A stretch of 64,000 nt of DNA, from the NCBI RefSeq assembly GCF_004138485.1, contig NZ_ML142848.1, positions 1,524,640 through 1,588,639 of the forward strand. The letters run 5' to 3'. The notes beneath the pieces were generated by a model. It did no database searches, was not told the DNA's origin, and saw only the letters and a program-made list of their open reading frames with translations. The translations under genes were made by a program, and so were the position numbers. Source of the stretch: Peristeroidobacter soli. Its GTDB lineage: Bacteria > Pseudomonadota > Gammaproteobacteria > Steroidobacterales > Steroidobacteraceae. Below are positions 1 to 64,000 of the stretch, piece by piece; the first letter of the stretch is position 1, and each line of letters begins with the position of its first letter.

Positions 1-578
1 GTCACGCGCTGCCTGTAAATCCATGCACCGAACTTGCCGTGGGCCTGCGACAGATGGCCCATCTCATGCGCGATCACGGCTTTCAGCTCGTCGGTGGTGA
101 GCACCATGGCGAGCGGCAAACCGATCTCCAGATGATTGCGATAATTGCCGAAGATGCCCCAGCTCGGCGTCTGCACGATGCAAGCATTGAACTCGGAGCT
201 GACGGACACTGAGTCCACGCGCACTCCCCCGATCTTCGCCGCCACTTCGTCGATGGCTGCGAATAAACGCGGTGTTTCTTCCGGAGTGACGCGCAAGCCG
301 GCGGGCTCAGCGATGTGAACCCACAGCGCGCGAATCATTCCCACCAATGTGACTAATCCAACGGCGCACGCCACGATGAGCGGTGCACGGAAACGTTCGC
401 CGGAGAGCAACGGACTGAACGTGAACCAGAAGGTGATGAGGATGATGACCGCGAGCAAAAAGATCGAGGCGTAACCGAGCGCCGCGAGCGCACCGACTTT
501 CAACGCATAAAACCCAGGATTGTCGTCGGCCTGGCGTTCCAGGCGCCCGATCAGGGCCGAGAACTCATGTCTTTCCAT
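1..578 (-). CDS. M48 family metallopeptidase, C-terminus cut off by window edge
   Basis: This is the N-terminal part of a membrane-associated zinc endopeptidase of the M48 (HtpX/Ste24-like) group. Reading down from the ATG at 578, the protein begins MERHEFSALIGRLERQ. It then has two hydrophobic membrane segments (about residues 30-75). The zinc motif HEMGH falls at about residues 171-175 inside VIAHEMGHLSQAHG. The two His bind zinc and the Glu is the catalytic base in this family. The rest of the gene, including the third zinc ligand, lies left of the window. The ATG at 578 follows the last plausible upstream frame and fits the start of the hydrophobic region. The substrate cannot be inferred. 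The family call is firm; assignment to a named M48 member is not attempted. Confidence 0.85.
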   Translation of the reverse strand, partial: MERHEFSALIGRLERQADDNPGFYALKVGALAALGYASIFLLAVIILITFWFTFSPLLSGERFRAPLIVACAVGLVTLVGMIRALWVHIAEPAGLRVTPEETPRLFAAIDEVAAKIGGVRVDSVSVSSEFNACIVQTPSWGIFGNYRNHLEIGLPLAMVLTTDELKAVIAHEMGHLSQAHGKFGAWIYRQRV

Positions 579-685
579 AATCTGTCGCCAGGGGACGGTG
601 AACCGAGGCGAGGGTACGGAATTCGGTCACGTTTGCCGCGTGATGCGGTTCTCATTATTGGGTTATGTGTTGATGGGAGCGAAAG

Positions 686-1283
686 ACCCCTCCCCTAACC
701 CCCTCCCGTGCCCGGGTGGGAGAACAGGAAATTTATTTTTCTCCTGCGGAGGGCCCGGAACCCGATGCTCCGCTCCCCCACCGTGCGCGGGAGAGCTAAG
801 GGATTTTTCCTGCGCAGCGCCTGGAGCTGAAGTTCGGACTCCCTGCCTCGCACGGGAGAATCGGGAATCTTTCTTTCGCTGATGGCCCGAGCCGGAGGTT
901 CAGACTCCCCTGCCATGCGCGGCAGAACGAGGGATCTTTCTCTCTCGCTGATGACCCGAGCCAGAGGTTCAGACTTCCCTGCCGTGCACGGCAGAACGAG
1001 GGATCTTTTCTCTCGCTGATGACCTGGAGTCGGCGGTTCAGATTCCTGCCGTGCGCGTGAATGAGAGATTTTTCAGCGGGCGCGGATCTGGAAGGGCCAG
1101 CTCCTTTGTGAGCTCGGCATCGGAGGGTTCGGATTTCCCGCCGTGGACGGAGCGCAAGTTTTGAGGGGCGCCCTGTCGTTTGGAGATGCGGCTGGAATCG
1201 TCCCGGTGAATCTCCGGAAGAAAAAACTTTCTTAACAATTTGAATCCCCCTCCCGTTCACGGGAGGGGGACAAGGGGGTGGGT
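686..1283. repeat. Palindrome-rich degenerate tandem repeat block flanked by inverted C/G-rich ends
   Basis: This 730-bp gap between the M48 gene and the RcnB-like gene holds no convincing gene. From about 712 to 1145 there are five to six diverged units of roughly 66-75 bp. Each runs from CGG(G/C)AGAA through a T-rich GGGATCTTT stretch to GGTTCAGACT and CCTGCCGTGC. The junction of units is a palindrome; the best copy is TGCCGTGCACGGCA near 981-994. The block is bracketed by CTCCCGTGCCCGGGTGGGAG (about 703-722) and CTCCCGTTCACGGGAG (about 1249-1264). The outer flanks, GACCCCTCCCC on the left and GGGGGTGGGTC on the right, are inverted relative to each other. Units 2 to 4 are the most alike. 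It resembles intergenic repeat families of high-GC gammaproteobacteria more than a regulatory region. Confidence 0.7.
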
Positions 1284-1309
1284 CTTACGGCTTGATTTAC
1301 CAACAACGC

Positions 1310-1888
1310 TCAGTAGAACAACCCGTTCACCACACTCACAACCAATCCACTGGTAACCGCCGCCAACACCACATCATTATTCACCCGCACCCAATGATGC
1401 CCCCGCGGCGGCGCGTGCAAGTGATACCGGCCGTAGTCACTCACGATGTAGCGAGTCTCGCAGTACGACCGCGGCAGGTAGTCGCCATGTCGCCAACTGC
1501 GGACATAGTAGCCTCGCGGCGCGACGTAACGGCCTCGGTCGTAACGGTGCTGATCGACCCGGCCGTTCACATAGCCCGCCCGATACGCATCGCGTCGATC
1601 GTAACGATCATGATCGCGGCGATAGTCGCGACGGTCCCAGTCCCGGCGATCATGGTCGCGACGGTCCCAGTCTTTGCGACCATCGCGGTCATGGCTGCGA
1701 TAGTCGCGGCGATCCCAATCCTTGCGTCCATCACGGTCACGACTCCACTGCTCGCGACGATCCTTGCCATGATCGTCGTAGCGACGCTCGTGACGGCCAT
1801 GATCGCGATCGTCATTGCCCGCGTAGACCGTAGTCGCCGTGCCCGCGAGCATCGACATCGCTACGGCGGCAGCAAACAGGGTTTTCAT
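1310..1888 (-). CDS. RcnB-like periplasmic protein with Arg/Asp-rich repeats
   Basis: This is a 192-residue exported protein. The start at 1888 is chosen because GAGGAG lies 6 nt upstream and gives a clean signal peptide, MKTLFAAAVAMSMLAG...TTVYA, with cleavage expected before GNDD. The middle (about residues 25-115) is a low-complexity tract of tandem D-R-D-G-R-K-D-W-D-R-R-D units. The C-terminal 60 residues match the RcnB family pattern: DYLPRSYC, then DYGRYHLHAPPRGHHWVRV, then a hydrophobic end. RcnB in E. coli is a periplasmic protein of nickel/cobalt homeostasis. Many family members have no known role, so metal handling here is only a possibility. An ATG at 1894 is the alternative start but sits too close to the Shine-Dalgarno sequence. 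Confidence 0.75.
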   Translation of the reverse strand: MKTLFAAAVAMSMLAGTATTVYAGNDDRDHGRHERRYDDHGKDRREQWSRDRDGRKDWDRRDYRSHDRDGRKDWDRRDHDRRDWDRRDYRRDHDRYDRRDAYRAGYVNGRVDQHRYDRGRYVAPRGYYVRSWRHGDYLPRSYCETRYIVSDYGRYHLHAPPRGHHWVRVNNDVVLAAVTSGLVVSVVNGLFY

Positions 1889-2096
1889 CGCCATCTCCTC
1901 GTGACACCGGCACCGCCGGTGATGGGCAGGATGCCCAAATGCCTGGTTGTGCAGGGATGCAAACAACCGGCTTGGGAGACACTATTGCCCAACCGATCTG
2001 ATCGGAACCTGAACGATTTTGGTCAGGTTGGGTTCAGCTGGTAACCTTCCGCCGCCTCAACCGTTGTGCCTTTCTCGTCAGCAACTTGGACCACTC

Positions 2097-3695
2097 ATGA
2101 TCCGACGTCGCGAATTCTTGCAATCCGCTGCCCTGCTTTCCGCACTCTCCGCTACCGGTCTCGCTTCCGCCGCGGAGCAACCCTATCGCGGGCCTGCCGA
2201 GCCCTTCGATTACGCCGTGCTCAAGGGCAAGGCGCGCGCGCTGGCGAGCAAAGCGTACGAGCCACCGGAGAAGCTGGCGCCGAAAGTCCTGGTCGACCTG
2301 GGCTACGACGAATATCAATCGATTCGATTCAAGCGCGAAGACGCGCTCTGGACCGATCTGCCCAACGGCAATTTCCGTTTGGAATTTTTTCACATGGGGC
2401 GCGGCTTCAAGGAGCCGGTGCGCATGCATGAGATCGTCGACGGTCAGGCGCGCGAGATTCTGTATCGCCCCGAGCTGTTCGACCTGGGTCGCAGCGGCAT
2501 CAATGCCCGCAAGCTGCCCAAGGACCTGGCCTGGGCCGGCTTCCGCATTCATACCGTCACCGATTGGGAAAGAGACGTTGCGTCCTTCCTCGGTGCAAGT
2601 TACTTCCGCAGCGTCGGCAGCGACACCAGACAGTTCGGTTTGTCCGCGCGCGGCCTCGCCATCGACACGGCGTTGGATCCGGAAGAGTTCCCTCGCTTCA
2701 CCGAGTATTTCCTCGAGCGTCCCAAGCCCGATGCGCGAACGTTGGTGATCTACGGCTTGATGGATTCGCCGAGCGTCGCCGGCGCCTATCGATTCGCGCT
2801 GACGCCGGGCGCGCCGCAGATCATCGAAGTTGATGCGGCCGTTTATCCGCGCAAGGCGATTCGACGCCTCGGCATCGCCCCGCTCACCAGCATGTATCAA
2901 GTCGGCGAGAACGATCGCCGCATGGGTTACGACTGGCGGCCGGAGATTCACGATTCGGACGGCCTGTCGCTGTACACGGGCAACGGTGAATGGTTGTGGC
3001 GGCCGTTGAGCAATCCGCCGCTGCTGCGCTTCAACTCCTATCTCGACGAGAATCCGCGCGGTTTCGGTCTGCTGCAGCGGGATCGCGATTTCAACAACTA
3101 TCAGGACGACGGTGTGTTCTACGAGCGCCGCCCGAGCCTGTGGATCGAACCGAAATCGCCGTGGGGCAAAGGCTCGGTGCAGCTCACCGAAATCCCGACC
3201 GTGGATGAAACGTTCGACAACATCGTCGCGTTCTGGAATCCGGCGACACCGGTCAAGGGCGGCGAAGAGCTGCTGTTCAGCTACAACATGTACTGGGGCA
3301 CGCAGATGCCCGTGTCTTCCAACCTTGCCGAAGCAGTCGCGACGCGCACGGGTCTCGGCGGCGTGGTGGGACAGCGGCGACGTTATTTCTCGTGGCGCTT
3401 CGCCATCGACTTCAAGGGCGGCGAGCTTGCAACCCTGCCCCGGGGAGCGAAGGTCGAGCCGGTCATTCACGTGTCGCGTGGCGAGGCCGAGATCACCTCA
3501 GCGCGTCCGCTGTTCGAGATCGACGGCTACCGAGCCATGTTCGATGTGAAACTGCTGGACGACAGCATGGACCCGGTCGACATCCGCCTGTACCTGCGCG
3601 TCGGCCATCTGCCGCTGACCGAGACGTGGACCTATCAGTGGTCGCCACCGCCGCTGAAAGATCGCTTGCTCATGCTTCAGCAAGCGGGCCACTAA
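2097..3695 (+). CDS. opgD: Periplasmic glucan biosynthesis protein OpgD/MdoD
   Basis: This 532-residue protein belongs to the OpgG/OpgD family, which shapes osmoregulated periplasmic glucans (beta-glucan backbone) outside the inner membrane. The start at 2097 yields MIRRREFLQSAALLSALS, a twin-arginine signal. Tat export distinguishes OpgD from the Sec-exported OpgG, and the length is close to OpgD (about 550). Family stretches visible include PYRGPAEPFDYAVLKGKARALA near the N-terminus, FRFGLSARGLAID-like sequence mid-protein, DEYQSIRFK, and FQQRDRDFNNYQDD-like LLQRDRDFNNYQDD. No opgH glucosyltransferase gene is in the window. A perfect hairpin follows the stop and separates it from the convergent TonB receptor gene. 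Confidence 0.9.
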   Translation: MIRRREFLQSAALLSALSATGLASAAEQPYRGPAEPFDYAVLKGKARALASKAYEPPEKLAPKVLVDLGYDEYQSIRFKREDALWTDLPNGNFRLEFFHMGRGFKEPVRMHEIVDGQAREILYRPELFDLGRSGINARKLPKDLAWAGFRIHTVTDWERDVASFLGASYFRSVGSDTRQFGLSARGLAIDTALDPEEFPRFTEYFLERPKPDARTLVIYGLMDSPSVAGAYRFALTPGAPQIIEVDAAVYPRKAIRRLGIAPLTSMYQVGENDRRMGYDWRPEIHDSDGLSLYTGNGEWLWRPLSNPPLLRFNSYLDENPRGFGLLQRDRDFNNYQDDGVFYERRPSLWIEPKSPWGKGSVQLTEIPTVDETFDNIVAFWNPATPVKGGEELLFSYNMYWGTQMPVSSNLAEAVATRTGLGGVVGQRRRYFSWRFAIDFKGGELATLPRGAKVEPVIHVSRGEAEITSARPLFEIDGYRAMFDVKLLDDSMDPVDIRLYLRVGHLPLTETWTYQWSPPPLKDRLLMLQQAGH

Positions 3696-3708
3696 AGCGG
3701 CGCAACGC

Positions 3709-3741
3709 GCGGCCGCCGGTGCACGATGCACCGGCGGCCGC
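3709..3741. terminator. Perfect 15-bp stem-loop between convergent genes
   Basis: GCGGCCGCCGGTGCA (3709-3723) and its exact complement (3727-3741) are separated by CGA. The hairpin lies between the stop of opgD at 3695 and the stop of the convergent TonB receptor gene at 3777. It has no T-tract on either side, so it may act as a 3'-end stabiliser or a factor-dependent terminator serving both strands. Confidence 0.6.
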
Positions 3742-3776
3742 CATTCCAGAACGGCTGCTTGAGACGAGGCAGCTCG

Positions 3777-6635
3777 TCAGAACCTGTAACGGAAGCCCGT
3801 CTTCCCGGTCCACGAATACTCTTCATACTGCAGCAGCCGCTTGCGACCGCCCAGGTTCTGATACGCGACGTACGGCTCGTCGCCCAGGTTCACGAACTCG
3901 GCGAACACCTGGAACTGCGGCGTCACGCGATACTTGGCACTGAGATCGAACTGGATGTGATTTTCGACGTACCGGTCGTTCTCGGGATCGTCGCCCAGCT
4001 CATCCAGATATTTGTCCCGATAAGCCGCCGTCAACCGGAAGCTCAGCGCTCCCTTCTCGTAACCCAGCGATGCGTTGAACGTATTCTCCGCCGAAGCCGG
4101 CAGCGAGATGGTGCGGCCGTTGAAGTCGCCTTCGGCATCGGTGTACGTGTAGTTGAAACCAACGATCACGCCATCGAGCGGCGCCGGCAGGAAGTTCAGC
4201 GACTGCTGATAGCTGAGCTCGAAGCCCTTCACCTTCGCTTCATCGCCGTTCTGCGGAATCAGCGCTTCGGTGAACGCGACGCCGAGGAACTCCGAGTCCT
4301 GGTACACGACGTCGACGATGAAGTCCTCGATGCGCTTGTAGAACACGCCCGCCTGCAGCACGCCGTTGCTGCCCAGGTACCATTCGGCGGACAGATCGAG
4401 GTTCCAGGCGTCGTAAGGCTTCAGCTCGGGATTGCCGAACTCGCCCTCACGCAAAACGACTTCATCGCCGTTGTCATCCTCGTCAACGGTCTCCTCGACC
4501 ACGAAGCGTGGCGCCAACTGGCCAATCCGTGGACGCACCAGACTGCGATAGATGCCCAAACGCAGCAGCACATCCTCGGCGGCCTGATAGCGAACGTTCA
4601 AGCTCGGCAACACATCCGTGTATTCGCGATCGAAGCTGGTCGGCGTCACATTCACTTCTTCCTCTTCGTCCACGAATTCGACGCGGTTCGCGCGAATGTC
4701 GTTGCGCGTCTGTTCGACACGCACGCCCCCCACGAGACGTAGCGGCCCCTGATCGAGGCGACCGAGGATGTAACCCGCGTAGATGTCTTCATCGACGCTG
4801 TAGTCGGCAATGTTCGATTCGAACCTGGTGTCGAGATCGTTCAACTCGAAGTCCGCGATGTTGCGACTGATGAAATCGCGCACCGCCGGGCCATTGGGCA
4901 CCGGCCCGATACCTGCGAGACCGTAGCTCGGCGAGCCCGCGACGTCCGCCAGCGTGAAGTCGCCGTCGAAGCCGTCGAAAATGTCCGCTTGCTTGTCGTA
5001 GGTCTTTTCGCGCTGCCGGGCCTTGGCGCCGAACTGGACCGTGAACTGACCGCTGCTCAGTGCGAAGTCGCGCGAGATATCGAAGCGCGCCGCCAGCTCC
5101 TCGTCCTTGGACAAGCTGAGTGAAGTGCGCTCGACTTTGTCGAACTCGTACTCCGCCGCGTCGCTGAATGCCGCGACGTTGTTGCCGCTCAGCGTGTAAC
5201 GCGGCAGGCGCCAGTCGCCGTAGTTGAAGCTCACATCGAGCTCGTCGTCGCCGTCGAACGCGCGCTGGAACTCGACCGGGTCGAGCGAGCCGGCCTCGCG
5301 CTCCTTGGCGGCCGACCAGGAGCCGTTGTATTTGAACGTCCACTCGCCGGCGAAAGTCTCACCGCCGACGTTGAGCGACGTGATGGTCTGTTTCTCAAAA
5401 CGATCCTTGATGTCGCGGGTGATCTGGATCTCGCCGTCGGCATCCGAGAAATTCGCCACGTCGGCGCCACCGCTGTTGGGATCTTCGTCCATCTCGAAGA
5501 CCACGCGGCCGCGATACTCCTGATCTTCGAACTCGCTGCGCAGGAAACGTGCGTACAACGTCGTCGTGTCGCTCGCGCGGAAGTCCAGCGACAGTGAGCC
5601 ACCCAGCCGCTTGCGTTCCACGTCGTAGTCGCGATATTCGACCGTGTCCGCGAAGGCCACGTCGTCGCTCACGTCCCAGCCATCCATCTCGATGTTGTCG
5701 GTGGAGAACTTGCGCTTGTAATAGGACAGGCCGCCGGCGATGCCGAGGCGATCGCCGATCATGCGTGAGAAATCCAGGCTGCCCTTGGGCGACCAGTCGT
5801 GGTTCATCTCGTTGAACGAGCCTTCGCCCGAGAACGACAGGAACGGCTCCTTGCGATCGAAGGCACTGGTGGTATTGATCTCGATGGACGCGCCGATGGT
5901 GTCGGCATCCATGTCGGGCGTCAGCGACTTCTTGATTTCGATGGATTCGATCAGCTCGGCGGGAATCACATCGAGCGCGACCGAGCGCACATCGGATTCG
6001 GGCGCCGGCACGCGCGCGCCATTGATGGACGCGGCGTTCAGATCGGGTGACAGGCCACGCACTGCGACGAAACGGCCTTCGCCCTGATCGTTGAGCACAT
6101 TGATGCCCGCGACCCGGCGCAACGATTCCGCCGCGTTCTGATCCGGGAACTGACCGATACCGTCGCGGCTCAGCACGCTCTCGACGCCGTCCGCCGCGCG
6201 CTGACGGGACAGGGCGCTGGCGAGGCTGGCCTGCTGGCCGACCACCAGCACGTTTTCGATATAACCGCCATCGGCGCGGGCCGTGCCAAGCAGGATATCA
6301 GCGCTGCGCGTATCGCCGGCAACATCAACTTTTGTTTCGACCGCGGGAGCGCCGACGTACTGAGTCCGCAATGTGTAGGTGCCGTCCGGAACATCGCCAA
6401 AACGAAACAATCCATCGCTGCCCGTTGGCGCACGACGCTGCAATTCGACGATCTCGACCTCGGCGCTCTGCAGAAATTTGACGCCGGAAGCATCGCTCAC
6501 GCGCCCCGACAGCGAGCCCGCCAGCGCCGCCGATGTCACCCACGAACCGGCCACGAGCCAGGCCGTCAAAGTCACCGGTGTGGACCAAATACCACGCCCT
6601 TCCCGGCGCCAATCCGAGCCTTTCTGAATTTTCAC
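3777..6635 (-). CDS. TonB-dependent receptor with N-terminal carboxypeptidase-regulatory-like domain
   Basis: This 952-residue outer-membrane receptor is of the large Xanthomonas/Caulobacter type. The GTG start at 6635 has GGGAG 7 nt upstream and is followed by a signal sequence (about residues 15-40, ending near AALAGSLSG). A CarboxypepD_reg-like beta-sandwich follows (GSLSGRVSDASG to about residue 125), then a plug domain (FPDQNAAESLRRVAGINV, then ESIEIKKSLTPDMDADTIGASIEI), then a long 22-strand barrel. The chain ends in an aromatic residue (FRYRF), as expected for an outer-membrane barrel. Such receptors import carbohydrates, peptides or other large nutrients using TonB energy. No substrate-specific genes are adjacent, so the ligand is unknown. 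An in-frame extension to 6995 lacks support. Confidence 0.9.
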   Translation of the reverse strand: MKIQKGSDWRREGRGIWSTPVTLTAWLVAGSWVTSAALAGSLSGRVSDASGVKFLQSAEVEIVELQRRAPTGSDGLFRFGDVPDGTYTLRTQYVGAPAVETKVDVAGDTRSADILLGTARADGGYIENVLVVGQQASLASALSRQRAADGVESVLSRDGIGQFPDQNAAESLRRVAGINVLNDQGEGRFVAVRGLSPDLNAASINGARVPAPESDVRSVALDVIPAELIESIEIKKSLTPDMDADTIGASIEINTTSAFDRKEPFLSFSGEGSFNEMNHDWSPKGSLDFSRMIGDRLGIAGGLSYYKRKFSTDNIEMDGWDVSDDVAFADTVEYRDYDVERKRLGGSLSLDFRASDTTTLYARFLRSEFEDQEYRGRVVFEMDEDPNSGGADVANFSDADGEIQITRDIKDRFEKQTITSLNVGGETFAGEWTFKYNGSWSAAKEREAGSLDPVEFQRAFDGDDELDVSFNYGDWRLPRYTLSGNNVAAFSDAAEYEFDKVERTSLSLSKDEELAARFDISRDFALSSGQFTVQFGAKARQREKTYDKQADIFDGFDGDFTLADVAGSPSYGLAGIGPVPNGPAVRDFISRNIADFELNDLDTRFESNIADYSVDEDIYAGYILGRLDQGPLRLVGGVRVEQTRNDIRANRVEFVDEEEEVNVTPTSFDREYTDVLPSLNVRYQAAEDVLLRLGIYRSLVRPRIGQLAPRFVVEETVDEDDNGDEVVLREGEFGNPELKPYDAWNLDLSAEWYLGSNGVLQAGVFYKRIEDFIVDVVYQDSEFLGVAFTEALIPQNGDEAKVKGFELSYQQSLNFLPAPLDGVIVGFNYTYTDAEGDFNGRTISLPASAENTFNASLGYEKGALSFRLTAAYRDKYLDELGDDPENDRYVENHIQFDLSAKYRVTPQFQVFAEFVNLGDEPYVAYQNLGGRKRLLQYEEYSWTGKTGFRYRF

Positions 6636-6845
6636 GACAATGCTCCCGCGACTGTAGCTGTGATTCGCGGGACGCTTTATGCAGTGGAGTCGTGACGCTG
6701 ACGTTGCAATGAAATGACGAGACGGCGACAAAGTACCGCGATCACTTCGGAAAGCAGCACTGCTCGCGGGCACTGTCATGCAATTATCATCTGCACCGTC
6801 TCGCAAGGAATGCACGGGAATCAGCGGCTCGACACACCCGGCACC

Positions 6846-7379
6846 ATGAGCAATACAGAGCACATCGTTCAATTTTTTCGCAGCGACGAAGAGTACGTGC
6901 GCGCCGCGGGCTATTTCCTGCAAGAAGGCCTGGAAGCGGGCGAGACCTGCGTGGCAGTCGCGACCGCCGAGCATCATCTGCAGCTCGATCGGCATTTACT
7001 CGCTGTCGGGCTGGATCCGAACATGCTGTCGGCCGAATATCGCTATGTACCGCTGCAAGCGGAACAAATGCTGGCGACATTCCTCGATGCACGCACCGGA
7101 ATCGATCAGGAGCGCTTTCATCGACAGTTCAATCTGTTGATCAGTCAGGCCAGCTCGCGTGGACAACCCGTACGAATTTTCGGCGAAATGGTCTCGCTGT
7201 TAGCCGATCAAGGTCGGTCCGCCGCGGCCATCCAGCTGGAAGAGCTGTGGAACGAGCTCAGCCGCCAGCACCACTTCAGTTTGTTCTGTTCTTACAAAGT
7301 GTCGCCGTTCACCGAAAACCCGCGCTATCGCAAGCTTCTGCACAGCATTCACAGTCACGTGGTGTGCGAAGGCGCCTGA
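6846..7379 (+). CDS. Stand-alone MEDS (DcmR-like sensory) domain protein
   Basis: This 177-residue soluble protein consists almost entirely of one MEDS domain, a RecA-like sensory fold first noted in DcmR. Recognisable family stretches are HIVQFFRSDEEYVRAAGYF at the N-terminus, GLEAGETCVAVAT, the IFGEMVSLLADQGRSAAAI helix, and LEELWNELSRQHHFSLFCSY near residues 130-150. No DNA-binding, kinase or other output domain is present, so it probably senses a ligand and acts through a partner. The ATG at 6846 is chosen because the domain starts right there; an upstream ATG at 6810 has its AAGGA directly abutting. The 3' end overlaps the 3' end of convergent waaA by 25 bp. Confidence 0.75.
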   Translation: MSNTEHIVQFFRSDEEYVRAAGYFLQEGLEAGETCVAVATAEHHLQLDRHLLAVGLDPNMLSAEYRYVPLQAEQMLATFLDARTGIDQERFHRQFNLLISQASSRGQPVRIFGEMVSLLADQGRSAAAIQLEELWNELSRQHHFSLFCSYKVSPFTENPRYRKLLHSIHSHVVCEGA

Positions 7380-8644
7380 AGCAGCGGTTCGATCAGCTCC
7401 ACCACCCGGCTCAGCGCACCCCGATTCGCCGCCACGATGGCCTTGGCTTTCGCGCCCATCTCCGCACGCGCGCCCGGGCTCGCGTACAGCTCCAGAATCG
7501 CCGCGGCCAATTGCTCGCCGGAATTTACTTCGCGAGCCGCCCCACTCTCGATCATCAGTTGCGCGATATCGGGTCCGTTGAAATTGTGGGGCCCCACCAG
7601 AATCGGACGCTCGAGCACCGCGGGCTCGAGCAGATTGTGACCGCCGACCGTCGCAATCAAACTGCCGCCCACGAACGCGATGTCGGCCGCGGCGTAGAAC
7701 GTCATCAGTTCACCGAGCGTATCGACCAGTAACACCGACGTGGCGGGCGTCACCGATTCATTCCGGCTGCGCGCGGCAAACTCGACCTGCTCGCTCTTCA
7801 ACCAGGCGCGCACGGCATCGAAACGATTTGGATGACGAGGCACGAGCACGAGCAATGCGTCGGCCCGTTGTGAAGTCACGATTCGATGCGCGGCGAGCAC
7901 TTGCTGCTCTTCACCGTCGTGCGTACTGCCCGCCACCCATACGGGGCGGTTGGCGAGCTGAGTGGCGCGCAACGTTTGTCCGGCTTCGAGCGCTGCCTGC
8001 GGCACTTCGATATCGAATTTCACATTGCCCGTGACCAGCACCCGTTGCGCACCGATGGAACGATATCTCTCCGCATCCTGCGCGGTCTGAGCAGCCACCG
8101 TGACATTCCCCGACAGCGCATCACGAAACAGTGACGCAAACTTTCGATGCCGGACTGCGGACCGCTCGGAGATGCGTGCGCTCGCAAGCAGAATGGGAAT
8201 GCGACGCCGCTGGCACTCTGCGAACAGATTCGGCCAGATCTCGCGCTCCATCACGATGGCCAGCCGCGGCCGCACCCGATTCAGGAAGCGCCGCACCGCG
8301 CCCGGCAGGTCGTAGGGCAAATAGGCATGACGGACGGAGTCGCCGAACAATGACCGCACCCGTTGCGCGCCGGTCGGGGTGGCGGTCGTGATCAAGATCA
8401 AATGCTGTGGATATTTTTTCAGTAGGGTACGGACCAGCGGCGCGGCGGCCTGCACCTCGCCCACCGACACCGCATGAACCCACAGGCAGGAGGCGGCACT
8501 CGATGACGCGCCCCCCCGCGTGTATCCCCATCGCTCCGGCAACCGATCGCGATAAGCGGGATCGCGCAGGCCTCGCAAGGCCGTGCCCACCCATACAATG
8601 GGCGCAAACACATGGAGCAGTGAGGTATAGACGGAACGCAGCAT
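7355..8644 (-). CDS. waaA: 3-deoxy-D-manno-octulosonic acid (Kdo) transferase
   Basis: This 429-residue GT30 enzyme transfers Kdo from CMP-Kdo onto lipid IVA at the cytoplasmic face of the inner membrane. That is the step between lipid A and the LPS core. The N-terminus has the membrane anchor (MLRSVYTSLLHVFAPIVW) and the PERWGY segment. The catalytic Glu lies in LWVHAVSVGEVQAA, followed by ITTATPTGAQRV. The C-terminal donor-binding half has VAGSTHDGEEQ, DTLGELMTFYAAADIAFVGG and GGHNLLEPAVLERPILVG. Length and motifs are normal. The presence of kdkA 2 kb away hints that Kdo is capped by phosphate, as in Haemophilus-type cores, but mono- versus bifunctionality cannot be read from sequence. Confidence 0.95.
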   Translation of the reverse strand: MLRSVYTSLLHVFAPIVWVGTALRGLRDPAYRDRLPERWGYTRGGASSSAASCLWVHAVSVGEVQAAAPLVRTLLKKYPQHLILITTATPTGAQRVRSLFGDSVRHAYLPYDLPGAVRRFLNRVRPRLAIVMEREIWPNLFAECQRRRIPILLASARISERSAVRHRKFASLFRDALSGNVTVAAQTAQDAERYRSIGAQRVLVTGNVKFDIEVPQAALEAGQTLRATQLANRPVWVAGSTHDGEEQQVLAAHRIVTSQRADALLVLVPRHPNRFDAVRAWLKSEQVEFAARSRNESVTPATSVLLVDTLGELMTFYAAADIAFVGGSLIATVGGHNLLEPAVLERPILVGPHNFNGPDIAQLMIESGAAREVNSGEQLAAAILELYASPGARAEMGAKAKAIVAANRGALSRVVELIEPLLQAPSHTT

Positions 8645-8698
8645 GTTGTGGTGTTCTTCTATAAGATGGTACCCGCAACTGCTGCCATCTATGAAGTG

Positions 8699-9634
8699 AT
8701 GACTACATCACCGACGGCTCCATCCACTCAACGCGTCGCGCTTTCCCGCTTTCTCGGACCAAGGTTCTGGCCGATCTGGCTCGGGCTGGGCATCGTTCGC
8801 GCCCTGAATGTTTTGCCATTGCGCGCGCAGCTGGCGGTGGGGCGCGCGCTCGGACGGCTGGCGTATCGCTTCGCCCGACGGGATCGCCGCATCGCTGCCA
8901 TCAATATCGCGCTGTGCCTGCCCGGCCTGTCCCCGGCCGAGCGCGACGATCTGGTCCGCGAGCACTTCGAATCGCTGGGCTGCACGCTGCTCGAGACCGG
9001 CCTGGTCTGGTGGGCCAGCGAAGCGCGCCTGCGCAAGCTCATTCAGTTCGACGGCGAGGAACATTTGCGGGCCGCGCTGGCCAGGGGCCGTGGCGCGCTG
9101 ATGCTGAGCGCGCACTTCACCACCTTGGAAATGGGGGCGCGCGCGTTGACGCTGCTCGGTCCGACCAGCGTCATGTATCTCACGCCGAGCAATCCGCTGA
9201 TCGCCGAGCTGTCGCGCCGGAACCGTGAAAGACACACCGTGCAGGCGGTGACCAGCGAGCAGATCCGCGAGCTGCTGACCAATCTGAAGAACAATTTGCC
9301 GGTGTGGTACGCGCCCGATCAGCGCTACACCGGCAAGAACAGCGCGACCGTGCCGTTCTTCGGCGTGCCCGCCGCCTCCAACGTCGCCACGTCCCGACTG
9401 GCGAAGATCTCCGGCGCGCCGGTGCTCCCCTATTTCCCTGAACGCCGCGCCGACAACTCCGGCTATGTGATCGTCATTCATCCGCCGTTGGAGCCGTTTC
9501 CCTCCGACGACCCGGTGGCCGACACGCTGCGGTTTCATGAGCTGATCGAAGATCACGCCCGCCGCAACCCGGCGCAGTACCTGTGGACCTACAAGCGCTT
9601 CAAGCGCCCCGACTACGACCCGTATCGACGTTGA
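8699..9634 (+). CDS. LpxL/LpxM-family lipid A acyltransferase, first of two
   Basis: This 311-residue inner-membrane acyltransferase adds a secondary fatty acyl chain to the lipid A precursor. The membrane anchor is FWPIWLGLGIVRALNVLPLRAQLAVGRALG. The catalytic motif is HFTTLE (H-x4-E) in LSAHFTTLEMG, and the late family signatures are WYAPDQ and PFFGVPAASN. The ATG at 8699 is preferred, although a GTG at 8648 or ATG at 8666 would give a longer N-terminus. None has a good Shine-Dalgarno sequence. Its stop overlaps the start of the next, paralogous acyltransferase (TGATG), so the two are translationally coupled. It diverges from waaA over about 50 bp. Which acyl position it serves is not decidable here. 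Confidence 0.88.
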   Translation: MTTSPTAPSTQRVALSRFLGPRFWPIWLGLGIVRALNVLPLRAQLAVGRALGRLAYRFARRDRRIAAINIALCLPGLSPAERDDLVREHFESLGCTLLETGLVWWASEARLRKLIQFDGEEHLRAALARGRGALMLSAHFTTLEMGARALTLLGPTSVMYLTPSNPLIAELSRRNRERHTVQAVTSEQIRELLTNLKNNLPVWYAPDQRYTGKNSATVPFFGVPAASNVATSRLAKISGAPVLPYFPERRADNSGYVIVIHPPLEPFPSDDPVADTLRFHELIEDHARRNPAQYLWTYKRFKRPDYDPYRR

Positions 9635-10560
9635 TGAAGACGCTGTTGCCCCTGCTCCGCCCGCACTACTGGCCGACCTGGCTGGCCATTGGCATGCTCA
9701 AGGCGCTGCAACCGTTGCCCGTGCCCGTGCTCACTCTGCTGGGCCGTGCGCTCGGCAGTTTCGCCGTGCGGCTGCCCATGTCGTTCGTGCGCATCGCGCG
9801 GACCAACATTAACATCTGTCTGCCGGAGCTTTCCGATCAACAGCGCGAGTTGCTGCTGAAGGAACATTTCAAGAGCCTGGGCCTGGGCATTTTCGAGACC
9901 GCAATGGCGTGGTGGGGCTCGAACCGCCGCATCGCGCGCATCACTCAGCTCGAAGGCCGCGAGCATTTGCGCGCGGCCCTGGAACGAGGCAAGGGCGCCA
10001 TCCTGCTCAGTGCCCATTTCACCACGCTGGAAATCGGTGGGCGCGTGCTGTGCGATGAGTTGAAGCGCGAGATCAACATCATGTATCGCCCCACCGCCAA
10101 CGCGGTGCTGGAACGATTCCTGGCGAAAAATCGTATCGATCACACCAAGCGAGCCATCCAGCGCGACGACGTGCGCACTCTGATCACGGCGCTGAGAGCG
10201 AACGAGCCGGTGTGGTATGCCCCCGATCAGGCGTATCGCAAGAAAGGCGCGGAGATGGTGCCGTTCTTCGGCATCCCCGCCGCGACCAACACCGCCACTT
10301 CGCGTCTTGCCCGTATGACCGGCGCGGCAGTGCTGCCGTACTTTCAGGAGCGCCTGCCGAGTGGCGACTATCGGATGGTGATCTCTCCGATGCTGGAGAA
10401 CTTTCCCAGCGACGATCCGGTCGCGGACGCGCAGCGCTTCAACGCATTGATCGAATTGCAGGTCCGTCGCTTCCCCGAGCAGTACCTGTGGATCCACCGC
10501 CGCTTCAAAGGCCTGTCGCCGGACTACCCGGACTACTACAAGCGCAAACGCGCCCGTTAA
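9634..10560 (+). CDS. LpxL/LpxM-family lipid A acyltransferase, second of two
   Basis: This 308-residue paralogue of the preceding gene has the same layout. The anchor is MKTLLPLLRPHYWPTWLAIGM (shown in part), the catalytic H-x4-E motif is HFTTLE in LLSAHFTTLEIGG, and WYAPDQ and PFFGIPAATN follow. The ATG at 9634 overlaps the upstream TGA. Two secondary acyltransferases in tandem fit a lipid A with two secondary acyl chains, one each for the LpxL- and LpxM-type steps. The C-terminus (ending near residue 308) is Lys/Arg-rich. The stop overlaps the stop of the convergent kdkA gene by 4 bp. The pair looks like an old tandem duplication, since many identical blocks remain. Confidence 0.88.
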   Translation: MKTLLPLLRPHYWPTWLAIGMLKALQPLPVPVLTLLGRALGSFAVRLPMSFVRIARTNINICLPELSDQQRELLLKEHFKSLGLGIFETAMAWWGSNRRIARITQLEGREHLRAALERGKGAILLSAHFTTLEIGGRVLCDELKREINIMYRPTANAVLERFLAKNRIDHTKRAIQRDDVRTLITALRANEPVWYAPDQAYRKKGAEMVPFFGIPAATNTATSRLARMTGAAVLPYFQERLPSGDYRMVISPMLENFPSDDPVADAQRFNALIELQVRRFPEQYLWIHRRFKGLSPDYPDYYKRKRAR

Positions 10561-11318
10561 CCGGCCGCGTCCATCAGCCACTGCCACTGTTGCTCGCCGA
10601 ATCTCACATCGGCGCGCTGGCCTTTGATCTTTTCCAGCGAGCGTCGCAGGCGCGCCAGCACCGCTAGTTCCCACGCGCCTCGGGCCTCGATCCGACCGCG
10701 GTCGAAGTCGAGCAGATAAACCTGGGATAGGTTTTCGGCGAGCAGGATGTTGTTGGCGTTGAGATCGGCGTGATGCACGCCTTCGCGATGAAAGGCCCCG
10801 ACGGTCTTGCCGACCGCGCGCCAGCCCGCCTCGGGCAGATCGTGACCGGTGATCGTATCGGCGAGCGTGCGCGTGCCAGGCAACAGCTCGGTGATCAAGT
10901 CGGCACGATAAGTTAACAAGCCGCGAACGTAACGAGCCGCGATCGGCGCCGGCACCGGTAAACCCCGACGACGCAGCTCGGCAAGTAAGCGCCATTCAGC
11001 AAAGGAACGGGTTCGTGCCGCGCCGGACCAGAGATAGCTGTCCTGCGACAGCCTGGCGATCAAGCCGCCGCGCCGATAATGGCGCAGCACCCAGCGGACG
11101 CCTGCAACGCCCACATCCGAATTGGACCGATTCGAGTTGAAACCGGCCCCGCTCACATTCAATACGGCAATCGAGCTGCGCCCGCCCGCGATCTCCTCCA
11201 GCGCATTGCGCGACGCCCAGTGAGATCGCGAGAACAATTGTTCGTCTGGCTTACTTAGACGCGAGGCGTCGTATAGGATGCCGCCGCCGGCGGTGGCGAT
11301 GAATTGCTCGTCGGTCAT
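10557..11318 (-). CDS. kdkA: 3-deoxy-D-manno-octulosonic acid kinase
   Basis: This 253-residue small kinase of the KdkA/WaaP type phosphorylates Kdo on the nascent LPS. Visible features include LFSRSHWASRNALEE near residue 30 and RHYRRGG, typical of the WaaP/KdkA glycine/Arg region. The catalytic loop is HREGVHHADLNANNILL, with HxDLNxxN serving as a kinase-like HRD...N motif, and LLDFDRGRIE matches the metal-binding DFG-like motif. The ATG at 11318 is only 12 bp from the start of the divergent heptosyltransferase. An in-frame ATG at 11348 would make the two genes overlap. Family assignment is strong from motifs and from linkage to waaA. Confidence 0.88.
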   Translation of the reverse strand: MTDEQFIATAGGGILYDASRLSKPDEQLFSRSHWASRNALEEIAGGRSSIAVLNVSGAGFNSNRSNSDVGVAGVRWVLRHYRRGGLIARLSQDSYLWSGAARTRSFAEWRLLAELRRRGLPVPAPIAARYVRGLLTYRADLITELLPGTRTLADTITGHDLPEAGWRAVGKTVGAFHREGVHHADLNANNILLAENLSQVYLLDFDRGRIEARGAWELAVLARLRRSLEKIKGQRADVRFGEQQWQWLMDAAG

Positions 11319-11330
11319 TTCGGACGGCAA

Positions 11331-12398
11331 ATGTATAACGTCACTCATCCACCTGCCAGCGTCTGCATCCTGCGGCTCTCGGCGATCGGCGACACCTGCC
11401 ATGTGTTGCCGGTCATCCGCACGCTGCAGCGGGTCTGGCCCGACACACGGATCACGTGGGTCATCGGCCGCCTGGAAGCCAGGTTGTTCGGGCATTTGCC
11501 CGACGTCGAGTTCATCGTCGTCGACAAGCGCGAGGGCACACTGAAGGCGCGCAACAAGCTGAAGCAGCTGCTGCGCGGCCGGACTTTCGACGTGCTCATG
11601 CATATGCAGCTGTCGCTGCGCGCGAGCGTCCTTTCGACCGCCATTCCGGCAAAGATCCGGCTCGGCTTCGATCGCAGCCGGGCGCGCGAGATGCAGTGGA
11701 TGTTCACCAACCTGCGCATCGCGCCGGCCGCCCACCAGCACGTGATGGACAGCTTCTTCGGCTTCGCCGAGAAGTTCGACGTCTACGAGAAGCTGCTGCG
11801 CTGGGATATTCCACTCACCGCCGACGCCGTCGCCTACGCCGAGCGGGTCATTCCCCAGCCCGGCAACACCCTGATCATCAGCCCCTGCTCCAGTCATCAG
11901 CTGCGCAACTGGCGGGCCGAGTACTACGCCGAGGTCGCGGACTACGCGATCGCTTCGCTCGGCATGCGGGTGATTCTGTGCGGCGGCCCGAGCGACATCG
12001 AGCGGCGCACTGGCGAGCAGATCGTCGGGCTGATGAAGCAGAAATGCGAGAACACCATCGGCCAGGACACGCTGCTGCAGTTCTTCGCCACCCTGGAACG
12101 CGCGACGGCTCTGCTCACGCCCGACTCCGGCCCGGCGCACATGGGCACGGCTGCCGGCATTCCGGTGATCGGCTTGTACGCCGCGACCAATCCGGCGCGC
12201 AGCGGGCCTTATTTGAGCCGTCAGTGGTGCGTCGACAAGTACGACGTCGCCTCGCGCAAGCTGCTGGGCAAGCCCGCCGCCGAGATCCCCTGGACCACCA
12301 AAATCCAGCGTCCCGGCGTGATGGACCTGATCACCCCCGACGACGTCATCAAGAAGCTGCACGCGCTGCTGCTGAGCCTGGCGCGCCATAAGAAATAG
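11331..12398 (+). CDS. Glycosyltransferase family 9 (heptosyltransferase-like)
   Basis: This 355-residue GT-B enzyme of the WaaC/WaaF/RfaF family transfers heptose from ADP-heptose to the Kdo region or inner core. N-terminal ILRLSAIGDTCHVLPVIRTL is the family hallmark. The C-terminal half has ISPCSSHQLRNWRAEYYAEVA, ILCGGPSDIE, and the donor-binding TPDSGPAHMGTAAGIP followed by GLYAATNPARSGPY. The ATG at 11331 is preceded by GGACGG as a possible weak ribosome site. It leads a same-strand run of LPS genes to 14818. Heptosyltransferase I is the closest guess, but acceptor specificity cannot be told from motifs. Confidence 0.85.
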   Translation: MYNVTHPPASVCILRLSAIGDTCHVLPVIRTLQRVWPDTRITWVIGRLEARLFGHLPDVEFIVVDKREGTLKARNKLKQLLRGRTFDVLMHMQLSLRASVLSTAIPAKIRLGFDRSRAREMQWMFTNLRIAPAAHQHVMDSFFGFAEKFDVYEKLLRWDIPLTADAVAYAERVIPQPGNTLIISPCSSHQLRNWRAEYYAEVADYAIASLGMRVILCGGPSDIERRTGEQIVGLMKQKCENTIGQDTLLQFFATLERATALLTPDSGPAHMGTAAGIPVIGLYAATNPARSGPYLSRQWCVDKYDVASRKLLGKPAAEIPWTTKIQRPGVMDLITPDDVIKKLHALLLSLARHKK

Positions 12399-12415
12399 CG
12401 AGCCTGCCGGGCAGG

Positions 12416-13321
12416 ATGCCCGAACGCAGCAGGCACATGGACGTGCAGGACTGGCCATTGCCCGAGCACGCTGCGAAACTGGCGGTCATGGCCGACTCCA
12501 GTCAGCTCCCGAAGCTGCCCATCACCCTCCTGATCATCGCGCGCAACGAGGCGTCCGCGATCGGCCGCTGCCTGGACAGCGTGCCGTTCGCCGCCGAAAA
12601 ACTGGTGATCGACTCGGGCAGCACCGACGGCACGCAGGAAGTGTCGCAACGGCACGGCGCCCGGGTGGTCTTTCAGGAATGGCTGGGCTTCGGACCGCAA
12701 CGCAATTTCGCCAGCCTTCAGGCCAGCCACGACTGGATTCTGGTGCTCGATGCCGACGAAGCCCTGTCGCCCGAGCTCGCCAACGAACTGCGCGAGCGCC
12801 TGCCCCAGCTGATGCAGTCATCGAATGCCGGTGCAATTCTGCGGCGACAGACCTGGTACATGGGCGCGCCGATGCGCTGGTATCGTCCGATGGTTGGCGA
12901 GCGCATGGGCCGCCTCTATCATCGCGGCCGCGCGCGCTGGACCGACGTGCGCGTGCACGAGTCACTGCGCTTCGAGGGGCCGACGCCGACGCTCAAGCAT
13001 CCGTTCATTCACTTGAACAATCCAACCCTGGTGCACAAGCAGCTCAAGACGTTGCGTTACGCCGAGCTGAAGGCACGGGACTGGCTGGATCGCGGCAAGC
13101 CGGTGAACATGTGGCTGACGCCGTTTGTTTATCTGACCGCGTTCATCAAGGACTACTTTCTGCGACTGGCGTTTCTCGACGGTTGGCGCGGCTTCATCGT
13201 GTCGCAGACCGCCGCGACGTATGCCGCTTACAAGCGCATGCGTTACTACGAGATGCGCCGGAATCCCGAATCGCGTGACATGGCCGCCAACTTGCTACAC
13301 GGATACGGACTGGACCCCTGA
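12416..13321 (+). CDS. Glycosyltransferase family 2, WaaE/KdtX-like core glycosyltransferase
   Basis: This 301-residue GT-A enzyme resembles WaaE, the LPS inner-core beta-1,4-glucosyltransferase. LPITLLIIARNEASAIGRCLDSV opens the nucleotide-binding fold (given here from about residue 34). VIDSGSTDGTQEV follows, and the metal-binding DxD region is ILVLDADEALSPEL. The C-terminal part (LKHPFIHLNNPTLVHKQ, then DYFLRLAFLDGWRGF) fits the family, whose members end with a hydrophobic amphipathic stretch. The start is uncertain: ATGs at 12416, 12437 and 12488 are all in frame and none has a good Shine-Dalgarno sequence. The 12488 start would give 277 residues, nearer the usual size. It follows the GT9 gene by 17 bp. 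Confidence 0.83.
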   Translation: MPERSRHMDVQDWPLPEHAAKLAVMADSSQLPKLPITLLIIARNEASAIGRCLDSVPFAAEKLVIDSGSTDGTQEVSQRHGARVVFQEWLGFGPQRNFASLQASHDWILVLDADEALSPELANELRERLPQLMQSSNAGAILRRQTWYMGAPMRWYRPMVGERMGRLYHRGRARWTDVRVHESLRFEGPTPTLKHPFIHLNNPTLVHKQLKTLRYAELKARDWLDRGKPVNMWLTPFVYLTAFIKDYFLRLAFLDGWRGFIVSQTAATYAAYKRMRYYEMRRNPESRDMAANLLHGYGLDP

Positions 13322-13331
13322 ATATCATAAA

Positions 13332-14363
13332 GTGACAAAACACTATCTTCTCTACGGCTCGGAGCGTTACGCGCTCGCCATTCTTCGTCCTCTGCAGGAA
13401 GCGATCCGCGCGCGCGGACACAAGGCCGCCTGGTTCTTCGACGGCCCGGGCGGTGAAGAGCTCCGCCCCGATGAAACATTCCTGCGTACGACGCGCGAAG
13501 TGCGCGAGTTCGCGCCCATCGCGGTGCTCACTTCCAGCAACGCCGTGCCGCATTTCTTTCCGGGCGTGAAGGTCGAAGTGTTTCATGGCTTCGACGCCGG
13601 CAAGCCGCGCCACATTTATATTCGCGGCTTCTTCGATCTGTACTGCACGACCGGTGCGCGCGACACGCAATCGTTCACCGAAATCTCGCGCAAGCTGGGA
13701 CACTTCGCCGTCAAGGAAACCGGCTGGCCCAAGCTCGATCCGTTCATGCGCGAGCATGGCGCCCCCGAACCGCCGCCGGTTCGGCCGCAGCCGGTGATTC
13801 TGTATCACTCGACGTTCTCGCCTTCGTGGAGCGCGGCCGCCATTCTCTACGACAACATTCGTGAGATGTCGCGCACCGGCCGCTGGCGCTGGATCGTGAC
13901 TCTGCATCCGAAGAGCGCGCCCGAGACGGTTGCCAGGTACAAGGCATTGGAGAATGACTATCTCCGCTTCGCCACCGAAGACAACATTCTCGACCTGTTC
14001 CCGCAGGTGGACATGATGATCTCGGACACCTCGTCCGCGCTGAACGAGTTCCTGCTGACCTACAAGCCGGTCGTCACCTTCAAGAACCGCCGGCCCGGTC
14101 CGCAACTGATCGATATCGACTCGCCGGAGCAGTTGCAGCCTTCGATCGAGAAGGCTCTGTCGCGCCCGCCACAGCTGATGCAAGCGATCCGCGAGTACGC
14201 CGACTCCATCCATCCTTACCGCGACGGTCACTCGAGCGAACGAGTGCTCGACGCGGTCGACCAGTTCATCGCCGCCGGTGCCCGCAATCCCAAGCCGAAA
14301 CCCGGCAACTGGTGGCGTAAACTCAAGATCCGCAAACGCCTGGGCTATTGGGGGCCGAGCTGA
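13332..14363 (+). CDS. CDP-glycerol glycerophosphotransferase-like protein in LPS cluster
   Basis: This 343-residue protein is related to the TagB/TagF family, which moves glycerol-phosphate from CDP-glycerol. It lacks membrane segments. The GT-B layout shows YLLYGSERYALAI at the start, HGFDAGKPRHIYIRGFFDLY mid-N-domain, and GWPKLDPF. The conserved C-terminal nucleotide-binding part is LYHSTFSPSWSA, VTLHPKSAPETV and MMISDTSSALNEFLL followed by YKPVVTF. The latter matches the SDxSS...E pattern of teichoic-acid polymerases. The GTG at 13332 is the only start between the upstream stop and the domain. Linkage to Kdo/core genes suggests glycerol-phosphate, or another polyol- or sugar-phosphate, decorating the LPS. 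The substrate is inferred. Confidence 0.75.
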   Translation: MTKHYLLYGSERYALAILRPLQEAIRARGHKAAWFFDGPGGEELRPDETFLRTTREVREFAPIAVLTSSNAVPHFFPGVKVEVFHGFDAGKPRHIYIRGFFDLYCTTGARDTQSFTEISRKLGHFAVKETGWPKLDPFMREHGAPEPPPVRPQPVILYHSTFSPSWSAAAILYDNIREMSRTGRWRWIVTLHPKSAPETVARYKALENDYLRFATEDNILDLFPQVDMMISDTSSALNEFLLTYKPVVTFKNRRPGPQLIDIDSPEQLQPSIEKALSRPPQLMQAIREYADSIHPYRDGHSSERVLDAVDQFIAAGARNPKPKPGNWWRKLKIRKRLGYWGPS

Positions 14364-14425
14364 CCCCGCCGGCCCGCTTTTCCTGACGGCGCGCAGCGCC
14401 CTTAAATATTTTCTCCGTGGTCACC

Positions 14426-14818
14426 ATGAGCACCGAAATCAAAGTTCCCATCTCCCCCGGCGAGCTGATCGACAAGATCACCATCCTGGAGATCAAGGCC
14501 GCCAACATCAGCGACGTGACCAAGCTGGCCAACGTCAAAGTGGAGCTGCAGCTGCTGCAGGAAACCTGGCAGGCCTCGGCCTATGCCTCGAGCAACATCG
14601 ACGCGGAATGGAAACAGCTGCGCGACGTGAACAAGAAGCTCTGGGACATCGAGGACGACATCCGCGACAAGGAGCGGCAGCGCAAATTCGATCAGGAGTT
14701 CATCGAGCTGGCGCGCGCCGTCTACATCAACAACGACGAGCGCGCGGCCGTGAAGAAGACGATCAACACCAAGCTGGGTTCGAAGATCGTCGAAGAGAAG
14801 AGTTACGCGAAGTATTGA
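14426..14818 (+). CDS. DUF6165 family protein
   Basis: This 130-residue acidic/basic helical protein has no signal or membrane segment. The opening EIKVPISPGELIDKITILEIK, followed by a helix-rich body with LWDIEDDIRDKERQRKFD and YINNDERAAVKKTINTKLGS, matches the DUF6165 family. That family often travels with glycosyltransferases in surface-polysaccharide loci, and its molecular role is unknown to me. The ATG at 14426 is used; a GTG at 14417 is the alternative. It is the last gene of the LPS run and sits 62 bp after the CDP-glycerol transferase-like gene. A coiled-coil-like heptad pattern around residues 55-95 suggests oligomerisation or protein binding. Confidence 0.75.
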   Translation: MSTEIKVPISPGELIDKITILEIKAANISDVTKLANVKVELQLLQETWQASAYASSNIDAEWKQLRDVNKKLWDIEDDIRDKERQRKFDQEFIELARAVYINNDERAAVKKTINTKLGSKIVEEKSYAKY

Positions 14819-14834
14819 AGCGGCGGTTCCCGGT

Positions 14835-15389
14835 TCAGACCGGGAACACCGCCATGCTGACAGTGGCCAGGGTCGCGCCGATGATGGCACCAGCAGCCAC
14901 ATCGGTCGGGTAGTGCAGGCCCAGCACTACGCGTGACGCCGCCACCAACGTGGCGAACGGCACCAACAACCAGGCCAGCTCCGGATAGCTGGAGACGGCC
15001 AGGATCGTGAAGCTCACCGCATGCAGCGTGTGGCCCGACGGGAAGCTGTAACGGTCCAGCGCCGGCGTGCCGGGCACGATGCCCGCGAGCGAAATATACG
15101 GACGCTCGCGCACCAGGCGAGACTTCAGGTACTTGTACAGCAGCACCCCGACAATGCCGACCACCGCCATCCGTACCGAGGGCATGACGGCCGATTCGCC
15201 ATAAATCGCCGGCAGCAGGAAGATCAGGATGTACCAGAACACACCGTCGCCGAGCTTGCTGACGGCGGCGAACAGGTCACGGACGATGCGCCGCCGCTGG
15301 CAGCCTCGGTTCAGGCGCAGGCACCACGCGTATTCGTACGCGTCGACTCTGCGAAATATTCCGTCCACTCGTGCCGTAGTCATGGTCAT
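14835..15389 (-). CDS. PAP2-superfamily membrane phosphatase
   Basis: This 184-residue integral membrane lipid phosphatase has all three PAP2 motifs. They are KSRLVRERP (K-x6-RP), PSGH in SFPSGHTLHAVSF, and SRVVLGLHYPTDVAAG (SR-x5-H-x3-D). About five hydrophobic segments surround them. Family members dephosphorylate undecaprenyl diphosphate, phosphatidylglycerol phosphate or lipid A. The ATG at 15389 has GAGG 8 nt upstream; an upstream GTG at 15398 is less likely. It is convergent with the LPS gene run and divergent from the two-component pair at 15605. Substrate choice among lipid phosphates is open, with lipid A or undecaprenyl diphosphate the likeliest from context. Confidence 0.85.
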   Translation of the reverse strand: MTMTTARVDGIFRRVDAYEYAWCLRLNRGCQRRRIVRDLFAAVSKLGDGVFWYILIFLLPAIYGESAVMPSVRMAVVGIVGVLLYKYLKSRLVRERPYISLAGIVPGTPALDRYSFPSGHTLHAVSFTILAVSSYPELAWLLVPFATLVAASRVVLGLHYPTDVAAGAIIGATLATVSMAVFPV

Positions 15390-15604
15390 GGCAGACACCT
15401 CGCGCGATGAGTTCGCGCAGTGTCAATTTGCGCTCGGCATGCTGCGACAGCTTGACGAAGCCGTGACATTTGTGTGATGGCGGACCCGAAAACCGCGTTT
15501 GGATCACGTTTTTCAGGTATTTGCCGAGAACGGGGCGCGTTCCCGTACAATGTGACAACGATGTTTCAACGTGACCGAACCTATCCCGGCCGATATTTCC
15601 GCGC

Positions 15605-16291
15605 ATGCGCCTGCTCCTGATCGAAGACCACCGTGACATCGCCGCCAACATCGCCGAGTTCTTCGAGGCGACCGGCGACACTGTCGAACATGTGCTCGAT
15701 GGCGAGCGCGGCCTGCAATTGGCGCTGAATCAGAGCTACGACGCCATCGTGCTCGACCTGATGCTGCCCAGCCTGGACGGCCTGTCGCTGTGCCGGCAGC
15801 TGCGGCAGGCCGGTCACACGCGCGTGCCGGTGCTGATGCTGACCGCGAAAGATCTGCTTCAGGACAAGATCGAGGGCTTCGAGGCCGGCGCCGACGACTA
15901 TCTGGTCAAACCGTTCTCGCTGGCCGAGCTCGACGTGCGCTTGAAAGCACTGATCCGTCGCGCGACCGTGGCGCCCGCTCAACGCTTGCTGACCGTCGGC
16001 GATCTCACATTCGATCTGGATACGCTGGAAGCCGAACGGGGTGGAGAACGAGTCAAGCTCAACCCGACCACCCGTCGGCTGTTGATCGTTTTGTTACAGA
16101 ACTCGCATCGGGTGGTCACGCGCCAGGAGCTGGAGAAGGAGCTGTGGGGCGATCAGCCGCCGCAGGGCGACTTCCTCCGCGCGCACATGCATGCGCTGCG
16201 CACGGCCATCGACAAGAACTTCACGACCAAGTTGTTACATACCGTCCATGGCACCGGTTATCGACTTTCGGCGGAACCGCCTCGTCCGTAA
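15605..16291 (+). CDS. OmpR/PhoP-family response regulator
   Basis: This 228-residue regulator has a receiver domain (residues 1-115) joined to a winged-helix DNA-binding domain (about 128-225). The acidic pocket is E7/D8, the phospho-acceptor is D51 (IVLDLMLP), the Thr is in MLTAKD, and the Lys in LVKPF. The winged helix contains LNPTTRRLLIVLLQN, the ELEKELWGD stretch, and the recognition region FLRAHMHALRTAIDKNF through the terminal beta wing HGTGYRL. The gene overlaps the downstream histidine kinase by 44 bp, so the two form a cognate pair. Target genes are unknown; the divergent PAP2 phosphatase is a natural candidate. No Shine-Dalgarno sequence is evident before the ATG. Confidence 0.9.
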   Translation: MRLLLIEDHRDIAANIAEFFEATGDTVEHVLDGERGLQLALNQSYDAIVLDLMLPSLDGLSLCRQLRQAGHTRVPVLMLTAKDLLQDKIEGFEAGADDYLVKPFSLAELDVRLKALIRRATVAPAQRLLTVGDLTFDLDTLEAERGGERVKLNPTTRRLLIVLLQNSHRVVTRQELEKELWGDQPPQGDFLRAHMHALRTAIDKNFTTKLLHTVHGTGYRLSAEPPRP

Positions 16292-17594
16292 GCTCGGCGA
16301 GCTGATCGCGCACCTCAGCCTGCGCGCGCGCATCGCCGGCACGATGATCGCGTTGCTGGCGGTCGCCGGCTTGATCCTGAGCGGCTGGGCCTATCTCGCC
16401 GACGAGCGTTTGAAACGAAACATCACGCTCGACCTGCTCTCCGAAGAGCTCACGCACTTCGAGCAGCGCCTGCATGCGGACCGCGGCGCTGAACCGTTGC
16501 GCTCGGCGCGCCTGAGCATTTACCGATCCAGCGATCTGGCCGAGCTGCCGCGACACATCGCCATGCTCAAGCCCGGCGAAATGCATCGGGTGCGCTCGGG
16601 CAAACGGTTGCTCGACGTGCTGGTCCGCGACGGCGATTTCGGCCGGCTCTACATCACCTACGATGTGACCGCTTACGCGACTCAGGAAAAGATCGCGCTA
16701 TTGGTGCTGGGCTTGGGCGTGGTCGGCGTCGTTCTGGTCGCCGGTGCCGCCGCCACCGCGATCTCGCGTCGGCTGGTCGAGCCGGTGACCGTGCTCGCCG
16801 ACCGGCTCACTCAGATCGATCCGGGCCAGCGGCACGTGCGCATCGGCGCGCAGTTCGCAGGCAACGAGCTCGAACCCATCGCGCGCTCCATCGATACATT
16901 CATGGAACGGCTCGACGGCTTCGTCGAACGCGAGCAGTCCTTCACCGCCACCGCCAGCCACGAGTTGCGCACGCCGCTCGCGGTCATGCGCGGCGCCGTG
17001 GAGTTGCTCGAAACGCAGACCGCCGGGCGCCCCGGGGCCGGCAAGGCCATCGCCCGCATTCAACGCGCCGTGCGCGAAATGACTGAATTCACCGACGCGC
17101 TGCTGGCCCTGTCTCGCGAGCCGCAGCTGGTCGCGCCGGCCGAAACGACCTGCGACGTGTACTCAGTGCTGGCGCGCGTGGTCGAGGACCAGCGCAGTGT
17201 TGCACCAGAAAAGCACATCGTCGTGGACCTTCACGGCGGCCCGGTGCGGGTCGCGGCCCCGGAAAGCATGGTGGCCATGACCCTGGGCAACCTGGTCCGC
17301 AACGCCGTCCAGCACGGCACTGGCACCGAGATCCTGTGCCGCTCACAAGGCCGCGAGCTGGTGGTCAGCAATGAGGGCGCTTTGCCTGCCGGACTCCCGC
17401 GGGATTTCCCCGGCCATGCTCCTTCCGTCGCACAGCCTTTGGGTCAGCTGGAAAACATCCCACCGCGCTTCACATCGCATCCTGGCGGGCACGGCATGGG
17501 CCTGTACCTGGTCAGGCGGATCTGCGAGCGCTATGGCTGGGCGATCCGGCTGGAAAACGCCGGCTCCGGCGTGACCGCCACAGTGAATTTCTGA
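16248..17594 (+). CDS. Membrane sensor histidine kinase
   Basis: This 448-residue class I histidine kinase is the partner of the OmpR-type regulator it overlaps. The first membrane segment is at about residues 30-50 ([20 protein letters not shown]). A short periplasmic sensor of about 100 residues follows, then the second membrane segment ([20 protein letters not shown]). A HAMP region comes next, then the H-box [16 protein letters not shown], the N-box [12 protein letters not shown] and a G-box [13 protein letters not shown]. The small sensor domain has no recognisable fold. The start at 16248 ([10 protein letters not shown]) lies inside the regulator gene. The stimulus is unknown; envelope stress or cationic peptides would fit similar small-sensor kinases but are not shown by the sequence. 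Confidence 0.87.
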
Positions 17595-17706
17595 GCGTCG
17601 GTCGACTACCACGCTCCAGGCCGGGACCGGCCCGGTTGTGATAGCATGCCGGCCCCCAAAATACCGGCAACCCACCTCTTACGAACCAGCTCCACGGAGT
17701 TCGTCG

Positions 17707-19008
17707 ATGTCGACCGCAGTTAAACTGAACGTGCCCCCGCAGGGGCAGAAAATCACCATCCAGAACGGCAAGCTCAACGTTCCCGATCAACCCATCATCC
17801 CCTTCATCGAAGGCGATGGCACCGGTCCGGACATCTGGCGCGCCTCGGTGCGCGTGCTCGACGCAGCCGTGCAAAAGGCCTATGGCGGCAAGCGCAAGAT
17901 CCATTGGATGGAGGTGTATGCCGGTCAGAAGTCGAATGACCTGTTCAACACCTGGCTGCCGGATGAAACCGTGCAGGCCTGCCGCGATTACCTGGTGTCC
18001 ATCAAGGGCCCGCTGACCACGCCGATCGGCGGTGGCATCCGCTCCTTGAACGTGGCGCTCCGTCAGATGCTCGATCTGTACGTCTGCCTGCGCCCGGTGC
18101 GCTGGTTCAAGGGCGTGCCTTCGCCGGTGCGCACTCCGGACCGCGTCGACATGACCATCTTCCGCGAGAACACCGAAGACATTTACGTCGGCATCGAATT
18201 CGAAGCCGGCACGCCGGACAACAAGAAGTTCCTGGAAGCCTTCAAGGCCGCGTTCCCCAAGCAGTACGCGAAGATCCGCTTCCCCGAGACCTCGGGCATC
18301 GGCATCAAGCCGATTTCCCAGGAAGGCACCGAGCGCCTGTTCCGCTCCGCCATCGAGTACGCCATCGTCAACAAGCGCAAGAGCGTGACGATCGTGCACA
18401 AGGGCAACATCATGAAGTTCACGGAAGGCGCGTTCCGTAACTGGGCGTATGCGCTGGCGGAGAAGGAATTCGCCGAGCAGACCTACACCTGGGATCAGTG
18501 GGAGCGCACCAAGGCCGCCAAGGGCGAGAAGGCCGCGAACGAAGAGCAGGATGCCGCCAAGAAGGCCGGCAAGATCATCGTCAAGGACGCGATCGCCGAC
18601 ATCACTCTGCAGCAGGTGCTGACGCGCCCCGAAGAGTTCGACGTGATCGCCACCATGAACTTGAACGGCGACTATCTGTCGGACGCGCTGGCCGCGCAGG
18701 TCGGCGGCATCGGCATCGCGCCGGGCGGCAACGTGAATTACGTGACCGGTCACGCGGTGTTCGAAGCGACCCACGGCACGGCGCCGAAGTACGCCAACCT
18801 GGACAAAGTGAATCCGGGCTCGGTGATTCTCTCCGGCGAAATGATGTTGCGTTACATGGGCTGGACCGAGGCGGCCGACGCCATCATCAGCGCCATGGAC
18901 AAGACCATCGGCCAGAAGACGGTCACTTACGACTTCGCGCGTCTGATGGAAGGCGCCAAGGAAGTGAAGTGCTCGGAATTCGGCGATGCTCTGATTCGCA
19001 ATCTGTAA
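17707..19008 (+). CDS. icd: NADP-dependent isocitrate dehydrogenase
   Basis: This 433-residue TCA-cycle enzyme oxidatively decarboxylates isocitrate to 2-oxoglutarate with NADP. CGGAG precedes the ATG at 17707 by 8 nt. The sequence follows the bacterial homodimeric type: [61 protein letters not shown], and [19 protein letters not shown]. The Ser of IRSLNV is residue 113, the same number as the serine that AceK phosphorylates in E. coli Icd. A short Lys/Ala/Glu-rich insertion sits around residues 265-290. The next gene is aceK, the modifying kinase/phosphatase, which makes regulation by phosphorylation at the glyoxylate branch point very likely. Confidence 0.96.
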
Positions 19009-19022
19009 TGTCGACAGGGGTG

Positions 19023-19043
19023 CCCTCTCCTTCCGGAGAGGGC
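19023..19043. terminator. Stem-loop just after icd
   Basis: GCCCTCTCC and GGAGAGGGC pair perfectly around a TTCC loop 15 bp after the icd stop. There is no immediate T-tract, although AGTCTTTTT comes 12 bp later. It probably protects the icd 3' end or gives partial termination before aceK. Confidence 0.5.
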
Positions 19044-19067
19044 ATTCCCGCCAGTCTTTTTCCGGCG

Positions 19068-19155
19068 GCCCTCAATCGCCGTACGGCTCAAACCACTCCG
19101 TTCCGAGCCGTACCGCTCAAACCGCTCCGTTCCGAGCCGTACGGCGATTGAGGGC
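19068..19155. repeat. Nested inverted/direct repeat between icd and aceK
   Basis: Two 22-nt arms, 19068-19089 and 19134-19155, are exact inverted copies (GCCCTCAATCGCCGTACGG plus three more bases). Inside and overlapping them, CTCAAACC(A/G)CTCCGTTCC is directly repeated at 19087 and 19116, a 29-bp period, each copy followed by GAGCCGTAC. The whole can fold into a long stem or into smaller GGCTC/GAGCC hairpins. It ends 53 bp before the aceK start and would lie in any icd-aceK transcript. Confidence 0.85.
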
Positions 19156-19208
19156 CTCTTACTTCTGGCGGTCGCGCGCATCACTGACAGCGCGGTAATA
19201 TCTCAGAC

Positions 19209-20972
19209 ATGACTACGTCAGCAGCCAACGTTCTTTCTCGCGACGCATTGGTCGATACCTGCGCCGGCGCGCTCGTGCAATCGTTCGCCGATTACAACGC
19301 GGAATTTCGCTCCATCACGCGGCGGGCGCCTCAGCGCTTCGACGAGCGCGACTGGCGCGGCAGCCTGCGTGACGCGGTCGAGCGCATCGAGCTCTACGAC
19401 AAGTGCGTCAATCGCGCCGTGCACCAGATGCAGGTACGACTCGGCGAAGACGTCACCGAGCGCGCGCTCTGGAGCAGTATCAAACGCCGCTTCACCGAGC
19501 TGATCGACGCCCTGCCCGACCTCGAATTCGACAAGACGTTCTTCAACTCCGTCACCCGTCGCACGTTCGGCACCATCGGTGTCGATGCCGCGGTGGAATT
19601 CGTCGCGCTGGATCTCGATCCCATCGCGTCGGTCAAGTCGCCGATCGAAACAAACGTTTATGTGAACCGCGGCTCGCTCGAGCTGCTGTTCGAGGAAGTG
19701 CTGGCCGACTTCCGCTTCCGCACGCCGTATCTCGACTTCGATCGCAGCATCCGCACGATCAGCAACGAAGTGCGCGCGCAGTGCGAAGTGGATGCCGATG
19801 CATCCAAGCCGCCGCTGCAGGTCGATCAGATCGAAATCATCCGCACCGTGTTCTTTCAAATGACGCGGGCCTACCTGGTCGGCCGCATTTCCGGCCCGGG
19901 CTGGCAGCTGCCGTTCGTGCTGGCACTGCAGAACACGGAAAGCGGCGTGCGCATCGACGCCGTGATGATGGACGAGAGCACCGTCAGCATCCTGTTCAGC
20001 TTCACGCGCTCGTATTTCCACGCCGACCTGGCGCACGTCGGTCAGGCCATCGTGTTCCTGAAGAGCATCCTGCCGCGCAAGCCGGTCAGCGAGCTGTACA
20101 CCGTGCTCGGCCGCGCCAAGCAAGGCAAGACCGAGCGCTATCGCGAGCTCTTCAAACATCTGCAGAAGAGCGAAGATCAGTTCGTGCACGCACCGGGCGA
20201 CAAGGGCCTGGTGATGATCTGTTTCACGCTGCCGTCGTTCGACGTGGTGTTCAAGATCATTCGCGACCGCTTCGCGTACCCCAAGAACATCCTGCGCGAA
20301 GAAGTGCAAAAGAAATACGAGATGGTGTTCAAGCACGACCGCGCCGGCCGGCTGGTCGACGCGCAGGAATTCAAACGCTTGAAGTTTCCGGCCGCGCGCT
20401 TCTCGAAGGAACTGGTTGCCGAGCTTCAGGATGAAGCCGCGAACACGGTGCACTTCGAGGACGGCTTCGTGATCATGGATCACGTCTACATCGAGCGCCG
20501 CATGACGCCGCTCAACCTGTACATCCGCAACGCTTCACGCGAAGACGCCGAGAAAGCCGTGCTCGACTACGGCCAGTGCATCCGCGACCTCGCGGTCACC
20601 AACATCTTTGCCGGCGACCTGCTGCTGAAGAACTTCGGCGTGACGCGTCACGCTCGCGTGATCTTCTATGACTACGACGAGCTGTGCGCAGTCACCGACT
20701 GCCGCTTCCGCGACGTCCCGCAATCGAAATTCGACGAAGACGACATGCGCGCCGAGGCGTGGTTCCACGTCAACGACAACGACGTCTTCCCCGAGACGTT
20801 CATGCAGTTCCTCGGCTTCGATCAGCACCTCAAGGACGTGTTCCTGAAAGTGCACGGCGAGATCATGACCGCCGAATGGTGGCGCGGCATCCAGCAGCGC
20901 CTGCGCGATGGAGAGGTACTGGAAGTGCTGCCCTATCACCGCCACCGCGTGCGGGTGTTCAGCAGCCTCTGA
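19209..20972 (+). CDS. aceK: Isocitrate dehydrogenase kinase/phosphatase
   Basis: This 587-residue bifunctional enzyme (E. coli AceK is 578) phosphorylates and dephosphorylates Icd to divert carbon into the glyoxylate shunt. The N-terminal regulatory helical domain covers about residues 1-310. The kinase-like C-terminal domain contains the ATP loop (PGDKGLVMICFTLPSF), the long helix around VFKHDRAGRLVDAQEF, and the catalytic DLLLKNFGVTRHARVIFYDYDEL block, where N and D bind metal. The stretch YGQCIRDLAVTNIFAGDLL precedes it. AceK genes are usually last in aceBAK operons; here aceA and aceB are absent and the gene instead follows its substrate gene icd. A structured repeat separates the two. 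Confidence 0.96.
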   Translation: MTTSAANVLSRDALVDTCAGALVQSFADYNAEFRSITRRAPQRFDERDWRGSLRDAVERIELYDKCVNRAVHQMQVRLGEDVTERALWSSIKRRFTELIDALPDLEFDKTFFNSVTRRTFGTIGVDAAVEFVALDLDPIASVKSPIETNVYVNRGSLELLFEEVLADFRFRTPYLDFDRSIRTISNEVRAQCEVDADASKPPLQVDQIEIIRTVFFQMTRAYLVGRISGPGWQLPFVLALQNTESGVRIDAVMMDESTVSILFSFTRSYFHADLAHVGQAIVFLKSILPRKPVSELYTVLGRAKQGKTERYRELFKHLQKSEDQFVHAPGDKGLVMICFTLPSFDVVFKIIRDRFAYPKNILREEVQKKYEMVFKHDRAGRLVDAQEFKRLKFPAARFSKELVAELQDEAANTVHFEDGFVIMDHVYIERRMTPLNLYIRNASREDAEKAVLDYGQCIRDLAVTNIFAGDLLLKNFGVTRHARVIFYDYDELCAVTDCRFRDVPQSKFDEDDMRAEAWFHVNDNDVFPETFMQFLGFDQHLKDVFLKVHGEIMTAEWWRGIQQRLRDGEVLEVLPYHRHRVRVFSSL

Positions 20973-20981
20973 GCCCGATGA

Positions 20982-21008
20982 CACGGGTGGCCGCATGGGC
21001 CACCCGTG
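20982..21008. terminator. Hairpin between convergent aceK and outer-membrane barrel gene
   Basis: CACGGGTGGCC (20982-20992) pairs exactly with GGCCACCCGTG (20998-21008) around GCATG. It lies 10 bp after the aceK stop and 9 bp from the stop of the opposing gene. It can therefore serve both, although no T-run follows on either strand. Confidence 0.6.
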
Positions 21009-21016
21009 AATCGCAT

Positions 21017-21592
21017 TTAGAACATGTATCTGAAGATCAGCCGCGTCTGCGTACCGTTGGTCTTCTGCTCGATCTTCAGCGTCGACTGACTGATGCCGTT
21101 GCCGATGCGCGAAGTGGACTCGCCATCCACGTCCAGGAACGTGTAGCTGGCTTCACCGCCCACCGAGAAGTGGCCGCCGAACAAGTACTCGAAGCCCACT
21201 GTCGGCCCGATGCGATACCCGTCCTGATCGGTCTTGCCGTAGACCGGCAAACCGAAGCTGCTGTCATCCACCGTGGTGCTCTGGATATCGACGTAAGCCA
21301 GACGAGCGCCGTAATAGATGTGCGCGGTCTCCGCCACTTTCTTCAGGCCGAACACGCCGACGCCGAATTCCCATTGCTTGGTTTCCTGGCTGTCCGCGCC
21401 GGAACTCTGTGTATAGGTCTGTTCGTTCGAAACATAACGAACGCTCGGCTCGATCCGGAACGACGGGGTGATATCCACCGGCACATACAGAAAGCCGTCG
21501 TCCGAGCGCGCCGAGATGCCGACGCCGAAGTCCGCGGCCAGAGCGCTTCCCGAACACAGCGCCAACCCCACGGCTACATATAATTTTCGCAT
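21017..21592 (-). CDS. Small outer-membrane beta-barrel protein
   Basis: This 191-residue exported protein has a classic Sec signal peptide (MRKLYVAVGLALCSGSALA, cleavage before ADFGVG). The mature part alternates polar and hydrophobic residues in strands such as FGVGISARSDDGFLYVPVD, FRIEPSVRYVS, YGARLAYVDI and RLIFRYMF. It ends in Phe, the usual signal for outer-membrane insertion. The size fits an eight-stranded OmpA/OmpX-like or porin-family barrel. No ligand or partner can be named. It diverges from a secreted amidohydrolase across 203 bp. Confidence 0.75.
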   Translation of the reverse strand: MRKLYVAVGLALCSGSALAADFGVGISARSDDGFLYVPVDITPSFRIEPSVRYVSNEQTYTQSSGADSQETKQWEFGVGVFGLKKVAETAHIYYGARLAYVDIQSTTVDDSSFGLPVYGKTDQDGYRIGPTVGFEYLFGGHFSVGGEASYTFLDVDGESTSRIGNGISQSTLKIEQKTNGTQTRLIFRYMF

Positions 21593-21795
21593 TCAAACTC
21601 CTCTGCTCCATTTTGGAGTGCGGGGAGTTTCCGGCATTGCCTTGCGGCCGGCTGTGCATGCGTCACAATTCGCCCGGTTTCGACCGTTCCGTGCATGAGA
21701 TATGCAATCGGCGCGTCGGGCTGGCTGCAGTGGCGCCGCTTCCCTAAGATCGCTCGCGAGCGTCGATTTCCCACCTTTCAGAGGATTCAAAAAAT

Positions 21796-23166
21796 ATGCA
21801 GCGATCGCTTCTGCCTCGTTCTTCTCTGCTCCTGGCTGGTGTGCTCGCCCTGCTGAGCTCCGTGTCGAGCACGGCGCAGGCCCCCACGCCCGTCAGCAAA
21901 GTCGTTTATATCCACGCCGGCACGCTGCTCGACAATCCCGGCGCCAGGCCGCGCGGCAATTCGACGCTGATCGTGCGCGATGGCAAGATCGAAGCGATCC
22001 GCGACGGTTTCGTCGCGCCGGAAGGCGGTGCGAAGCTGGTCGATCTGAGCAAGCAGTTCGTGCTGCCCGGCCTGATCGACATGCACGTTCACATCTTCAA
22101 CGACGATAACAAGCTGCGCGCCCGCATCGAGCAGAACAATCGCGACGTCGAAGACAACTTTGTGATCGGCATCGACAACGCACGCCGCACGCTCGAAGCC
22201 GGCTTCACGACGTTGCGCGATCTCGGCTCCGACGTTCACAGCGTCACGGCGCTGCGCGATGGCATCAACAGCGGCATGCTGGTCGGCCCGACGCTGTACG
22301 TCGCGGGACGCAGCATCTCCATCACCAGCGGTCACGGCGACGGCTCCAACAACACCAATCGCGACATCGCCGAAATGGTGCACGAGCACGCCAACAACAC
22401 CTGCAATGGTGCAGACGACTGTCGCCGCGCCGTGCGTGCGCAGATCTCTCAAGGTGCGGACGTGATCAAGTTCGCCGCGACCGGTGGCGTGAACAGCAAC
22501 ATCGCCGGTGGCTTGAATCAGCAAATGTTTGCTGACGAAATGAAAGCCATCATCGATACCGCGCACATGTTCGGTCGCAAAGTGGCCGCGCACGCGCATG
22601 GTAACAATGGCATCAAGGCGGCCCTCGAGGCCGGCGTCGACTCCATCGAGCACGGTACCTACACCGACGCGACCACCAACGCACTGTTCAAGAAGACCGG
22701 CGCCTGGTTCGTCCCGACCATGGTCGCCCCGCACGCCGCGCTGGCACAGGCGCAAGCCGGCGCCCGTTCGCAGAACACCCTGCTAAAGGCACAGGAAGCC
22801 GTGGCGAGCCATGCAAAGAACACGGCGCTCGCGATCAAGGACGGTGTGAAGATTGCGTTCGGCACCGACTCGGGCGTCGGCGATCACGCCAAGAATGCCA
22901 AGGAGTTCGCGCTCCTCGTGCAGGCCGGCATGACGCCCGCCAGCGCGATCCGTGCCGCAACCATCGATGCCGCCACGCTGCTGGGCCAAGAGGCGCGCAT
23001 CGGCTCGCTGGCAGCCGGTAAAGATGCAGACATCATCGCCGTCAACGCCAGCCCGCTCGAAGATGTGACTCGCCTCGAGAACGTGGGCTTTGTCATGCGC
23101 CGGGGCGTCGTGCACAAGATCGACGGCCAGCGTCAGCCGTTCCCGGAACAGCTCGCGAGCCGCTGA
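21796..23166 (+). CDS. Secreted metal-dependent amidohydrolase
   Basis: This 456-residue protein of the amidohydrolase superfamily has an N-terminal signal peptide (MQRSLLPRSSLLLAGVLALLSSVSSTAQA). The metal centre is complete. It has HxH in GLIDMHVHIFND, a candidate carbamylated Lys in DVIKFAATGGVNSN, His residues in VAAHAHGNNG and SIEHGTYTD, and the Asp in IAFGTDSGVGDH. The family with this arrangement includes Xaa-Pro dipeptidases and other dipeptide- or amide-cleaving enzymes, usually periplasmic. The exact substrate is not inferable. A strong hairpin follows the stop. Confidence 0.85.
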   Translation: MQRSLLPRSSLLLAGVLALLSSVSSTAQAPTPVSKVVYIHAGTLLDNPGARPRGNSTLIVRDGKIEAIRDGFVAPEGGAKLVDLSKQFVLPGLIDMHVHIFNDDNKLRARIEQNNRDVEDNFVIGIDNARRTLEAGFTTLRDLGSDVHSVTALRDGINSGMLVGPTLYVAGRSISITSGHGDGSNNTNRDIAEMVHEHANNTCNGADDCRRAVRAQISQGADVIKFAATGGVNSNIAGGLNQQMFADEMKAIIDTAHMFGRKVAAHAHGNNGIKAALEAGVDSIEHGTYTDATTNALFKKTGAWFVPTMVAPHAALAQAQAGARSQNTLLKAQEAVASHAKNTALAIKDGVKIAFGTDSGVGDHAKNAKEFALLVQAGMTPASAIRAATIDAATLLGQEARIGSLAAGKDADIIAVNASPLEDVTRLENVGFVMRRGVVHKIDGQRQPFPEQLASR

Positions 23167-23191
23167 GCGGCGCTCGACGACGTTCCCAGGT

Positions 23192-23217
23192 GGCGCTGAC
23201 CGGCTCCGGTCAGCGCC
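23192..23217 (+). terminator. 12-bp stem-loop after amidohydrolase gene
   Basis: GGCGCTGACCGG and CCGGTCAGCGCC form a perfect 12-bp stem with a 2-base spacer (effective loop made from terminal pairs). It lies 25 bp after the stop at 23166. No T-tract follows, so termination would be factor-dependent or the stem may simply stabilise the 3' end. Confidence 0.55.
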
Positions 23218-23346
23218 CCTCGCTCCGAGGGAACAAAATCCGGCCGCGCAAGTCATCACTTCCGGTTCCCGGCTTCATGGGGTTGTCACAGCAGGGGACC
23301 AGGGTGTTAACTTCGGCGTCGTTTCCGATCCGTCGGGAGACTCACC

Positions 23347-24189
23347 GTGTCGGCCAGTAGCATTCATTTCCCCCGTGCGGCCGCCTGGCCGCTGCGTAGC
23401 GACTTCAAGACCTCGCTGATCTGCTGGGGCGGGTTCATCCTCCTGCTGTCCTGCTACTGTGTGGTGTATCAGGCCGTCGTCGACAACGTCCCGGCGAACT
23501 TCACCGCCTCCTTCATCTATGTCTTCAAGAACTGGGGCGTGTGGCTGGTCAGCACCCCGGTCATCTTCGCGACTCTGCGCAAGTACTCCACGAAATGGCA
23601 CGACCGCGCGGTCGAGTTCGTCGCATTGGTGGCGGTGGTGGTCTCCCTGTCCGCGGCGGTGCCGGTCACCATCGATTTGCTGACACACGCGCGCGACGCG
23701 TCGACCAGCCTGATGATTTTCCTGCCCCGCTATGTCGCCGTGGTTGGCGTCGTCTATCTGGTCTGGCACGTCTTCCTGAGAGAGCGCCGGGCGGAGACCG
23801 CGACGGCGAATGTTTCGCCGCCGCCGGCGATCGAACCCGCTGCGCCCGCCGCCGAGCCGCCAGCCACCCTGCTGGTCAGCAAGGGCGGCGATCAATGTTT
23901 GATCCAGATCAATCGCATCGAGTGCGTCAGCGCCGCCGGCAATTACGTCGAGATCGTCGAGCGCGGCCATCGTTATCTGCTGCGTGCCACGCTCAAGCAG
24001 GTCGAGGACCTGCTGCCCGCCACCGATTTCATTCGTATTCATCGTTGCCATCTGGTGCGGCGGGATGAAATCGAACGCATCAAGAGCCAACCCTCGGGCA
24101 ACGGCACCGTGCAACTCCGCGGCGGTCAGCTCCTGCCCATGAGCAAAAAGCACAAACAAGCGCTGCAACGGTATCGCCCGGCGGAATAA
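23347..24189 (+). CDS. Membrane-anchored LytTR-family DNA-binding regulator
   Basis: This 280-residue regulator begins at a GTG with GGGAG 7 nt upstream. Four hydrophobic segments occupy about residues 20-145 (for example WGGFILLLSCYCVVYQAVV, VWLVSTPVIFATL, FVALVAVVVSLSAAV, YVAVVGVVYLVWHVFL). A Pro/Ala-rich linker follows (about 150-175). The C-terminal LytTR domain has IQINRIECVSAAGNYVEIV, LLRATLKQVEDLLP and FIRIHRCHLVRRDEIERI. There is no receiver domain, so it probably senses something directly through its membrane part. LytTR proteins bind pairs of 9-bp direct repeats about 20-22 bp apart. Three such repeats lie immediately downstream, before the molybdopterin oxidoreductase operon. Confidence 0.88.
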   Translation: MSASSIHFPRAAAWPLRSDFKTSLICWGGFILLLSCYCVVYQAVVDNVPANFTASFIYVFKNWGVWLVSTPVIFATLRKYSTKWHDRAVEFVALVAVVVSLSAAVPVTIDLLTHARDASTSLMIFLPRYVAVVGVVYLVWHVFLRERRAETATANVSPPPAIEPAAPAAEPPATLLVSKGGDQCLIQINRIECVSAAGNYVEIVERGHRYLLRATLKQVEDLLPATDFIRIHRCHLVRRDEIERIKSQPSGNGTVQLRGGQLLPMSKKHKQALQRYRPAE

Positions 24190-24238
24190 CGCCCCACCAC
24201 CGCTGGCCGGCACGACGCATTGATTCGCAAGGCGCTGG

Positions 24239-24288
24239 ACGTTCGTCCCAACGAGCCGCCATTCGTCCCTGACCCGCCTCCATTCGTC
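24239..24288 (+). promoter_or_regulatory. Three AlgR-box-like direct repeats (putative LytTR binding sites)
   Basis: ACGTTCGTC (24239-24247), CCATTCGTC (24259-24267) and CCATTCGTC (24280-24288) are direct repeats with 20- and 21-bp periods, about two helical turns. AlgR, a LytTR protein, recognises CCGTTCGTC, which each copy matches at seven or eight of nine positions. They lie 88 bp or more upstream of the oxidoreductase start at 24377 and directly after the LytTR gene. Confidence 0.6.
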
Positions 24289-24376
24289 ACATCGAGGCCC
24301 TGGCCGTCACATTTCGCTGGCCCGCCCCGGGCCTTGCCGCTGCAATGGCCTCCTAGCCAAGGAGAGCCCTGCCGCC

Positions 24377-26599
24377 ATGCGAGCGCCGTCCATCGCGCCC
24401 CCTCTGGACCGTCGTACGTTCCTGAAGGCCTCGGCATCCGCCGCCGGCGCACTGCTGATTTCGATCCCCCTGCCTCCCCGTTCGTCGTTGGCTGCGCGAA
24501 CGGTGGAGGCGTCCCCTTCCTGGTGCGTGTATCTGACCCTGCATCCGGACAACAGCGCCGAGCTGATGTCGCCGGTCATGGAGATGGGCCAGTTCATGCG
24601 TACCACCGGCCCGATGATTCTGGCCGACGAGATGGACCTGGACTGGTCGCGGGTGACCCTCACCCGGGACGAACCGGTCCGGATGATCAGAGATGACAAG
24701 GGCGAGGTGACTTACCAATACGGCCAGGCCAATGCCGGCGGCAGCCAGACCGTGCGCAATAACTGGGACTACATGCGCCGCGCGGGTGCGACGGTCCGTC
24801 GCATGCTGATCGAAGAAGCGGCGGATCGCTGGCAGGTCCCGGCGGACACGCTGATTACTCGCGACAGTTTCGTCATGGACCAGGCTGGAACCCGCCGGAT
24901 CAGCTACGGCGAGCTCGCCGGCAAGGCTGCGCAGCGCCGCGTGACCCCAGAGCAGGTCGAGCTCAAACAACGTTCCGACTATCGCATCATGGGCAAGGAT
25001 GCCGGTGTCGCGGATATTCGCGACATCGTGATGGGACGCCCGCTGTTCGGCATCGACGAGGACTATCCGAACGCTCTGCAGGCAGTCATCGAGCGAGCGC
25101 CGGCGCTCAACGCGGAGATCGCGGGCTACAACAAGAATGCAGCGCTGGCCGTGCCGGGTGTACGTCAGCTCATCGAGCTACCGCGCAAAGTCGAAGATCA
25201 TTGGCCGGGTGGCGACGCGCAGGTTCTGGCGGCCGGCATTGCCGTGCTCGCCGACAGCCTGTGGGCGGCGATGCAAGGGCGCAAAGCACTGGCCGCTCGA
25301 TGGAAGAACGCCGCCACTGACGACTCGACGCTGCAGCTTCAACAGTTTCATCGTCTCGTACAGAGCAACGACACGGCGGAGAAACTCGTCGACGACGGCG
25401 ACGTGGACGCCGCGTTCGCCACGGCCGATCTGGTGCTCGATCACACGTACGAGAAGCCGCTGTTCGCGCATGCGTGCATGGAACCCTACAACTGCATTGC
25501 TGACATTCGCAGCGATGGCGCCACCATTGTCACAGGCCATCAGGTTCCGCATTGGGTCGCGCGCGAGGTCGAAAGCATCACCGGGCTCGATGCATTGAAA
25601 GTCAAAGTCATCAGCAAGCGTATGGGCGGCGGGTTCGGTCGTCGCGCGGAGCTCGATTACCTGCGTGAAGCGGTGACGTTGAGCCATCGGATCAAACGCC
25701 CGGTCAAAGTGACCTGGACTCGCGAAGACGAGATCCAACGCGATTTCTTCGATGCCGCCGCCGTCATGCGCGTGCGAGCAGCGCTGAAGAACAAGCGCAT
25801 CGTCGGCTGGCATCATCGCCAGGCACAGACCCGCGGCTGGCCCGAAGCCCGCGACTATTTCCCCGCGAAGGTCGTGTCGAACTATCGCGTCGAACGCTTT
25901 CCGCCCACATCGAACATTCCTTGCGGGCCATGGCGCGCGCCCACTCAGTTGCAATGGGCCTTCGCCACCGAATCCATGCTCGACGAGCTCGCGCACGCGG
26001 CCGGCGAAGACCCGCTCGCGTTTCGTCTGCAATGGCTGCAACCGTACCAGGAACATCCCATCGAGAACTGGGCGGCCAGGAGCATTCACTCCGGCCGCAT
26101 GGCTGCCTGTTATGAAGCGGCCGCGCGACTCGCCGATTGGAAACGTCCGCGTCCCAAAGGCACGGGCCTGGGAATTGGTGGCCATTTCACGTTCGGTACC
26201 TATGCCGCGTGCGTGCTCGAAGTCAGTGTCAGCGACAACGATGAACTGAAAATCCTGCGCGCCTGGGGCGCGATCGACTGCGGCTTCGCGATCAACCCGA
26301 ATCACATCCGGGCGCAAATGGAAGGCGGCTTCATCGACGGTTTGAACGCGGCACTGTTCAACGCTGTGCACGTCAGCGAAGGCCGAGTCGTGAACGACAA
26401 CTTCGGCAAGTTGCGCTGGATGAGGCTGCGCGAAGCGCCGCTGTCCATCGAAGTTGAAATCATCGACAGCGGTTACGCTCCCACCGGCGTCGGCGAGCCG
26501 CCCGTCCCTCCCGCCGGCGCCGCGCTGGCGAACGCCATCTTCGCCGCGTGCGGCAAACGCGTGCGTCGCATGCCCATCGCCGACAGCTTCAAGATCTGA
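24377..26599 (+). CDS. Molybdopterin-dependent oxidoreductase, large subunit (xanthine oxidase / isoquinoline oxidoreductase type)
   Basis: This 740-residue catalytic subunit of the xanthine dehydrogenase family binds the molybdopterin cytosine-dinucleotide-type cofactor. It opens with a twin-arginine signal ([18 protein letters not shown]), so the folded enzyme is sent to the periplasm. Ald_Xan_dh_C2-like blocks include [13 protein letters not shown], the [14 protein letters not shown]-like stretch ([16 protein letters not shown]), [15 protein letters not shown], and [19 protein letters not shown]. The C-terminal [20 protein letters not shown] carries the active-site Glu region. IorB/QorB-like aldehyde or N-heterocycle oxidation is the family range; the substrate is unknown. 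The [2Fe-2S] partner follows 8 bp downstream. An AAGGAG sits 12 nt before the ATG. Confidence 0.88.
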
Positions 26600-26607
26600 G
26601 CCCGCCC

Positions 26608-27096
26608 ATGCCCATCGAATTCACCCTGAATCGCCAACCGGTCACTGCGCCCGACGCCAAGGCCGAGATGCCGCTGCTGTGGTTTCTGCGAGAGGACTTG
26701 CGACTCAAAGGAACGAAGTTCGGTTGTGGCATCGGCCAGTGCGGTGCCTGCACGGTCCTTTCCAACGGCAGCGCCATCCGCTCGTGCGTGATGCGCGTGG
26801 CCGATGCGAAAGGTCTGTCCATCGTCACCATCGAAGGCCTGGCCGGCGATGAGCGACATCTGCATCCCGTGCAACAGGCGTGGATCGAAACCGACGTGCC
26901 TCAATGCGGCTACTGCCAGGGCGGCCAGATCCTTGCCGCCGTTGCCCTGCTCGAGCGCTCCCCCAACCCCACCGACACCGACATCGATGCGGCCATGACC
27001 AACCTCTGTCGCTGCGGCTCGTACGTGCGAATCAGAAAGGCCGTGAAGGCCGCAGCGCTGAGGACCAAGACGAGCCAGCGCTCACTCAGATCTTGA
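26608..27096 (+). CDS. [2Fe-2S] small subunit of molybdopterin oxidoreductase
   Basis: This 162-residue electron-transfer subunit has two iron-sulfur clusters. The N-terminal ferredoxin-like domain has the ligands [13 protein letters not shown] plus the later Cys in AIRSC (about residues 39-62). The C-terminal four-helix domain has [12 protein letters not shown] and [14 protein letters not shown] (about 100-145). The ATG at 26608 starts [12 protein letters not shown] directly in the domain. It has no signal of its own, so it must ride into the periplasm with the Tat-signalled large subunit. Its gene follows rather than precedes the large subunit. The 3' end overlaps the convergent DUF962 gene by 11 bp. 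A c-type cytochrome partner is not in the window. Confidence 0.9.
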
Positions 27097-27418
27097 CCTT
27101 GCCCAGCCAGATATCCCGATACATCACCCAGTCGCCGCGAAAACTGTATAGCGGCCGCTGGAAGCTGGCGGGTTTGTTCCTCTCGAAAGCGAAATGCCCG
27201 ACCCAGGCGAAGCCGTAGCCGCATAGCAGGCCGACTAGCAGCCAATAGCCGTCGCCGGTGGCCAGAAGTAGTACCAGGCAACCGAGCGCCAGTGTCGAGC
27301 CGATGAAATGCAGGAGGCGGCAGGCGCGGTTGCTGTGCTCGGACAGGTAGAAGGGATAAAATTCCTCGAAGGTCCTGAACGCCTTCGGGTCGACGGCAGT
27401 CGCGGGCTCGGTGTCCAT
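27086..27418 (-). CDS. DUF962 / Mpo1-like membrane protein
   Basis: This 110-residue protein starts at the ATG at 27418, which has AGAGGGA upstream (spacing 6-7). The pattern [26 protein letters not shown] matches the DUF962 family. Two hydrophobic helices ([21 protein letters not shown] and [13 protein letters not shown]) follow, then [19 protein letters not shown]. Yeast Mpo1, a related protein, is an iron-dependent 2-hydroxy fatty acid dioxygenase, and the conserved His pairs here (LLHF, GHFAFE) could bind iron. The activity is not proven for bacterial members. A longer in-frame start at 27475 lacks a ribosome site. Confidence 0.83.
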
Positions 27419-27474
27419 GCGGCTTCCCTCTGAATCGATACCGCATACCTTGCGCCCGCCGGCGCCAAACAGCA

Positions 27475-27693
27475 ATGAGTTACGACGATATCCCCGACGT
27501 CCGCGATGGCCTGACCCGCAAGGAGCGCATCGTTCTGTACGTGCTGCACCAGACTCAGCAGGAACGCGGCGACCACAATGTCCCCACGCCCATGCTCTGG
27601 GGGCGCGTTTGTGAGTATTTCTATATCAGCCCGGAAGAGCTGTCGAAAATGCTGGCGCGGCTGGGCGCCATGAAATACCCGGGCCAGCCCTAG
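27475..27693 (+). CDS. Conserved small hypothetical protein
   Basis: This 72-residue soluble protein begins [21 protein letters not shown]. It looks like a real gene because its third codon positions are strongly G/C-biased and it neatly fills the gap between its neighbours. The stretch [49 protein letters not shown] suggests a small helical, winged-helix-like fold, but I do not recognise a family. It diverges from the DUF962 gene by 56 bp and overlaps the end of the convergent LLM oxidoreductase gene by 4 bp. Confidence 0.6.
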
Positions 27694-28676
27694 CCCGCGT
27701 TGGCCTCCGCCGCGATCTGATACGAGCGCAAGCGGGCGGCGTGATCGTAGATCATCGATGCGACGATGATCTCATCCGCGCCCGTGACGTCGGCGAACGC
27801 CTTCAACTCACGACGCACGGTGTCGACCGTGCCGATGGCCGAACAAGATAACACCTCATCCAGAATCGAGCGGTCGTGCGGATGCAGATTCTCGTAGTAC
27901 CCCGGCACCGGCGGCTGCAGTTTCTTGGGCGTGCCTGAACGCAGATTCACGAACGCCTGCATCATCGATGTCACAACCACCTTGGCTTCTTCATCGGTGT
28001 CCGCGCCGAATACATTGAAACCGACCATCGCATAAGGCTTGTCCAGATACTGCGACGGTTTGAAACGCGCCCGATAGATCTCCAGCGCATGCATCAACTG
28101 CCCCGGCGCGAAATGCGAGGCGAACGCGAACGGCAATCCCAACGCCGCCGCCACCTGCGCACCAAACAAGCTGGAACCGAGAATCCAGAGAGGAACATTC
28201 AATCCCTGCCCCGGCACCGCCTGCACCCGCTGACCTTCCTGCAGCGGCCCGAAGTACGCCATCAGCTCCAGCACATCCTGTGGAAATGCATCCGGATCGG
28301 AATTGAGGGTCCTTCGCAGCGCCCGCGCTGTCGCCTGATCCGAGCCGGGCGCGCGCCCCAATCCAAGATCGATCCGGCCAGGAAACAACGACTCCAAGGT
28401 GCCGAATTGTTCGGCGACCGTCAGCGGCGAATGATTCGGCAGCATGATGCCGCCGGCCCCGACCCGAATGGTCGATGTTCCCGCCGCGACATGTCCGATC
28501 ACGACCGCCGTGGCCGCGCTGGCGATGCCAGGCATGCTGTGATGTTCCGCGAGCCAGAACCTCTTGTACCCCCAGCGCTCGGCATGCTGAGCGAGATCGA
28601 GCGAATTGCGCAGGGACTGGGCGGCGTCGCTGTTCGCCGGGATAGGCGACAGGTCGAGAACGGATAGTGTAGCCAT
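27690..28676 (-). CDS. LLM-class (luciferase-like) flavin-dependent oxidoreductase
   Basis: This 328-residue TIM-barrel flavoenzyme belongs to the bacterial-luciferase superfamily, MsnO8-like subgroup. It opens with [21 protein letters not shown] and continues with [26 protein letters not shown]. The FMN-phosphate region is [25 protein letters not shown], and [12 protein letters not shown] is the family hallmark. Members are monooxygenases or F420/FMN oxidoreductases of mostly unknown substrate. No flavin reductase is adjacent. Length and motifs are normal, so the gene should be functional. Confidence 0.9.
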
Positions 28677-28742
28677 GGCGGCAGAATACTGGAGCCGCGT
28701 CTCCGGTATTCAAGCCATGCGGGAACGACAGAAGTTCACGGA

Positions 28743-28774
28743 CAAAGAAAACCCGCCTCCGTGGGGAGGCGGGT
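28743..28774 (-). terminator. Rho-independent terminator of the duplicated-repeat protein gene
   Basis: Read on the minus strand, ACCCGCCTCC and GGAGGCGGGT form a perfect 10-bp stem with a 4-base loop (28751-28774), followed by TTTTCTTTGTC. It lies 28 bp past the stop at 28802, the expected place for an intrinsic terminator. Confidence 0.85.
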
Positions 28775-28801
28775 CAGGTTCAAGGTTGGGTCGTCGGAAA
28801 A

Positions 28802-29422
28802 CTATTGGCCGTCCCGTGTCTGTTCGTTGTGTTTGGCGTCGTAGATGTCGTGGCTCTGCTGATTCAAGTCCTGATGCAGGTCGATGCGCTCGTCCCGGGT
28901 CAACGTGCCATCGGCCTTGTAAGCCTGTTCGGTCTGCCGGATCTCACGCCGGCCGTCGCGCAGCTCCTGCGCCTCGTCATGCGTCAGCTCGCCCGTCTTC
29001 ACGCCATTGACGATCCGACCGGTCTGATTCGCCTGCCGCTGATTCACGCCAGGATCGCGCACTGCCGCCGGCGGGCGATCCTGTGCGTCGTGCTTCTGGT
29101 TGTAGATATGACGGCTGGCCTGATTTTGTTCCTGATGCAGATCGACCCGCTCGGCCCGCGTCAGCTCACCATCGGATTTGTAAGCTCGCTCCAGCTGCCG
29201 GACATCGCGCTGCTCACGAGCCAGCTTGCCAGTCTCCCGACGCGTCAGCTCACCGGACTGCACACCCTGCTGTATCCGCTGCCGCTGATTCTGCTGCCGG
29301 GCATTGACGCCAGGATCCCGCACCCCGGCCTCCGCCTGACTCAGGCTGGCGACTCCCATGACACCGGCGATCATCAGCACCAAAGTGAAGCGACGTTTCA
29401 TCGTTACGTTCGAGACCTGCAT
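28802..29422 (-). CDS. Secreted protein with two tandem about 75-residue repeats, unknown function
   Basis: This 206-residue exported protein starts at the ATG at 29422 (GAGGAG 7 nt upstream). Its signal peptide includes RRFTLVLMIAGVMGVASLSQAEA. The mature part is two copies of one unit. Copy 1 runs VRDPGVNARQQNQRQRIQQG ... ELTRRE ... KSDGELTRAERVDLHQ ... NQASRHIYNQKH, and copy 2 runs VRDPGVNQRQANQTGRIVNG ... ELTHDEAQEL ... KADGTLTRDERIDLHQ ... QSHDIYDAKH. The DG(E/T)LT(R)xER stretches look like EF-hand loops lacking some ligands. I do not recognise a named family. The protein is charged, helical and probably periplasmic. A good intrinsic terminator follows. Confidence 0.75.
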   Translation of the reverse strand: MQVSNVTMKRRFTLVLMIAGVMGVASLSQAEAGVRDPGVNARQQNQRQRIQQGVQSGELTRRETGKLAREQRDVRQLERAYKSDGELTRAERVDLHQEQNQASRHIYNQKHDAQDRPPAAVRDPGVNQRQANQTGRIVNGVKTGELTHDEAQELRDGRREIRQTEQAYKADGTLTRDERIDLHQDLNQQSHDIYDAKHNEQTRDGQ

Positions 29423-29504
29423 GGCCAGCTCCTCGTGTTGTTCCAGATCAAGCGGTCTGGGGGATACAACGCGGCTCGCCGCCGGCGGTTGACGCCTTTG
29501 GTTA

Positions 29505-29903
29505 TTGTTAAGAGCGCGCCTGACAGTCGCTGCCCGGCGACATTGCGAGGCGTTCACCGATCTGGCGCGACAGTCGCGTTATCACTACGCCCGCGTGCTG
29601 GAAGAAACTCCCGAGGACGTCGAGTCGCTGTTATACGCCGGCACCGCCTCAATCTGGGCCCAACGCCCTGACGACCTCGCCCGTGACGGCCTGGTCCGCG
29701 CGTGGCGCGATCGAAAGATTCGTGACGATGAGATCGCCTACGCGCTGGCCTATCTATATGCACGCGACGACTATGCGGTCGCCACGCAGTATCTCGAACT
29801 CGCGCTGATGTACGCGACCGGCTATCGACGCCAGCAGCAACTCGCACGGGAGATTGGCGACTGGGGCGCGCATGCGCCGCAGAGTGCGGCGTCTAGGGAG
29901 TGA
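29505..29903 (+). CDS. Hypothetical TPR-like helical protein
   Basis: This open frame of 132 residues has strong G/C bias at third codon positions, which argues for coding. The only available start is a TTG at 29505, so the true start is uncertain. The sequence is helical with Tyr/Ala/Leu-rich pairs (SRYHYARVLEETPEDVESLLYAG, YALAYLYARDDYAVATQYLELALMYATGY) resembling tetratricopeptide or Sel1-type helices, but no clear 34-residue repeat is seen. It diverges from the duplicated-repeat gene across 82 bp. Function unknown. Confidence 0.5.
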   Translation: MLRARLTVAARRHCEAFTDLARQSRYHYARVLEETPEDVESLLYAGTASIWAQRPDDLARDGLVRAWRDRKIRDDEIAYALAYLYARDDYAVATQYLELALMYATGYRRQQQLAREIGDWGAHAPQSAASRE

Positions 29904-29956
29904 GTATAGGCAAGAAACCACCTCCACGGCGCCGACTGCTACCATTGCTTCTACAC

Positions 29957-29993
29957 CCCCGGAATTGTAAAATCCTGCATTAGATTTCCGGGG
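29957..29993. promoter_or_regulatory. Perfect dyad CCCCGGAA...TTCCGGGG upstream of DUF4143-type ATPase
   Basis: CCCCGGAA (29957-29964) and TTCCGGGG (29986-29993) are exact inverted copies 21 bp apart. TAAAAT, a plausible -10 element, lies between them. The dyad ends 9 bp before the GTG at 30003, so a bound dimer could block transcription or the start region. Confidence 0.5.
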
Positions 29994-30002
29994 TTGCAAT
30001 TT

Positions 30003-31178
30003 GTGATCAGTCGCCGCCTGCGCCCGTACATCGAGGACCGGCTCAAGCACATGCCTGGTGTCGTGCTGCTGGGACCGCGCCAAGTGGGCAAAACCACAAT
30101 CGCGCGCAGCATCGCTTCGCGCAAAGCGAAGTCGGCGGCTGTGTACTTGGATCTCGAGCGACCCGTCGATCAGCGACGGCTGCACGATGCGGATACGTTC
30201 CTGAGAGCACAGGCCGGAAAACTCGTGGTTATCGACGAGATCCACCGAGCTCCGGCATTGTTCGAAACACTTCGAGGCATCATTGACGACCGTCGAGCCG
30301 GAGGTGAGCGCGCCGGGCACTTCCTGTTGCTCGGCTCTGCGGCCATCGAATTGATGCGCCAGGCATCAGAATCGCTGGCTGGCCGGGTCGCATATGTGAA
30401 TCTGGGGCCGATCGATGCTCTGGAATTTCCCACTCAGGTCGGCAACACCGATCGACTGTGGTTGCGTGGTGGCTTTCCGGATAGCGTGCTCGCACCCAGC
30501 GATTCAGCGAGCCTCGACTGGCGCCGCGATTTTGTCCGCAGCTATCTCGAGCGCGATGTTCCGATGTTCGCTCCGCGTCTTCCGGCTGAAACCATCGGGC
30601 GGCTGTGGACGATGCTTGCTCATGCGCAAGGCACGCCGCTGAACCAAGCGCGGCTGGCATCGAGTCTCGGCGTCACCTCTCCTTCGGTGAGCCGCTACAT
30701 CGATCTGCTCGTCGATCTGCTTCTGGTCTGCCGCCTGCGCCCGTGGGCCGGCAACGTAGGCAAGCGACTGGTACGCACGCCCAAGGTCTACCTCCGCGAC
30801 AGCGGGCTGACGCATGCCTTGCTGGATATCGAGACCTGGGAGGACCTGCTTGGTCACCCGGTCGCAGGCGCGAGTTGGGAGGGGTTCGTTATCGAGAATC
30901 TCATTGCGGCAGCGGGTGACAGACGTACTCCATATTTCTATCGCACCGAGGACGGCGCAGAAATAGATCTGGTGTTCGAACGAGGCGGCAAGCCGGAAAT
31001 GGCGATCGAGATCAAGCGCTCATCCGCGCCAACGCTCTCACGCGGCTTCCATAGTGCTCGCCAGGCACTGAAAGTAAAGGAAAGCTATCTCGTTCACGGC
31101 GGGACGGAGTCGTGGCCGGAGAGTGACGGCGTCACCGCCATCGGCTTGGTCGAACTGATGCGCAAGCTCGCAAAGTAG
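30003..31178 (+). CDS. AAA_14/DUF4143 family ATPase
   Basis: This 391-residue protein has the usual two-part layout. The N-terminal AAA_14 P-loop domain has Walker A GPRQVGKTT (residues 24-32) and Walker B KLVVIDEIHRAP, followed by FLLLGSAAIELM. The C-terminal DUF4143 domain has an HTH-like middle (LNQARLASSLGVTSPSVSRYIDLL) and a PD-(D/E)xK-like end (FYRTEDGAEIDLVFERG ... MAIEIKRSS). The nuclease-like residues E-D...E-I-K are intact by eye. GGGG lies 9 nt before the GTG start. The family is widespread, horizontally mobile and poorly understood; DNA metabolism or defence roles have been suggested. A perfect dyad overlaps the promoter. Confidence 0.85.
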   Translation: MISRRLRPYIEDRLKHMPGVVLLGPRQVGKTTIARSIASRKAKSAAVYLDLERPVDQRRLHDADTFLRAQAGKLVVIDEIHRAPALFETLRGIIDDRRAGGERAGHFLLLGSAAIELMRQASESLAGRVAYVNLGPIDALEFPTQVGNTDRLWLRGGFPDSVLAPSDSASLDWRRDFVRSYLERDVPMFAPRLPAETIGRLWTMLAHAQGTPLNQARLASSLGVTSPSVSRYIDLLVDLLLVCRLRPWAGNVGKRLVRTPKVYLRDSGLTHALLDIETWEDLLGHPVAGASWEGFVIENLIAAAGDRRTPYFYRTEDGAEIDLVFERGGKPEMAIEIKRSSAPTLSRGFHSARQALKVKESYLVHGGTESWPESDGVTAIGLVELMRKLAK

Positions 31179-31238
31179 GCCTGAGGGCCTGGGGTTCAAC
31201 CGGCGGCCTCACAAGCCAACTTCCCTCAGACCGCCGCC

Positions 31239-32708
31239 CTATCTCGATTTGACCCGGCCGCCTTCGAACAGAATCGACCCATTGGCGTCCGTGGCCATAT
31301 CCATGTGCTCCGAAAACCACGCATCGACCTGCTCGAAGGCGTGGGTCGCCGACGCCGGCGTTTCAAATCCGTGGCCGTCATCCACGTAGCGGAGCATCCG
31401 TGCGGGGACGTGACTTTGTCGAAGTATCGAGAACAACGCTTCAGCCGACGTAGGATCGCCCGCCGCGAGCGCTTCTTGGTTCCGATCGCCGCCGACCATG
31501 ATGAGGGTCGGTGTCCGGCTCTTGTAACCATCGAACAGAAACCCGCCCAGAAAATCCTTCGGCCGCTCCGCGAGTTTGCCGACGCGCTGTTCCCAATACG
31601 CCGTTGAAGCAAGCGAACCGGTGCGAGCGCCGGTCAGTCCGTTGAGAAAATCAGGCAGGACGCCGGAGCCGATCTGATCGTGGATGGCGGCCGCACGATA
31701 TCGCGTACTTCGAGTGAGAAGCAGATTGACACGCGCACCACCGGCGCTCGACCCGAGCACGCCGATTCGCCCGGCATCGATATAGGGCCGCTGCGATATC
31801 CACTCGACGCCAGCCTCGACATCGCGTGTATCGGCTTCGATTCCGCCGTAGTCGCCGTTGCGATGACGTGCGGCAGCGATCCCCGGTCCATATTCTCCGG
31901 AGGAACTGTAATCCGGCACGAATACCATATAGCCCTTGGTAGCCCAGGTGTGCCATTCCAACGGGCCCTTCGCGGTCAGCGCGCTGAGGGGAGCCATCAA
32001 ATACAGAAAGCTGCTCGGCCCGCCGCCGTGGACATCCACGAACAGCGGATATTTCCTGTCGGGATCGAAGTCCGGCGGATAGATCACCCAGGCTGCCAGC
32101 TGCAGACCTGCACCGTTTGGAAACTTCACGCGCTCGAAACGACCGAGCCGAAAGCGCGTGGCCGGTTCGTTCAGTAACGCCACACGGACATCGCGATTCG
32201 CCTGCGTCGCGCGCCAGTGCAGCTCGATCCGTGCGAAGCCGTCGCTGGCGACATAGGCGAGTCGCTGCCCGTCCGTCGACAACTGCAACTCCCGCTTGAG
32301 CATCGGCGAGTCGGTCAGCGCGATGGCACGCCCCTCGAGATCGGAGCTCTGGATTTGTGTCCATCCGCCGTCGCGAGTCAGATAATAGAGTCGTCGTGAA
32401 TCGGGCGCCCAGCGTACGCTCCGACCACTGACGTACTTGTCATGCGTGAGTCGTCGCACCTTGCCGGTCGACAGTTCCACCAGCAGCAAAGAGTTGAAGT
32501 CCTCCCAGATCTGCGAATCGATATCGCAAGTCAACGACATCCATCGACCGTCGGGAGAAACGCGCGGCGCGATGTCCTGCATGATTCCGCCGACCCTGAA
32601 CACGTCGCGCGCCTCGCCCCCTTGCAGTACCCGCACGACGGTCTCGGTCGGTTCTCCATTCGTCGCCCAGAAGCGTTGCGTCACGAAGTACAGATCGTCC
32701 CCGGCACC
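31239..32708 (-). pseudogene. S9 (prolyl oligopeptidase/DPP-type) serine peptidase missing its N-terminus
   Basis: The reading frame holds the C-terminal half of a secreted S9 peptidase. Only part of the beta-propeller remains (from GDDLYFVTQRFW, with WD-like SPDGRWMSL and APDSRRLYYLT). The complete alpha/beta-hydrolase domain follows: YPLFVDVHGGGPSSF, nucleophile GVLGSSAGGARV, Asp near MVGGDRNQEAL, His in VDDGHGFETP. About 200 N-terminal residues and the signal peptide are absent. Just upstream, the same frame reads into LRLLRVEHHEAIRSPEAYL, which belongs to a sigma factor. A deletion therefore fused two genes near 32708. A GTG at 32684 could start a shortened protein, so activity is not excluded, but a 5'-truncated remnant is the simplest reading. 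Confidence 0.65.
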
Positions 32709-32914
32709 AAGGTAAGCTTCGGGGCTACGAATCGCCTCGTGGTGCTCGACGCGTAGCAGACGCAGGATGCCTCCTGCGCGAGGTCCGGGACATCGGCGCT
32801 ATTGCGCAGACGCGCCGACAGGAACCGCCGCAGGCGATGCCCGTACCGTACAGCGATCGCTGCTACGAAGTTCTGTTGGCGCTTGGCTGACATCGAGACG
32901 CACCGCTGACCCAC
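32709..32914 (-). pseudogene. Frameshifted, 3'-truncated ECF sigma factor fragment
   Basis: Minus-strand frame 1 from the ATG at 32914 or 32893 reads NFVAAIAVRYGHRLRRFLSARL then RNSADVPDLAQEA, which is sigma region 2 of FecI-type factors. The reading then shifts by one base near 32766-32770 into LRLLRVEHHEAIRSPEAYL and meets peptidase sequence. In intact relatives, such as the sigma gene at 41568, DLAQEVYLRLLR is continuous, so the missing base is obvious. Regions 2.4 to 4 are lost. Nothing suggests that the fragment is used. Confidence 0.7.
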
Positions 32915-33019
32915 CCATCCAACGGCTTAAGAGCGTTGGTGCGCGAAAAGTGGCTATGGGACGGGCGAACCCCAGCCTCGTGCGTAGCAGAATCAATCGG
33001 TTGGAGCGGCATCGGCAGG

Positions 33020-34186
33020 TCAGGAGCCCGCCAACGCCTCCCGCAAATCCGCGATCAAATCCTCGACATCCTCGACTCCGATCGACAACCGCATCGTCCG
33101 GTCCGATACCGCGGCCCACTTCTTTTCAGTTTCATTCAGATCCCGAGGGGTCATCAATTGCCCCGGTTGAATCAATGACTCGGTGGAGCCAACGCTGGCG
33201 GAGATAGCAAACAGCTTCAGTGCGTTCGCAAACGCCGTCGGCGCAATCCCGCCCTCTTTCAGCTCGATGGAAACGATCGCCCCGCCATCCTGCATCTGCC
33301 GCTGCGCCAGCTGATACTGCGGGTGTGAGCTCGAGCCCGGATAGGTCACACGCTCCACGTTGGGATGCGCTTCCAAAAAGCGAGCGATCTCCAAAGCGTT
33401 CGCACACTGACGTTCATACCGGAGCGCGTACGTCTTCAGCCCACGCTGGATCAGGAACGCCGTGTGCGGATCGAGCGTCGCGCCGATCACGATGAAATCG
33501 GTGCGCATCCGATCGATGAGTTCGCGACGGGCGATGACCGCGCCGCCCATCACATCGCCGTGCCCCGACGCGTACTTCGTCAAGCTATGCACGAACACAT
33601 CGATGTCGAACTGCCCGTGGTTGTGAAAGCCGGCGAACGTATTGTCCAGCACCGTCAACGCACCATGCCGCTTTGCCGCCGCGGTGATGGCTTCGATGTC
33701 CGCGACCTTGAGCACAGGGTTGGTCGGCGTCTCGAAGATCACCAGGCGCGTCGGCTTGCTCGCCAGCGTCTGCTCGATACCAACCGTATCCTCGATCGAC
33801 AGCATGGTGTGCGTGACGCCGAAGCGCGCCAGCAACCGACGGATCATGTAACGCGTCGGTTGATACATCTCCGCGAACAGCACGACGTGATCGCCCTGTT
33901 TGCACAACGCCAGCAGCGCAAGGTTGACGGCCGCCACGCCCGAGGCAGTCAGCAAACACTCGTCCCGCCCTTGCAGCTGAGCGAGCGTCAGGCCCAGCTG
34001 TTCCAAGGTGGGATTGGAAACGCGAGAGTACTGGAACCCTTCGCGCTGTCCGCGCGACTGCCGCTCCGACTCGGCGACGTCATCGAAGGTAAATTTCACC
34101 GATTGATAGATCGGCGCGACCAGCGGCCGGTTGTCGGCGGGCACGCTGACGCCGGGCGGGTGATTCAAGCGAGTGGAGATTTTCAT
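33020..34186 (-). CDS. Trans-sulfuration PLP enzyme (cystathionine gamma-synthase / O-succinylhomoserine sulfhydrylase-like)
   Basis: This 388-residue enzyme belongs to the Cys/Met-metabolism PLP family. The PLP-binding Lys is in VHSLTKYASGHGDVMGG. Other family markers are PLVAPIYQSVKFTF, YSRVSNPTLEQL, LLTASGVAAVNLALL, and the C-terminal SVGSTESLIQPGQLMTPRDL with LRLSIGVEDVEDLI. Members make cystathionine or homocysteine, or cleave methionine, and sequence alone does not separate them. The start at 34186 (MKISTRLNHPPG) fits the family N-terminus; an upstream in-frame start at 34258 is unlikely. It diverges from the small transcription unit at 34269. Confidence 0.85.
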   Translation of the reverse strand: MKISTRLNHPPGVSVPADNRPLVAPIYQSVKFTFDDVAESERQSRGQREGFQYSRVSNPTLEQLGLTLAQLQGRDECLLTASGVAAVNLALLALCKQGDHVVLFAEMYQPTRYMIRRLLARFGVTHTMLSIEDTVGIEQTLASKPTRLVIFETPTNPVLKVADIEAITAAAKRHGALTVLDNTFAGFHNHGQFDIDVFVHSLTKYASGHGDVMGGAVIARRELIDRMRTDFIVIGATLDPHTAFLIQRGLKTYALRYERQCANALEIARFLEAHPNVERVTYPGSSSHPQYQLAQRQMQDGGAIVSIELKEGGIAPTAFANALKLFAISASVGSTESLIQPGQLMTPRDLNETEKKWAAVSDRTMRLSIGVEDVEDLIADLREALAGS

Positions 34187-34268
34187 GGCTCGGGCCCGAT
34201 CTAAGTAAAGTCGCCACTGCGAAGATACGGCGCAATTCGCCTCCTCGCCACTATTCATGCAAAAATCG

Positions 34269-34296
34269 TTGACATGGGCGCGGCCGCGAGTAGGAT
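34269..34296 (+). promoter_or_regulatory. Strong sigma-70-type promoter
   Basis: TTGACA (34269-34274), a 16-bp spacer and TAGGAT (34291-34296) make a near-consensus promoter. Transcription would begin near 34303, 34 bp before a small ORF with its own AAGGAG. The next clear signal downstream is an intrinsic terminator at 34456-34493, not the start of a large gene. Confidence 0.7.
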
Positions 34297-34336
34297 GCGC
34301 GACCCCGAGTTCACAACGGCCTCAAGGAGCCGGTCA

Positions 34337-34387
34337 ATGTTCGCACCGCCCAATCTCAACCTCGATATCAACTATCACGAGCGTTAG
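34337..34387 (+). CDS. 16-residue peptide ORF with strong ribosome binding site
   Basis: AAGGAG (34324-34329) stands exactly 7 nt before the ATG, the best Shine-Dalgarno sequence in this part of the window. The ORF reads MFAPPNLNLDINYHER and stops at TAG. It lies in the 5' part of a roughly 190-nt transcript that ends at an intrinsic terminator. It has no run of one amino acid as in classic attenuator leaders. Whether the peptide itself acts, or only its translation matters for the RNA downstream, is unknown. No known leader peptide comes to mind. Confidence 0.5.
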   Translation: MFAPPNLNLDINYHER

Positions 34388-34455
34388 TTTCGCGAGATGA
34401 CTTGCGGAGCGCGCCCGCTCCAGCAAGTCAGGTGCGTAGCCCTTTGGCTCCAACG

Positions 34456-34493
34456 AACCCCTGGCTGGGAAACCCGCCAGGGGTTTTGTTTTT
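34456..34493 (+). terminator. Intrinsic terminator upstream of AAA+ ATPase gene
   Basis: AACCCCTGGC (34456-34465) pairs with GCCAGGGGTT (34476-34485). The loop contains a further GGG-AAA-CCC pairing, and TTTTGTTTTT follows. It is a textbook Rho-independent terminator ending 26 bp before the AAA+ start, so it can close the small transcript or act as an attenuator. Confidence 0.85.
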
Positions 34494-34519
34494 CCGGCTT
34501 TGGAACTTACGAACACTTT

Positions 34520-35632
34520 ATGAGCATTCACAAGCTGAGTCCCGAGAGCAGCGCGGCCGAGCAGAGCGCGTTGGCGGTCGGATTGAATTTTCATCACGAG
34601 ATACACCGGTTCCCCGAAACCATCCTCAAGGCGCGGGCCATCCGTGCGCTCGAGAACATCGCGGCGAAGTACCCGGTGTATCGCCACGTGCGTTACGCGT
34701 CGCAACGCAAGCTCGAGGAGCTGTTCGACGATCTCGCCCTGCACTCGGGGTTGAGCGCCTGTCGCCTGGGCGCCGGCAGCCTGTTGCTGGAGGGGCCGGG
34801 GATCTTCATCAGCGCCGAAGGCTGGCGGACCGGCATGTTCGTGTCGTGCGGTTTCAACATCTGGACCGAGAGCGTCGCTCGCATCGAGGAAATACGCGAA
34901 AGACTGCTACGGATCATCGGCGAGGCGTTCGCGCGTCACCGCATGTTCACGCTGTCCTGGAACTTCATGGACAGCCGCTCGGGACTGAACTTCACGACGT
35001 TCGACGAGTTGGCCAACGACGACTTGCATGACGAGGCTTACCCGGTCTTCGACCGCCCGGTTCGCACCTTCATCCGCGACTATCTGGATGCGGACGAAAC
35101 CGTGCTGTTGTTGCTGGGCCCGCCCGGCACAGGCAAGACCAAGCTCGTGCGGACCATCCTCGGCGCAATTTCCGAGCGCAAGGGCGATAGCGCGGAGGTG
35201 ATGTACACGGGCGACAAGAAGGCGCTGGAGAGCGACGAGATCTTCGTCGACTTCATCACCGGTCAGCACGACGCGTTCGTCATCGAAGACGCCGATCATC
35301 TGCTGTTGGCACGCAGCAGCGGCAATCACGATCTGCATCGCTTCCTGGCGATCGCCGACGGCGTGGTTCGGGCGCAGGGTCGTAAGATCATTTTTACGAC
35401 CAACTTGCCGAACGTCTCCGACGTCGACGAGGCCTTGTTGCGACCGGGCCGGTGTCATGCCGCCGTGCGCACTCGATTGCTGATTCGCGACGAAGCGCGG
35501 GCATTGATGCGTCGACTCGTTGCGGATGAAACTCGCTGCGACCAACTACTGAGCGAGTTGTTCCCGCCGGGCGTGCGGGCCGTGTCAGTGGCGGACGTGT
35601 ATCAGGCCAGTGGCTCGACGCGACGTGCTTGA
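34520..35632 (+). CDS. Orphan AAA+ ATPase with unknown N-terminal domain
   Basis: This 370-residue protein has a 180-residue N-terminal region of no recognised family (LEELFDDLALHSGLS, GIFISAEGWRTGMFVSCGFNIW) and one AAA+ module. Walker A is GPPGTGKTKL (about residue 200), Walker B is DAFVIEDADHLL, sensor 1 is KIIFTTNLPNVSD, and ALLRPGRCHAAVRT supplies the arginine finger region. The module resembles BCS1-like or phage-type AAA ATPases. The ATG at 34520 has no Shine-Dalgarno sequence; an in-frame upstream extension runs through the terminator and is rejected. The 3' end overlaps the convergent deacylase-like gene by 48 bp. Its only upstream company is the small terminator-ended transcript. 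Confidence 0.78.
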   Translation: MSIHKLSPESSAAEQSALAVGLNFHHEIHRFPETILKARAIRALENIAAKYPVYRHVRYASQRKLEELFDDLALHSGLSACRLGAGSLLLEGPGIFISAEGWRTGMFVSCGFNIWTESVARIEEIRERLLRIIGEAFARHRMFTLSWNFMDSRSGLNFTTFDELANDDLHDEAYPVFDRPVRTFIRDYLDADETVLLLLGPPGTGKTKLVRTILGAISERKGDSAEVMYTGDKKALESDEIFVDFITGQHDAFVIEDADHLLLARSSGNHDLHRFLAIADGVVRAQGRKIIFTTNLPNVSDVDEALLRPGRCHAAVRTRLLIRDEARALMRRLVADETRCDQLLSELFPPGVRAVSVADVYQASGSTRRA

Positions 35633-37288
35633 TTGAGACGACACGAAACGCCCGGGCTTCGCGCCCGTGTGGTTGCCGTCGCTGATGACTTGCACGCCGT
35701 TGACGAACACGCTGGTCACACCGGTAGCGTAGCGGTGGGGTTGTTGAAACGTTGCGCGGTCGGCGACTGTGACTGGATCGAAGACGACCAGGTCCGCATA
35801 GTTGCCGACGCGCAGCGTGCCGCGATCGCGCAGACCGAGCGTCATCGCCGGCAGACCAGACATTCTATGTATGGCGTCAGCCAGGCTCAGTACGCGCTCT
35901 TCGCGGACATACTTGCCAAGCACTCTCGCGAAGGTTCCGTAGTCGCGAGGGTGCGCGCTGCGTTGAAGTGACGCTCCTTCAGCGGCACGTGAGTCGCCAT
36001 CCGAGCCAAGGCTCATCCACGGCTGGCGCAGCTGCAACCGAACATTCTCTTCGGACATGGCGAAGTAGGCCACCTGCAGTCGACCGCCCTCCTCGATCAC
36101 CAGATCCACGATGGCATGCTCGGGCGACACCTGCCGTTCGCGAGCGACTTCGCCAATCGTCTTGCCGAGCCACCGTCGCAAGGACGGCTGGTGAGCGCCG
36201 AGGATGAGCAACTTGTCGGGCGAACCGGCGTCATGCAGCGCATTCGACCAGCCCTGACCCGGACTTCCCATCTCACGCACGACGCGCTCGCGAATCGTCG
36301 GGTCTCGCAGCCTTGCAATCCAGGCCGCGTTACCGCCCTCCTGCACCCACGGTGGCATGGTCAGATCCAATCCAGTGAATGCGGCAGGGTAGGGATACAT
36401 GTTGGCCGTCACTTGCAGGCCGCGCGCACGCGCGGCGGTGATCCTGTCGATCACCGTCGACATCTTCGGCCAGTTCGGTGCACCGAACGCTTTGAGGTGA
36501 TAGATCGCGACCGGAAGCCGGGCGCGTTCGGCAATCTCGATCACCTCATCGACCGCTTCCAACAACTGCGCACCCTCGCTGCGCATGTGAGAAATGTAGC
36601 TCCCACCGAAGCGAGCTGCCTCCGACGCCAACGCCACCAACTCGTCGGTATCCGCGTAGATAGCCGGTGCGTACTGCACGGCTGACGTGACGCCGAACGC
36701 GCCATCCTGCATGGCTTCGCGAACCAGCGTGCACATTTGTTGCAACTCAGCCGCGGTCGCGCGGCGATTCTCTCGCCCTAGAACGTGCACTCGGATCGAC
36801 GTTGCGCCGACAAACGACGCGATGTTGGGACTGACGCCGCGACGTTGGATCAGCTCCATGTACTGCCGTTGCGTGGTCCAGTCGGCTTGCACGTCAAGCT
36901 CCTCGAGCTCCGCCGCTGTCTCCCGACGCATGCTCGGATTGAGCGGCCCCATGGTCACGCCTTCGCCCAGCACTTCCAGCGTTACGCCCTGACGAATGTC
37001 GCTCTCGCTCCGGCTGTCGGTCAGGAAGGTCCAGCTGGCTTGACTCAACAGATTGATGAAGCCCGGCGCAACAGCGCGGCCATCCGCATCGATTTCCAGT
37101 TTCGCCGTCGACTGACTCAGGTCGCCGATGCTGACGATACGGTCGGCGCGCACGCCAACGTCGCCTTTCGTACCGGCCGTGCCGGTGCCGTCGTAGACGG
37201 TCCCATGGCGAATGATGACGTCGAAATCAGGTTCAGCGGCCATCGCTCCGACTGCGAGCAACAGCCCGACGACTGCGAGCAAACGCAC
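35585..37288 (-). CDS. N-acyl-D-amino-acid deacylase-like amidohydrolase with altered metal site
   Basis: This 567-residue exported protein (signal LLAVVGLLLAVGAMA) is of the D-aminoacylase family. The GTG at 37288 overlaps the stop of the upstream serine-hydrolase gene (TAGTG), giving tight coupling. The family core is visible: FDVIIRHGTVYDGTG, YISHMRSEGAQLLEAV, LPVAIYHLKAFGAPNW, MSLGSDGDSRAAEG, and GLRDRGTLRVGNYADLVVFDP. However, where active relatives have PGFIDxHxH the protein reads PGFINLLSQAS, and the usual Cys region reads VLGEGV. It thus lacks the HxH pair. It may use a different metal arrangement or be non-hydrolytic. It is the third gene of the receptor operon. Confidence 0.8.
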   Translation of the reverse strand: MRLLAVVGLLLAVGAMAAEPDFDVIIRHGTVYDGTGTAGTKGDVGVRADRIVSIGDLSQSTAKLEIDADGRAVAPGFINLLSQASWTFLTDSRSESDIRQGVTLEVLGEGVTMGPLNPSMRRETAAELEELDVQADWTTQRQYMELIQRRGVSPNIASFVGATSIRVHVLGRENRRATAAELQQMCTLVREAMQDGAFGVTSAVQYAPAIYADTDELVALASEAARFGGSYISHMRSEGAQLLEAVDEVIEIAERARLPVAIYHLKAFGAPNWPKMSTVIDRITAARARGLQVTANMYPYPAAFTGLDLTMPPWVQEGGNAAWIARLRDPTIRERVVREMGSPGQGWSNALHDAGSPDKLLILGAHQPSLRRWLGKTIGEVARERQVSPEHAIVDLVIEEGGRLQVAYFAMSEENVRLQLRQPWMSLGSDGDSRAAEGASLQRSAHPRDYGTFARVLGKYVREERVLSLADAIHRMSGLPAMTLGLRDRGTLRVGNYADLVVFDPVTVADRATFQQPHRYATGVTSVFVNGVQVISDGNHTGAKPGRFVSSQSSTSRRATGLIHVRH

Positions 37289-38964
37289 TAGGGCGTCACC
37301 GGCTTGAACGCGCCGCCGAGCAGCACCCAACCAGGATCGAGCGAGCTGACGCGGCCCCGCGCATCGACTTGGAAGGTCGCAAAGAACTGCATCAACTCGG
37401 CGCCACTGGTCGCGACCTGCAAACGAAACGTATCGTGATGCCAGTGTTGCAGCCGCCAGCTGAACACGCCGGGCAGTTGCAGCGTCAGATCGTTCCCCAC
37501 GCGCTCGACACGAATCTTGCCGAACGCAGCGTTCTGATAGTCGCCCGCATACGCAGACATCGGCAGCGAGGGCGGCGCCTTTGGCAAGCGCGAGCGCTGC
37601 AGTTGCCGCTCCGAGGCTTGCCGAGCCTGCTCACCACTTTGCATCGTTCGCAGAAAATCCGCGCTCCAGTCGTGGGGCGGCGCGCCCAACATCTCGTCCA
37701 ATGCGCGCAGAGCGATGGCTGTGTTGAATAATCCGCGTCCGCCATAGCCATAGCTATTCGCCAGCACGACCACCGCCATGCGCCGCTCGGGCAGGATATC
37801 GATGCGCGACATGCCACCCAACAGCGCACCGCCGTGATTGATGATGCGATGACCGCGATAGCTGTTGACGAACCATCCCAGCGCGTAGGCCGGCGGATAG
37901 ACGGCATGCTCACTGTCCGATTCGACCAGCCTCACCGCACGCGACGTGATATCGAACGACGCGGAGGGGGCATCGTGGACGAAGATCTGCGGCGTATGCA
38001 GCTCGCGCAAAGTATCGGCCCGTAGTAACGGCGTTGCGTTCGCGCCAGTGCCGCTACCCATATTGAAGCGCGTCCACTCGAGCAGGTCCTGGAGGTTCGA
38101 CACCATCGAACCCGATGCGCCGATACCGCCGGTCGACAACACCTGCCAGGGCAATGGGCGACTGCCCTGTTCGGTGAGCCAGTGAGGCATGGCTACGTTC
38201 GCTGTGGGGACGTCATCGATACTGGCGCGCCCGGCCGGGGCCTGACCGTACATCGACGGCGCCAACCGATCGCGACTCCAGATGTCTGCAGCGACGACGT
38301 CAGCACGGGTCTCGCGCAGCTGCAGAGGAGTAAGGATGCGCTGCTGTACGAACTCACCCCAACTCATGCCGGAGACCGCCGCGACCACTTGCCCAGCGAC
38401 GTCATACATCGTGTTGCTATAGAGCACGGAGTCGCGAAACGGAATGCGCGACGATAGCCTGCTCACATCGCGTAACAGCCGCTGCGCATCCGTGGGCACG
38501 ATGGTATGCGTTCCGCCCTCCAGCCCGGTGCGGTGACCGACCAGATCGCGAACCGTGATGTTTTGCGTCAGCCAGGGATCGGCGACGCGAAACGCGGGCA
38601 GATGTTCGACCACAGGGTCGTCCCAGCCAAGCCTGCCCTCATCCACCAGAATGCCGAGCGCCGTGGCGGTGAATGCCTTGGTCAGCGAGCCGATCTGGAA
38701 CAGCGTGTGCGCATCGACGCGCGGTTCCTTACCGATTTCTCGCGCACCGAACCCTTTGGCATACACGACCTCGCCGTCGCGAATCACACCAACCGCGACG
38801 CCGGGCACTTGCCAGTCTTGCCTCGCCTGCTCGATGTAGCGATCCAGCGCCGCCAATGAAGCGCCCGCTTCACTCGCCTGCGCCGAAGCGATCAAGAAGG
38901 CGTGACCGGCCAACACGGCCGCGGCCCCGAGCCGCAGCCGTTTCATCCACTGCTGACTATTCAT
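37288..38964 (-). CDS. Periplasmic SxxK serine hydrolase (class C beta-lactamase / DD-peptidase family)
   Basis: This 558-residue exported protein has a signal peptide that includes LRLGAAAVLAGHAFLIASAQA. The catalytic motifs are S93-L-T-K96 in FQIGSLTKAFTA, Y182-S-N184 in VLYSNTMYD, and HGG in RIINHGGALLGGMSRI, which stands for the third motif. The C-terminal 100 residues form a lipocalin-like DUF3471-type beta domain (AYAGDYQNAAFGKIRVERVGNDLTLQ, quoted in part). Such enzymes cleave D-amino-acid peptides, amides or esters. Its start is 1 nt after the receptor stop (TAACATG) and its stop overlaps the deacylase start, so all three are one operon. Confidence 0.88.
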   Translation of the reverse strand: MNSQQWMKRLRLGAAAVLAGHAFLIASAQASEAGASLAALDRYIEQARQDWQVPGVAVGVIRDGEVVYAKGFGAREIGKEPRVDAHTLFQIGSLTKAFTATALGILVDEGRLGWDDPVVEHLPAFRVADPWLTQNITVRDLVGHRTGLEGGTHTIVPTDAQRLLRDVSRLSSRIPFRDSVLYSNTMYDVAGQVVAAVSGMSWGEFVQQRILTPLQLRETRADVVAADIWSRDRLAPSMYGQAPAGRASIDDVPTANVAMPHWLTEQGSRPLPWQVLSTGGIGASGSMVSNLQDLLEWTRFNMGSGTGANATPLLRADTLRELHTPQIFVHDAPSASFDITSRAVRLVESDSEHAVYPPAYALGWFVNSYRGHRIINHGGALLGGMSRIDILPERRMAVVVLANSYGYGGRGLFNTAIALRALDEMLGAPPHDWSADFLRTMQSGEQARQASERQLQRSRLPKAPPSLPMSAYAGDYQNAAFGKIRVERVGNDLTLQLPGVFSWRLQHWHHDTFRLQVATSGAELMQFFATFQVDARGRVSSLDPGWVLLGGAFKPVTP

Positions 38965-38965
38965 G

Positions 38966-41410
38966 TTACCAGGTGTATTGCGCGGAGAAAGACAGGTTGC
39001 GTTCGTCGCCGTAGAAGCAGGCGAACGTGCACGCGGACACGTATTTCTTGTCCATCACATTTTTCACGTTCAGCGCAAACCGCCAATTGCGTGAATCGTA
39101 GCGCGCGGACACGTCGTAGTCCTGGTAGCTCGGCACCACGACGGTGTTGAGCGTGTTGAACGACTCGCCGATGTAACGAACGCCCGCACCGAGGCTCAGC
39201 TCTGCCTGCGCGCCGACGCGATAGTGATAATCCGCCCATAGCGACGCCGTGTTGTCCGGCACCGATGCGGGAGTGCGCCCCAGGTCCACCCCGTTGCTGC
39301 GAGTCACTTCGGCATCGGTATGGTTGTAGGCAGCGATGAGATCCAAGGTTTCACCGAACGAGACGCGCCCCTCCACTTCCACACCGCGCGCACGAATCTC
39401 CCCGGTTTGCACCGAGAAGCCGGTGTGCGCCGGGTCGATCGTGACATTGTTCTGCTGAGTCAGTTCATACACGGCGAAGGTGAGCGTGCCGAAGCCGCCC
39501 TTCGGCTCATACTTCAGTCCGGCCTCGTATTGAATGCCTTCGGTGGGATCGAACGGCTGACCCGCGAAGGTGCTGCCGCCGATCGGCTGGAACGACTCGG
39601 CGTAGCTCAAGTAAGGCGCCAGACCGATGTCGGAAAGATACAAGAAGCCGATGCGCTTGGTGAATGCATCCGCCTCGACGTTGCTGAGCGTCACCACGCC
39701 GGCGGTGGACACAGTGCGGTCGTCGGAGTTGGTGTCATCCCAACGTCCGCCGGCCAACAATATCCAACGACCGTCGAGCTTCAGGTGATCCTGCAGATAA
39801 ATACCCAACTGCTGACTATCGGAGACCGTCCGAGTGGCAGTTGCCGCCGGCGTGACGACTGCGCCGTACACCGGAGCGAAAATATCCAGCGCACCGACCG
39901 TGCCCCTGCGGGAAGTGCGCTCGAAATCACGATCGCTGTAGTCCACACCGAACAACACCGAATGTTCGAAGCGGCCGAACGCCCATTTGCCGAGCACTTG
40001 ATTGTCGATGCTCCAGCCCTGGTCGGCATCGCTGCGCATGTAGGGGAAGCGGTTGACTAGTCGACGCGTGGCCGTATCGGTGCTCGCACTCCCTTCGATG
40101 CCGGCGAAGTCCACTTCGTAATCGAACGCGAGCACGTTCTGGCGCAGCTGCCACGTGTCGTTGAAGCGATGCTCGAACAAGTAACCCAAGGTGCGGCCGC
40201 TCGGGTTGAACTTGTCGAAGCCCGGCTCGCCGACGAAGGTCTTGCGATCGACGCGGCCGTTGGGATTGGGCAGCACCGAGCCATCGAACGGCTTGCCGTG
40301 ATCGTAGCCGGTCTTGCTATCGTGATAAGTCGCCAGCAACGTGAGCTTGGTGCGCTCCGAGAGCGACCAATCCATGGCCGCCGCGACCGAGATCCGGTCG
40401 TCGGGAATCTGCTCGATCATGGTATCGCTCTCGCGCACCAGGCCGGTCAGCCGGTAGCCCAAGGCACCGTCCGCGCTCAGCGGTCCACCGAAATCCGCGT
40501 TGATCTGGCGATGATTCCAACTGCCGATCTGCGCTTTCAAGGCATGCAGCGGCTCGGCGGTGGGGCGCTTGCTCACCATGTTGATGAGTCCGCCCGGCGG
40601 CGTCTGGCCGTACAGTACCGAGCCCGGCCCTTTCAATAACTCGACGCTCTCATACAGATACGGCTCCATCGCGCCACTGGTGGAGTTGATGGGAAACTTG
40701 CTGCCGTTGACGTACAGCGGCGCCGAACCGGTGACGTTGAAACCGCGCACCACGAAGCCCGTCGAACCGCGACGATTGGCGCCGCCGCCCATCGAGTAGA
40801 TGCCGGCCGAATAACGAAACGCCTGCTCCAGGGAATCGACCGAGCGCGCTTCCATCTGCTCGCTGGTCACCACCGAGACTGACTGCGGCGTTTCGAGCAG
40901 CGGCAGGTCCATCTTGGACGCCGCACGACCGGCGGATGGCTGATAGAAGCGCGCGCCCCGCACCACGATCTCCTCGGGACCCGACTCCAGCTGGGCGACG
41001 GACGAGGTATTCGCCTGAGCCACTTTCAGCGGCCGCTCCTCGGCCGTCGAACGATAGGCAATCGGGGTCGAGGCGCCGGTGGCGGTGGCGGCCGGACGGG
41101 CCGAACGGATCGCTACCGTGCGAACATCCAAATACTCGTAGACCAGTCCCGTGTTCGCCAGCAACCGGGTCAACGCCGCGTTCGGATCGAAGCTGCCCGA
41201 CAGCGGCGCGCTCATCAAACGCCGGCTCTCATCCGAGGCCAGGAAAAACACCTGCAGCCCGGTCTGGCGCGCGAACTCATTCAGTGCGTCGTCCAGCGAC
41301 TGGGCACGAATCTCCATTTTCACGACGGTTGGCGGCGGCTCCTGCGCCGCCCGGACGCCGCTCACAGCCAATGTGCCGGCGACCAGCACGGCCGGAAATA
41401 GTGCTTGCAT
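38966..41410 (-). CDS. TonB-dependent siderophore-type receptor with STN signalling domain
   Basis: This 814-residue outer-membrane receptor starts at the ATG at 41410, with GGGGAG 6 nt upstream, and has a signal peptide (MQALFPAVLVAGTLAVSGVRA). An STN domain (about residues 30-105, VVKMEIRAQSLDDALNEFAR ... GLVYEYLDVRTVAI) is followed by a plug (DLPLLETPQSVSVVTSEQMEAR, quoted in part; GPGSVLYGQTPPGGLINMVSKRP) and a barrel ending in FSAQYTW. FpvA/FhuE-type features dominate. STN domains pass the ligand signal to a FecR-like anti-sigma factor, and fecI-fecR lie divergently 157 bp away. It heads an operon with a serine hydrolase and a deacylase-like protein. Confidence 0.92.
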   Translation of the reverse strand: MQALFPAVLVAGTLAVSGVRAAQEPPPTVVKMEIRAQSLDDALNEFARQTGLQVFFLASDESRRLMSAPLSGSFDPNAALTRLLANTGLVYEYLDVRTVAIRSARPAATATGASTPIAYRSTAEERPLKVAQANTSSVAQLESGPEEIVVRGARFYQPSAGRAASKMDLPLLETPQSVSVVTSEQMEARSVDSLEQAFRYSAGIYSMGGGANRRGSTGFVVRGFNVTGSAPLYVNGSKFPINSTSGAMEPYLYESVELLKGPGSVLYGQTPPGGLINMVSKRPTAEPLHALKAQIGSWNHRQINADFGGPLSADGALGYRLTGLVRESDTMIEQIPDDRISVAAAMDWSLSERTKLTLLATYHDSKTGYDHGKPFDGSVLPNPNGRVDRKTFVGEPGFDKFNPSGRTLGYLFEHRFNDTWQLRQNVLAFDYEVDFAGIEGSASTDTATRRLVNRFPYMRSDADQGWSIDNQVLGKWAFGRFEHSVLFGVDYSDRDFERTSRRGTVGALDIFAPVYGAVVTPAATATRTVSDSQQLGIYLQDHLKLDGRWILLAGGRWDDTNSDDRTVSTAGVVTLSNVEADAFTKRIGFLYLSDIGLAPYLSYAESFQPIGGSTFAGQPFDPTEGIQYEAGLKYEPKGGFGTLTFAVYELTQQNNVTIDPAHTGFSVQTGEIRARGVEVEGRVSFGETLDLIAAYNHTDAEVTRSNGVDLGRTPASVPDNTASLWADYHYRVGAQAELSLGAGVRYIGESFNTLNTVVVPSYQDYDVSARYDSRNWRFALNVKNVMDKKYVSACTFACFYGDERNLSFSAQYTW

Positions 41411-41455
41411 CGACATCTCCCCAGTATTTTGTAGCGGCCCGCCCTTGGTGGCGAT

Positions 41456-41539
41456 GCCTATTGGTAATAGGCTGGGCACGCGTGCTTGAGTCACTAGTGC
41501 CGTCACGGTGCGATTTTTTTCCGCCGCGACTAGTGACTC
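41456..41539. promoter_or_regulatory. Two dyads in the receptor/fecI divergent promoter region
   Basis: GCCTATT-GGT-AATAGGC (41456-41472) is a perfect 7-bp dyad. GAGTCACTAGT (41488-41498) recurs exactly inverted at 41529-41539, 30 bp apart, each arm containing ACTAGT. Both lie in the 157 bp between the receptor start at 41410 and the sigma-factor start at 41568. Neither resembles a Fur box. Confidence 0.55.
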
Positions 41540-41567
41540 TGGCCGGCAACACCAGTCGGTATCCTAT

Positions 41568-42146
41568 ATGGCGAACCAGAGCGTGCCGCGAAAGAACGAC
41601 CAGCCGACCGACCCGTCGGAGCTGGCGGCGCGCGCGTTCGAAGAATTTCGCAGCGGGCTGTACCGCCTGTTGCTTCGCCGCCTGCGTAACGCCGAGACCG
41701 CGGAGGATCTGGCCCAGGAGGTCTACCTGCGCCTGTTGCGAACCGCCGATCCGGCGGGGGTGCGCTGTCCGCAGGCCTACGTGTACCGGATTGCATTCAA
41801 CGTGCTGTATGAGTTTCGGCTGCGCGAGCGCGACCGGCCGATGTTGTTCGATTCGGCGGTGGTCGAGCACGCCACCGATCAATTGCCCGACGAAGCCGCG
41901 CGGCCCGACGAGGTCTACGAGCACACCGCGCAAACGCACGAGTTCGAACAGGCCATCCAACGACTGCCGCCCATGCAACGCGCGGTCCTACGGCTGGTCA
42001 CTCATCACACGCTGTCGCATGCGCAGATCGCCGAGAAATTGGGTATCTCGGTGAGCACGGTGCGCAATCATCTGTACAAAGCCATCGATCACTGCAGGCA
42101 TTACGTCGCTGCCGAATCGTCGGCGTCCGCGCGAAAGGAGTTCTGA
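41568..42146 (+). CDS. FecI-type ECF sigma factor
   Basis: This 192-residue sigma factor of the iron-uptake group has region 2 (LYRLLLRRLRNAETAEDLAQEVYLRLLR, quoted as LRNAETAEDLAQEVYL), a linker, and region 4. Region 4 carries the helix-turn-helix LSHAQIAEKLGISVSTVRNHLYKAI. The start at 41568 gives MANQSVPRKND. FecR follows after one base (TGAcATG), and the STN-domain receptor is divergent. Together they form a cell-surface signalling system. The sigma factor would direct RNA polymerase to the receptor operon when ligand is bound. The degraded sigma fragment near 32.8 kb is a close relative by eye. Confidence 0.9.
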   Translation: MANQSVPRKNDQPTDPSELAARAFEEFRSGLYRLLLRRLRNAETAEDLAQEVYLRLLRTADPAGVRCPQAYVYRIAFNVLYEFRLRERDRPMLFDSAVVEHATDQLPDEAARPDEVYEHTAQTHEFEQAIQRLPPMQRAVLRLVTHHTLSHAQIAEKLGISVSTVRNHLYKAIDHCRHYVAAESSASARKEF

Positions 42147-42147
42147 C

Positions 42148-43176
42148 ATGCGCGCCAGTCACCGCGAAACGCACACCATCAGCGAACAAGCCTCTCAATG
42201 GCTGGGCGTCCTGGCCGAAGGCGGCGAAGCCGAGCATGCCGAGTTCCTGAAGTGGCTCAAACAATCGCCCCGTCACATCGAAGAATTCCTGTTCGCGAGC
42301 GCCACCTGGCAACGACTGCGCCAAAGCGCCGTCAGCCATCCCATGGAGATCGACGCCATCCTCGCCGAGCTCGACGAGGCGAAAGGCGCGGCAGTGATCC
42401 CGCTCAAGAAAGACATATCGCCTCGTTCGCCGCTGCCGCAGAACGCCGCCGTGGGCGCCAACAGCAAGTTCGGCCGGCAGGCCCCGTCCCGCTGGCGCTG
42501 GGCAGCCGCGGTGGCCACCATCGCCATCGCAGCGGCTTACTCATGGTGGATGATTGGTAGCGCCGGCCTCTATGCAACAGCGGTGGGCGAACAACGGATC
42601 GTGCAGCTTGCCGATGGCTCGGTGCTCTATTTGAATACGGACTCCCGCACCCGGGTGTCGTTCTCCGACCAGGCTCGAGACGTCGAATTGCTCGAAGGCG
42701 AAGCGTTGTTCGTGGTCGCTCACGACACGACGCGGCCGTTTCGCGTCAAGGCCGGAGCCGCGGTGATTCAAGCCGTCGGCACGCAGTTCAACGTCCATCG
42801 CCTGCGCAACGACACGCATGTTGCGGTGCTCGAAGGCCGGGTGAAACTGGCGAACACCTTGCTCAGCGCCGGCGAAGAAGCCGTCATCACGAATCGGGGC
42901 GGTATCGCGAAACAAGCGATCGCGGATAAGAATCAAACCACCGCCTGGCGCGAGCGTCGGCTGGTATTTCGTGCCGCACGGCTGGAAGACGTGGTGAACG
43001 AGATCAACCGCTACAATACCCGCCGCTTCGAGATCGAAGGCGCGACCGCTCGTAACACGCGACTCACCGCCACCTTCGACGCCGACAGCCCCGAGTCGCT
43101 CGCGACCTTCTTGAAACAATACAGCGGCCTGTCGGTGCACCCCGCTGGCGCCGGATTCGTGATTCGTTCGCAGTGA
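42148..43176 (+). CDS. FecR-family anti-sigma/sigma regulator
   Basis: This 342-residue single-pass membrane regulator has a cytoplasmic DUF4880-type sigma-binding domain (about residues 1-90, EQASQWLGVLAEGGEAEHAEF, FLFASATWQRL). A transmembrane helix follows at about 115-135 (WAAAVATIAIAAAYSWWM). The periplasmic FecR domain has VGEQRIVQLADGSVLYLNTDS, VELLEGEALFVVAHD and VQAVGTQFNV-like AVGTQFNVHRL. The C-terminal region, with FEIEGATARNTRLTATFD, contacts the receptor STN domain in this family. It is translated with the sigma factor. It ends 10 bp from the convergent aminotransferase gene. Confidence 0.92.
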   Translation: MRASHRETHTISEQASQWLGVLAEGGEAEHAEFLKWLKQSPRHIEEFLFASATWQRLRQSAVSHPMEIDAILAELDEAKGAAVIPLKKDISPRSPLPQNAAVGANSKFGRQAPSRWRWAAAVATIAIAAAYSWWMIGSAGLYATAVGEQRIVQLADGSVLYLNTDSRTRVSFSDQARDVELLEGEALFVVAHDTTRPFRVKAGAAVIQAVGTQFNVHRLRNDTHVAVLEGRVKLANTLLSAGEEAVITNRGGIAKQAIADKNQTTAWRERRLVFRAARLEDVVNEINRYNTRRFEIEGATARNTRLTATFDADSPESLATFLKQYSGLSVHPAGAGFVIRSQ

Positions 43177-43186
43177 GCGGCGCTCC

Positions 43187-44332
43187 TCAAAGCTTGCAGA
43201 GCCGCTCGGCCGCCGCTTCCAGGGTCGAGTCGTTCTTGGCAAAGCAGAAGCGCAGGACGTTGAGCTTCGGTGGCGCCGTGTAGAACGGCGAGACCGGGAT
43301 CGAGGCCACGCCGGCTTCGCGCAACACGCGGTCGGCGAACTCGACGTCCGTCTGGTCGGTGATGGCACTGAAATCCAGCAGCTGGAAATAACTTCCAGCG
43401 GCTGGGGTCCAGCTGAAACTCGAATCGCGCAGCAGCTCGAGAAAACGATCGCGCTTGGCCTGATAGAACGCACTCAATCCTGCGTTGTGCTCCGGCACTT
43501 CCTTGAGGAAGTCCGCGATCGCCAGCTGCAGCGGATGCGCGATGCTGAATGTATTGAACTGATGTACTCGCCGGATCTCGCGAGTGATATCCGGCGGCGC
43601 CACCGCGTAGCCGACGCGCCAACCCGTCGCATGCATCGTCTTGCCGAACGAGAACACGGCGACGCCGCGCTCATACAACTCGGGATGCTCGACGAGGCTC
43701 GCGTGACGAGCGCCGTCGTAAATCATGTGTTCGTAGACTTCGTCTGAAATCACCAACGCATCGGTCGGCCTGAGGATCTCCGCGAGAATGTCCAACTCCT
43801 TGCGCGGAATCACCGTCGTCACCGGATTGTGCGGCGTATTGATCATCACCAGCCGCGTGCGCGGCGTGATCGCGGCACGCACACGATCCCAATCGATCTG
43901 GAACCTCGGCGGATCGAGCGGAATATGAATCGGCCGACCGCCCGCCGAGATCACCGCCGGCGCGTACGAATCGTAGGAAGGATCGAACAGGATCACTTCC
44001 TCGCCCGGATGCACCAGCGAGACGACGGCGGAAAAGATCGCCTCGGTCGCCCCGAGCGTGACCGTAATTTCACTATCGAGATTGGGGAGGCGGCCGTAAC
44101 TCGCCGCGAGCTTCAGCGCGATTTGTTCGCGCAACTCCGCGACACCAATCATCGGGGCGTACTGGTTCTGGCCCGCCGCGACGTGGTGAGCAAGCAGGTC
44201 CTTCAACCTGGCAGGCGCATCGTAGTCGGGAAACCCTTGCGCCAGATTGATCGCGCCCAGCTCCCGGGCACGATTGGTCATCACGGTAAAAATCGTCGTG
44301 CCGATGTGCGGCAGTTTCGAACGGATCTTCAT
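43187..44332 (-). CDS. Class I PLP aminotransferase, methionine aminotransferase-like (YbdL type)
   Basis: This 381-residue aminotransferase of fold type I has INLAQGFPDYDAPARL and YAPMIGVAELREQIA early. TLGATEAIFSAVVSLVHPGEEV covers the PLP-phosphate region, and NTPHNPVTTV carries the carboxylate-side Asn. SDEVYEHMIYDG holds the Asp/Tyr ring contacts, and SFGKTMHATGWRVGY has the Schiff-base Lys. The pattern fits YbdL-like methionine/aromatic transaminases, which use keto-acid acceptors such as 4-methylthio-2-oxobutyrate. The ATG at 44332 is chosen over a GTG at 44344. It sits between fecR and the polyamine block but has no clear link to either. Confidence 0.87.
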   Translation of the reverse strand: MKIRSKLPHIGTTIFTVMTNRARELGAINLAQGFPDYDAPARLKDLLAHHVAAGQNQYAPMIGVAELREQIALKLAASYGRLPNLDSEITVTLGATEAIFSAVVSLVHPGEEVILFDPSYDSYAPAVISAGGRPIHIPLDPPRFQIDWDRVRAAITPRTRLVMINTPHNPVTTVIPRKELDILAEILRPTDALVISDEVYEHMIYDGARHASLVEHPELYERGVAVFSFGKTMHATGWRVGYAVAPPDITREIRRVHQFNTFSIAHPLQLAIADFLKEVPEHNAGLSAFYQAKRDRFLELLRDSSFSWTPAAGSYFQLLDFSAITDQTDVEFADRVLREAGVASIPVSPFYTAPPKLNVLRFCFAKNDSTLEAAAERLCKL

Positions 44333-44520
44333 CTCCGCCCCCACGGATAATCAGGCGCGCATTGTCGCCGATGCTTCAGGCGGCGGCGATAGCAGGCAGG
44401 GAACATCTGATCAATTGCCACTATTCGACTTCATCGGCTTCGATCGGCGAAGCATTTCAATCAGTTGCAAACTTGCCGGGACCAGGGAAGTCGATTAATC
44501 AGAGCTTCAGTAGGTCTTAT

Positions 44521-45357
44521 TTATTTAGCAGCAGCCGCCATCTGCATGTCACGCAAGCGGCGTTTTTCCTGGCGCGCCATGAAGATGCCGGCCAGGATGA
44601 CACCGATGGTCACGAGAAGCACGATGATGGTGGCGAGCGCGTTGATGTCCGGGCTCACTCCCAGGCGTACCTTGGAAAAGATCACCATGGGCAGTGTGCT
44701 CGAGCCCGGGCCGGATACGAAGCTGGTGACCACCAGGTCGTCCAGCGAAATCGTGAACGACAGCAGCCAGCCGGAAACCAGCGCCGGTGCGATGATCGGC
44801 AAGGTGATGAGAAAGAATATCTTCGCCGGTCGCGCGCCCAGATCCATCGCCGCCTCTTCCAGCGAATCATCGAGCGAGGACAGTCTGGACTGCACGATCA
44901 CCGTCACGTACGCCAGCGTCAGTGTCATGTGAGCGATGGTGATGGTCGTGAAGCCCCGGCCGGCGGGCCAGCCGAAGGCCCCCTCCATCACCACGAACAA
45001 CATCAGCAGCGACAGACCAGTGATGACTTCCGGCATGACCAGCGGCGCAGTCGTCATGCCCGACAACAGCGTGCGGCCACGAAACTTGCCGAAGCGCGCC
45101 AGCGCCAGTCCGGCCAGTGTGCCGAGAATGACGGCGCCTGTGGCGTTGATCGCCGCGATCTTCAAGGACAGCCACGCGGCATCCAGGATCTGGCGGTTCT
45201 CGAGCAGGCGACCGTACCACTGGGTCGAGAAGCCGCCCCACACTGTGACCAGTCGCGACTTGTTGAACGAGTAGACGATCAGCGACAGGATGGGGATGTA
45301 GAGGAACGCGAAGCCGAACACGAGCACGGAAATGCGGAACGTCGATGACTGCTTCAT
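44521..45357 (-). CDS. potI: Putrescine/spermidine ABC transporter permease
   Basis: This 278-residue inner-membrane permease has six hydrophobic segments. The EAA loop is SLEEAAMDLGARPAKIFFLITLP (quoted as EEAAMDLGARPAKIF), which docks with the ATPase. FLYIPILSLIVYSFNKSR opens the protein, a hallmark of PotI/PotC. Its ATG at 45357 overlaps the potH stop (ATGA), and it is the last gene of potFGHI. The transporter brings putrescine from the periplasm into the cell. A 176-bp gap follows up to the start region of the aminotransferase gene. Confidence 0.92.
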   Translation of the reverse strand: MKQSSTFRISVLVFGFAFLYIPILSLIVYSFNKSRLVTVWGGFSTQWYGRLLENRQILDAAWLSLKIAAINATGAVILGTLAGLALARFGKFRGRTLLSGMTTAPLVMPEVITGLSLLMLFVVMEGAFGWPAGRGFTTITIAHMTLTLAYVTVIVQSRLSSLDDSLEEAAMDLGARPAKIFFLITLPIIAPALVSGWLLSFTISLDDLVVTSFVSGPGSSTLPMVIFSKVRLGVSPDINALATIIVLLVTIGVILAGIFMARQEKRRLRDMQMAAAAK

Positions 45358-46361
45358 CGATGCGCTCCACGAGCTTCGGCAGCCTGCGCCCGCTGCAACA
45401 ACACGATCGGAATCACCAGCAGCAACAACAACGCAATCGCCACGGCACACGCCGCCGGCCAATCGCGCTTGGTGAAGAACACCTGCCACAGCACCTTGCC
45501 GATCATCAACGAGTCCGACGGGCCCAACAGCTCCGGAATCACGAACTCGCCGACCGCCGGGATGAACACCAGCATGGAGCCGGCGACGATGCCCGGCAGG
45601 GACAACGGCAGCGTGATGGTCATGAACGTCTTGAACGGCCGCGCGCCCAGATCCGCCGCCGCTTCGAGCAAGGTCAGATCCATTTTTTCCAGGTTGGAAT
45701 ACAGCGGCAGGATCATGAACGGCAGGTACGAGTACACGATGCCGACGTAGATCGCGAAGTCCGTCTGCAACATCACGATGGGCTCGTCGATGAGCCCGGT
45801 CCACATCAGGAAATTATTGATGAGCCCGTTGTTCTTGAGAATGCCGATCCACGCGTACACCCGCAGCAGGAACGACGTCCAGAACGGCAGAATCACCATC
45901 ATCAATAGGATGTGACGCCACGTCGACTGCGCACGAGCCACCGCATACGCCATCGGATAGCCGATCAGCAGACACAGCACGGTGGAGATCCCCGCGACCT
46001 TGATCGAGTTGAGATAAGCCTTCCAGTACAGGCTGTCCTCGACCATGCTGTAGAAGTTCTTCAGATGCACGTTGATCTGCATCACGCCGCCTTCCATCCA
46101 CTGCACCAGCGGTTGATAGGGCGGAATGCCGATGCGCGCATCCGAGAACGCGATCTTCAGAACGATGATGAACGGGACCAGGAAGAACAGCAGCAGCCAG
46201 AAATAAGGGATGGCCGCGACCGCCGTGCGCCCCGTGATTCCCCAGCGCACCAGACGGGCCTGCGTCCAGCGATACGGCGGCAGGCGGTGCAGGAAATCGA
46301 GAATCAGCTGAACTCCCGCGGAGTGACGATGGCGGCGCGGCGCTTCAGCACGCGCGCTCAT
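45354..46361 (-). CDS. potH: Putrescine/spermidine ABC transporter permease
   Basis: This 335-residue inner-membrane permease partners PotI. Hydrophobic segments begin at about residue 50 (IPYFWLLLFFLVPFIIVLKIAFSD, quoted in part). Further family marks are LLRVYAWIGILKNNGLIN and the EAA loop LLEAAADLGARPFKTFMTITLP. The ending GKVLWQVFFTKRDWPAACAVAI is typical of PotH/PotB. Its start overlaps the potG stop and its stop overlaps the potI start, so the three are translated as a chain. The N-terminal 45 residues are cytoplasmic and basic. Confidence 0.92.
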   Translation of the reverse strand: MSARAEAPRRHRHSAGVQLILDFLHRLPPYRWTQARLVRWGITGRTAVAAIPYFWLLLFFLVPFIIVLKIAFSDARIGIPPYQPLVQWMEGGVMQINVHLKNFYSMVEDSLYWKAYLNSIKVAGISTVLCLLIGYPMAYAVARAQSTWRHILLMMVILPFWTSFLLRVYAWIGILKNNGLINNFLMWTGLIDEPIVMLQTDFAIYVGIVYSYLPFMILPLYSNLEKMDLTLLEAAADLGARPFKTFMTITLPLSLPGIVAGSMLVFIPAVGEFVIPELLGPSDSLMIGKVLWQVFFTKRDWPAACAVAIALLLLLVIPIVLLQRAQAAEARGAHR

Positions 46362-47500
46362 TCGCTCAGCACCACGGGACTGGAGGCATGCCAGCTCAGA
46401 TACACCGTCTGCTCCCAGGTGATGGAATCGTCGGCATGCCGATACGTGTTGGGCTGCGTGACGCGCACGATCTTGTTGGAAGCGAGCTGCACCAGATACA
46501 CGGACATGTCGCCCATGTACGCGATCTCCTTGACCACGCCTTGCGTGACGTTGTCGGTCTGCGCGGGCTTCTCGGTGGAGATATTGATCTTCTCCGGACG
46601 AATCGCGGCGGACACCACCGCGTCGGGCGCCGAGCTCACGCCGTGGTCGACGTAGACCGTGCCGCCCATCTCGGGCGAGTCGATGCGCACGTGATCCGGC
46701 TCGTCCTCGATCAACCGGCCTTCGAACATGTTCACGTTACCGATGAACTCGGCGACGAACCGGCTGTTCGGATACTCGTAGATGTCCTTGGGCGTGCCGA
46801 CCTGGATGATCTCGCCCTGGTTCATCACGCCGATGCGCGACGACAGCGTCATCGCTTCTTCCTGGTCGTGGGTCACGACCACGAACGTCACGCCGAGCTG
46901 TTCCTGGAGATTCACCAGCTCGAACTGCGTGTGCTCGCGCAGTTTCTTGTCGAGCGCGCCGAGCGGCTCGTCGAGCAGCAGCAGCTTGGGACGCTTCACC
47001 AGCGACCGCGCCAATGCGACGCGCTGCCGCTGACCGCCCGACAGCTGATGCGGTTTGCGTTTGGCGAACTGCTGAAGCCGCACGAGCTTGAGCATGTCGT
47101 CGACGCGCGTAGCGATCTCGTCCTTGGCCACGCCGTCCTGCTTCAGGCCGAACGCAACGTTCTGCTCCACTGTCATGTGCGGAAACAGCGCGTACGACTG
47201 GAACATCATGTTCACCGGCCGCTCGTACGGCGGCAGATCGGTCACGTCGACGCCGTCGATGAAGAGCTTGCCGCTGGTGGGCTCTTCGAAGCCCGCCAGC
47301 ATGCGCAGCAGCGTGGTCTTGCCGCAGCCCGAGCCGCCGAGCAGGCAGAACAGCTCCTTCTTGTAGATCTTCAGCGAGACGTTGTTGACCGCGACGAAGT
47401 CACCGAATTTCTTGGTGACACGATCGATGTGCACGTAAGGAACAGCTTGCGGATCGTTCCAGACCGCAAGCTGTTGCTGGGGCCGCGGATTCGTGGCCAT
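46358..47500 (-). CDS. potG: Putrescine ABC transporter ATP-binding protein
   Basis: This 380-residue ATPase has Walker A GGSGCGKTTLLRMLAG, Q-loop NMMFQSYALFPHMTV, signature LSGGQRQRVALARSL, Walker B LLLLDEPLGALDKKLR and H-loop VVTHDQEEAM, all intact. The C-terminal TOBE-like region (from about residue 285, RFVAEFIGNVNMFEG) is the regulatory domain of this subgroup. The ATG at 47500 is chosen since the family begins close to FGDFVAVNNVSL; the longer in-frame opening upstream runs into potF and lacks similarity. It lies 20 bp after potF. Confidence 0.94.
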   Translation of the reverse strand: MATNPRPQQQLAVWNDPQAVPYVHIDRVTKKFGDFVAVNNVSLKIYKKELFCLLGGSGCGKTTLLRMLAGFEEPTSGKLFIDGVDVTDLPPYERPVNMMFQSYALFPHMTVEQNVAFGLKQDGVAKDEIATRVDDMLKLVRLQQFAKRKPHQLSGGQRQRVALARSLVKRPKLLLLDEPLGALDKKLREHTQFELVNLQEQLGVTFVVVTHDQEEAMTLSSRIGVMNQGEIIQVGTPKDIYEYPNSRFVAEFIGNVNMFEGRLIEDEPDHVRIDSPEMGGTVYVDHGVSSAPDAVVSAAIRPEKINISTEKPAQTDNVTQGVVKEIAYMGDMSVYLVQLASNKIVRVTQPNTYRHADDSITWEQTVYLSWHASSPVVLSE

Positions 47501-47520
47501 GCAGTGTCTTACTTTGTTTG

Positions 47521-48672
47521 TTATTGACCGGTGGTGAACTTCTGCCACAGGCGCGCCATGGTCGCGGTGGCCTGTTCGCCGTAAGCCAGCGACGGGAACA
47601 GCTTGGCCTTCACTTCCGGCGTCGGATACACGCCCGGATCGTTCTTCACCTCTTCCTTCACCATCGTCAGCGAGTCGGCGTTGCCGTTGGCGTAGTTGAC
47701 GAAGTTGGAATTGTTGGCCGCGACCTGCGGATCCATCAGATAGTTGATGAAGGCATGCGCATTCTTCGGGTGCTTGGCATCGGCCGGGATGGCCAGCATG
47801 TCGAACCACACGATGGTGCCTTCCTTCGGAATCGAGTACGCGATCTTCACGCCCTGGCCGGCTTCGGCGGCACGGTCGCGTGCCTGCAGGATGTCACCGC
47901 TCCAGCCGACCGCGATACACAGATCGCCGTTGGCCAGATCGTCGATGTACTGCGAGGAGTGAATCTTGCGGATGTACGGACGGATCAGCTGCAGCTTCTC
48001 GGCCGCGGCGGTCAGGTCCTCGTCCTTCTGGCTGTTCGGATCGCGGCCCATCCATTGCAGCACCACCTTGAGGATTTCATCCGGCGCGTCCAGCACGGAG
48101 ATGCCGCAGTCCTTGAACTTGGCGATTTCCTTGGGATCGAAAATCTGATTCCAGGAATCGAGCGGCTTGTCGCCCAGGATCTTCTTGACCTTGTCGACGT
48201 TGTAGCCGATGCCGGTGGTGCCCCACAGGTAGGTCACGGAATGTTCATTGCCCGGATCGTGGAGCGCGACGCGCTGCTGAATGTCCGGATCCATGTGCGA
48301 CAGGTTCGGGATCTGGCTCTTGTCCAGCTTCTGGAACACGCCCGCCTTGATCTGGCGCTCCAGGAACGAGGCCGACGGCACCACCACGTCGAAACCGGAA
48401 TTGCCGGCCAGCAGGCGGGTCTCGAGCATGTCGTTGGAGTCGAAGACATCGTAGGTGACCTTGATGCCGGTCTTCTCCTCGAAGTTCTTGATGGTGTCCT
48501 CGGCGATGTAGTCCGACCAGTTGTAAACGTGCAGGACCTTTTCTTCGGCGGCGGCGGCGCCCGGAGCGTCGGCCTGTTTTGCTTCTTCCTTCTTGCCGCA
48601 GGCAGCGACGGCCAGAGCGATCGCCGTGACGACCAGCCCGGCGCGCAGTGAACTGTTGAACGCCCTACTCAT
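47521..48672 (-). CDS. potF: Putrescine-binding lipoprotein of ABC transporter
   Basis: This 383-residue polyamine-binding protein delivers putrescine to PotHI. The start at 48672 has GGGGAG 8 nt upstream. The N-terminus has a lipobox (AIALAVAACGKK), so it is likely membrane-anchored rather than free. Ligand-site markers of PotF/SpuD are HVYNWSDYIAEDTI, VFDSNDMLETRLL, VVPSASFLERQI and YLWGTTGIGYNVDK. The Shine-Dalgarno sequence sits at the edge of a stable hairpin. First of the potFGHI operon, 63 bp after the SpuC-like aminotransferase gene. Confidence 0.93.
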   Translation of the reverse strand: MSRAFNSSLRAGLVVTAIALAVAACGKKEEAKQADAPGAAAAEEKVLHVYNWSDYIAEDTIKNFEEKTGIKVTYDVFDSNDMLETRLLAGNSGFDVVVPSASFLERQIKAGVFQKLDKSQIPNLSHMDPDIQQRVALHDPGNEHSVTYLWGTTGIGYNVDKVKKILGDKPLDSWNQIFDPKEIAKFKDCGISVLDAPDEILKVVLQWMGRDPNSQKDEDLTAAAEKLQLIRPYIRKIHSSQYIDDLANGDLCIAVGWSGDILQARDRAAEAGQGVKIAYSIPKEGTIVWFDMLAIPADAKHPKNAHAFINYLMDPQVAANNSNFVNYANGNADSLTMVKEEVKNDPGVYPTPEVKAKLFPSLAYGEQATATMARLWQKFTTGQ

Positions 48673-48680
48673 CAGGAATA

Positions 48681-48707
48681 CTCCCCGCAACGTTGGTTGT
48701 TGCGGGG
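48681..48707 (-). promoter_or_regulatory. Hairpin covering the potF ribosome binding site
   Basis: CCCCGCAAC (48683-48691) and GTTGCGGGG (48699-48707) pair perfectly with a 7-base loop. On the minus strand, the potF Shine-Dalgarno sequence GGGGAG (complement of 48681-48686) overlaps one arm. It could also act as a terminator-like stem for the aminotransferase gene upstream, but it has no T-tract. Confidence 0.5.
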
Positions 48708-48735
48708 GAGCGTAACGCAGAAGCAGGGGCCTGGG

Positions 48736-50124
48736 CTACAACCTGCCCTGCCGATGTAACTCGTCCCGGGTCTGATCCAAAGCGGCGCGCGCCTTTTCGA
48801 CCAGTTCATCGATTTGCGCATGCGTGATGACCAAAGGCGGTGCAACGATCATGGTGTCACGCACCGCTCGCATCACCAGCCCATTGGCGATGCACAGGTC
48901 CCGGCAGATGACACCCACTTCGCCGGGGTCCGGGAAGTTCTGCCGCTTGGCCTTATCCTTGACCAGCTCGAGCGCGCCGATCAGTCCCACGATGCGAGCT
49001 TCACCCACCAAAGGATGGGACGCCAGCTCCGCCCAGCGCCGTTGCAAGTACGGCCCCACGTCGTCGTTGACCCGTGCGACGATGCGCTCGTCACGCAGGA
49101 TCTTGATGGCGGCGCAGGCAACCGCGCAGGCCACCGGATGCCCCGAGTACGTGAAACCGTGGTTGAACTCGCCGGCCTTGACGGTCATGACCTCGGCCAC
49201 CCGGTCGCCGACCATGACCCCGCCGATCGGCAGATAGCCCGAGGACAGGCCTTTGGCGATGGGCATCAGGTCGGGCCGGATGCCGAAATATTCCGAGCCG
49301 AACCAGCGGCCGGTGCGGCCGAAGCCGCAGATGACCTCGTCGGCGATCAGCAAGATGCCGTATTTGTCGACGATGCGCTGGATCTCGGGCCAGTAGGTCG
49401 ACGGCGGGATGATGACGCCGCCCGCGCCCTGGATGGGCTCGCCGATGAACGCGGCGACTTTCTCCGGACCGACCTGCAGGATCTTTTCTTCGAGCGCCCG
49501 CGCCGCGACCAGGCCGAACTCTTCGGGCGACAGGTCGCCGCCTTCGCCGAACCAATAGGGCTGACGGATGTGCACGATGCCAGGAATAGGCAAGCCGCCC
49601 TGCTCGTGCATGGGCTTCATGCCGCCCAGGCTGGCACCGGCCATGGTGCTGCCGTGATACGCATTGTGACGACTGATGATGACGGTGCGTTCGGGCTGCC
49701 CGAGCACGTTCCAGTAATGACGCACGGTGCGCACGACGGTGTCGTTCGCTTCCGAACCTGAACCGGTGAAGAACACGTGCTTGAACTGCGGCGGCGTCAC
49801 TTCGGACAGCAACCGCGCCAGCTCGATGGCCGGCGGATGAGCGACCTGGAAGAAGCTGTTGTAATACGGCAGCTCCTGCATCTGCTGGTAAGCGGCGTCG
49901 GCCAGCTCACGCCGGCCGTACCCCAGATTCACACACCACAGCCCGGACATGCCGTCGAGAATGCGACGGCCGCCGGACTCATATAAGTACACGCCCTCGG
50001 CGCGCGTAATGACCCGCGTGCCTTTCTTGCTCAGCGCCGCGTGGTCGGTGAATGGATGGATGTAATGGGCGGCATCGAGCGCCTGCCACTCACTGGTACT
50101 GCGATCGGGAATGGAAGACGCCAT
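48736..50124 (-). CDS. spuC: Putrescine/omega-amino-acid class III aminotransferase (SpuC-like)
   Basis: This 462-residue PLP enzyme is of the class III transaminase group. The Schiff-base Lys lies in LMPIAKGLSSGYLPIGG. Other marks are YESGGRRILDGMSGLWCVNLGYGR, FFTGSGSEANDTVVRTVR (phosphate-binding), ISRHNAYHGSTMAGASLGGM and IADEVICGFGRTG. Relatives convert putrescine plus pyruvate to 4-aminobutyraldehyde plus alanine. The gene lies between potF and puuA on the same strand, which supports polyamine use. The name spuC is by analogy; beta-alanine-type transaminases are similar. Confidence 0.82.
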   Translation of the reverse strand: MASSIPDRSTSEWQALDAAHYIHPFTDHAALSKKGTRVITRAEGVYLYESGGRRILDGMSGLWCVNLGYGRRELADAAYQQMQELPYYNSFFQVAHPPAIELARLLSEVTPPQFKHVFFTGSGSEANDTVVRTVRHYWNVLGQPERTVIISRHNAYHGSTMAGASLGGMKPMHEQGGLPIPGIVHIRQPYWFGEGGDLSPEEFGLVAARALEEKILQVGPEKVAAFIGEPIQGAGGVIIPPSTYWPEIQRIVDKYGILLIADEVICGFGRTGRWFGSEYFGIRPDLMPIAKGLSSGYLPIGGVMVGDRVAEVMTVKAGEFNHGFTYSGHPVACAVACAAIKILRDERIVARVNDDVGPYLQRRWAELASHPLVGEARIVGLIGALELVKDKAKRQNFPDPGEVGVICRDLCIANGLVMRAVRDTMIVAPPLVITHAQIDELVEKARAALDQTRDELHRQGRL

Positions 50125-50212
50125 GTTGACCCGCTGAGCTGTCCGCTACCGATTATCTAAAACGACGAAAATAAGCCATGGTGGTTACACGTCGAGCACT
50201 CGCGTGCCCGCC

Positions 50213-51547
50213 TCATACATTGAGTAGCAGGTGCTCGCGCTCCCACGAGCTGATCACCTGCAAAAACGTTTCGTATTCGTTCTCTTTCACGGCCGCGTAG
50301 GCGATGACGAAACGCTCGCCGAGGATCTCGATCAACGGCCGGCAGTCACGCAGCAGCCGCAGCGAATCTTCGATGTTGCGGGGAAGAGAGAACGGCAAGT
50401 CATACGCGCTGCCGGTGATGGGCTCGCTCGGCTTCAGTCCTTCGACCATGCCGAGATAGCCGCACGCCAGCGAAGCTGCGATGGCCAGGTAGGGATTCGC
50501 GTCGGCGCCGGCGATCCGGTTTTCGACACGACGATTCTTGGGATTCGACACCGGCACGCGTAGTCCCGCGGTCCGATTGTCATAACCCCATTGTGTATTG
50601 ATGGGCGCGGAGTAATGCCGCGTGATGCGCCGGTAGGAATTCACGTTCGGCGCGAACAGCGACATGGCGGCCGGCAGATACTTCTGCAGGCCGGCGATGT
50701 GCGAGAAGAACAGCGGCGACGGACGGCCTTCGGCATCGCTGAACACATTATTACCGGTGCGACGATCCACGATGCTCTGGTGGATGTGCATGGCGCTGCC
50801 CGGCTCGCGGGCCATCGGCTTGGCCATGAACGTCGCATACATCTTGTGACGGAGCGCGGCTTCGCGCGCCGTGCGCTTGAACAGGAACACCTGATCGGCG
50901 AGCGACAGCGCATTTCCATGCAACAGATTGATTTCCATCTGCGCGGCGCCGTCTTCGTGAATCAGCGTGTCGATCTCGATGTCCTGCGCTTCGCAGAACG
51001 CATACATGTCGTCGAACATCGGATCGAACTCGTTGACCGCCGCGATCGAATACGACTGACGCCCCACTTCGGGACGACCCGAGCGGCCGATCGGCGGCTT
51101 CAACGGATAGTCGGAGTCGGTGTTCGGCTCGACCAGATAGAACTCGAGCTCGGGTGCGACCACTGGATCCCAGCCGTGCTGCGCATACAGCTCGAGCACG
51201 TGCTGTAACACATAGCGCGGCGCCATCGTCACCGGCCGGCCGTCGGAATAGAAGCTGTCATGAATCACTTGCGCGGTCGGCTCGGCCGCCCAGGGCACCA
51301 CGCGAACGGTGCTCGGATCGGCCTTCATCACCACGTCGATTTCCGACGGGCTGATGGCGCGCTCCTCATCCGGATAATCGCCGGTGACCGTCTGCAAGAA
51401 GATGCTCTCGGGCAGTCGCATGCCTTCTTCTTCGGCGAACTTCGCCGCCGGCATCACTTTCCCGCGCGGCACGCCGGCCATGTCGGGAATGACTGCCTCA
51501 CACTCTGAAATGCCGTGTTCTTTGAAAAATTGTTGAATGGCGCTCAT
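50213..51547 (-). CDS. puuA: Glutamine-synthetase-family enzyme, likely gamma-glutamylputrescine synthetase
   Basis: This 444-residue enzyme has the glutamine synthetase fold. The N-terminal beta-grasp domain holds EAVIPDMAGVPRGKVMPAAKF, and the catalytic domain has VAPELEFYLVE, IHEDGAAQMEINLLHG, TFMAKPMAREPGSAMHIHQS and NPKNRRVENRIAGADANPYLA. The adenylylation Tyr loop of true GlnA is missing. PuuA joins L-glutamate to putrescine with ATP, the first step of the Puu pathway. puuD follows 3 bp upstream in the reading order (stop at 51551), so puuD-puuA are co-transcribed. A second PuuA-like gene lies just across the divergent promoter. Confidence 0.85.
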   Translation of the reverse strand: MSAIQQFFKEHGISECEAVIPDMAGVPRGKVMPAAKFAEEEGMRLPESIFLQTVTGDYPDEERAISPSEIDVVMKADPSTVRVVPWAAEPTAQVIHDSFYSDGRPVTMAPRYVLQHVLELYAQHGWDPVVAPELEFYLVEPNTDSDYPLKPPIGRSGRPEVGRQSYSIAAVNEFDPMFDDMYAFCEAQDIEIDTLIHEDGAAQMEINLLHGNALSLADQVFLFKRTAREAALRHKMYATFMAKPMAREPGSAMHIHQSIVDRRTGNNVFSDAEGRPSPLFFSHIAGLQKYLPAAMSLFAPNVNSYRRITRHYSAPINTQWGYDNRTAGLRVPVSNPKNRRVENRIAGADANPYLAIAASLACGYLGMVEGLKPSEPITGSAYDLPFSLPRNIEDSLRLLRDCRPLIEILGERFVIAYAAVKENEYETFLQVISSWEREHLLLNV

Positions 51548-51550
51548 ACA

Positions 51551-52315
51551 TCACCTTGCCGCTCTCTGGCGGGCACGCTCGCGCGCGGCTTCGCCAAAGG
51601 CAGCGAACAGCGCACGCGAAAAAGGGTTGTCCTGGAACTTCCACTCGGGATGCCATTGCAACCCGAGCGCGAGCGACGGTGCATCCGCCGCCCGAAAAGC
51701 TTCGATCACTCCATCCGGGGCCCGAGCCTCGACGAGGAGACCGGCACCCAAGGTCTGCACTCCCTGAGAGTGCAACGAATTCACTTTCAACCGCCGCTCA
51801 CCCGACAGCCGCGCGAGCAGCCCATCCGGTGTCAGCTCGATGTCATGCGCCGGGCCGTACTGCTCATCGAGCGGCGCCTCCGTGTCCTCGCGATGATTCT
51901 GGTAGCCCTGCACTTCGTGCAGCTTCTGCCAGAGCGTGCCGCCGAACGCGACATTCATCTCCTGGAAGCCGCGGCAGATCGCCAGTAGCGGCAAGCCCGC
52001 TTCGATCACTCGCGGAATCATCGGCAGCGTCGTCGCATCCCGATACGCGTCGTGCAACGTGCCCGGATCGCTGGCGGGACCGTTGTACCGATGCGGCTCG
52101 ACGTTCGATGGACTGCCCGTCAGCAGAATTCCATCGAAGTCCGCCAGCAGCTCACGCGCTTCCAATCCGTCTCCCAGCGAAGGAATCAGGACCGGCACCG
52201 CTTGAGCGCCTTCCGCCACCGCGGCGATGTATTTCTCGCCGACGCAGTGGAAGTAATGGTGGCCCAGCAGACGCCTGTCCGCCGGAATACCGATAAGGGG
52301 CCTGCGAGTTGACAC
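51551..52315 (-). CDS. puuD: Gamma-glutamyl-gamma-aminobutyrate hydrolase
   Basis: This 254-residue class I glutamine-amidotransferase-like hydrolase has the nucleophile Cys in LPLLAICRGFQEMNVAFGG and the catalytic His in ALGLQWHPEWKFQDNPFSRA, followed by the family tail. ILLTGSPSNVEPHRY is also characteristic. PuuD releases GABA from gamma-glutamyl-GABA, the last step of the Puu pathway. The GTG at 52315 (VSTRRPLIGIPADRR) is preferred to a TTG at 52333; neither has a clear Shine-Dalgarno sequence. It heads the minus-strand puuD-puuA-spuC-pot run. Confidence 0.88.
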   Translation of the reverse strand: MSTRRPLIGIPADRRLLGHHYFHCVGEKYIAAVAEGAQAVPVLIPSLGDGLEARELLADFDGILLTGSPSNVEPHRYNGPASDPGTLHDAYRDATTLPMIPRVIEAGLPLLAICRGFQEMNVAFGGTLWQKLHEVQGYQNHREDTEAPLDEQYGPAHDIELTPDGLLARLSGERRLKVNSLHSQGVQTLGAGLLVEARAPDGVIEAFRAADAPSLALGLQWHPEWKFQDNPFSRALFAAFGEAARERARQRAAR

Positions 52316-52469
52316 GTTTAAGATCTTTAACAACCGGCTGAATCAGCAGCCTGGTCGCGAGGCGTCATTTAACCACAACCGGAGCCCGGCCGCCCGTCCA
52401 GGATGGGAGGGTGGGGCTGAAATTCTCTATTTTCAATGGCTTAATGATGCCATATTGCTGGCCGCCCTC

Positions 52470-52499
52470 TTGCCGCCGGTCGCCGCGACTGGCTATCCT
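52470..52499 (+). promoter_or_regulatory. Possible sigma-70 promoter for the second puuA-like gene
   Basis: TTGCCG (52470-52475), an 18-bp spacer and TATCCT (52494-52499) precede the start at 52564. Upstream, ATGGC-TTAATGAT-GCCAT (52436-52455 region) is a small dyad that could be a regulator site in the 248-bp divergent gap. Confidence 0.35.
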
Positions 52500-52563
52500 C
52501 GCGGCAGTTACATCGCCCGGTGACGTCTCAGGGCGTCCCCAAATCTTAAACAGGTAAACCCTT

Positions 52564-53937
52564 ATGGCGGTCACTGACCCCTCTGTGCAGCTGACCTCCT
52601 TCCGGCAGCAACATCCCCATACGCGCTTTATCGATGTGCTACTCGCGGATTTGTGTGGAATCCCGCGCGGTAAGCGCGTGACCATCAACGAGCTGCCCGG
52701 GATGTACAGCGGCAGCTTCCTGCTGCCCGGCTCGATGTTCGCGCTCGACGTGCTCGGCGGCACGATTCAGGAAACCGGCCTCGGCTTCGACGAAGGCGAC
52801 GCCGACCGACGCTGCCTGCCTATCGACGGCACGCTGGTGCCAGTGCCCTGGCGGCCGGGCGAAGGTATCGCGCAGATGCAGGTGTCGATGGTCGATCACG
52901 ACGGCTCCCCTTTTTATGGAGACCCGCGGCATGTGCTGGCTTCTGTGCTGAAGCGCTTCTCGGCTTTGGGGCTGACGCCGGTGATTGCGATCGAGCTGGA
53001 GTTCTATCTGCTCGACACAGAGCGCACCGTCGACGGCCGCGCGCAACCGCCCCGCCTGCCCCAGACCGGCCGGCGCGAATATCAAACGCAGATCAACTCC
53101 ATGGTGGACTTGAATGAATACTCGGCGGTGCTCGCCGAGATCTCCGCCGCTTGTGAGATCCAGCAGATTCCCTCCGGCACGGCGCTGGCCGAGTACGGGC
53201 CGGGGCAGTTCGAGGTGAATCTGCACCACTCCTCAGAGGCTCTGCTCGCCTGCGATCAAGCGATTCGATTCAAGCGACTGGTGAGAGGCGTGGCTGCTCG
53301 ACACGGCATGGAAGCTACATTCATGCCGAAGCCCTACATGGATCATGCGGGCAGCGGAGCTCACATTCATGTGAGCATGCTCGATCGGGACGGCCGGAAT
53401 ATCTTCGCGTCCGACGACCCCACGGGCAGCGATCGATTGAAGCATGCAATCGGCGGACTTGCCGCGACCATGGCGGATGCCATGTTGATCTTCGCCCCGA
53501 CGGCGAATTCCTATCGGCGCTATCGATCCGAGTCGTATGTACCGTTGAACCCGAGCTGGGCGGTGAACAATCGCGGCGTGGCCCTGCGCATTCCCGCCAG
53601 CACGCCGGAGAATCGGCGCATCGAGCATCGGGTTGCGGGTGCGGACGCGAATCCTTATTTGCTGACGGCAGCCGTACTCGCCGGCATTCACTATGGCTTA
53701 CAGCGCGACCTCGACCCAGGCGCCCCGGTGGCCGGGAACGCGTACCGCGATGCCGTTACCACCCTGCCCATCACCTGGCCCGAGGCCGCGCTGAAGTTCG
53801 AATCCAGCGCTGTGTTACGCGACTACCTCGGCGAGAAATTCCACCAATTGTTCGTGACCACCCGCCGCGGCGAACTGCAGGCGTTTGAGTCGCATATCAG
53901 TCCGCTGGAATATGCGTGGTACGCGCGAACATGTTGA
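52564..53937 (+). CDS. Second glutamine-synthetase-family (PuuA-like) enzyme
   Basis: This 457-residue paralogue of the puuA product is transcribed the other way from puuD. It shows RFIDVLLADLCGIPRGKRV, VIAIELEFYLLD, IPSGTALAEYGPGQFEVNLHHS, ATFMPKPYMDHAGSGAHIHVSM (quoted in part) and STPENRRIEHRVAGADANPYLL. It is clearly diverged from the first copy, so it is not a recent duplicate. Gamma-glutamylation of a different polyamine or amine (spermidine, ethanolamine, GABA-like) is plausible; paralogues of this type in Pseudomonas have separate amine preferences. No Shine-Dalgarno sequence is clear. Confidence 0.85.
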   Translation: MAVTDPSVQLTSFRQQHPHTRFIDVLLADLCGIPRGKRVTINELPGMYSGSFLLPGSMFALDVLGGTIQETGLGFDEGDADRRCLPIDGTLVPVPWRPGEGIAQMQVSMVDHDGSPFYGDPRHVLASVLKRFSALGLTPVIAIELEFYLLDTERTVDGRAQPPRLPQTGRREYQTQINSMVDLNEYSAVLAEISAACEIQQIPSGTALAEYGPGQFEVNLHHSSEALLACDQAIRFKRLVRGVAARHGMEATFMPKPYMDHAGSGAHIHVSMLDRDGRNIFASDDPTGSDRLKHAIGGLAATMADAMLIFAPTANSYRRYRSESYVPLNPSWAVNNRGVALRIPASTPENRRIEHRVAGADANPYLLTAAVLAGIHYGLQRDLDPGAPVAGNAYRDAVTTLPITWPEAALKFESSAVLRDYLGEKFHQLFVTTRRGELQAFESHISPLEYAWYARTC

Positions 53938-53992
53938 GCCATACCTAACTACTCACCCTCTTAAACTCGCCAGCCGTACCTCCAACGTGTCG

Positions 53993-54143
53993 GCGCAGGA
54001 TAGGGGGTGGTACCTCGTCCCGGCAGATTCGAGGTACAGGGACGTGTTCTCGTATCAGGGCACACCATGGACGTGCGCCTAGGAGCGCAATGCGCGACGG
54101 GCGAGCCCGGTGCCGGGACGAGGTACCACCCCCTAGCCTGCGC
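53993..54143. repeat. 33-bp inverted repeat element, REPIN/MITE-like
   Basis: The left arm at 53993-54025 and right arm at 54111-54143 are inverted copies with one mismatch. The core is TAGGGGGTGGTACCTCGTC plus CCGGCA. The 85-bp interior has no ORF. It lies between the convergent stops of the PuuA-like and giant amidohydrolase genes. It carries no transposase, and direct repeats at its ends are not evident. Confidence 0.8.
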
Positions 54144-54168
54144 GAACCACTGACGCCGACTCCGGTCT

Positions 54169-57100
54169 TCAGGGCGGCGCGTCCTTCCAAAACCACAACG
54201 TTTCGAGCTTCTTCTCTCGAGGCCAAACCTCATCAAGCGTACTAGCGTCGTAGATCCTTCCGTTCTTCATTACCAAACTCAGCGAGCTCGTATTGGTGAT
54301 ATCCGCGAGCGGATCGCGATCCAGAATCAGCAGGTCTGCGAACTTGCTCGCCTCGATGCTGCCGATCTCCGTCGCCCGACCAATCACCTCACTCGACCCA
54401 ATCGTCGCCGCACGCAACACTTCATGCGTCGTAGCCCCTCCGGACGCATACGCCTCCAGCTCCCAGTGATACCCGATGCCCTGCATCTCGCCGTGACTGC
54501 CCATGCCGACCAACCCACCCGCTCGCTGAATCGCCAACGCATCCGCCGCGAACGTCGAATAAGTTTGATCTTGATGGCGGGTCCACTTCTGCGTGCGCGT
54601 CTTGACGTCCAGCAGCCCGCCTGGAATAAACCGCCGAACTTTCGGATCGCCCTGCGGCACATGACTGATCGTCATTTCATACAACGCCGGCCTACCTCCA
54701 TACAGAACACTGATCGTCGGCGTGTATGAGATGCGGCTGCTGGCGAACAACTCGATCACGTCTTTGCGCAACGGCGAGACCGGCAGCGCGTGTTCATTCC
54801 CCGAGAAGCCATCCAGCGCGTGCGTGAGATTCAAACGAAAATCGGAGGCCCCTTCCGTCGTCGGCATCATCCCGAGCGCACTCGCGCCTTGAATCATGAA
54901 CTGCCGCTCCTGCCTCCCACCGACCATGTACGACTTGATATTCCGCGTGCGGTAGTAATCGCGATAGCGCGTCAATACGTTGCGCGCATCCGCTTCCGAA
55001 TGAATCTCGCTGCTCACGAACACGCCCGGCCCGGTGGAATAAGCACGCGGTCCCAACATCATCCCGGCGTCGATCATGTCCTGATAACCGAAGACATCGA
55101 CAGTGAACGGCTGCACATCGAGCCCTGCCGTCACCCCGTAAGCAAGATTCGCCAGGAACGGCCACTGATTCGGCTCCAGGATGTCCCGCCGGATCTCCGC
55201 CCAATGCGCGTGCGTATCGACAAACCCCGGCACGATGTACTTCCCGGAAACATCGCGCACAACCGCGCCCGCCGGCACCTGCACACCGCCCCGCGCGCCG
55301 ACGCCAACGATCTTGTTATTCACAACCACAACATCCGCGTTCGGCAGCACTTCATCGCCACGCATCGTGATCACCGTCGCGCCCCTCAACACCACCGCAC
55401 CTTCCGGCACGTCGCGTTTGACCTCGACCACCGCGTCGAAGCGCTCAGCTGACTGCTCTGCGTCCGTCACATTGCTCAACGAAACGCGACGGAACGATGA
55501 GCCCACCGACCAAGTGATCGTGCGCCCGCCCTCAGCCCATCCGAAATAGTCCGCCCCGACTGCCGTGAGCTTCATCACCTTCGTAGCAGGCGCCAGCAGA
55601 TTCACAACCGCCGGCTCATCACCCAACGTGGGTGGCACAGCGACCAGATAGAGCTGCGACGCGGCCTTGGCCAGCGCCCACTGCCCATCGGGACTGAGTC
55701 GCACCTCGTCGACGGGCGCCGGGCCATCGACATACTGCGACGGATGGCGCGACAGAATGACGACGACCCGCCGCGGCTCCGCCGAAGGCTCGTCGATCCG
55801 CAGCGTCTTGACAGCTTCGGGCGTGAAGAAACGAATCAGATTCGGCTCTCGACCGAAATCCAGGAAGCGCGCACCGTGAGCATGGGCAATCAGCTGCGCA
55901 TCGCCGCCACTCACCGGCAAACGAATGATGTCGGTCGCACGACTCGGATCGATCTCCGATCGCGTGCGCAGTCGATCGTAGTGACTCGCCCGCAGCGCCA
56001 GCACGCTCTTGCCATCCGGCGAGAACACAGGCTCGGTGTAATACGCCGCTTCTTTGGTGATTTTCTTCGGAGCGCCGCCGGCGCGAGCGGGCATCGTCCA
56101 CACCTGCCCGCCATCGAGCGGACTCCAAGTCACGAATGCAATCGAGCGGCCATCCGACGACCACGACGGCTGCACGCCCGCGCCCAAGGCACGCGGTTTG
56201 GCGTTCGCTTGCAGATCGAGCAGATATAACTGACCCAACGCGGAGAACACGACCGAGCGACCGTCCGGCGACTGCCGCGGCCGCTGAATCACTCGTACTC
56301 GAACCGGGCCGGTTTCCTCGTGCTGCTCGACTCGCGTCTGCGGACCGAGATCGAGCTCGACCTTCGCGGTGAACGGAATATCGGCCAGCTTGCGTCCCGC
56401 CAACTCCAGCCGCTTGATCTTGCCCCCGACGCTCAGAATGAGCGCGCGATCGTCCGACGTGAAGGTGTAGCGCGGCAGCAGATTCGCGTAGTAACCGCCG
56501 TCATGCCCATCGCGATCGACCGGATACAACAGCCATTGATCGTCGCCCGAATTCAGATCGCGGATGCGCAGGCCCGTGTCATTGAGATGGCGACTGGCGT
56601 ACACCAACTTGCGACCATCGTGAGACACGACCGGCTGCATCGCCTCACCGAGCGAATTGACGATCTCCTCGTCCTTGCCGGAGCGCAGGTCTCGACGAGT
56701 GATGGACCACTGCGGCGGCTCCTGCTCGGTCCAGGTGGTACCGGCCTTCGAGGAGAAATACATGTAGCGACCCTCGGGCGAGAGCACCGCGCCCAATACG
56801 TTGCGCCGATTGTCGAAGTCCTCCGTTCCCGACGGCTTCGCCTTCGTCACCTGGGTGCCGACGCCGCCATCCTTGTTGAACATGAAGACTTCGAACGCCA
56901 ACGTCGCATGCACCATGCGAGAGGCGTACAGATATTGGCCATCGGGCGACCAGCTCGGCCCGGTCCACATGACTGCCCCTTCATCCTGCGAGATCTGCTG
57001 CGGATTGCTGCCGTCCGCATTCGCGATCCACAGATTATTGGCGCCCGAGCGATCGCTGATGAACGCGAACTGCCTGCCGTCGGGCGAGAACACAGGATTG

Positions 57101-57339
57101 GCGTCGAACGCCGGCCCGGACAGAACCAGCCGCGCCTGACCGCCGCCGCTGCCGATGGAATAGATGTCGCCCAGCAGATCGAACAGGATGCTCTTGCCAT
57201 CGGGCGCAACGTCCGGCGCCAGCCACGTGCCTTGATCCGTCTCGAACGCGATGTGCCGCGTCGACGCGAGCGGCAACGACGCGCCAGCGGTCACCGCACC
57301 GAACGACAGCAGCGAAGCAATGAAGGCCCTTGTGATCAT
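54169..57339 (-). CDS. Secreted beta-propeller (TolB/PD40) plus amidohydrolase fusion
   Basis: This 1056-residue exported enzyme has a signal peptide that includes FIASLLSFGAVTAGASLPLA. Residues about 30-640 are WD40-like PD40 repeats (LAPDVAPDGKSILFDLLGDIYS, PVFSPDGRQFAFISDRSGANNLW quoted in part, PVVSHDGRKLVYASRH, PVFSPDGKSVLALRASHYD). Residues about 650-1050 form an amidohydrolase domain with HxH in VPGFVDTHAHWAEI, His near VGMGSHGEMQG and terminal LADLLILDRDPLADI. Such fusions are common in Bacteroidetes and gammaproteobacteria and resemble dipeptidases; the substrate is unknown. It separates the two ends of the polyamine block and does not look related to it. Confidence 0.88.
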   Translation of the reverse strand: MITRAFIASLLSFGAVTAGASLPLASTRHIAFETDQGTWLAPDVAPDGKSILFDLLGDIYSIGSGGGQARLVLSGPAFDANPVFSPDGRQFAFISDRSGANNLWIANADGSNPQQISQDEGAVMWTGPSWSPDGQYLYASRMVHATLAFEVFMFNKDGGVGTQVTKAKPSGTEDFDNRRNVLGAVLSPEGRYMYFSSKAGTTWTEQEPPQWSITRRDLRSGKDEEIVNSLGEAMQPVVSHDGRKLVYASRHLNDTGLRIRDLNSGDDQWLLYPVDRDGHDGGYYANLLPRYTFTSDDRALILSVGGKIKRLELAGRKLADIPFTAKVELDLGPQTRVEQHEETGPVRVRVIQRPRQSPDGRSVVFSALGQLYLLDLQANAKPRALGAGVQPSWSSDGRSIAFVTWSPLDGGQVWTMPARAGGAPKKITKEAAYYTEPVFSPDGKSVLALRASHYDRLRTRSEIDPSRATDIIRLPVSGGDAQLIAHAHGARFLDFGREPNLIRFFTPEAVKTLRIDEPSAEPRRVVVILSRHPSQYVDGPAPVDEVRLSPDGQWALAKAASQLYLVAVPPTLGDEPAVVNLLAPATKVMKLTAVGADYFGWAEGGRTITWSVGSSFRRVSLSNVTDAEQSAERFDAVVEVKRDVPEGAVVLRGATVITMRGDEVLPNADVVVVNNKIVGVGARGGVQVPAGAVVRDVSGKYIVPGFVDTHAHWAEIRRDILEPNQWPFLANLAYGVTAGLDVQPFTVDVFGYQDMIDAGMMLGPRAYSTGPGVFVSSEIHSEADARNVLTRYRDYYRTRNIKSYMVGGRQERQFMIQGASALGMMPTTEGASDFRLNLTHALDGFSGNEHALPVSPLRKDVIELFASSRISYTPTISVLYGGRPALYEMTISHVPQGDPKVRRFIPGGLLDVKTRTQKWTRHQDQTYSTFAADALAIQRAGGLVGMGSHGEMQGIGYHWELEAYASGGATTHEVLRAATIGSSEVIGRATEIGSIEASKFADLLILDRDPLADITNTSSLSLVMKNGRIYDASTLDEVWPREKKLETLWFWKDAPP

Positions 57340-57429
57340 GCGTTCGATCCCTAATGGACGGGTTAACTATGTATGAAAGACGCAGCGGCACGGAAAACCG
57401 TAAGATAGAGACCCGGACTGGAGCCCGAT

Positions 57430-58713
57430 TTGACCACCGATCGCAACACCGCCGTCTCCTACTACGCCGCCTCCGCGAATCCCGCACCCGAGCATCCCCA
57501 GCTCAAAGGCGATGTGACCGCGGACGTTTGCGTCATTGGCGGCGGCATTGCGGGCTGCTCGACGGCGCTCGATCTCGCCGAGCGCGGCTATAAAGTCGTG
57601 CTGCTCGAAGGGCAGCGCATCGGCTGGGGCGCCTCCGGCCGCAGCGGCGGCCAGGCCATCAGCGGTTATGCGAGCGGTCAAAGCAAGCTGGTCCAGCAGG
57701 TCGGCATCGAGAACGCGAAGCGGATGTGGGACATCTCGCTGGAAGGCCTGCAGCTGATCCGCGATCGGGTCGCCAAGTACAACATCGACTGCGACCTGCA
57801 CTGGGGCCAGATGCACGTCGCCATCAAACCCCGCCAGCGCGACGCGCTCTTGCACGAGAAGCGCGAAGCCGAGGAAATGTACGGCTATCGCCAGCTGGAG
57901 TTTCTGGAACGGGCGCAGGTCGAATCGAAGCTGGAGACCCAACGCTATTGCGCCGGCCTCTACGACAGCGGCGGCGGACATTTGCATCCGTTGAATTACA
58001 CGCTGGGCCTGGCAGCGGCAGCGAGCGCCGCGGGTGTGGCCATCCATGAGCGTTCACTCGTTACAAACATCAGCTACGACCAGCCCGCGGTCGTGAGCAC
58101 GGCGAACGGCCGGGTCAAGGCGAAGTTCGTCGTACTCTGTTGTAACGCTTATTTGAACGCGCTCGTACCGGCACTGCGCTCGCGCATCATGCCGGTGGGT
58201 ACATATATCGTCGCCACCGAGTCGCTCGGCGAAGCACGCATGCAGCGACTCATGCGTGAAAACATTGCCGTCACGGATATCAACTTCGTGCTGGATTACT
58301 TCCGGCGCTCGGCGGACGCTCGTTTGTTGTTTGGCGGCCGGGTCAGTTATTCGGGCCTGGACCCCTTCAACACCGCGACCGCCACCCGCAAGCGCATGCT
58401 CAAAGTGTTTCCTCAGCTGGCCGACGTGCGGGTCGAATACGCCTGGGGCGGTTATGTCGACATCACCCTGAGCCGCGCCCCCGACTTCGGCCGCCTGGCG
58501 CCGCATATCTATTATTTGCAAGGATTCTCGGGGCATGGAATCGCGCTCACCGGAATCGCCGGCCGCCTGGCGGCCGATGCCATCGCCGGCCAGGCCGAGC
58601 GCTTCGATCTATACACCCAGCTGAAGCACCGGAATTTCCCCGGCGGCGAGCTGCTCCGTATGCCGGCACTGGTCCTGGCCATGCTTTGGTACCGGGCTCG
58701 CGATTTGCTCTAG
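57430..58713 (+). CDS. puuB: Gamma-glutamylputrescine oxidase-like FAD oxidoreductase
   Basis: This 427-residue DAO-family flavoenzyme begins at a TTG (57430) with GGAG about 6 nt upstream. The Rossmann dinucleotide motif is VCVIGGGIAGCSTALDLAERG. Further family stretches are GASGRSGGQAISGYA and GGHLHPLNYTLGLA. The closing YLQGFSGHGIALTGIAGRLAADAI matches the PuuB C-terminus. PuuB oxidises gamma-glutamylputrescine to the aldehyde. With puuA and puuD nearby, only the aldehyde dehydrogenase PuuC is missing from the pathway in this window. It lies 90 bp from the divergent giant amidohydrolase gene. Confidence 0.88.
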   Translation: MTTDRNTAVSYYAASANPAPEHPQLKGDVTADVCVIGGGIAGCSTALDLAERGYKVVLLEGQRIGWGASGRSGGQAISGYASGQSKLVQQVGIENAKRMWDISLEGLQLIRDRVAKYNIDCDLHWGQMHVAIKPRQRDALLHEKREAEEMYGYRQLEFLERAQVESKLETQRYCAGLYDSGGGHLHPLNYTLGLAAAASAAGVAIHERSLVTNISYDQPAVVSTANGRVKAKFVVLCCNAYLNALVPALRSRIMPVGTYIVATESLGEARMQRLMRENIAVTDINFVLDYFRRSADARLLFGGRVSYSGLDPFNTATATRKRMLKVFPQLADVRVEYAWGGYVDITLSRAPDFGRLAPHIYYLQGFSGHGIALTGIAGRLAADAIAGQAERFDLYTQLKHRNFPGGELLRMPALVLAMLWYRARDLL

Positions 58714-58855
58714 CCCAGCGGCGCATCCTGGAACTTCCTTTGCTCTAGAGCATTGACCCTTGGCGCTCGGCAGATCTGGCCGCCGAGATCTCCTGAACGC
58801 CATAAAATATTGGGTCGCCGACCGCGAGGCGCCCCGGGTTCCAATCAGTGCGCGA

Positions 58856-60904
58856 ATGAACCAGGTGACGGATACCGGCTCGACGCCCCACGCTCCCGCC
58901 AGCGTCGCGGCCGCCCCAGCGCCGGCCGAAGCCCGGCACCGGCCCGGCATCCTGCTGGTCGACGATCAACCCGCCCGGTTGCTGACCTATGAAGCCGTGC
59001 TGGCCGGTCTGGACGTCGAATGTGTACGCGCTTTGTCGGGCAGAGAAGCACTCAAGCAGCTGCTGACCCGGGAATTCGCGCTGATCCTGCTCGACGTGAA
59101 CATGCCCGAGATGGACGGATTCGAGACCGCCCGCATGATCCGTGAACATCCCCGCTGGGAGCGCACGCCGATCATTTTCGTGACCGGCATGAACATCACC
59201 GAGCTGGACCAGCTCAAGGGCTACGAAGTCGGTGCCATCGATTACATTTCCGTGCCTGTGGTGCCCGAAATTCTGCGCACCAAGGTCACGGTGCTGACCG
59301 AACTGCATCAGCGGCGACGCCACCTCGAAGCGCTGAACTCGTCGCTGACCCAGGCACGCAACGAGCTGGAAGTCCGCCACGCCAATGCGCTCGCCGAACG
59401 CGACGCCCAGCTCCATGCCATCTTCGAACATCCCACCGAGTTGTTCGTCGTGCTTCAGGCGGTGCGAGATCCCGGGGGAACCATCGTCGATTGGCTGTTC
59501 CGGGACGCGAACACGAATTCCCTCGAGCTGCTCGGCCACAACCGCCAGCAGTTGCTCGGCTGCCGACTGACGGAGATGTTCGATCCCGAGCACGCCAGCC
59601 GCGTCATCGCCAAATGCGCGCAGGTGCTGCAGACCCGCCACGTCACTCGCTACGAAAGCCAATTCCGCAACCAGGACTTTCTGGTCACGCTGTTTCCAAT
59701 GGGGCCGGACTGCGTCGTCAGCTCCGGCACCAACATCACCGAGCGCAAACAGACGGAAGCGGCACTGAGGCAAAGCGAAGCACGCTATCGGGCCAGTGAA
59801 ACCCGGCTGCGCGAAGCCAATGCGCGCAAGGATGAATTCCTGGCGATGCTGAGCCACGAGCTGCGCAATCCCGCCGCCGCCATCGGCAACGCGGCACAAG
59901 CGCTGTCGCGCCTGGTGAATCATAAGAAAGAGCAAGCGCTGATCGGCATCGTCGAGCGGCAGATCGGTCATCTCGGCCACTTGCTGGACGACTTGCTCGA
60001 CGTGTCGCGCATCACCCAAGGCCGCATCGAGATCAACCGCGAACGGCTCACGCTGCAGTCGTGCATCGACATGGCGATCGAAACGACCCAGCCGCTGATT
60101 CAAGAAAAGAAACACCGGCTCACCTCGAGCATGTGCCCCGAACCGCTCTGGGTGAACGCCGACAAGGTGCGCCTCGCTCAATGCATCACGAACCTGCTGA
60201 CAAATGCCATCAAGTACACCGAGCCCGGCGGCGAGATCCAGGTGCGAACCATGACCGAAGACAGCTCGGCGATCGTGACGATCGCCGACAACGGCATCGG
60301 CATGCCGCCCGAACTGATTCCTCGCATGTTCGAGCTGTTCGTGCAGGGTGAGCGCGCGCTGGACCGCTCGCAAGGCGGCCTGGGCATCGGGCTCGCCGTG
60401 TGCCGCATGCTCATCGAAATGCAGGGCGGCACCGTAACGGGCAACAGCCCAGGCGCCGGCCGCGGTTCGACTTTTACCCTGAGGCTGCCGCTCGCAAACG
60501 AAACATCCGATTCGTCGATCGCCGAAACCGCCGGTAGCGGCGGTCCGGCACGCGTCATGATCATCGATGACAATCGGGACGCGGCCGACTCGCTCGCACT
60601 ATTGCTTCAGCTCGAAGACCACTCGACGCTGACCGCCTACTCGGGCGCGGACGCGCTCTCACAGGCGGCGAGCTTCAATCCGCAGTTCGTGCTGCTGGAT
60701 ATCGGTTTGCCGGAAATGGATGGTTATGAAGTGGCGCGCCGGTTGAAGACGCTGGTCCCGCATGCGCGCCTGATCGCAGTGACCGGCTACGGCCTGGCCG
60801 GGGACAAACAACGCTCGGCCGATTCAGGCTTCGAGGCGCATCTGGTGAAGCCGGTGAGCCTCGACGATATCCAGGCGACGTTCGCCTCGCTGGCGAAGCA
60901 CTGA
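58856..60904 (+). CDS. Hybrid sensor kinase: REC-PAS-HisKA-HATPase-REC
   Basis: This 682-residue cytoplasmic protein has no membrane segment. Receiver 1 has its acceptor at D80 (ALILLDVNMPEMDGFE). A coiled linker and a PAS-like domain (about residues 185-300, LHAIFEHPTELFVVLQAV, GTNITERKQTE) follow. The H-box is EFLAMLSHELRNPAAAIGNAA and the N-box is ITNLLTNAIKYT. G boxes are IADNGIGMPPELI and QGGLGIGLAVCRML. Receiver 2 has VLLDIGLPEMDGYEVARRL. It likely receives phosphate through REC1 or senses via PAS and passes it to REC2. No DNA-binding output or HPt partner is adjacent. The ATG at 58856 is preferred over an in-frame start at 58760. Confidence 0.88.
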   Translation: MNQVTDTGSTPHAPASVAAAPAPAEARHRPGILLVDDQPARLLTYEAVLAGLDVECVRALSGREALKQLLTREFALILLDVNMPEMDGFETARMIREHPRWERTPIIFVTGMNITELDQLKGYEVGAIDYISVPVVPEILRTKVTVLTELHQRRRHLEALNSSLTQARNELEVRHANALAERDAQLHAIFEHPTELFVVLQAVRDPGGTIVDWLFRDANTNSLELLGHNRQQLLGCRLTEMFDPEHASRVIAKCAQVLQTRHVTRYESQFRNQDFLVTLFPMGPDCVVSSGTNITERKQTEAALRQSEARYRASETRLREANARKDEFLAMLSHELRNPAAAIGNAAQALSRLVNHKKEQALIGIVERQIGHLGHLLDDLLDVSRITQGRIEINRERLTLQSCIDMAIETTQPLIQEKKHRLTSSMCPEPLWVNADKVRLAQCITNLLTNAIKYTEPGGEIQVRTMTEDSSAIVTIADNGIGMPPELIPRMFELFVQGERALDRSQGGLGIGLAVCRMLIEMQGGTVTGNSPGAGRGSTFTLRLPLANETSDSSIAETAGSGGPARVMIIDDNRDAADSLALLLQLEDHSTLTAYSGADALSQAASFNPQFVLLDIGLPEMDGYEVARRLKTLVPHARLIAVTGYGLAGDKQRSADSGFEAHLVKPVSLDDIQATFASLAKH

Positions 60905-61261
60905 TCAGTCGCCGCGATACTCGCAGCCGCTGGTGCAAGTCTCGTGAATCACGACCTTGCTCAACAGCGGCAGCACCGCCTTGGTCTGCTGCCACACCCA
61001 GCGCGCCAGATTCTCGCTGGTGGGATTCTCCAGCCCCTCGATCTCGTTCAGATAATGATGATCGAGCCGGTCGTAGATGGGCTGGAAGGCGGCCTTCACA
61101 TCGGCGAAATCCATCACCCAGCCGGTCGCCGCATCGACCTCGCCGTCGAGGTGCAGCTCGATACGGAACGAGTGCCCGTGCAGGCGCGCACACTTGTGGC
61201 CCGCCGGAACGTTCGGCAGGCGATGCGCGGCCTCGACGGTGAAGACACGGAAAATGTTCAT
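60905..61261 (-). CDS. queD: 6-carboxy-5,6,7,8-tetrahydropterin synthase
   Basis: This 118-residue enzyme converts dihydroneopterin triphosphate to 6-carboxytetrahydropterin, an early step to queuosine in tRNA. Zinc ligands are H13 (EAAHRLP), H28 and H30 (LHGHSF), and the catalytic Cys is C24 in [32 protein letters not shown] and [12 protein letters not shown] are typical. The terminal [16 protein letters not shown] carries the catalytic His/Glu region. Full length. A strong hairpin separates it from the upstream Cys-rich gene, and its stop abuts that of the hybrid kinase. Confidence 0.94.
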
Positions 61262-61266
61262 ATGTG

Positions 61267-61292
61267 AAAAAGGCGCCGCAAGCGGCGCCTTT
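61267..61292 (-). terminator. Intrinsic terminator between the Cys-rich gene and queD
   Basis: AAAGGCGCCGC and GCGGCGCCTTT form an 11-bp stem around an AA-type loop, with a run of five T on the minus strand just after it. It sits 25 bp after the Cys-rich gene stop and immediately before the queD start at 61261. Confidence 0.75.
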
Positions 61293-61315
61293 CGATTATC
61301 TCAGCTGCTGAAGAA

Positions 61316-61690
61316 TTACGCAGCTTTGCGACGACGCGAGCTGGACGCGCAGCTGCAAGTGCCACAGGTGCAACGGATGCCGCTGCAATCGCCGCAGACA
61401 GCGAAGTCCACCGAGCCGTAGTGACGGCGGCACGACTCGCAGTACGGCTTGCGACGGCCCGTACGGGCGGTCCGGTACGACTCGACGGCGGCCGCGCTCT
61501 GGTTCGCCGACTCACCCTCGCAGGGATTCAGATCCTTGCTGACGATCCCACGCATGAAGGTGCTGGAGGTCATCGAGCCGACCTTGAACAAGCGCATCTG
61601 TTCGCGGGCCAGACCCATCTGCGCGACCGGGTCGTAGATCACGACGCCCAGCTTGGGATGAAAATGAACCTGGAACGGATCGCCGCTCAT
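61316..61690 (-). CDS. Small Cys-rich (zinc-ribbon-like) protein, unknown function
   Basis: This 124-residue protein starts at the ATG at 61690 (MSGDPFQVHFHPKLGVVIYD). The N-terminal 80 residues are an unclassified soluble domain with no signal. The C-terminal 45 residues hold nine Cys in the pattern YCESCRRHYG, FAVCGDCSGIRC, then TCGTCSCASS, followed by a basic SSRRRKAA tail. The CxxC pairs suggest two zinc or metal sites, and the basic tail suggests nucleic-acid contact. I do not recognise a family. It is a single-gene unit ending at an intrinsic terminator. A promoter is probably within the 223-bp gap to rlmL, which shows nothing else of note. Confidence 0.6.
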   Translation of the reverse strand: MSGDPFQVHFHPKLGVVIYDPVAQMGLAREQMRLFKVGSMTSSTFMRGIVSKDLNPCEGESANQSAAAVESYRTARTGRRKPYCESCRRHYGSVDFAVCGDCSGIRCTCGTCSCASSSRRRKAA

Positions 61691-61913
61691 AACAATCACT
61701 TCACAATCGAGTATGGGTGTGTGGCCCGGAGTGGGGGCCTGTAACGCGGGCGCAATTGTGCTGCAACGGGTCCGTCATGGCAATGCGCTTGCGCCGGTAT
61801 TCGACGCTTTTTTTACGCGGGAAAACGCAGGGGCCACCCATTCCACGCAGCGTTTCCCTTAAAGCCCCTCACTCGCCGGTGGCTATTCGGACCACTGGCG
61901 GTGGGTCTTTCGC

Positions 61914-64000
61914 TCAGGGCAGGGCCGTCCTGCCAGCAGATTTTTCAGTAACTTCTGCCTTGGTTTCAGCGGCGGCCCGACGCCGTAAGACATAACAGGC
62001 GTGGATGCGCGGGTTGCGCTCGAAGTCCTTCGGCAGCGTGCGCCGGCCGATATCCTCGATCTCGAATGCGGCGAGCCCGTCGCGATCCAGGCGAAAACGC
62101 GTGTAATTGTTCGAGAACACGATGGTGCCATCAGGGGTCAACAGCTGTGCAGCAAGCGTCAATAGCTCGACGTGGTCCCGCTGCACGTCGAAGTCCTGGT
62201 CCATGCGTTTGGAGCGTGAGTGCGTCGGCGGATCGATGAACATCAGATCCCAACGTCGCGATTTGTCACATTGCTCGCGCAGCCAGGCCAGGCAGTCGGC
62301 CTGCACGAAGCCGTGCTCCGGGCCGGCGAGATTGTTCAAGGCCAGATTGCGCTTGGCCCATTCGAGATAAGTTCGGGACATATCCACCGTCGTCGACGAC
62401 GCGGCACCGCCGCCCGCCGCATAAACAGTCGCCGTGCCCGTGTAAGCAAACAAATTCAAGAAACGTTTGCCACGCGCCAGCTCGCCGACATGACGACGCG
62501 TCAGCCGGTGATCCAGAAACAGCCCGGTATCCAGATAGTCGGTGAAATTCACCGTGAACCGGTACGGCTGCTCGCGGACGATGTGATATTCGCGCTCGTT
62601 ATCGAGCTTCTCGTATTGAGTACCGTCTTTCTGCTGGCGACGCTCGCGAATGAACAGGCGATCCGCGGCGAGGCCCAATTCGTGCGGAATCACGGCCAGC
62701 GCTTCATTTCGGCGCGCACGCGCCGCTTTCGGCTCAATCGTCTTCGGCGGGGCGTACTCCTGCACGACGACCCAGCGGTCATCTTCGCCATTGCCGTACT
62801 GGTCGATGGCGAACGCGTACTCGGGCATGTCCGCATCGTAGATGCGGTAACAATCGACGTTCTCGCGCCGCGCCCAGTCCTGCATCGTCTTGATGTTTTT
62901 GCGTAAACGATTGGCGAACATCTGTGCGCCAGGCCGCTCGCGCACCTGGGCCGCATCCGGCGGCGGCTTGCGCTCACCGATGTAATCGGCAGGCGTTACC
63001 TCGAAGCGCAACAGCCGGCACTCGATGCGCCCGTTGAACAGCGTGTGCGTCCGGCGCGCATTGATGCCGACGGCTTTGGCCAGCGGCGGATTGCCCGTCA
63101 ACACTGCCGCCTTCCACCCCTCGAAGTGCTCGCGCAACTTCGCGCCCAATGTTTGATAGAGCGCCTGCAATCGATCCTGTTCACCGATGCGCTCGCCATA
63201 CGGCGGATTGGTGACCACCAGCCCGGTCGCCGCCTCGCTCTGACGCGTCAGCTGCTCCAGATCGCGTCGTTCGATATGTACAACTCCACGCAGCTTCGCG
63301 CGTTCGACGTTCTCGATCGCTGCGCGCACCGCAGTCGCGTCAGCGTCGTAGCCACGCAATGTGACTTTCCTCGTCGCCGCCGCTTCCCGGCGATCGCGAG
63401 CTTCCTGGATCAGCCGTTCCCACAACGCACGATCGTGACCGCGCCAGCGAATGAAACCGAAGTAGCTCCGCAACAGCCCGGGCGCCACGTCCAGCGCCAT
63501 CAGCGCGGCTTCGATGGGCAGCGTGCCCGAGCCGCACATGGGATCGACCAGATCGCCGCCTTGCTCGGCGATGGCGGGCCAGCCACAGCGAAGCAATACG
63601 GCCGCGGCCAGATTCTCCTTCAAAGGCGCAGCGACACCCCGGGCGCGATAGGCGCGTCGATGCAAGCTGTCGCCGGAAAGATCCAGGCTGACGGTGGCAC
63701 GATCGCGATCGAGCCGCACATCGATGCGAACATCGGGCTGCTCCAGCTGCACGGACGGACGCTCGCCGGTTCGCTCACGAAATTGATCGACGATGGCGTC
63801 CTTGGTCTTCAGCGCCCCGAAATGCGTGTGCGTGATGCCGCTCGACGAGCCGCCGAAATCGATGGCGAGCGTGCCTGTCGGATTGAGGTGTTGTTGCCAG
63901 TCGATGCTCGAGATGCCCTGATACAGCTCTTCTTGAGTCGCGGCCGGAAATGTCCCGAGAGGCAACAGCACCCGACTCGCCGTACGAGACCACAAGCACG
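61914..64000 (-). CDS. rlmL: 23S rRNA methyltransferase RlmL (RlmKL), 5' end beyond window
   Basis: About 695 residues of a two-domain methyltransferase that modifies 23S rRNA at G2445 (N2) and G2069 (N7). The THUMP/N-terminal part starts mid-domain (WSRTASRVLLPLG). The RlmL-like catalytic motif is VVTNPPYGERIG, with cofactor site DLVDPMCGSGTLPIEAAL. The C-terminal RlmK-like half has FLNLFAYTGTATVYAAGGGA and FIDPPTHSRSKRM. About 50 N-terminal residues, including the start codon, lie right of the window. The fused two-domain form is typical of gammaproteobacteria. The Lys-rich end is slightly extended (ETKAEVTEKSAGRTALP). Confidence 0.95.
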   Translation of the reverse strand, partial: CLWSRTASRVLLPLGTFPAATQEELYQGISSIDWQQHLNPTGTLAIDFGGSSSGITHTHFGALKTKDAIVDQFRERTGERPSVQLEQPDVRIDVRLDRDRATVSLDLSGDSLHRRAYRARGVAAPLKENLAAAVLLRCGWPAIAEQGGDLVDPMCGSGTLPIEAALMALDVAPGLLRSYFGFIRWRGHDRALWERLIQEARDRREAAATRKVTLRGYDADATAVRAAIENVERAKLRGVVHIERRDLEQLTRQSEAATGLVVTNPPYGERIGEQDRLQALYQTLGAKLREHFEGWKAAVLTGNPPLAKAVGINARRTHTLFNGRIECRLLRFEVTPADYIGERKPPPDAAQVRERPGAQMFANRLRKNIKTMQDWARRENVDCYRIYDADMPEYAFAIDQYGNGEDDRWVVVQEYAPPKTIEPKAARARRNEALAVIPHELGLAADRLFIRERRQQKDGTQYEKLDNEREYHIVREQPYRFTVNFTDYLDTGLFLDHRLTRRHVGELARGKRFLNLFAYTGTATVYAAGGGAASSTTVDMSRTYLEWAKRNLALNNLAGPEHGFVQADCLAWLREQCDKSRRWDLMFIDPPTHSRSKRMDQDFDVQRDHVELLTLAAQLLTPDGTIVFSNNYTRFRLDRDGLAAFEIEDIGRRTLPKDFERNPRIHACYVLRRRAAAETKAEVTEKSAGRTALP

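Follow-up and report, generated by a model that had tools for sequence, protein, structure and literature searches.

A conserved, duplicated RNA cassette of the Steroidobacter group as a probable translation-sensing leader of RNA-repair genes

The window analysed here, a 64,000-nucleotide stretch of the Peristeroidobacter soli genome, contains between positions 34269 and 34493 of its forward strand a compact transcription unit that is confirmed as real and conserved, being one member of a 14-copy cassette with a covarying fold. It is best explained as the 5′ leader of an RNA-repair gene, present in the window as a duplicated copy that serves an AAA+ partner. The reading that we favour, with moderate confidence, is that of a leader-peptide-type transcription attenuator through which RNA-repair genes would respond to the behaviour of ribosomes. 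A translation-sensing leader for the AAA+ gene was among three readings offered in an earlier note on this DNA; it is the best fit of the three and needs widening to an RNA-repair module of RtcB and AAA+ protein.

RESULTS

Architecture of the Unit

Promoter, SD, mini-ORF, hairpin and terminator follow one another within 34269–34493, and the near-consensus promoter, the well-spaced AAGGAG, the 16-codon ORF and the terminator of the earlier note could all be read directly from the letters. The promoter comprises TTGACA (34269–34274), a 16-nt spacer and TAGGAT (34291–34296), and directly 3′ of it lies a GC-rich start region, GCGCGACCCC. The SD, AAGGAG (34324–34329), stands 7 nt 5′ of the ATG of a 16-codon leader ORF, MFAPPNLNLDINYHER, that ends in TAG (34337–34387), and the GGAGCC at 34326–34331 is also the 5′ strand of a helix, P1. 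An intrinsic terminator, AACCCCTGGC / GCCAGGGGTT, closes the unit, with its stem at 34456–34485 and a T-rich tract reaching 34493. The gene for an AAA+ ATPase of 370 aa (Pfam AAA; 34520–35632, same strand) starts 26 nt past the terminator.

Consensus scans of the region place promoter and terminator matches singly at chance level (one promoter found against 0.7 expected, two terminators against 2.5), so it is by fold stability and conservation, not by such matches alone, that the unit is more than chance. The predicted 191-nt transcript folds at −81.7 kcal/mol (z −5.71), and 0 of 200 shuffles were equally stable. The promoter elements TTGAC and TAnnAT (−10), the GC-rich start region, the hairpin and the terminator are common to the 13 aligned copies and to the 14th (L036), which was read directly. 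The start region GCGCG[C/A]CCCC (34297–34310 in the window) is almost invariant among the window and the copies; a GC-rich discriminator is a feature of stable-RNA promoters, which by analogy hints at growth-rate control. One frame opens at an ATG 5′ of the hairpin and runs without a stop across hairpin and terminator into the AAA+ gene (34397–35632); an analogous long frame exists in some copies and is closed in others (L012 and L013), so it is probably there by chance.

A Covarying Three-way Junction

The alignment of the 14 copies folds as a three-way junction of P1, P2, P2b and P3, followed by P4, the terminator. Its pairs are formed in 92.5% of cells, and 11 pairs and 25 cells are changed on both sides. 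None of 500 shuffles reached the number of both-side pairs, of both-side cells or the covariation score, and 45 of 500 reached the number of pair types. The stems are thus conserved by a covariation check of the kind that the earlier note had proposed, and the divergent copy L036 retains P3 and P4 through compensatory changes.

P1 joins the SD strand to GGCTCC (34446–34451), an anti-SD immediately 5′ of the terminator. A match of 5–8 bp between SD and pre-terminator that includes GGAG occurs in 13 of the 14 copies, but own partners (6.79 bp) are barely better than swapped ones (6.65 bp), so P1 is conserved yet unproven by covariation. The 5′ strand of P2, GCACC, lies in codons 3–4 of the ORF (34343–34347) and pairs with GGTGC at 34431–34435 (95.2% of cells paired). 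Also within the ORF is the 5′ strand of P2b, ATCTC (34353–34357), whose possible partner GAGAT (34395–34399) occupies the gap between stop codon and hairpin (helices 3 and 4, 89.3% and 76.9% of cells paired); a C-G/U-A exchange is seen in five copies, and the single-sequence fold of the window copy picks another pairing in this region. P3 is a 12–13-bp hairpin 3′ of the stop codon (34399–34429; 98.8% and 90.4% of cells paired). The 12-bp hairpin noticed earlier is present as described, but it belongs as an arm to a larger fold in which the SD is paired with the pre-terminator GGCUCC. In P4, 97.9% of cells are paired. Single-sequence folds give P1–P3 in most copies, with two (L002 and L011) favouring a different fold.

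The segment that carries the 3′ strand of P2 (34427–34435) has an alternative partner, since GTCAGG at 34427–34432 can pair with CCTGGC of the terminator 5′ arm. All six pairs of this GUCAGG:CCUGGC helix, which joins the tail of P3 to the terminator, can form in 12 of the 14 copies, the sequence being nearly invariant and hence outside covariation testing. A search for an antiterminator in the Steroidobacter form by constrained folding and complementarity gave nothing above chance in the copies within its reach, nine of the 14 falling outside the test for want of a terminator call; the length of the GUCAGG:CCUGGC candidate is that expected by chance (p 0.38–0.53) in three copies, and two copies have 5 bp only.

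Distribution of the Copies

A DNA search revealed a second copy, 73% alike, in the window's own 9.37-Mb genome (G000:C3:97120), and the same search over 60 genomes, the window's own included, gave a match in 10, every one of the same genus. A covariance model built from the copies (R1) and run on 14 genomes of the genus, here the Steroidobacter group, returned 14 strong copies (88–173 bits) in 11 of them; the remaining matches in the genus reached at most 29 bits, two genomes (G004 and G005) having no match to R1 and one (G009) a single match of 18 bits. Everything that R1 matched outside the genus in an order sample of 296 genomes scored below 36 bits. The carriers include Steroidobacter agaridevorans, S. 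gossypii, Peristeroidobacter agariperforans, Povalibacter uvarum and several metagenome-assembled genomes.

No Rfam family matched the window or 18 leader loci outside the genus at the gathering threshold; permissive settings gave weak matches (rnk_pseudo, P15, His_leader, NsiR1), all far below their gathering scores. When R1 was applied to 19 leader loci outside the genus, five gave weak matches of 12–17 bits, two of which span the leader (L154, 17.2 bits, E 0.0055; L119, 14.8 bits, E 0.025). Matches this weak, in 5 of 19 loci, do not establish a common descent of the Steroidobacter leaders and the others. A pattern match in Neobacillus vireti (L085), where the model finds nothing, was taken as chance.

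Genes behind the Unit in the Genus

RtcB is a main RNA ligase. The unit precedes an RtcB or AAA+ gene in 9 of its 14 copies, which answers the earlier note's check on what lies in front of orthologous AAA+ genes: six copies lie directly 5′ of rtcB and three directly 5′ of the AAA+ gene (the window, G001 and G011), and in Povalibacter RNA, RtcB and AAA+ gene stand in series. The Peristeroidobacter protein behind the RNA matches Pfam RtcB at 7.6e-132. The association follows one clade of RtcB (87–100% identity to the query), which is found in six genomes of the genus and lies behind the RNA in all six, whereas none of the other RtcB proteins of the genus (six at 59–62% identity and one at 35%) does; a strict leader detector applied 5′ of these seven RtcB-like loci found 0 of 7. 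RtcB of the genus scores 150.6 against the NCBIfam model release_rtcB, below the curated cut-off of 271.8; this model presumably represents the RtcB2-PrfH group. One second-type rtcB of Povalibacter (L099) stands directly behind what look by eye like tRNA-gene sequences.

Homologues of the AAA+ gene occupy four places in 4 of the 14 genus genomes, all of them behind the RNA, either directly or behind RNA and RtcB. Eight loci with homologues outside the genus contain no rtcB within the fetched stretch (up to 1.5 kb per side); at two of them (L113 and L114) the homologue adjoins ORFs that resemble WYL-type regulators by eye, unlike the RtcB context in the genus. An origin of the AAA+ gene from plasmids or phages was considered and set aside: there was no plasmid match, and three phage records, two of which are one phage, matched part of the protein at 34–36% identity.

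The distance from terminator to rtcB is 16 nt in two copies, which makes a further promoter there unlikely, so that rtcB probably needs read-through. In S. gossypii (L011), two additional terminator-like repeats (1408–1432 and 1461–1486) lie between the RNA unit and rtcB.

The five copies with neither gene next door (G002, G003, G006, G012 and G013) keep promoter, fold and terminator. The gene downstream of these orphans is Flp-pilin-like, a label given by eye with no Pfam match for the one tested, except in G002, where it is a Mem_trans transporter. The ATG-led ORF, intact in 10 of the 14 copies, is retained in 9 of 9 copies before rtcB or AAA+ gene against 1 of 5 orphans; of the four losses, two have an ACG start, one a frame shift and one no ATG. 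Two of these four still have shorter or different Asn-rich frames (MNSNNAHIGL in L010 and, as read by eye, a TTG-led frame in L036). Loss of rtcB followed by decay of the ORF would be a simple history for the orphans; alternatively, rtcB may have been gained behind an older RNA.

Leaders before rtcB in Other Gammaproteobacteria

Among 369 genomes of the class, linked-clade RtcB (E ≤ 1e-165) was found in 19 besides the window genome, two of them in a family designated f89. Six of the 17 class loci outside f89 show by eye, a short distance 5′ of rtcB, a leader composed of a promoter, an SD, a mini-ORF, a hairpin and a terminator-like site, and 11 show none; L165, from a second genome of the family of one of these six, has such a leader by eye too. 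A leader sought at L134, which has the same-family RtcB of G194, was not seen in its 280 nt. Family f89 has the RtcB gene in 33 of 63 genomes, and all 30 loci fetched have an SD and an ORF of 9–14 codons, with an anti-SD that coincides with the stop codon or lies a few bases from it. The strict detector accepted 26 of these 30 loci and 1 of the 17 other class loci; 20 shuffles of each sequence gave an expectation of 0.0. In one f89 genus (L135–L149), the T-tract of the terminator continues into the predicted start codon of rtcB, so the terminator may also affect rtcB translation there.

Helices in f89 were counted on the 30-row alignment and compared with 500 shuffles and with controls in which the partner strand was slid. 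They form a chain, H1-H3-H6-H4-H5, in which neighbours share strands and are mutually exclusive. The post-stop hairpin H3 is 96.5% paired with 8 both-side cells, its competitor H6 98.6% with 8, the antiterminator H4 (GUCAUCCGG:CCGGAUGGC) 94.2% with 14 and the terminator H5 96.6% with 13, one locus (L143) as read being without most of the 5′ arm of H5. The GUCAGG:CCUGGC helix of the Steroidobacter form resembles H4 minus three pairs. For each of these four helices, no shuffle out of 500 attained the percentage paired, the number of both-side cells or the score, and pairing was 71% or less once the partner had been slid by up to three columns. Taken as combined states, H3+H4 and H6+H5 have 22 and 21 both-side cells, numbers that, like the scores of the two states, no shuffle out of 500 attained, and their pairing falls from 95–97% to 60% or less when partners are slid by 1–3 columns. 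The SD:anti-SD helix H1 is 77.2% paired with 9 both-side cells, a score reached by 4 of 500 shuffles, and one of its slid controls has 17 both-side cells against the 9 of the real partners. A further candidate in f89, H2 (AUG:pre-terminator), was tested and found unsupported.

Both-side pairs and pair types are the two measures that suffer least from relatedness, and by these the f89 helices are weak. Of 500 shuffles, the both-side pairs were reached by 41 (H4), 196 (H3), 140 (H6) and 71 (H5), and the pair types by 487, 195, 136 and 94, respectively; for the combined states the numbers are 32 (H3+H4) and 16 (H6+H5) for both-side pairs and 418 and 31 for pair types. Among leaders tested individually, 8 of 13 from f89 and 1 of 7 others have an antiterminator that outdoes shuffles (p < 0.05). 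Judged from the sequences, the anatomy in f89 is that of a two-state transcription attenuator, with H3+H4 as the putative read-through state and H6+H5 as the putative termination state. The attenuator reading has moderately good support in f89, and we infer it for the window.

Leader Peptides Are Rich in Asparagine

Codon use was assessed in 33 hand-thinned leaders (21 from f89, 6 from Steroidobacter and 6 others) by shuffling the letters within each ORF. Asn accounts for 68 of 384 codons where 31.3 would be expected, and 0 of 1000 shuffles had as many; the six other class leaders taken by themselves are weakly enriched (13 of 87, p 0.038). For comparison, Asn makes up 3.1–3.4% of the first 13 codons of predicted neighbouring genes, whose start sites are approximate. 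Leu shows a slight excess (43 against 34.1, p 0.045), His is not significant, and Lys, Tyr and Asp are rarer than in the shuffles. Sensing of queuosine-tRNA (Tyr/His/Asn/Asp) was rejected as an explanation: the four together give 103 against 77.4, and Asn alone carries the enrichment. The leader ORFs have no long run of one codon; the absence of a classic amino-acid run, remarked on earlier, is thus literally true, but it passes over this Asn richness. Such an enrichment offers a specific damage signal that can be put directly to the test.

The peptides of the genus share M-x-A-[PS]...L...N and are loosely conserved, while the corresponding leaders of other families encode unrelated ones. Peptide conservation, which the earlier note had named as a check, is therefore found in loose form within the genus and is absent between families, which disfavours its suggestion of a peptide gene.

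DISCUSSION

The proposed attenuator would work as follows. Transcription from the sigma-70-type promoter would normally end at the intrinsic terminator and yield a free RNA of ~190 nt. Ribosomes would be the sensor: a ribosome would load on the mini-ORF, and its position (missing altogether, halted inside the ORF or at the stop codon) would select the helices, a choice that would determine if RNA polymerase continues past the terminator into rtcB or the AAA+ gene. In terms of the f89 helices, a ribosome that stalls early would sit over the SD without touching H3, allowing H3 and then H4 to form and turning the genes on. Once the ORF is finished, the ribosome would have moved to the stop and would block the 5′ strand of H3, so that H6 and H5 would form and the genes would be off; with no ribosome, pairing of SD and anti-SD would likewise lead to H6 and H5 and the off state. 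Stalling would thus switch rtcB on, since an earlier stall leaves free the hairpin that a ribosome at the stop covers. A first model, in which the absence of a ribosome meant on, was dropped after the f89 helices came to light. The Steroidobacter form may operate like that of f89, and the signal could be translation damage, perhaps a shortage of usable tRNA-Asn.

Several other readings accommodate part of these data. One is an independent sRNA that acts in trans and may have a dual function; rtcB and the AAA+ gene would then live on read-through of its leaky terminator, and ribosomes would switch nothing. This reading seems to us unlikely. It would suit a unit with its own promoter and GC-rich start region and a strong terminator, kept in 5 of 14 copies that have neither gene next door and, in its Steroidobacter form, devoid of a convincing antiterminator; yet the ATG-led ORF persists in every one of the nine copies before rtcB or AAA+ and is lost in four of the other five, and the cassette logic recurs before related rtcB in f89, there with a conserved antiterminator pairing. 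Those four copies, which have lost start codon or frame and still keep the fold, also speak against a small-protein gene with the 15–16-aa peptide as its product. Despite a good SD, an ATG, a stop and the genus motif, we consider such a gene very improbable, as the ORF is partly constrained by the pairing of P2 and P2b and the peptides are unrelated in other families.

Conservation of the pairing even where the ORF is gone, together with a junction that is stable in most single-sequence folds, would be expected of a leader that uses the same three-way junction to sense something other than translation, be it the RtcB or AAA+ protein, a metabolite or damaged RNA ends, and autoregulation by an RNA-binding product is plausible. 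Against it, SD, start, stop and anti-SD are present in 30 of 30 f89 loci while the peptide sequence is free to vary, and we judge this possibility improbable. The translation-responsive attenuator accordingly remains our preferred reading of the unit.

A broader proposal is offered tentatively, and we regard it as rather doubtful: that an undescribed switch extends across the Gammaproteobacteria, where the ribosome engaged on an Asn-rich mini-ORF would report broken tRNA or damaged ribosomes and release RtcB independently of RtcR, the Steroidobacter cassette being a divergent, duplicated form that also drives the AAA+ gene. If true, damage and its repair would be coupled in a feedback loop whose only sensor is RNA. 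The leader would tell what the repair system senses, and it links an uncharacterized AAA+ protein to RNA repair.

In published work, E. coli induces rtcBA when agents or lesions impair translation (PMC5175333), the Salmonella rtc operon is induced by broken tRNAs through RtcR (PMC7790460), and RtcB2-PrfH protects against colicin E3, a 16S rRNA cutter (PMC9223846). The control of bacterial rtcB described in PMC7790460 and PMC5175333 runs via RtcR and sigma54. Among the papers listed by literature searches, none describes an attenuator in an rtcB leader in its title or at the start of its abstract, and the main text of PMC2965389 does not contain "rtcb".

The unit shares with the trp, his and phe attenuators a promoter, a short SD-led ORF, an intrinsic terminator and a structural gene close behind, and f89 has, as they do, helices that are predicted to be mutually exclusive. 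It differs from them in that an RNA ligase or AAA+ gene lies downstream in place of amino-acid synthesis genes, in that Asn enrichment takes the place of a block of regulatory codons, and in that the anti-SD of f89 is located at the stop. Macrolide-inducible leaders, e.g. that of MsrD, likewise use a short ORF to sense ribosome trouble, whereas here no drug-binding stall motif was noticed and the terminator precedes an RNA ligase. What the cassette would have in common with rtcBA of E. coli and Salmonella, as PMC7790460 and PMC5175333 present it, is the proposed response of RtcB to damaged tRNA or impaired translation; those operons have a CARF-domain activator and a sigma54 promoter, whereas the present system, known from sequence, has a sigma70-type promoter and an RNA leader. 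A translation-sensing leader, if this is what the unit is, would be a second, RNA-based coupling of RNA repair to translation damage, and would feed rtcB the same kind of input as the RtcR systems by another route.
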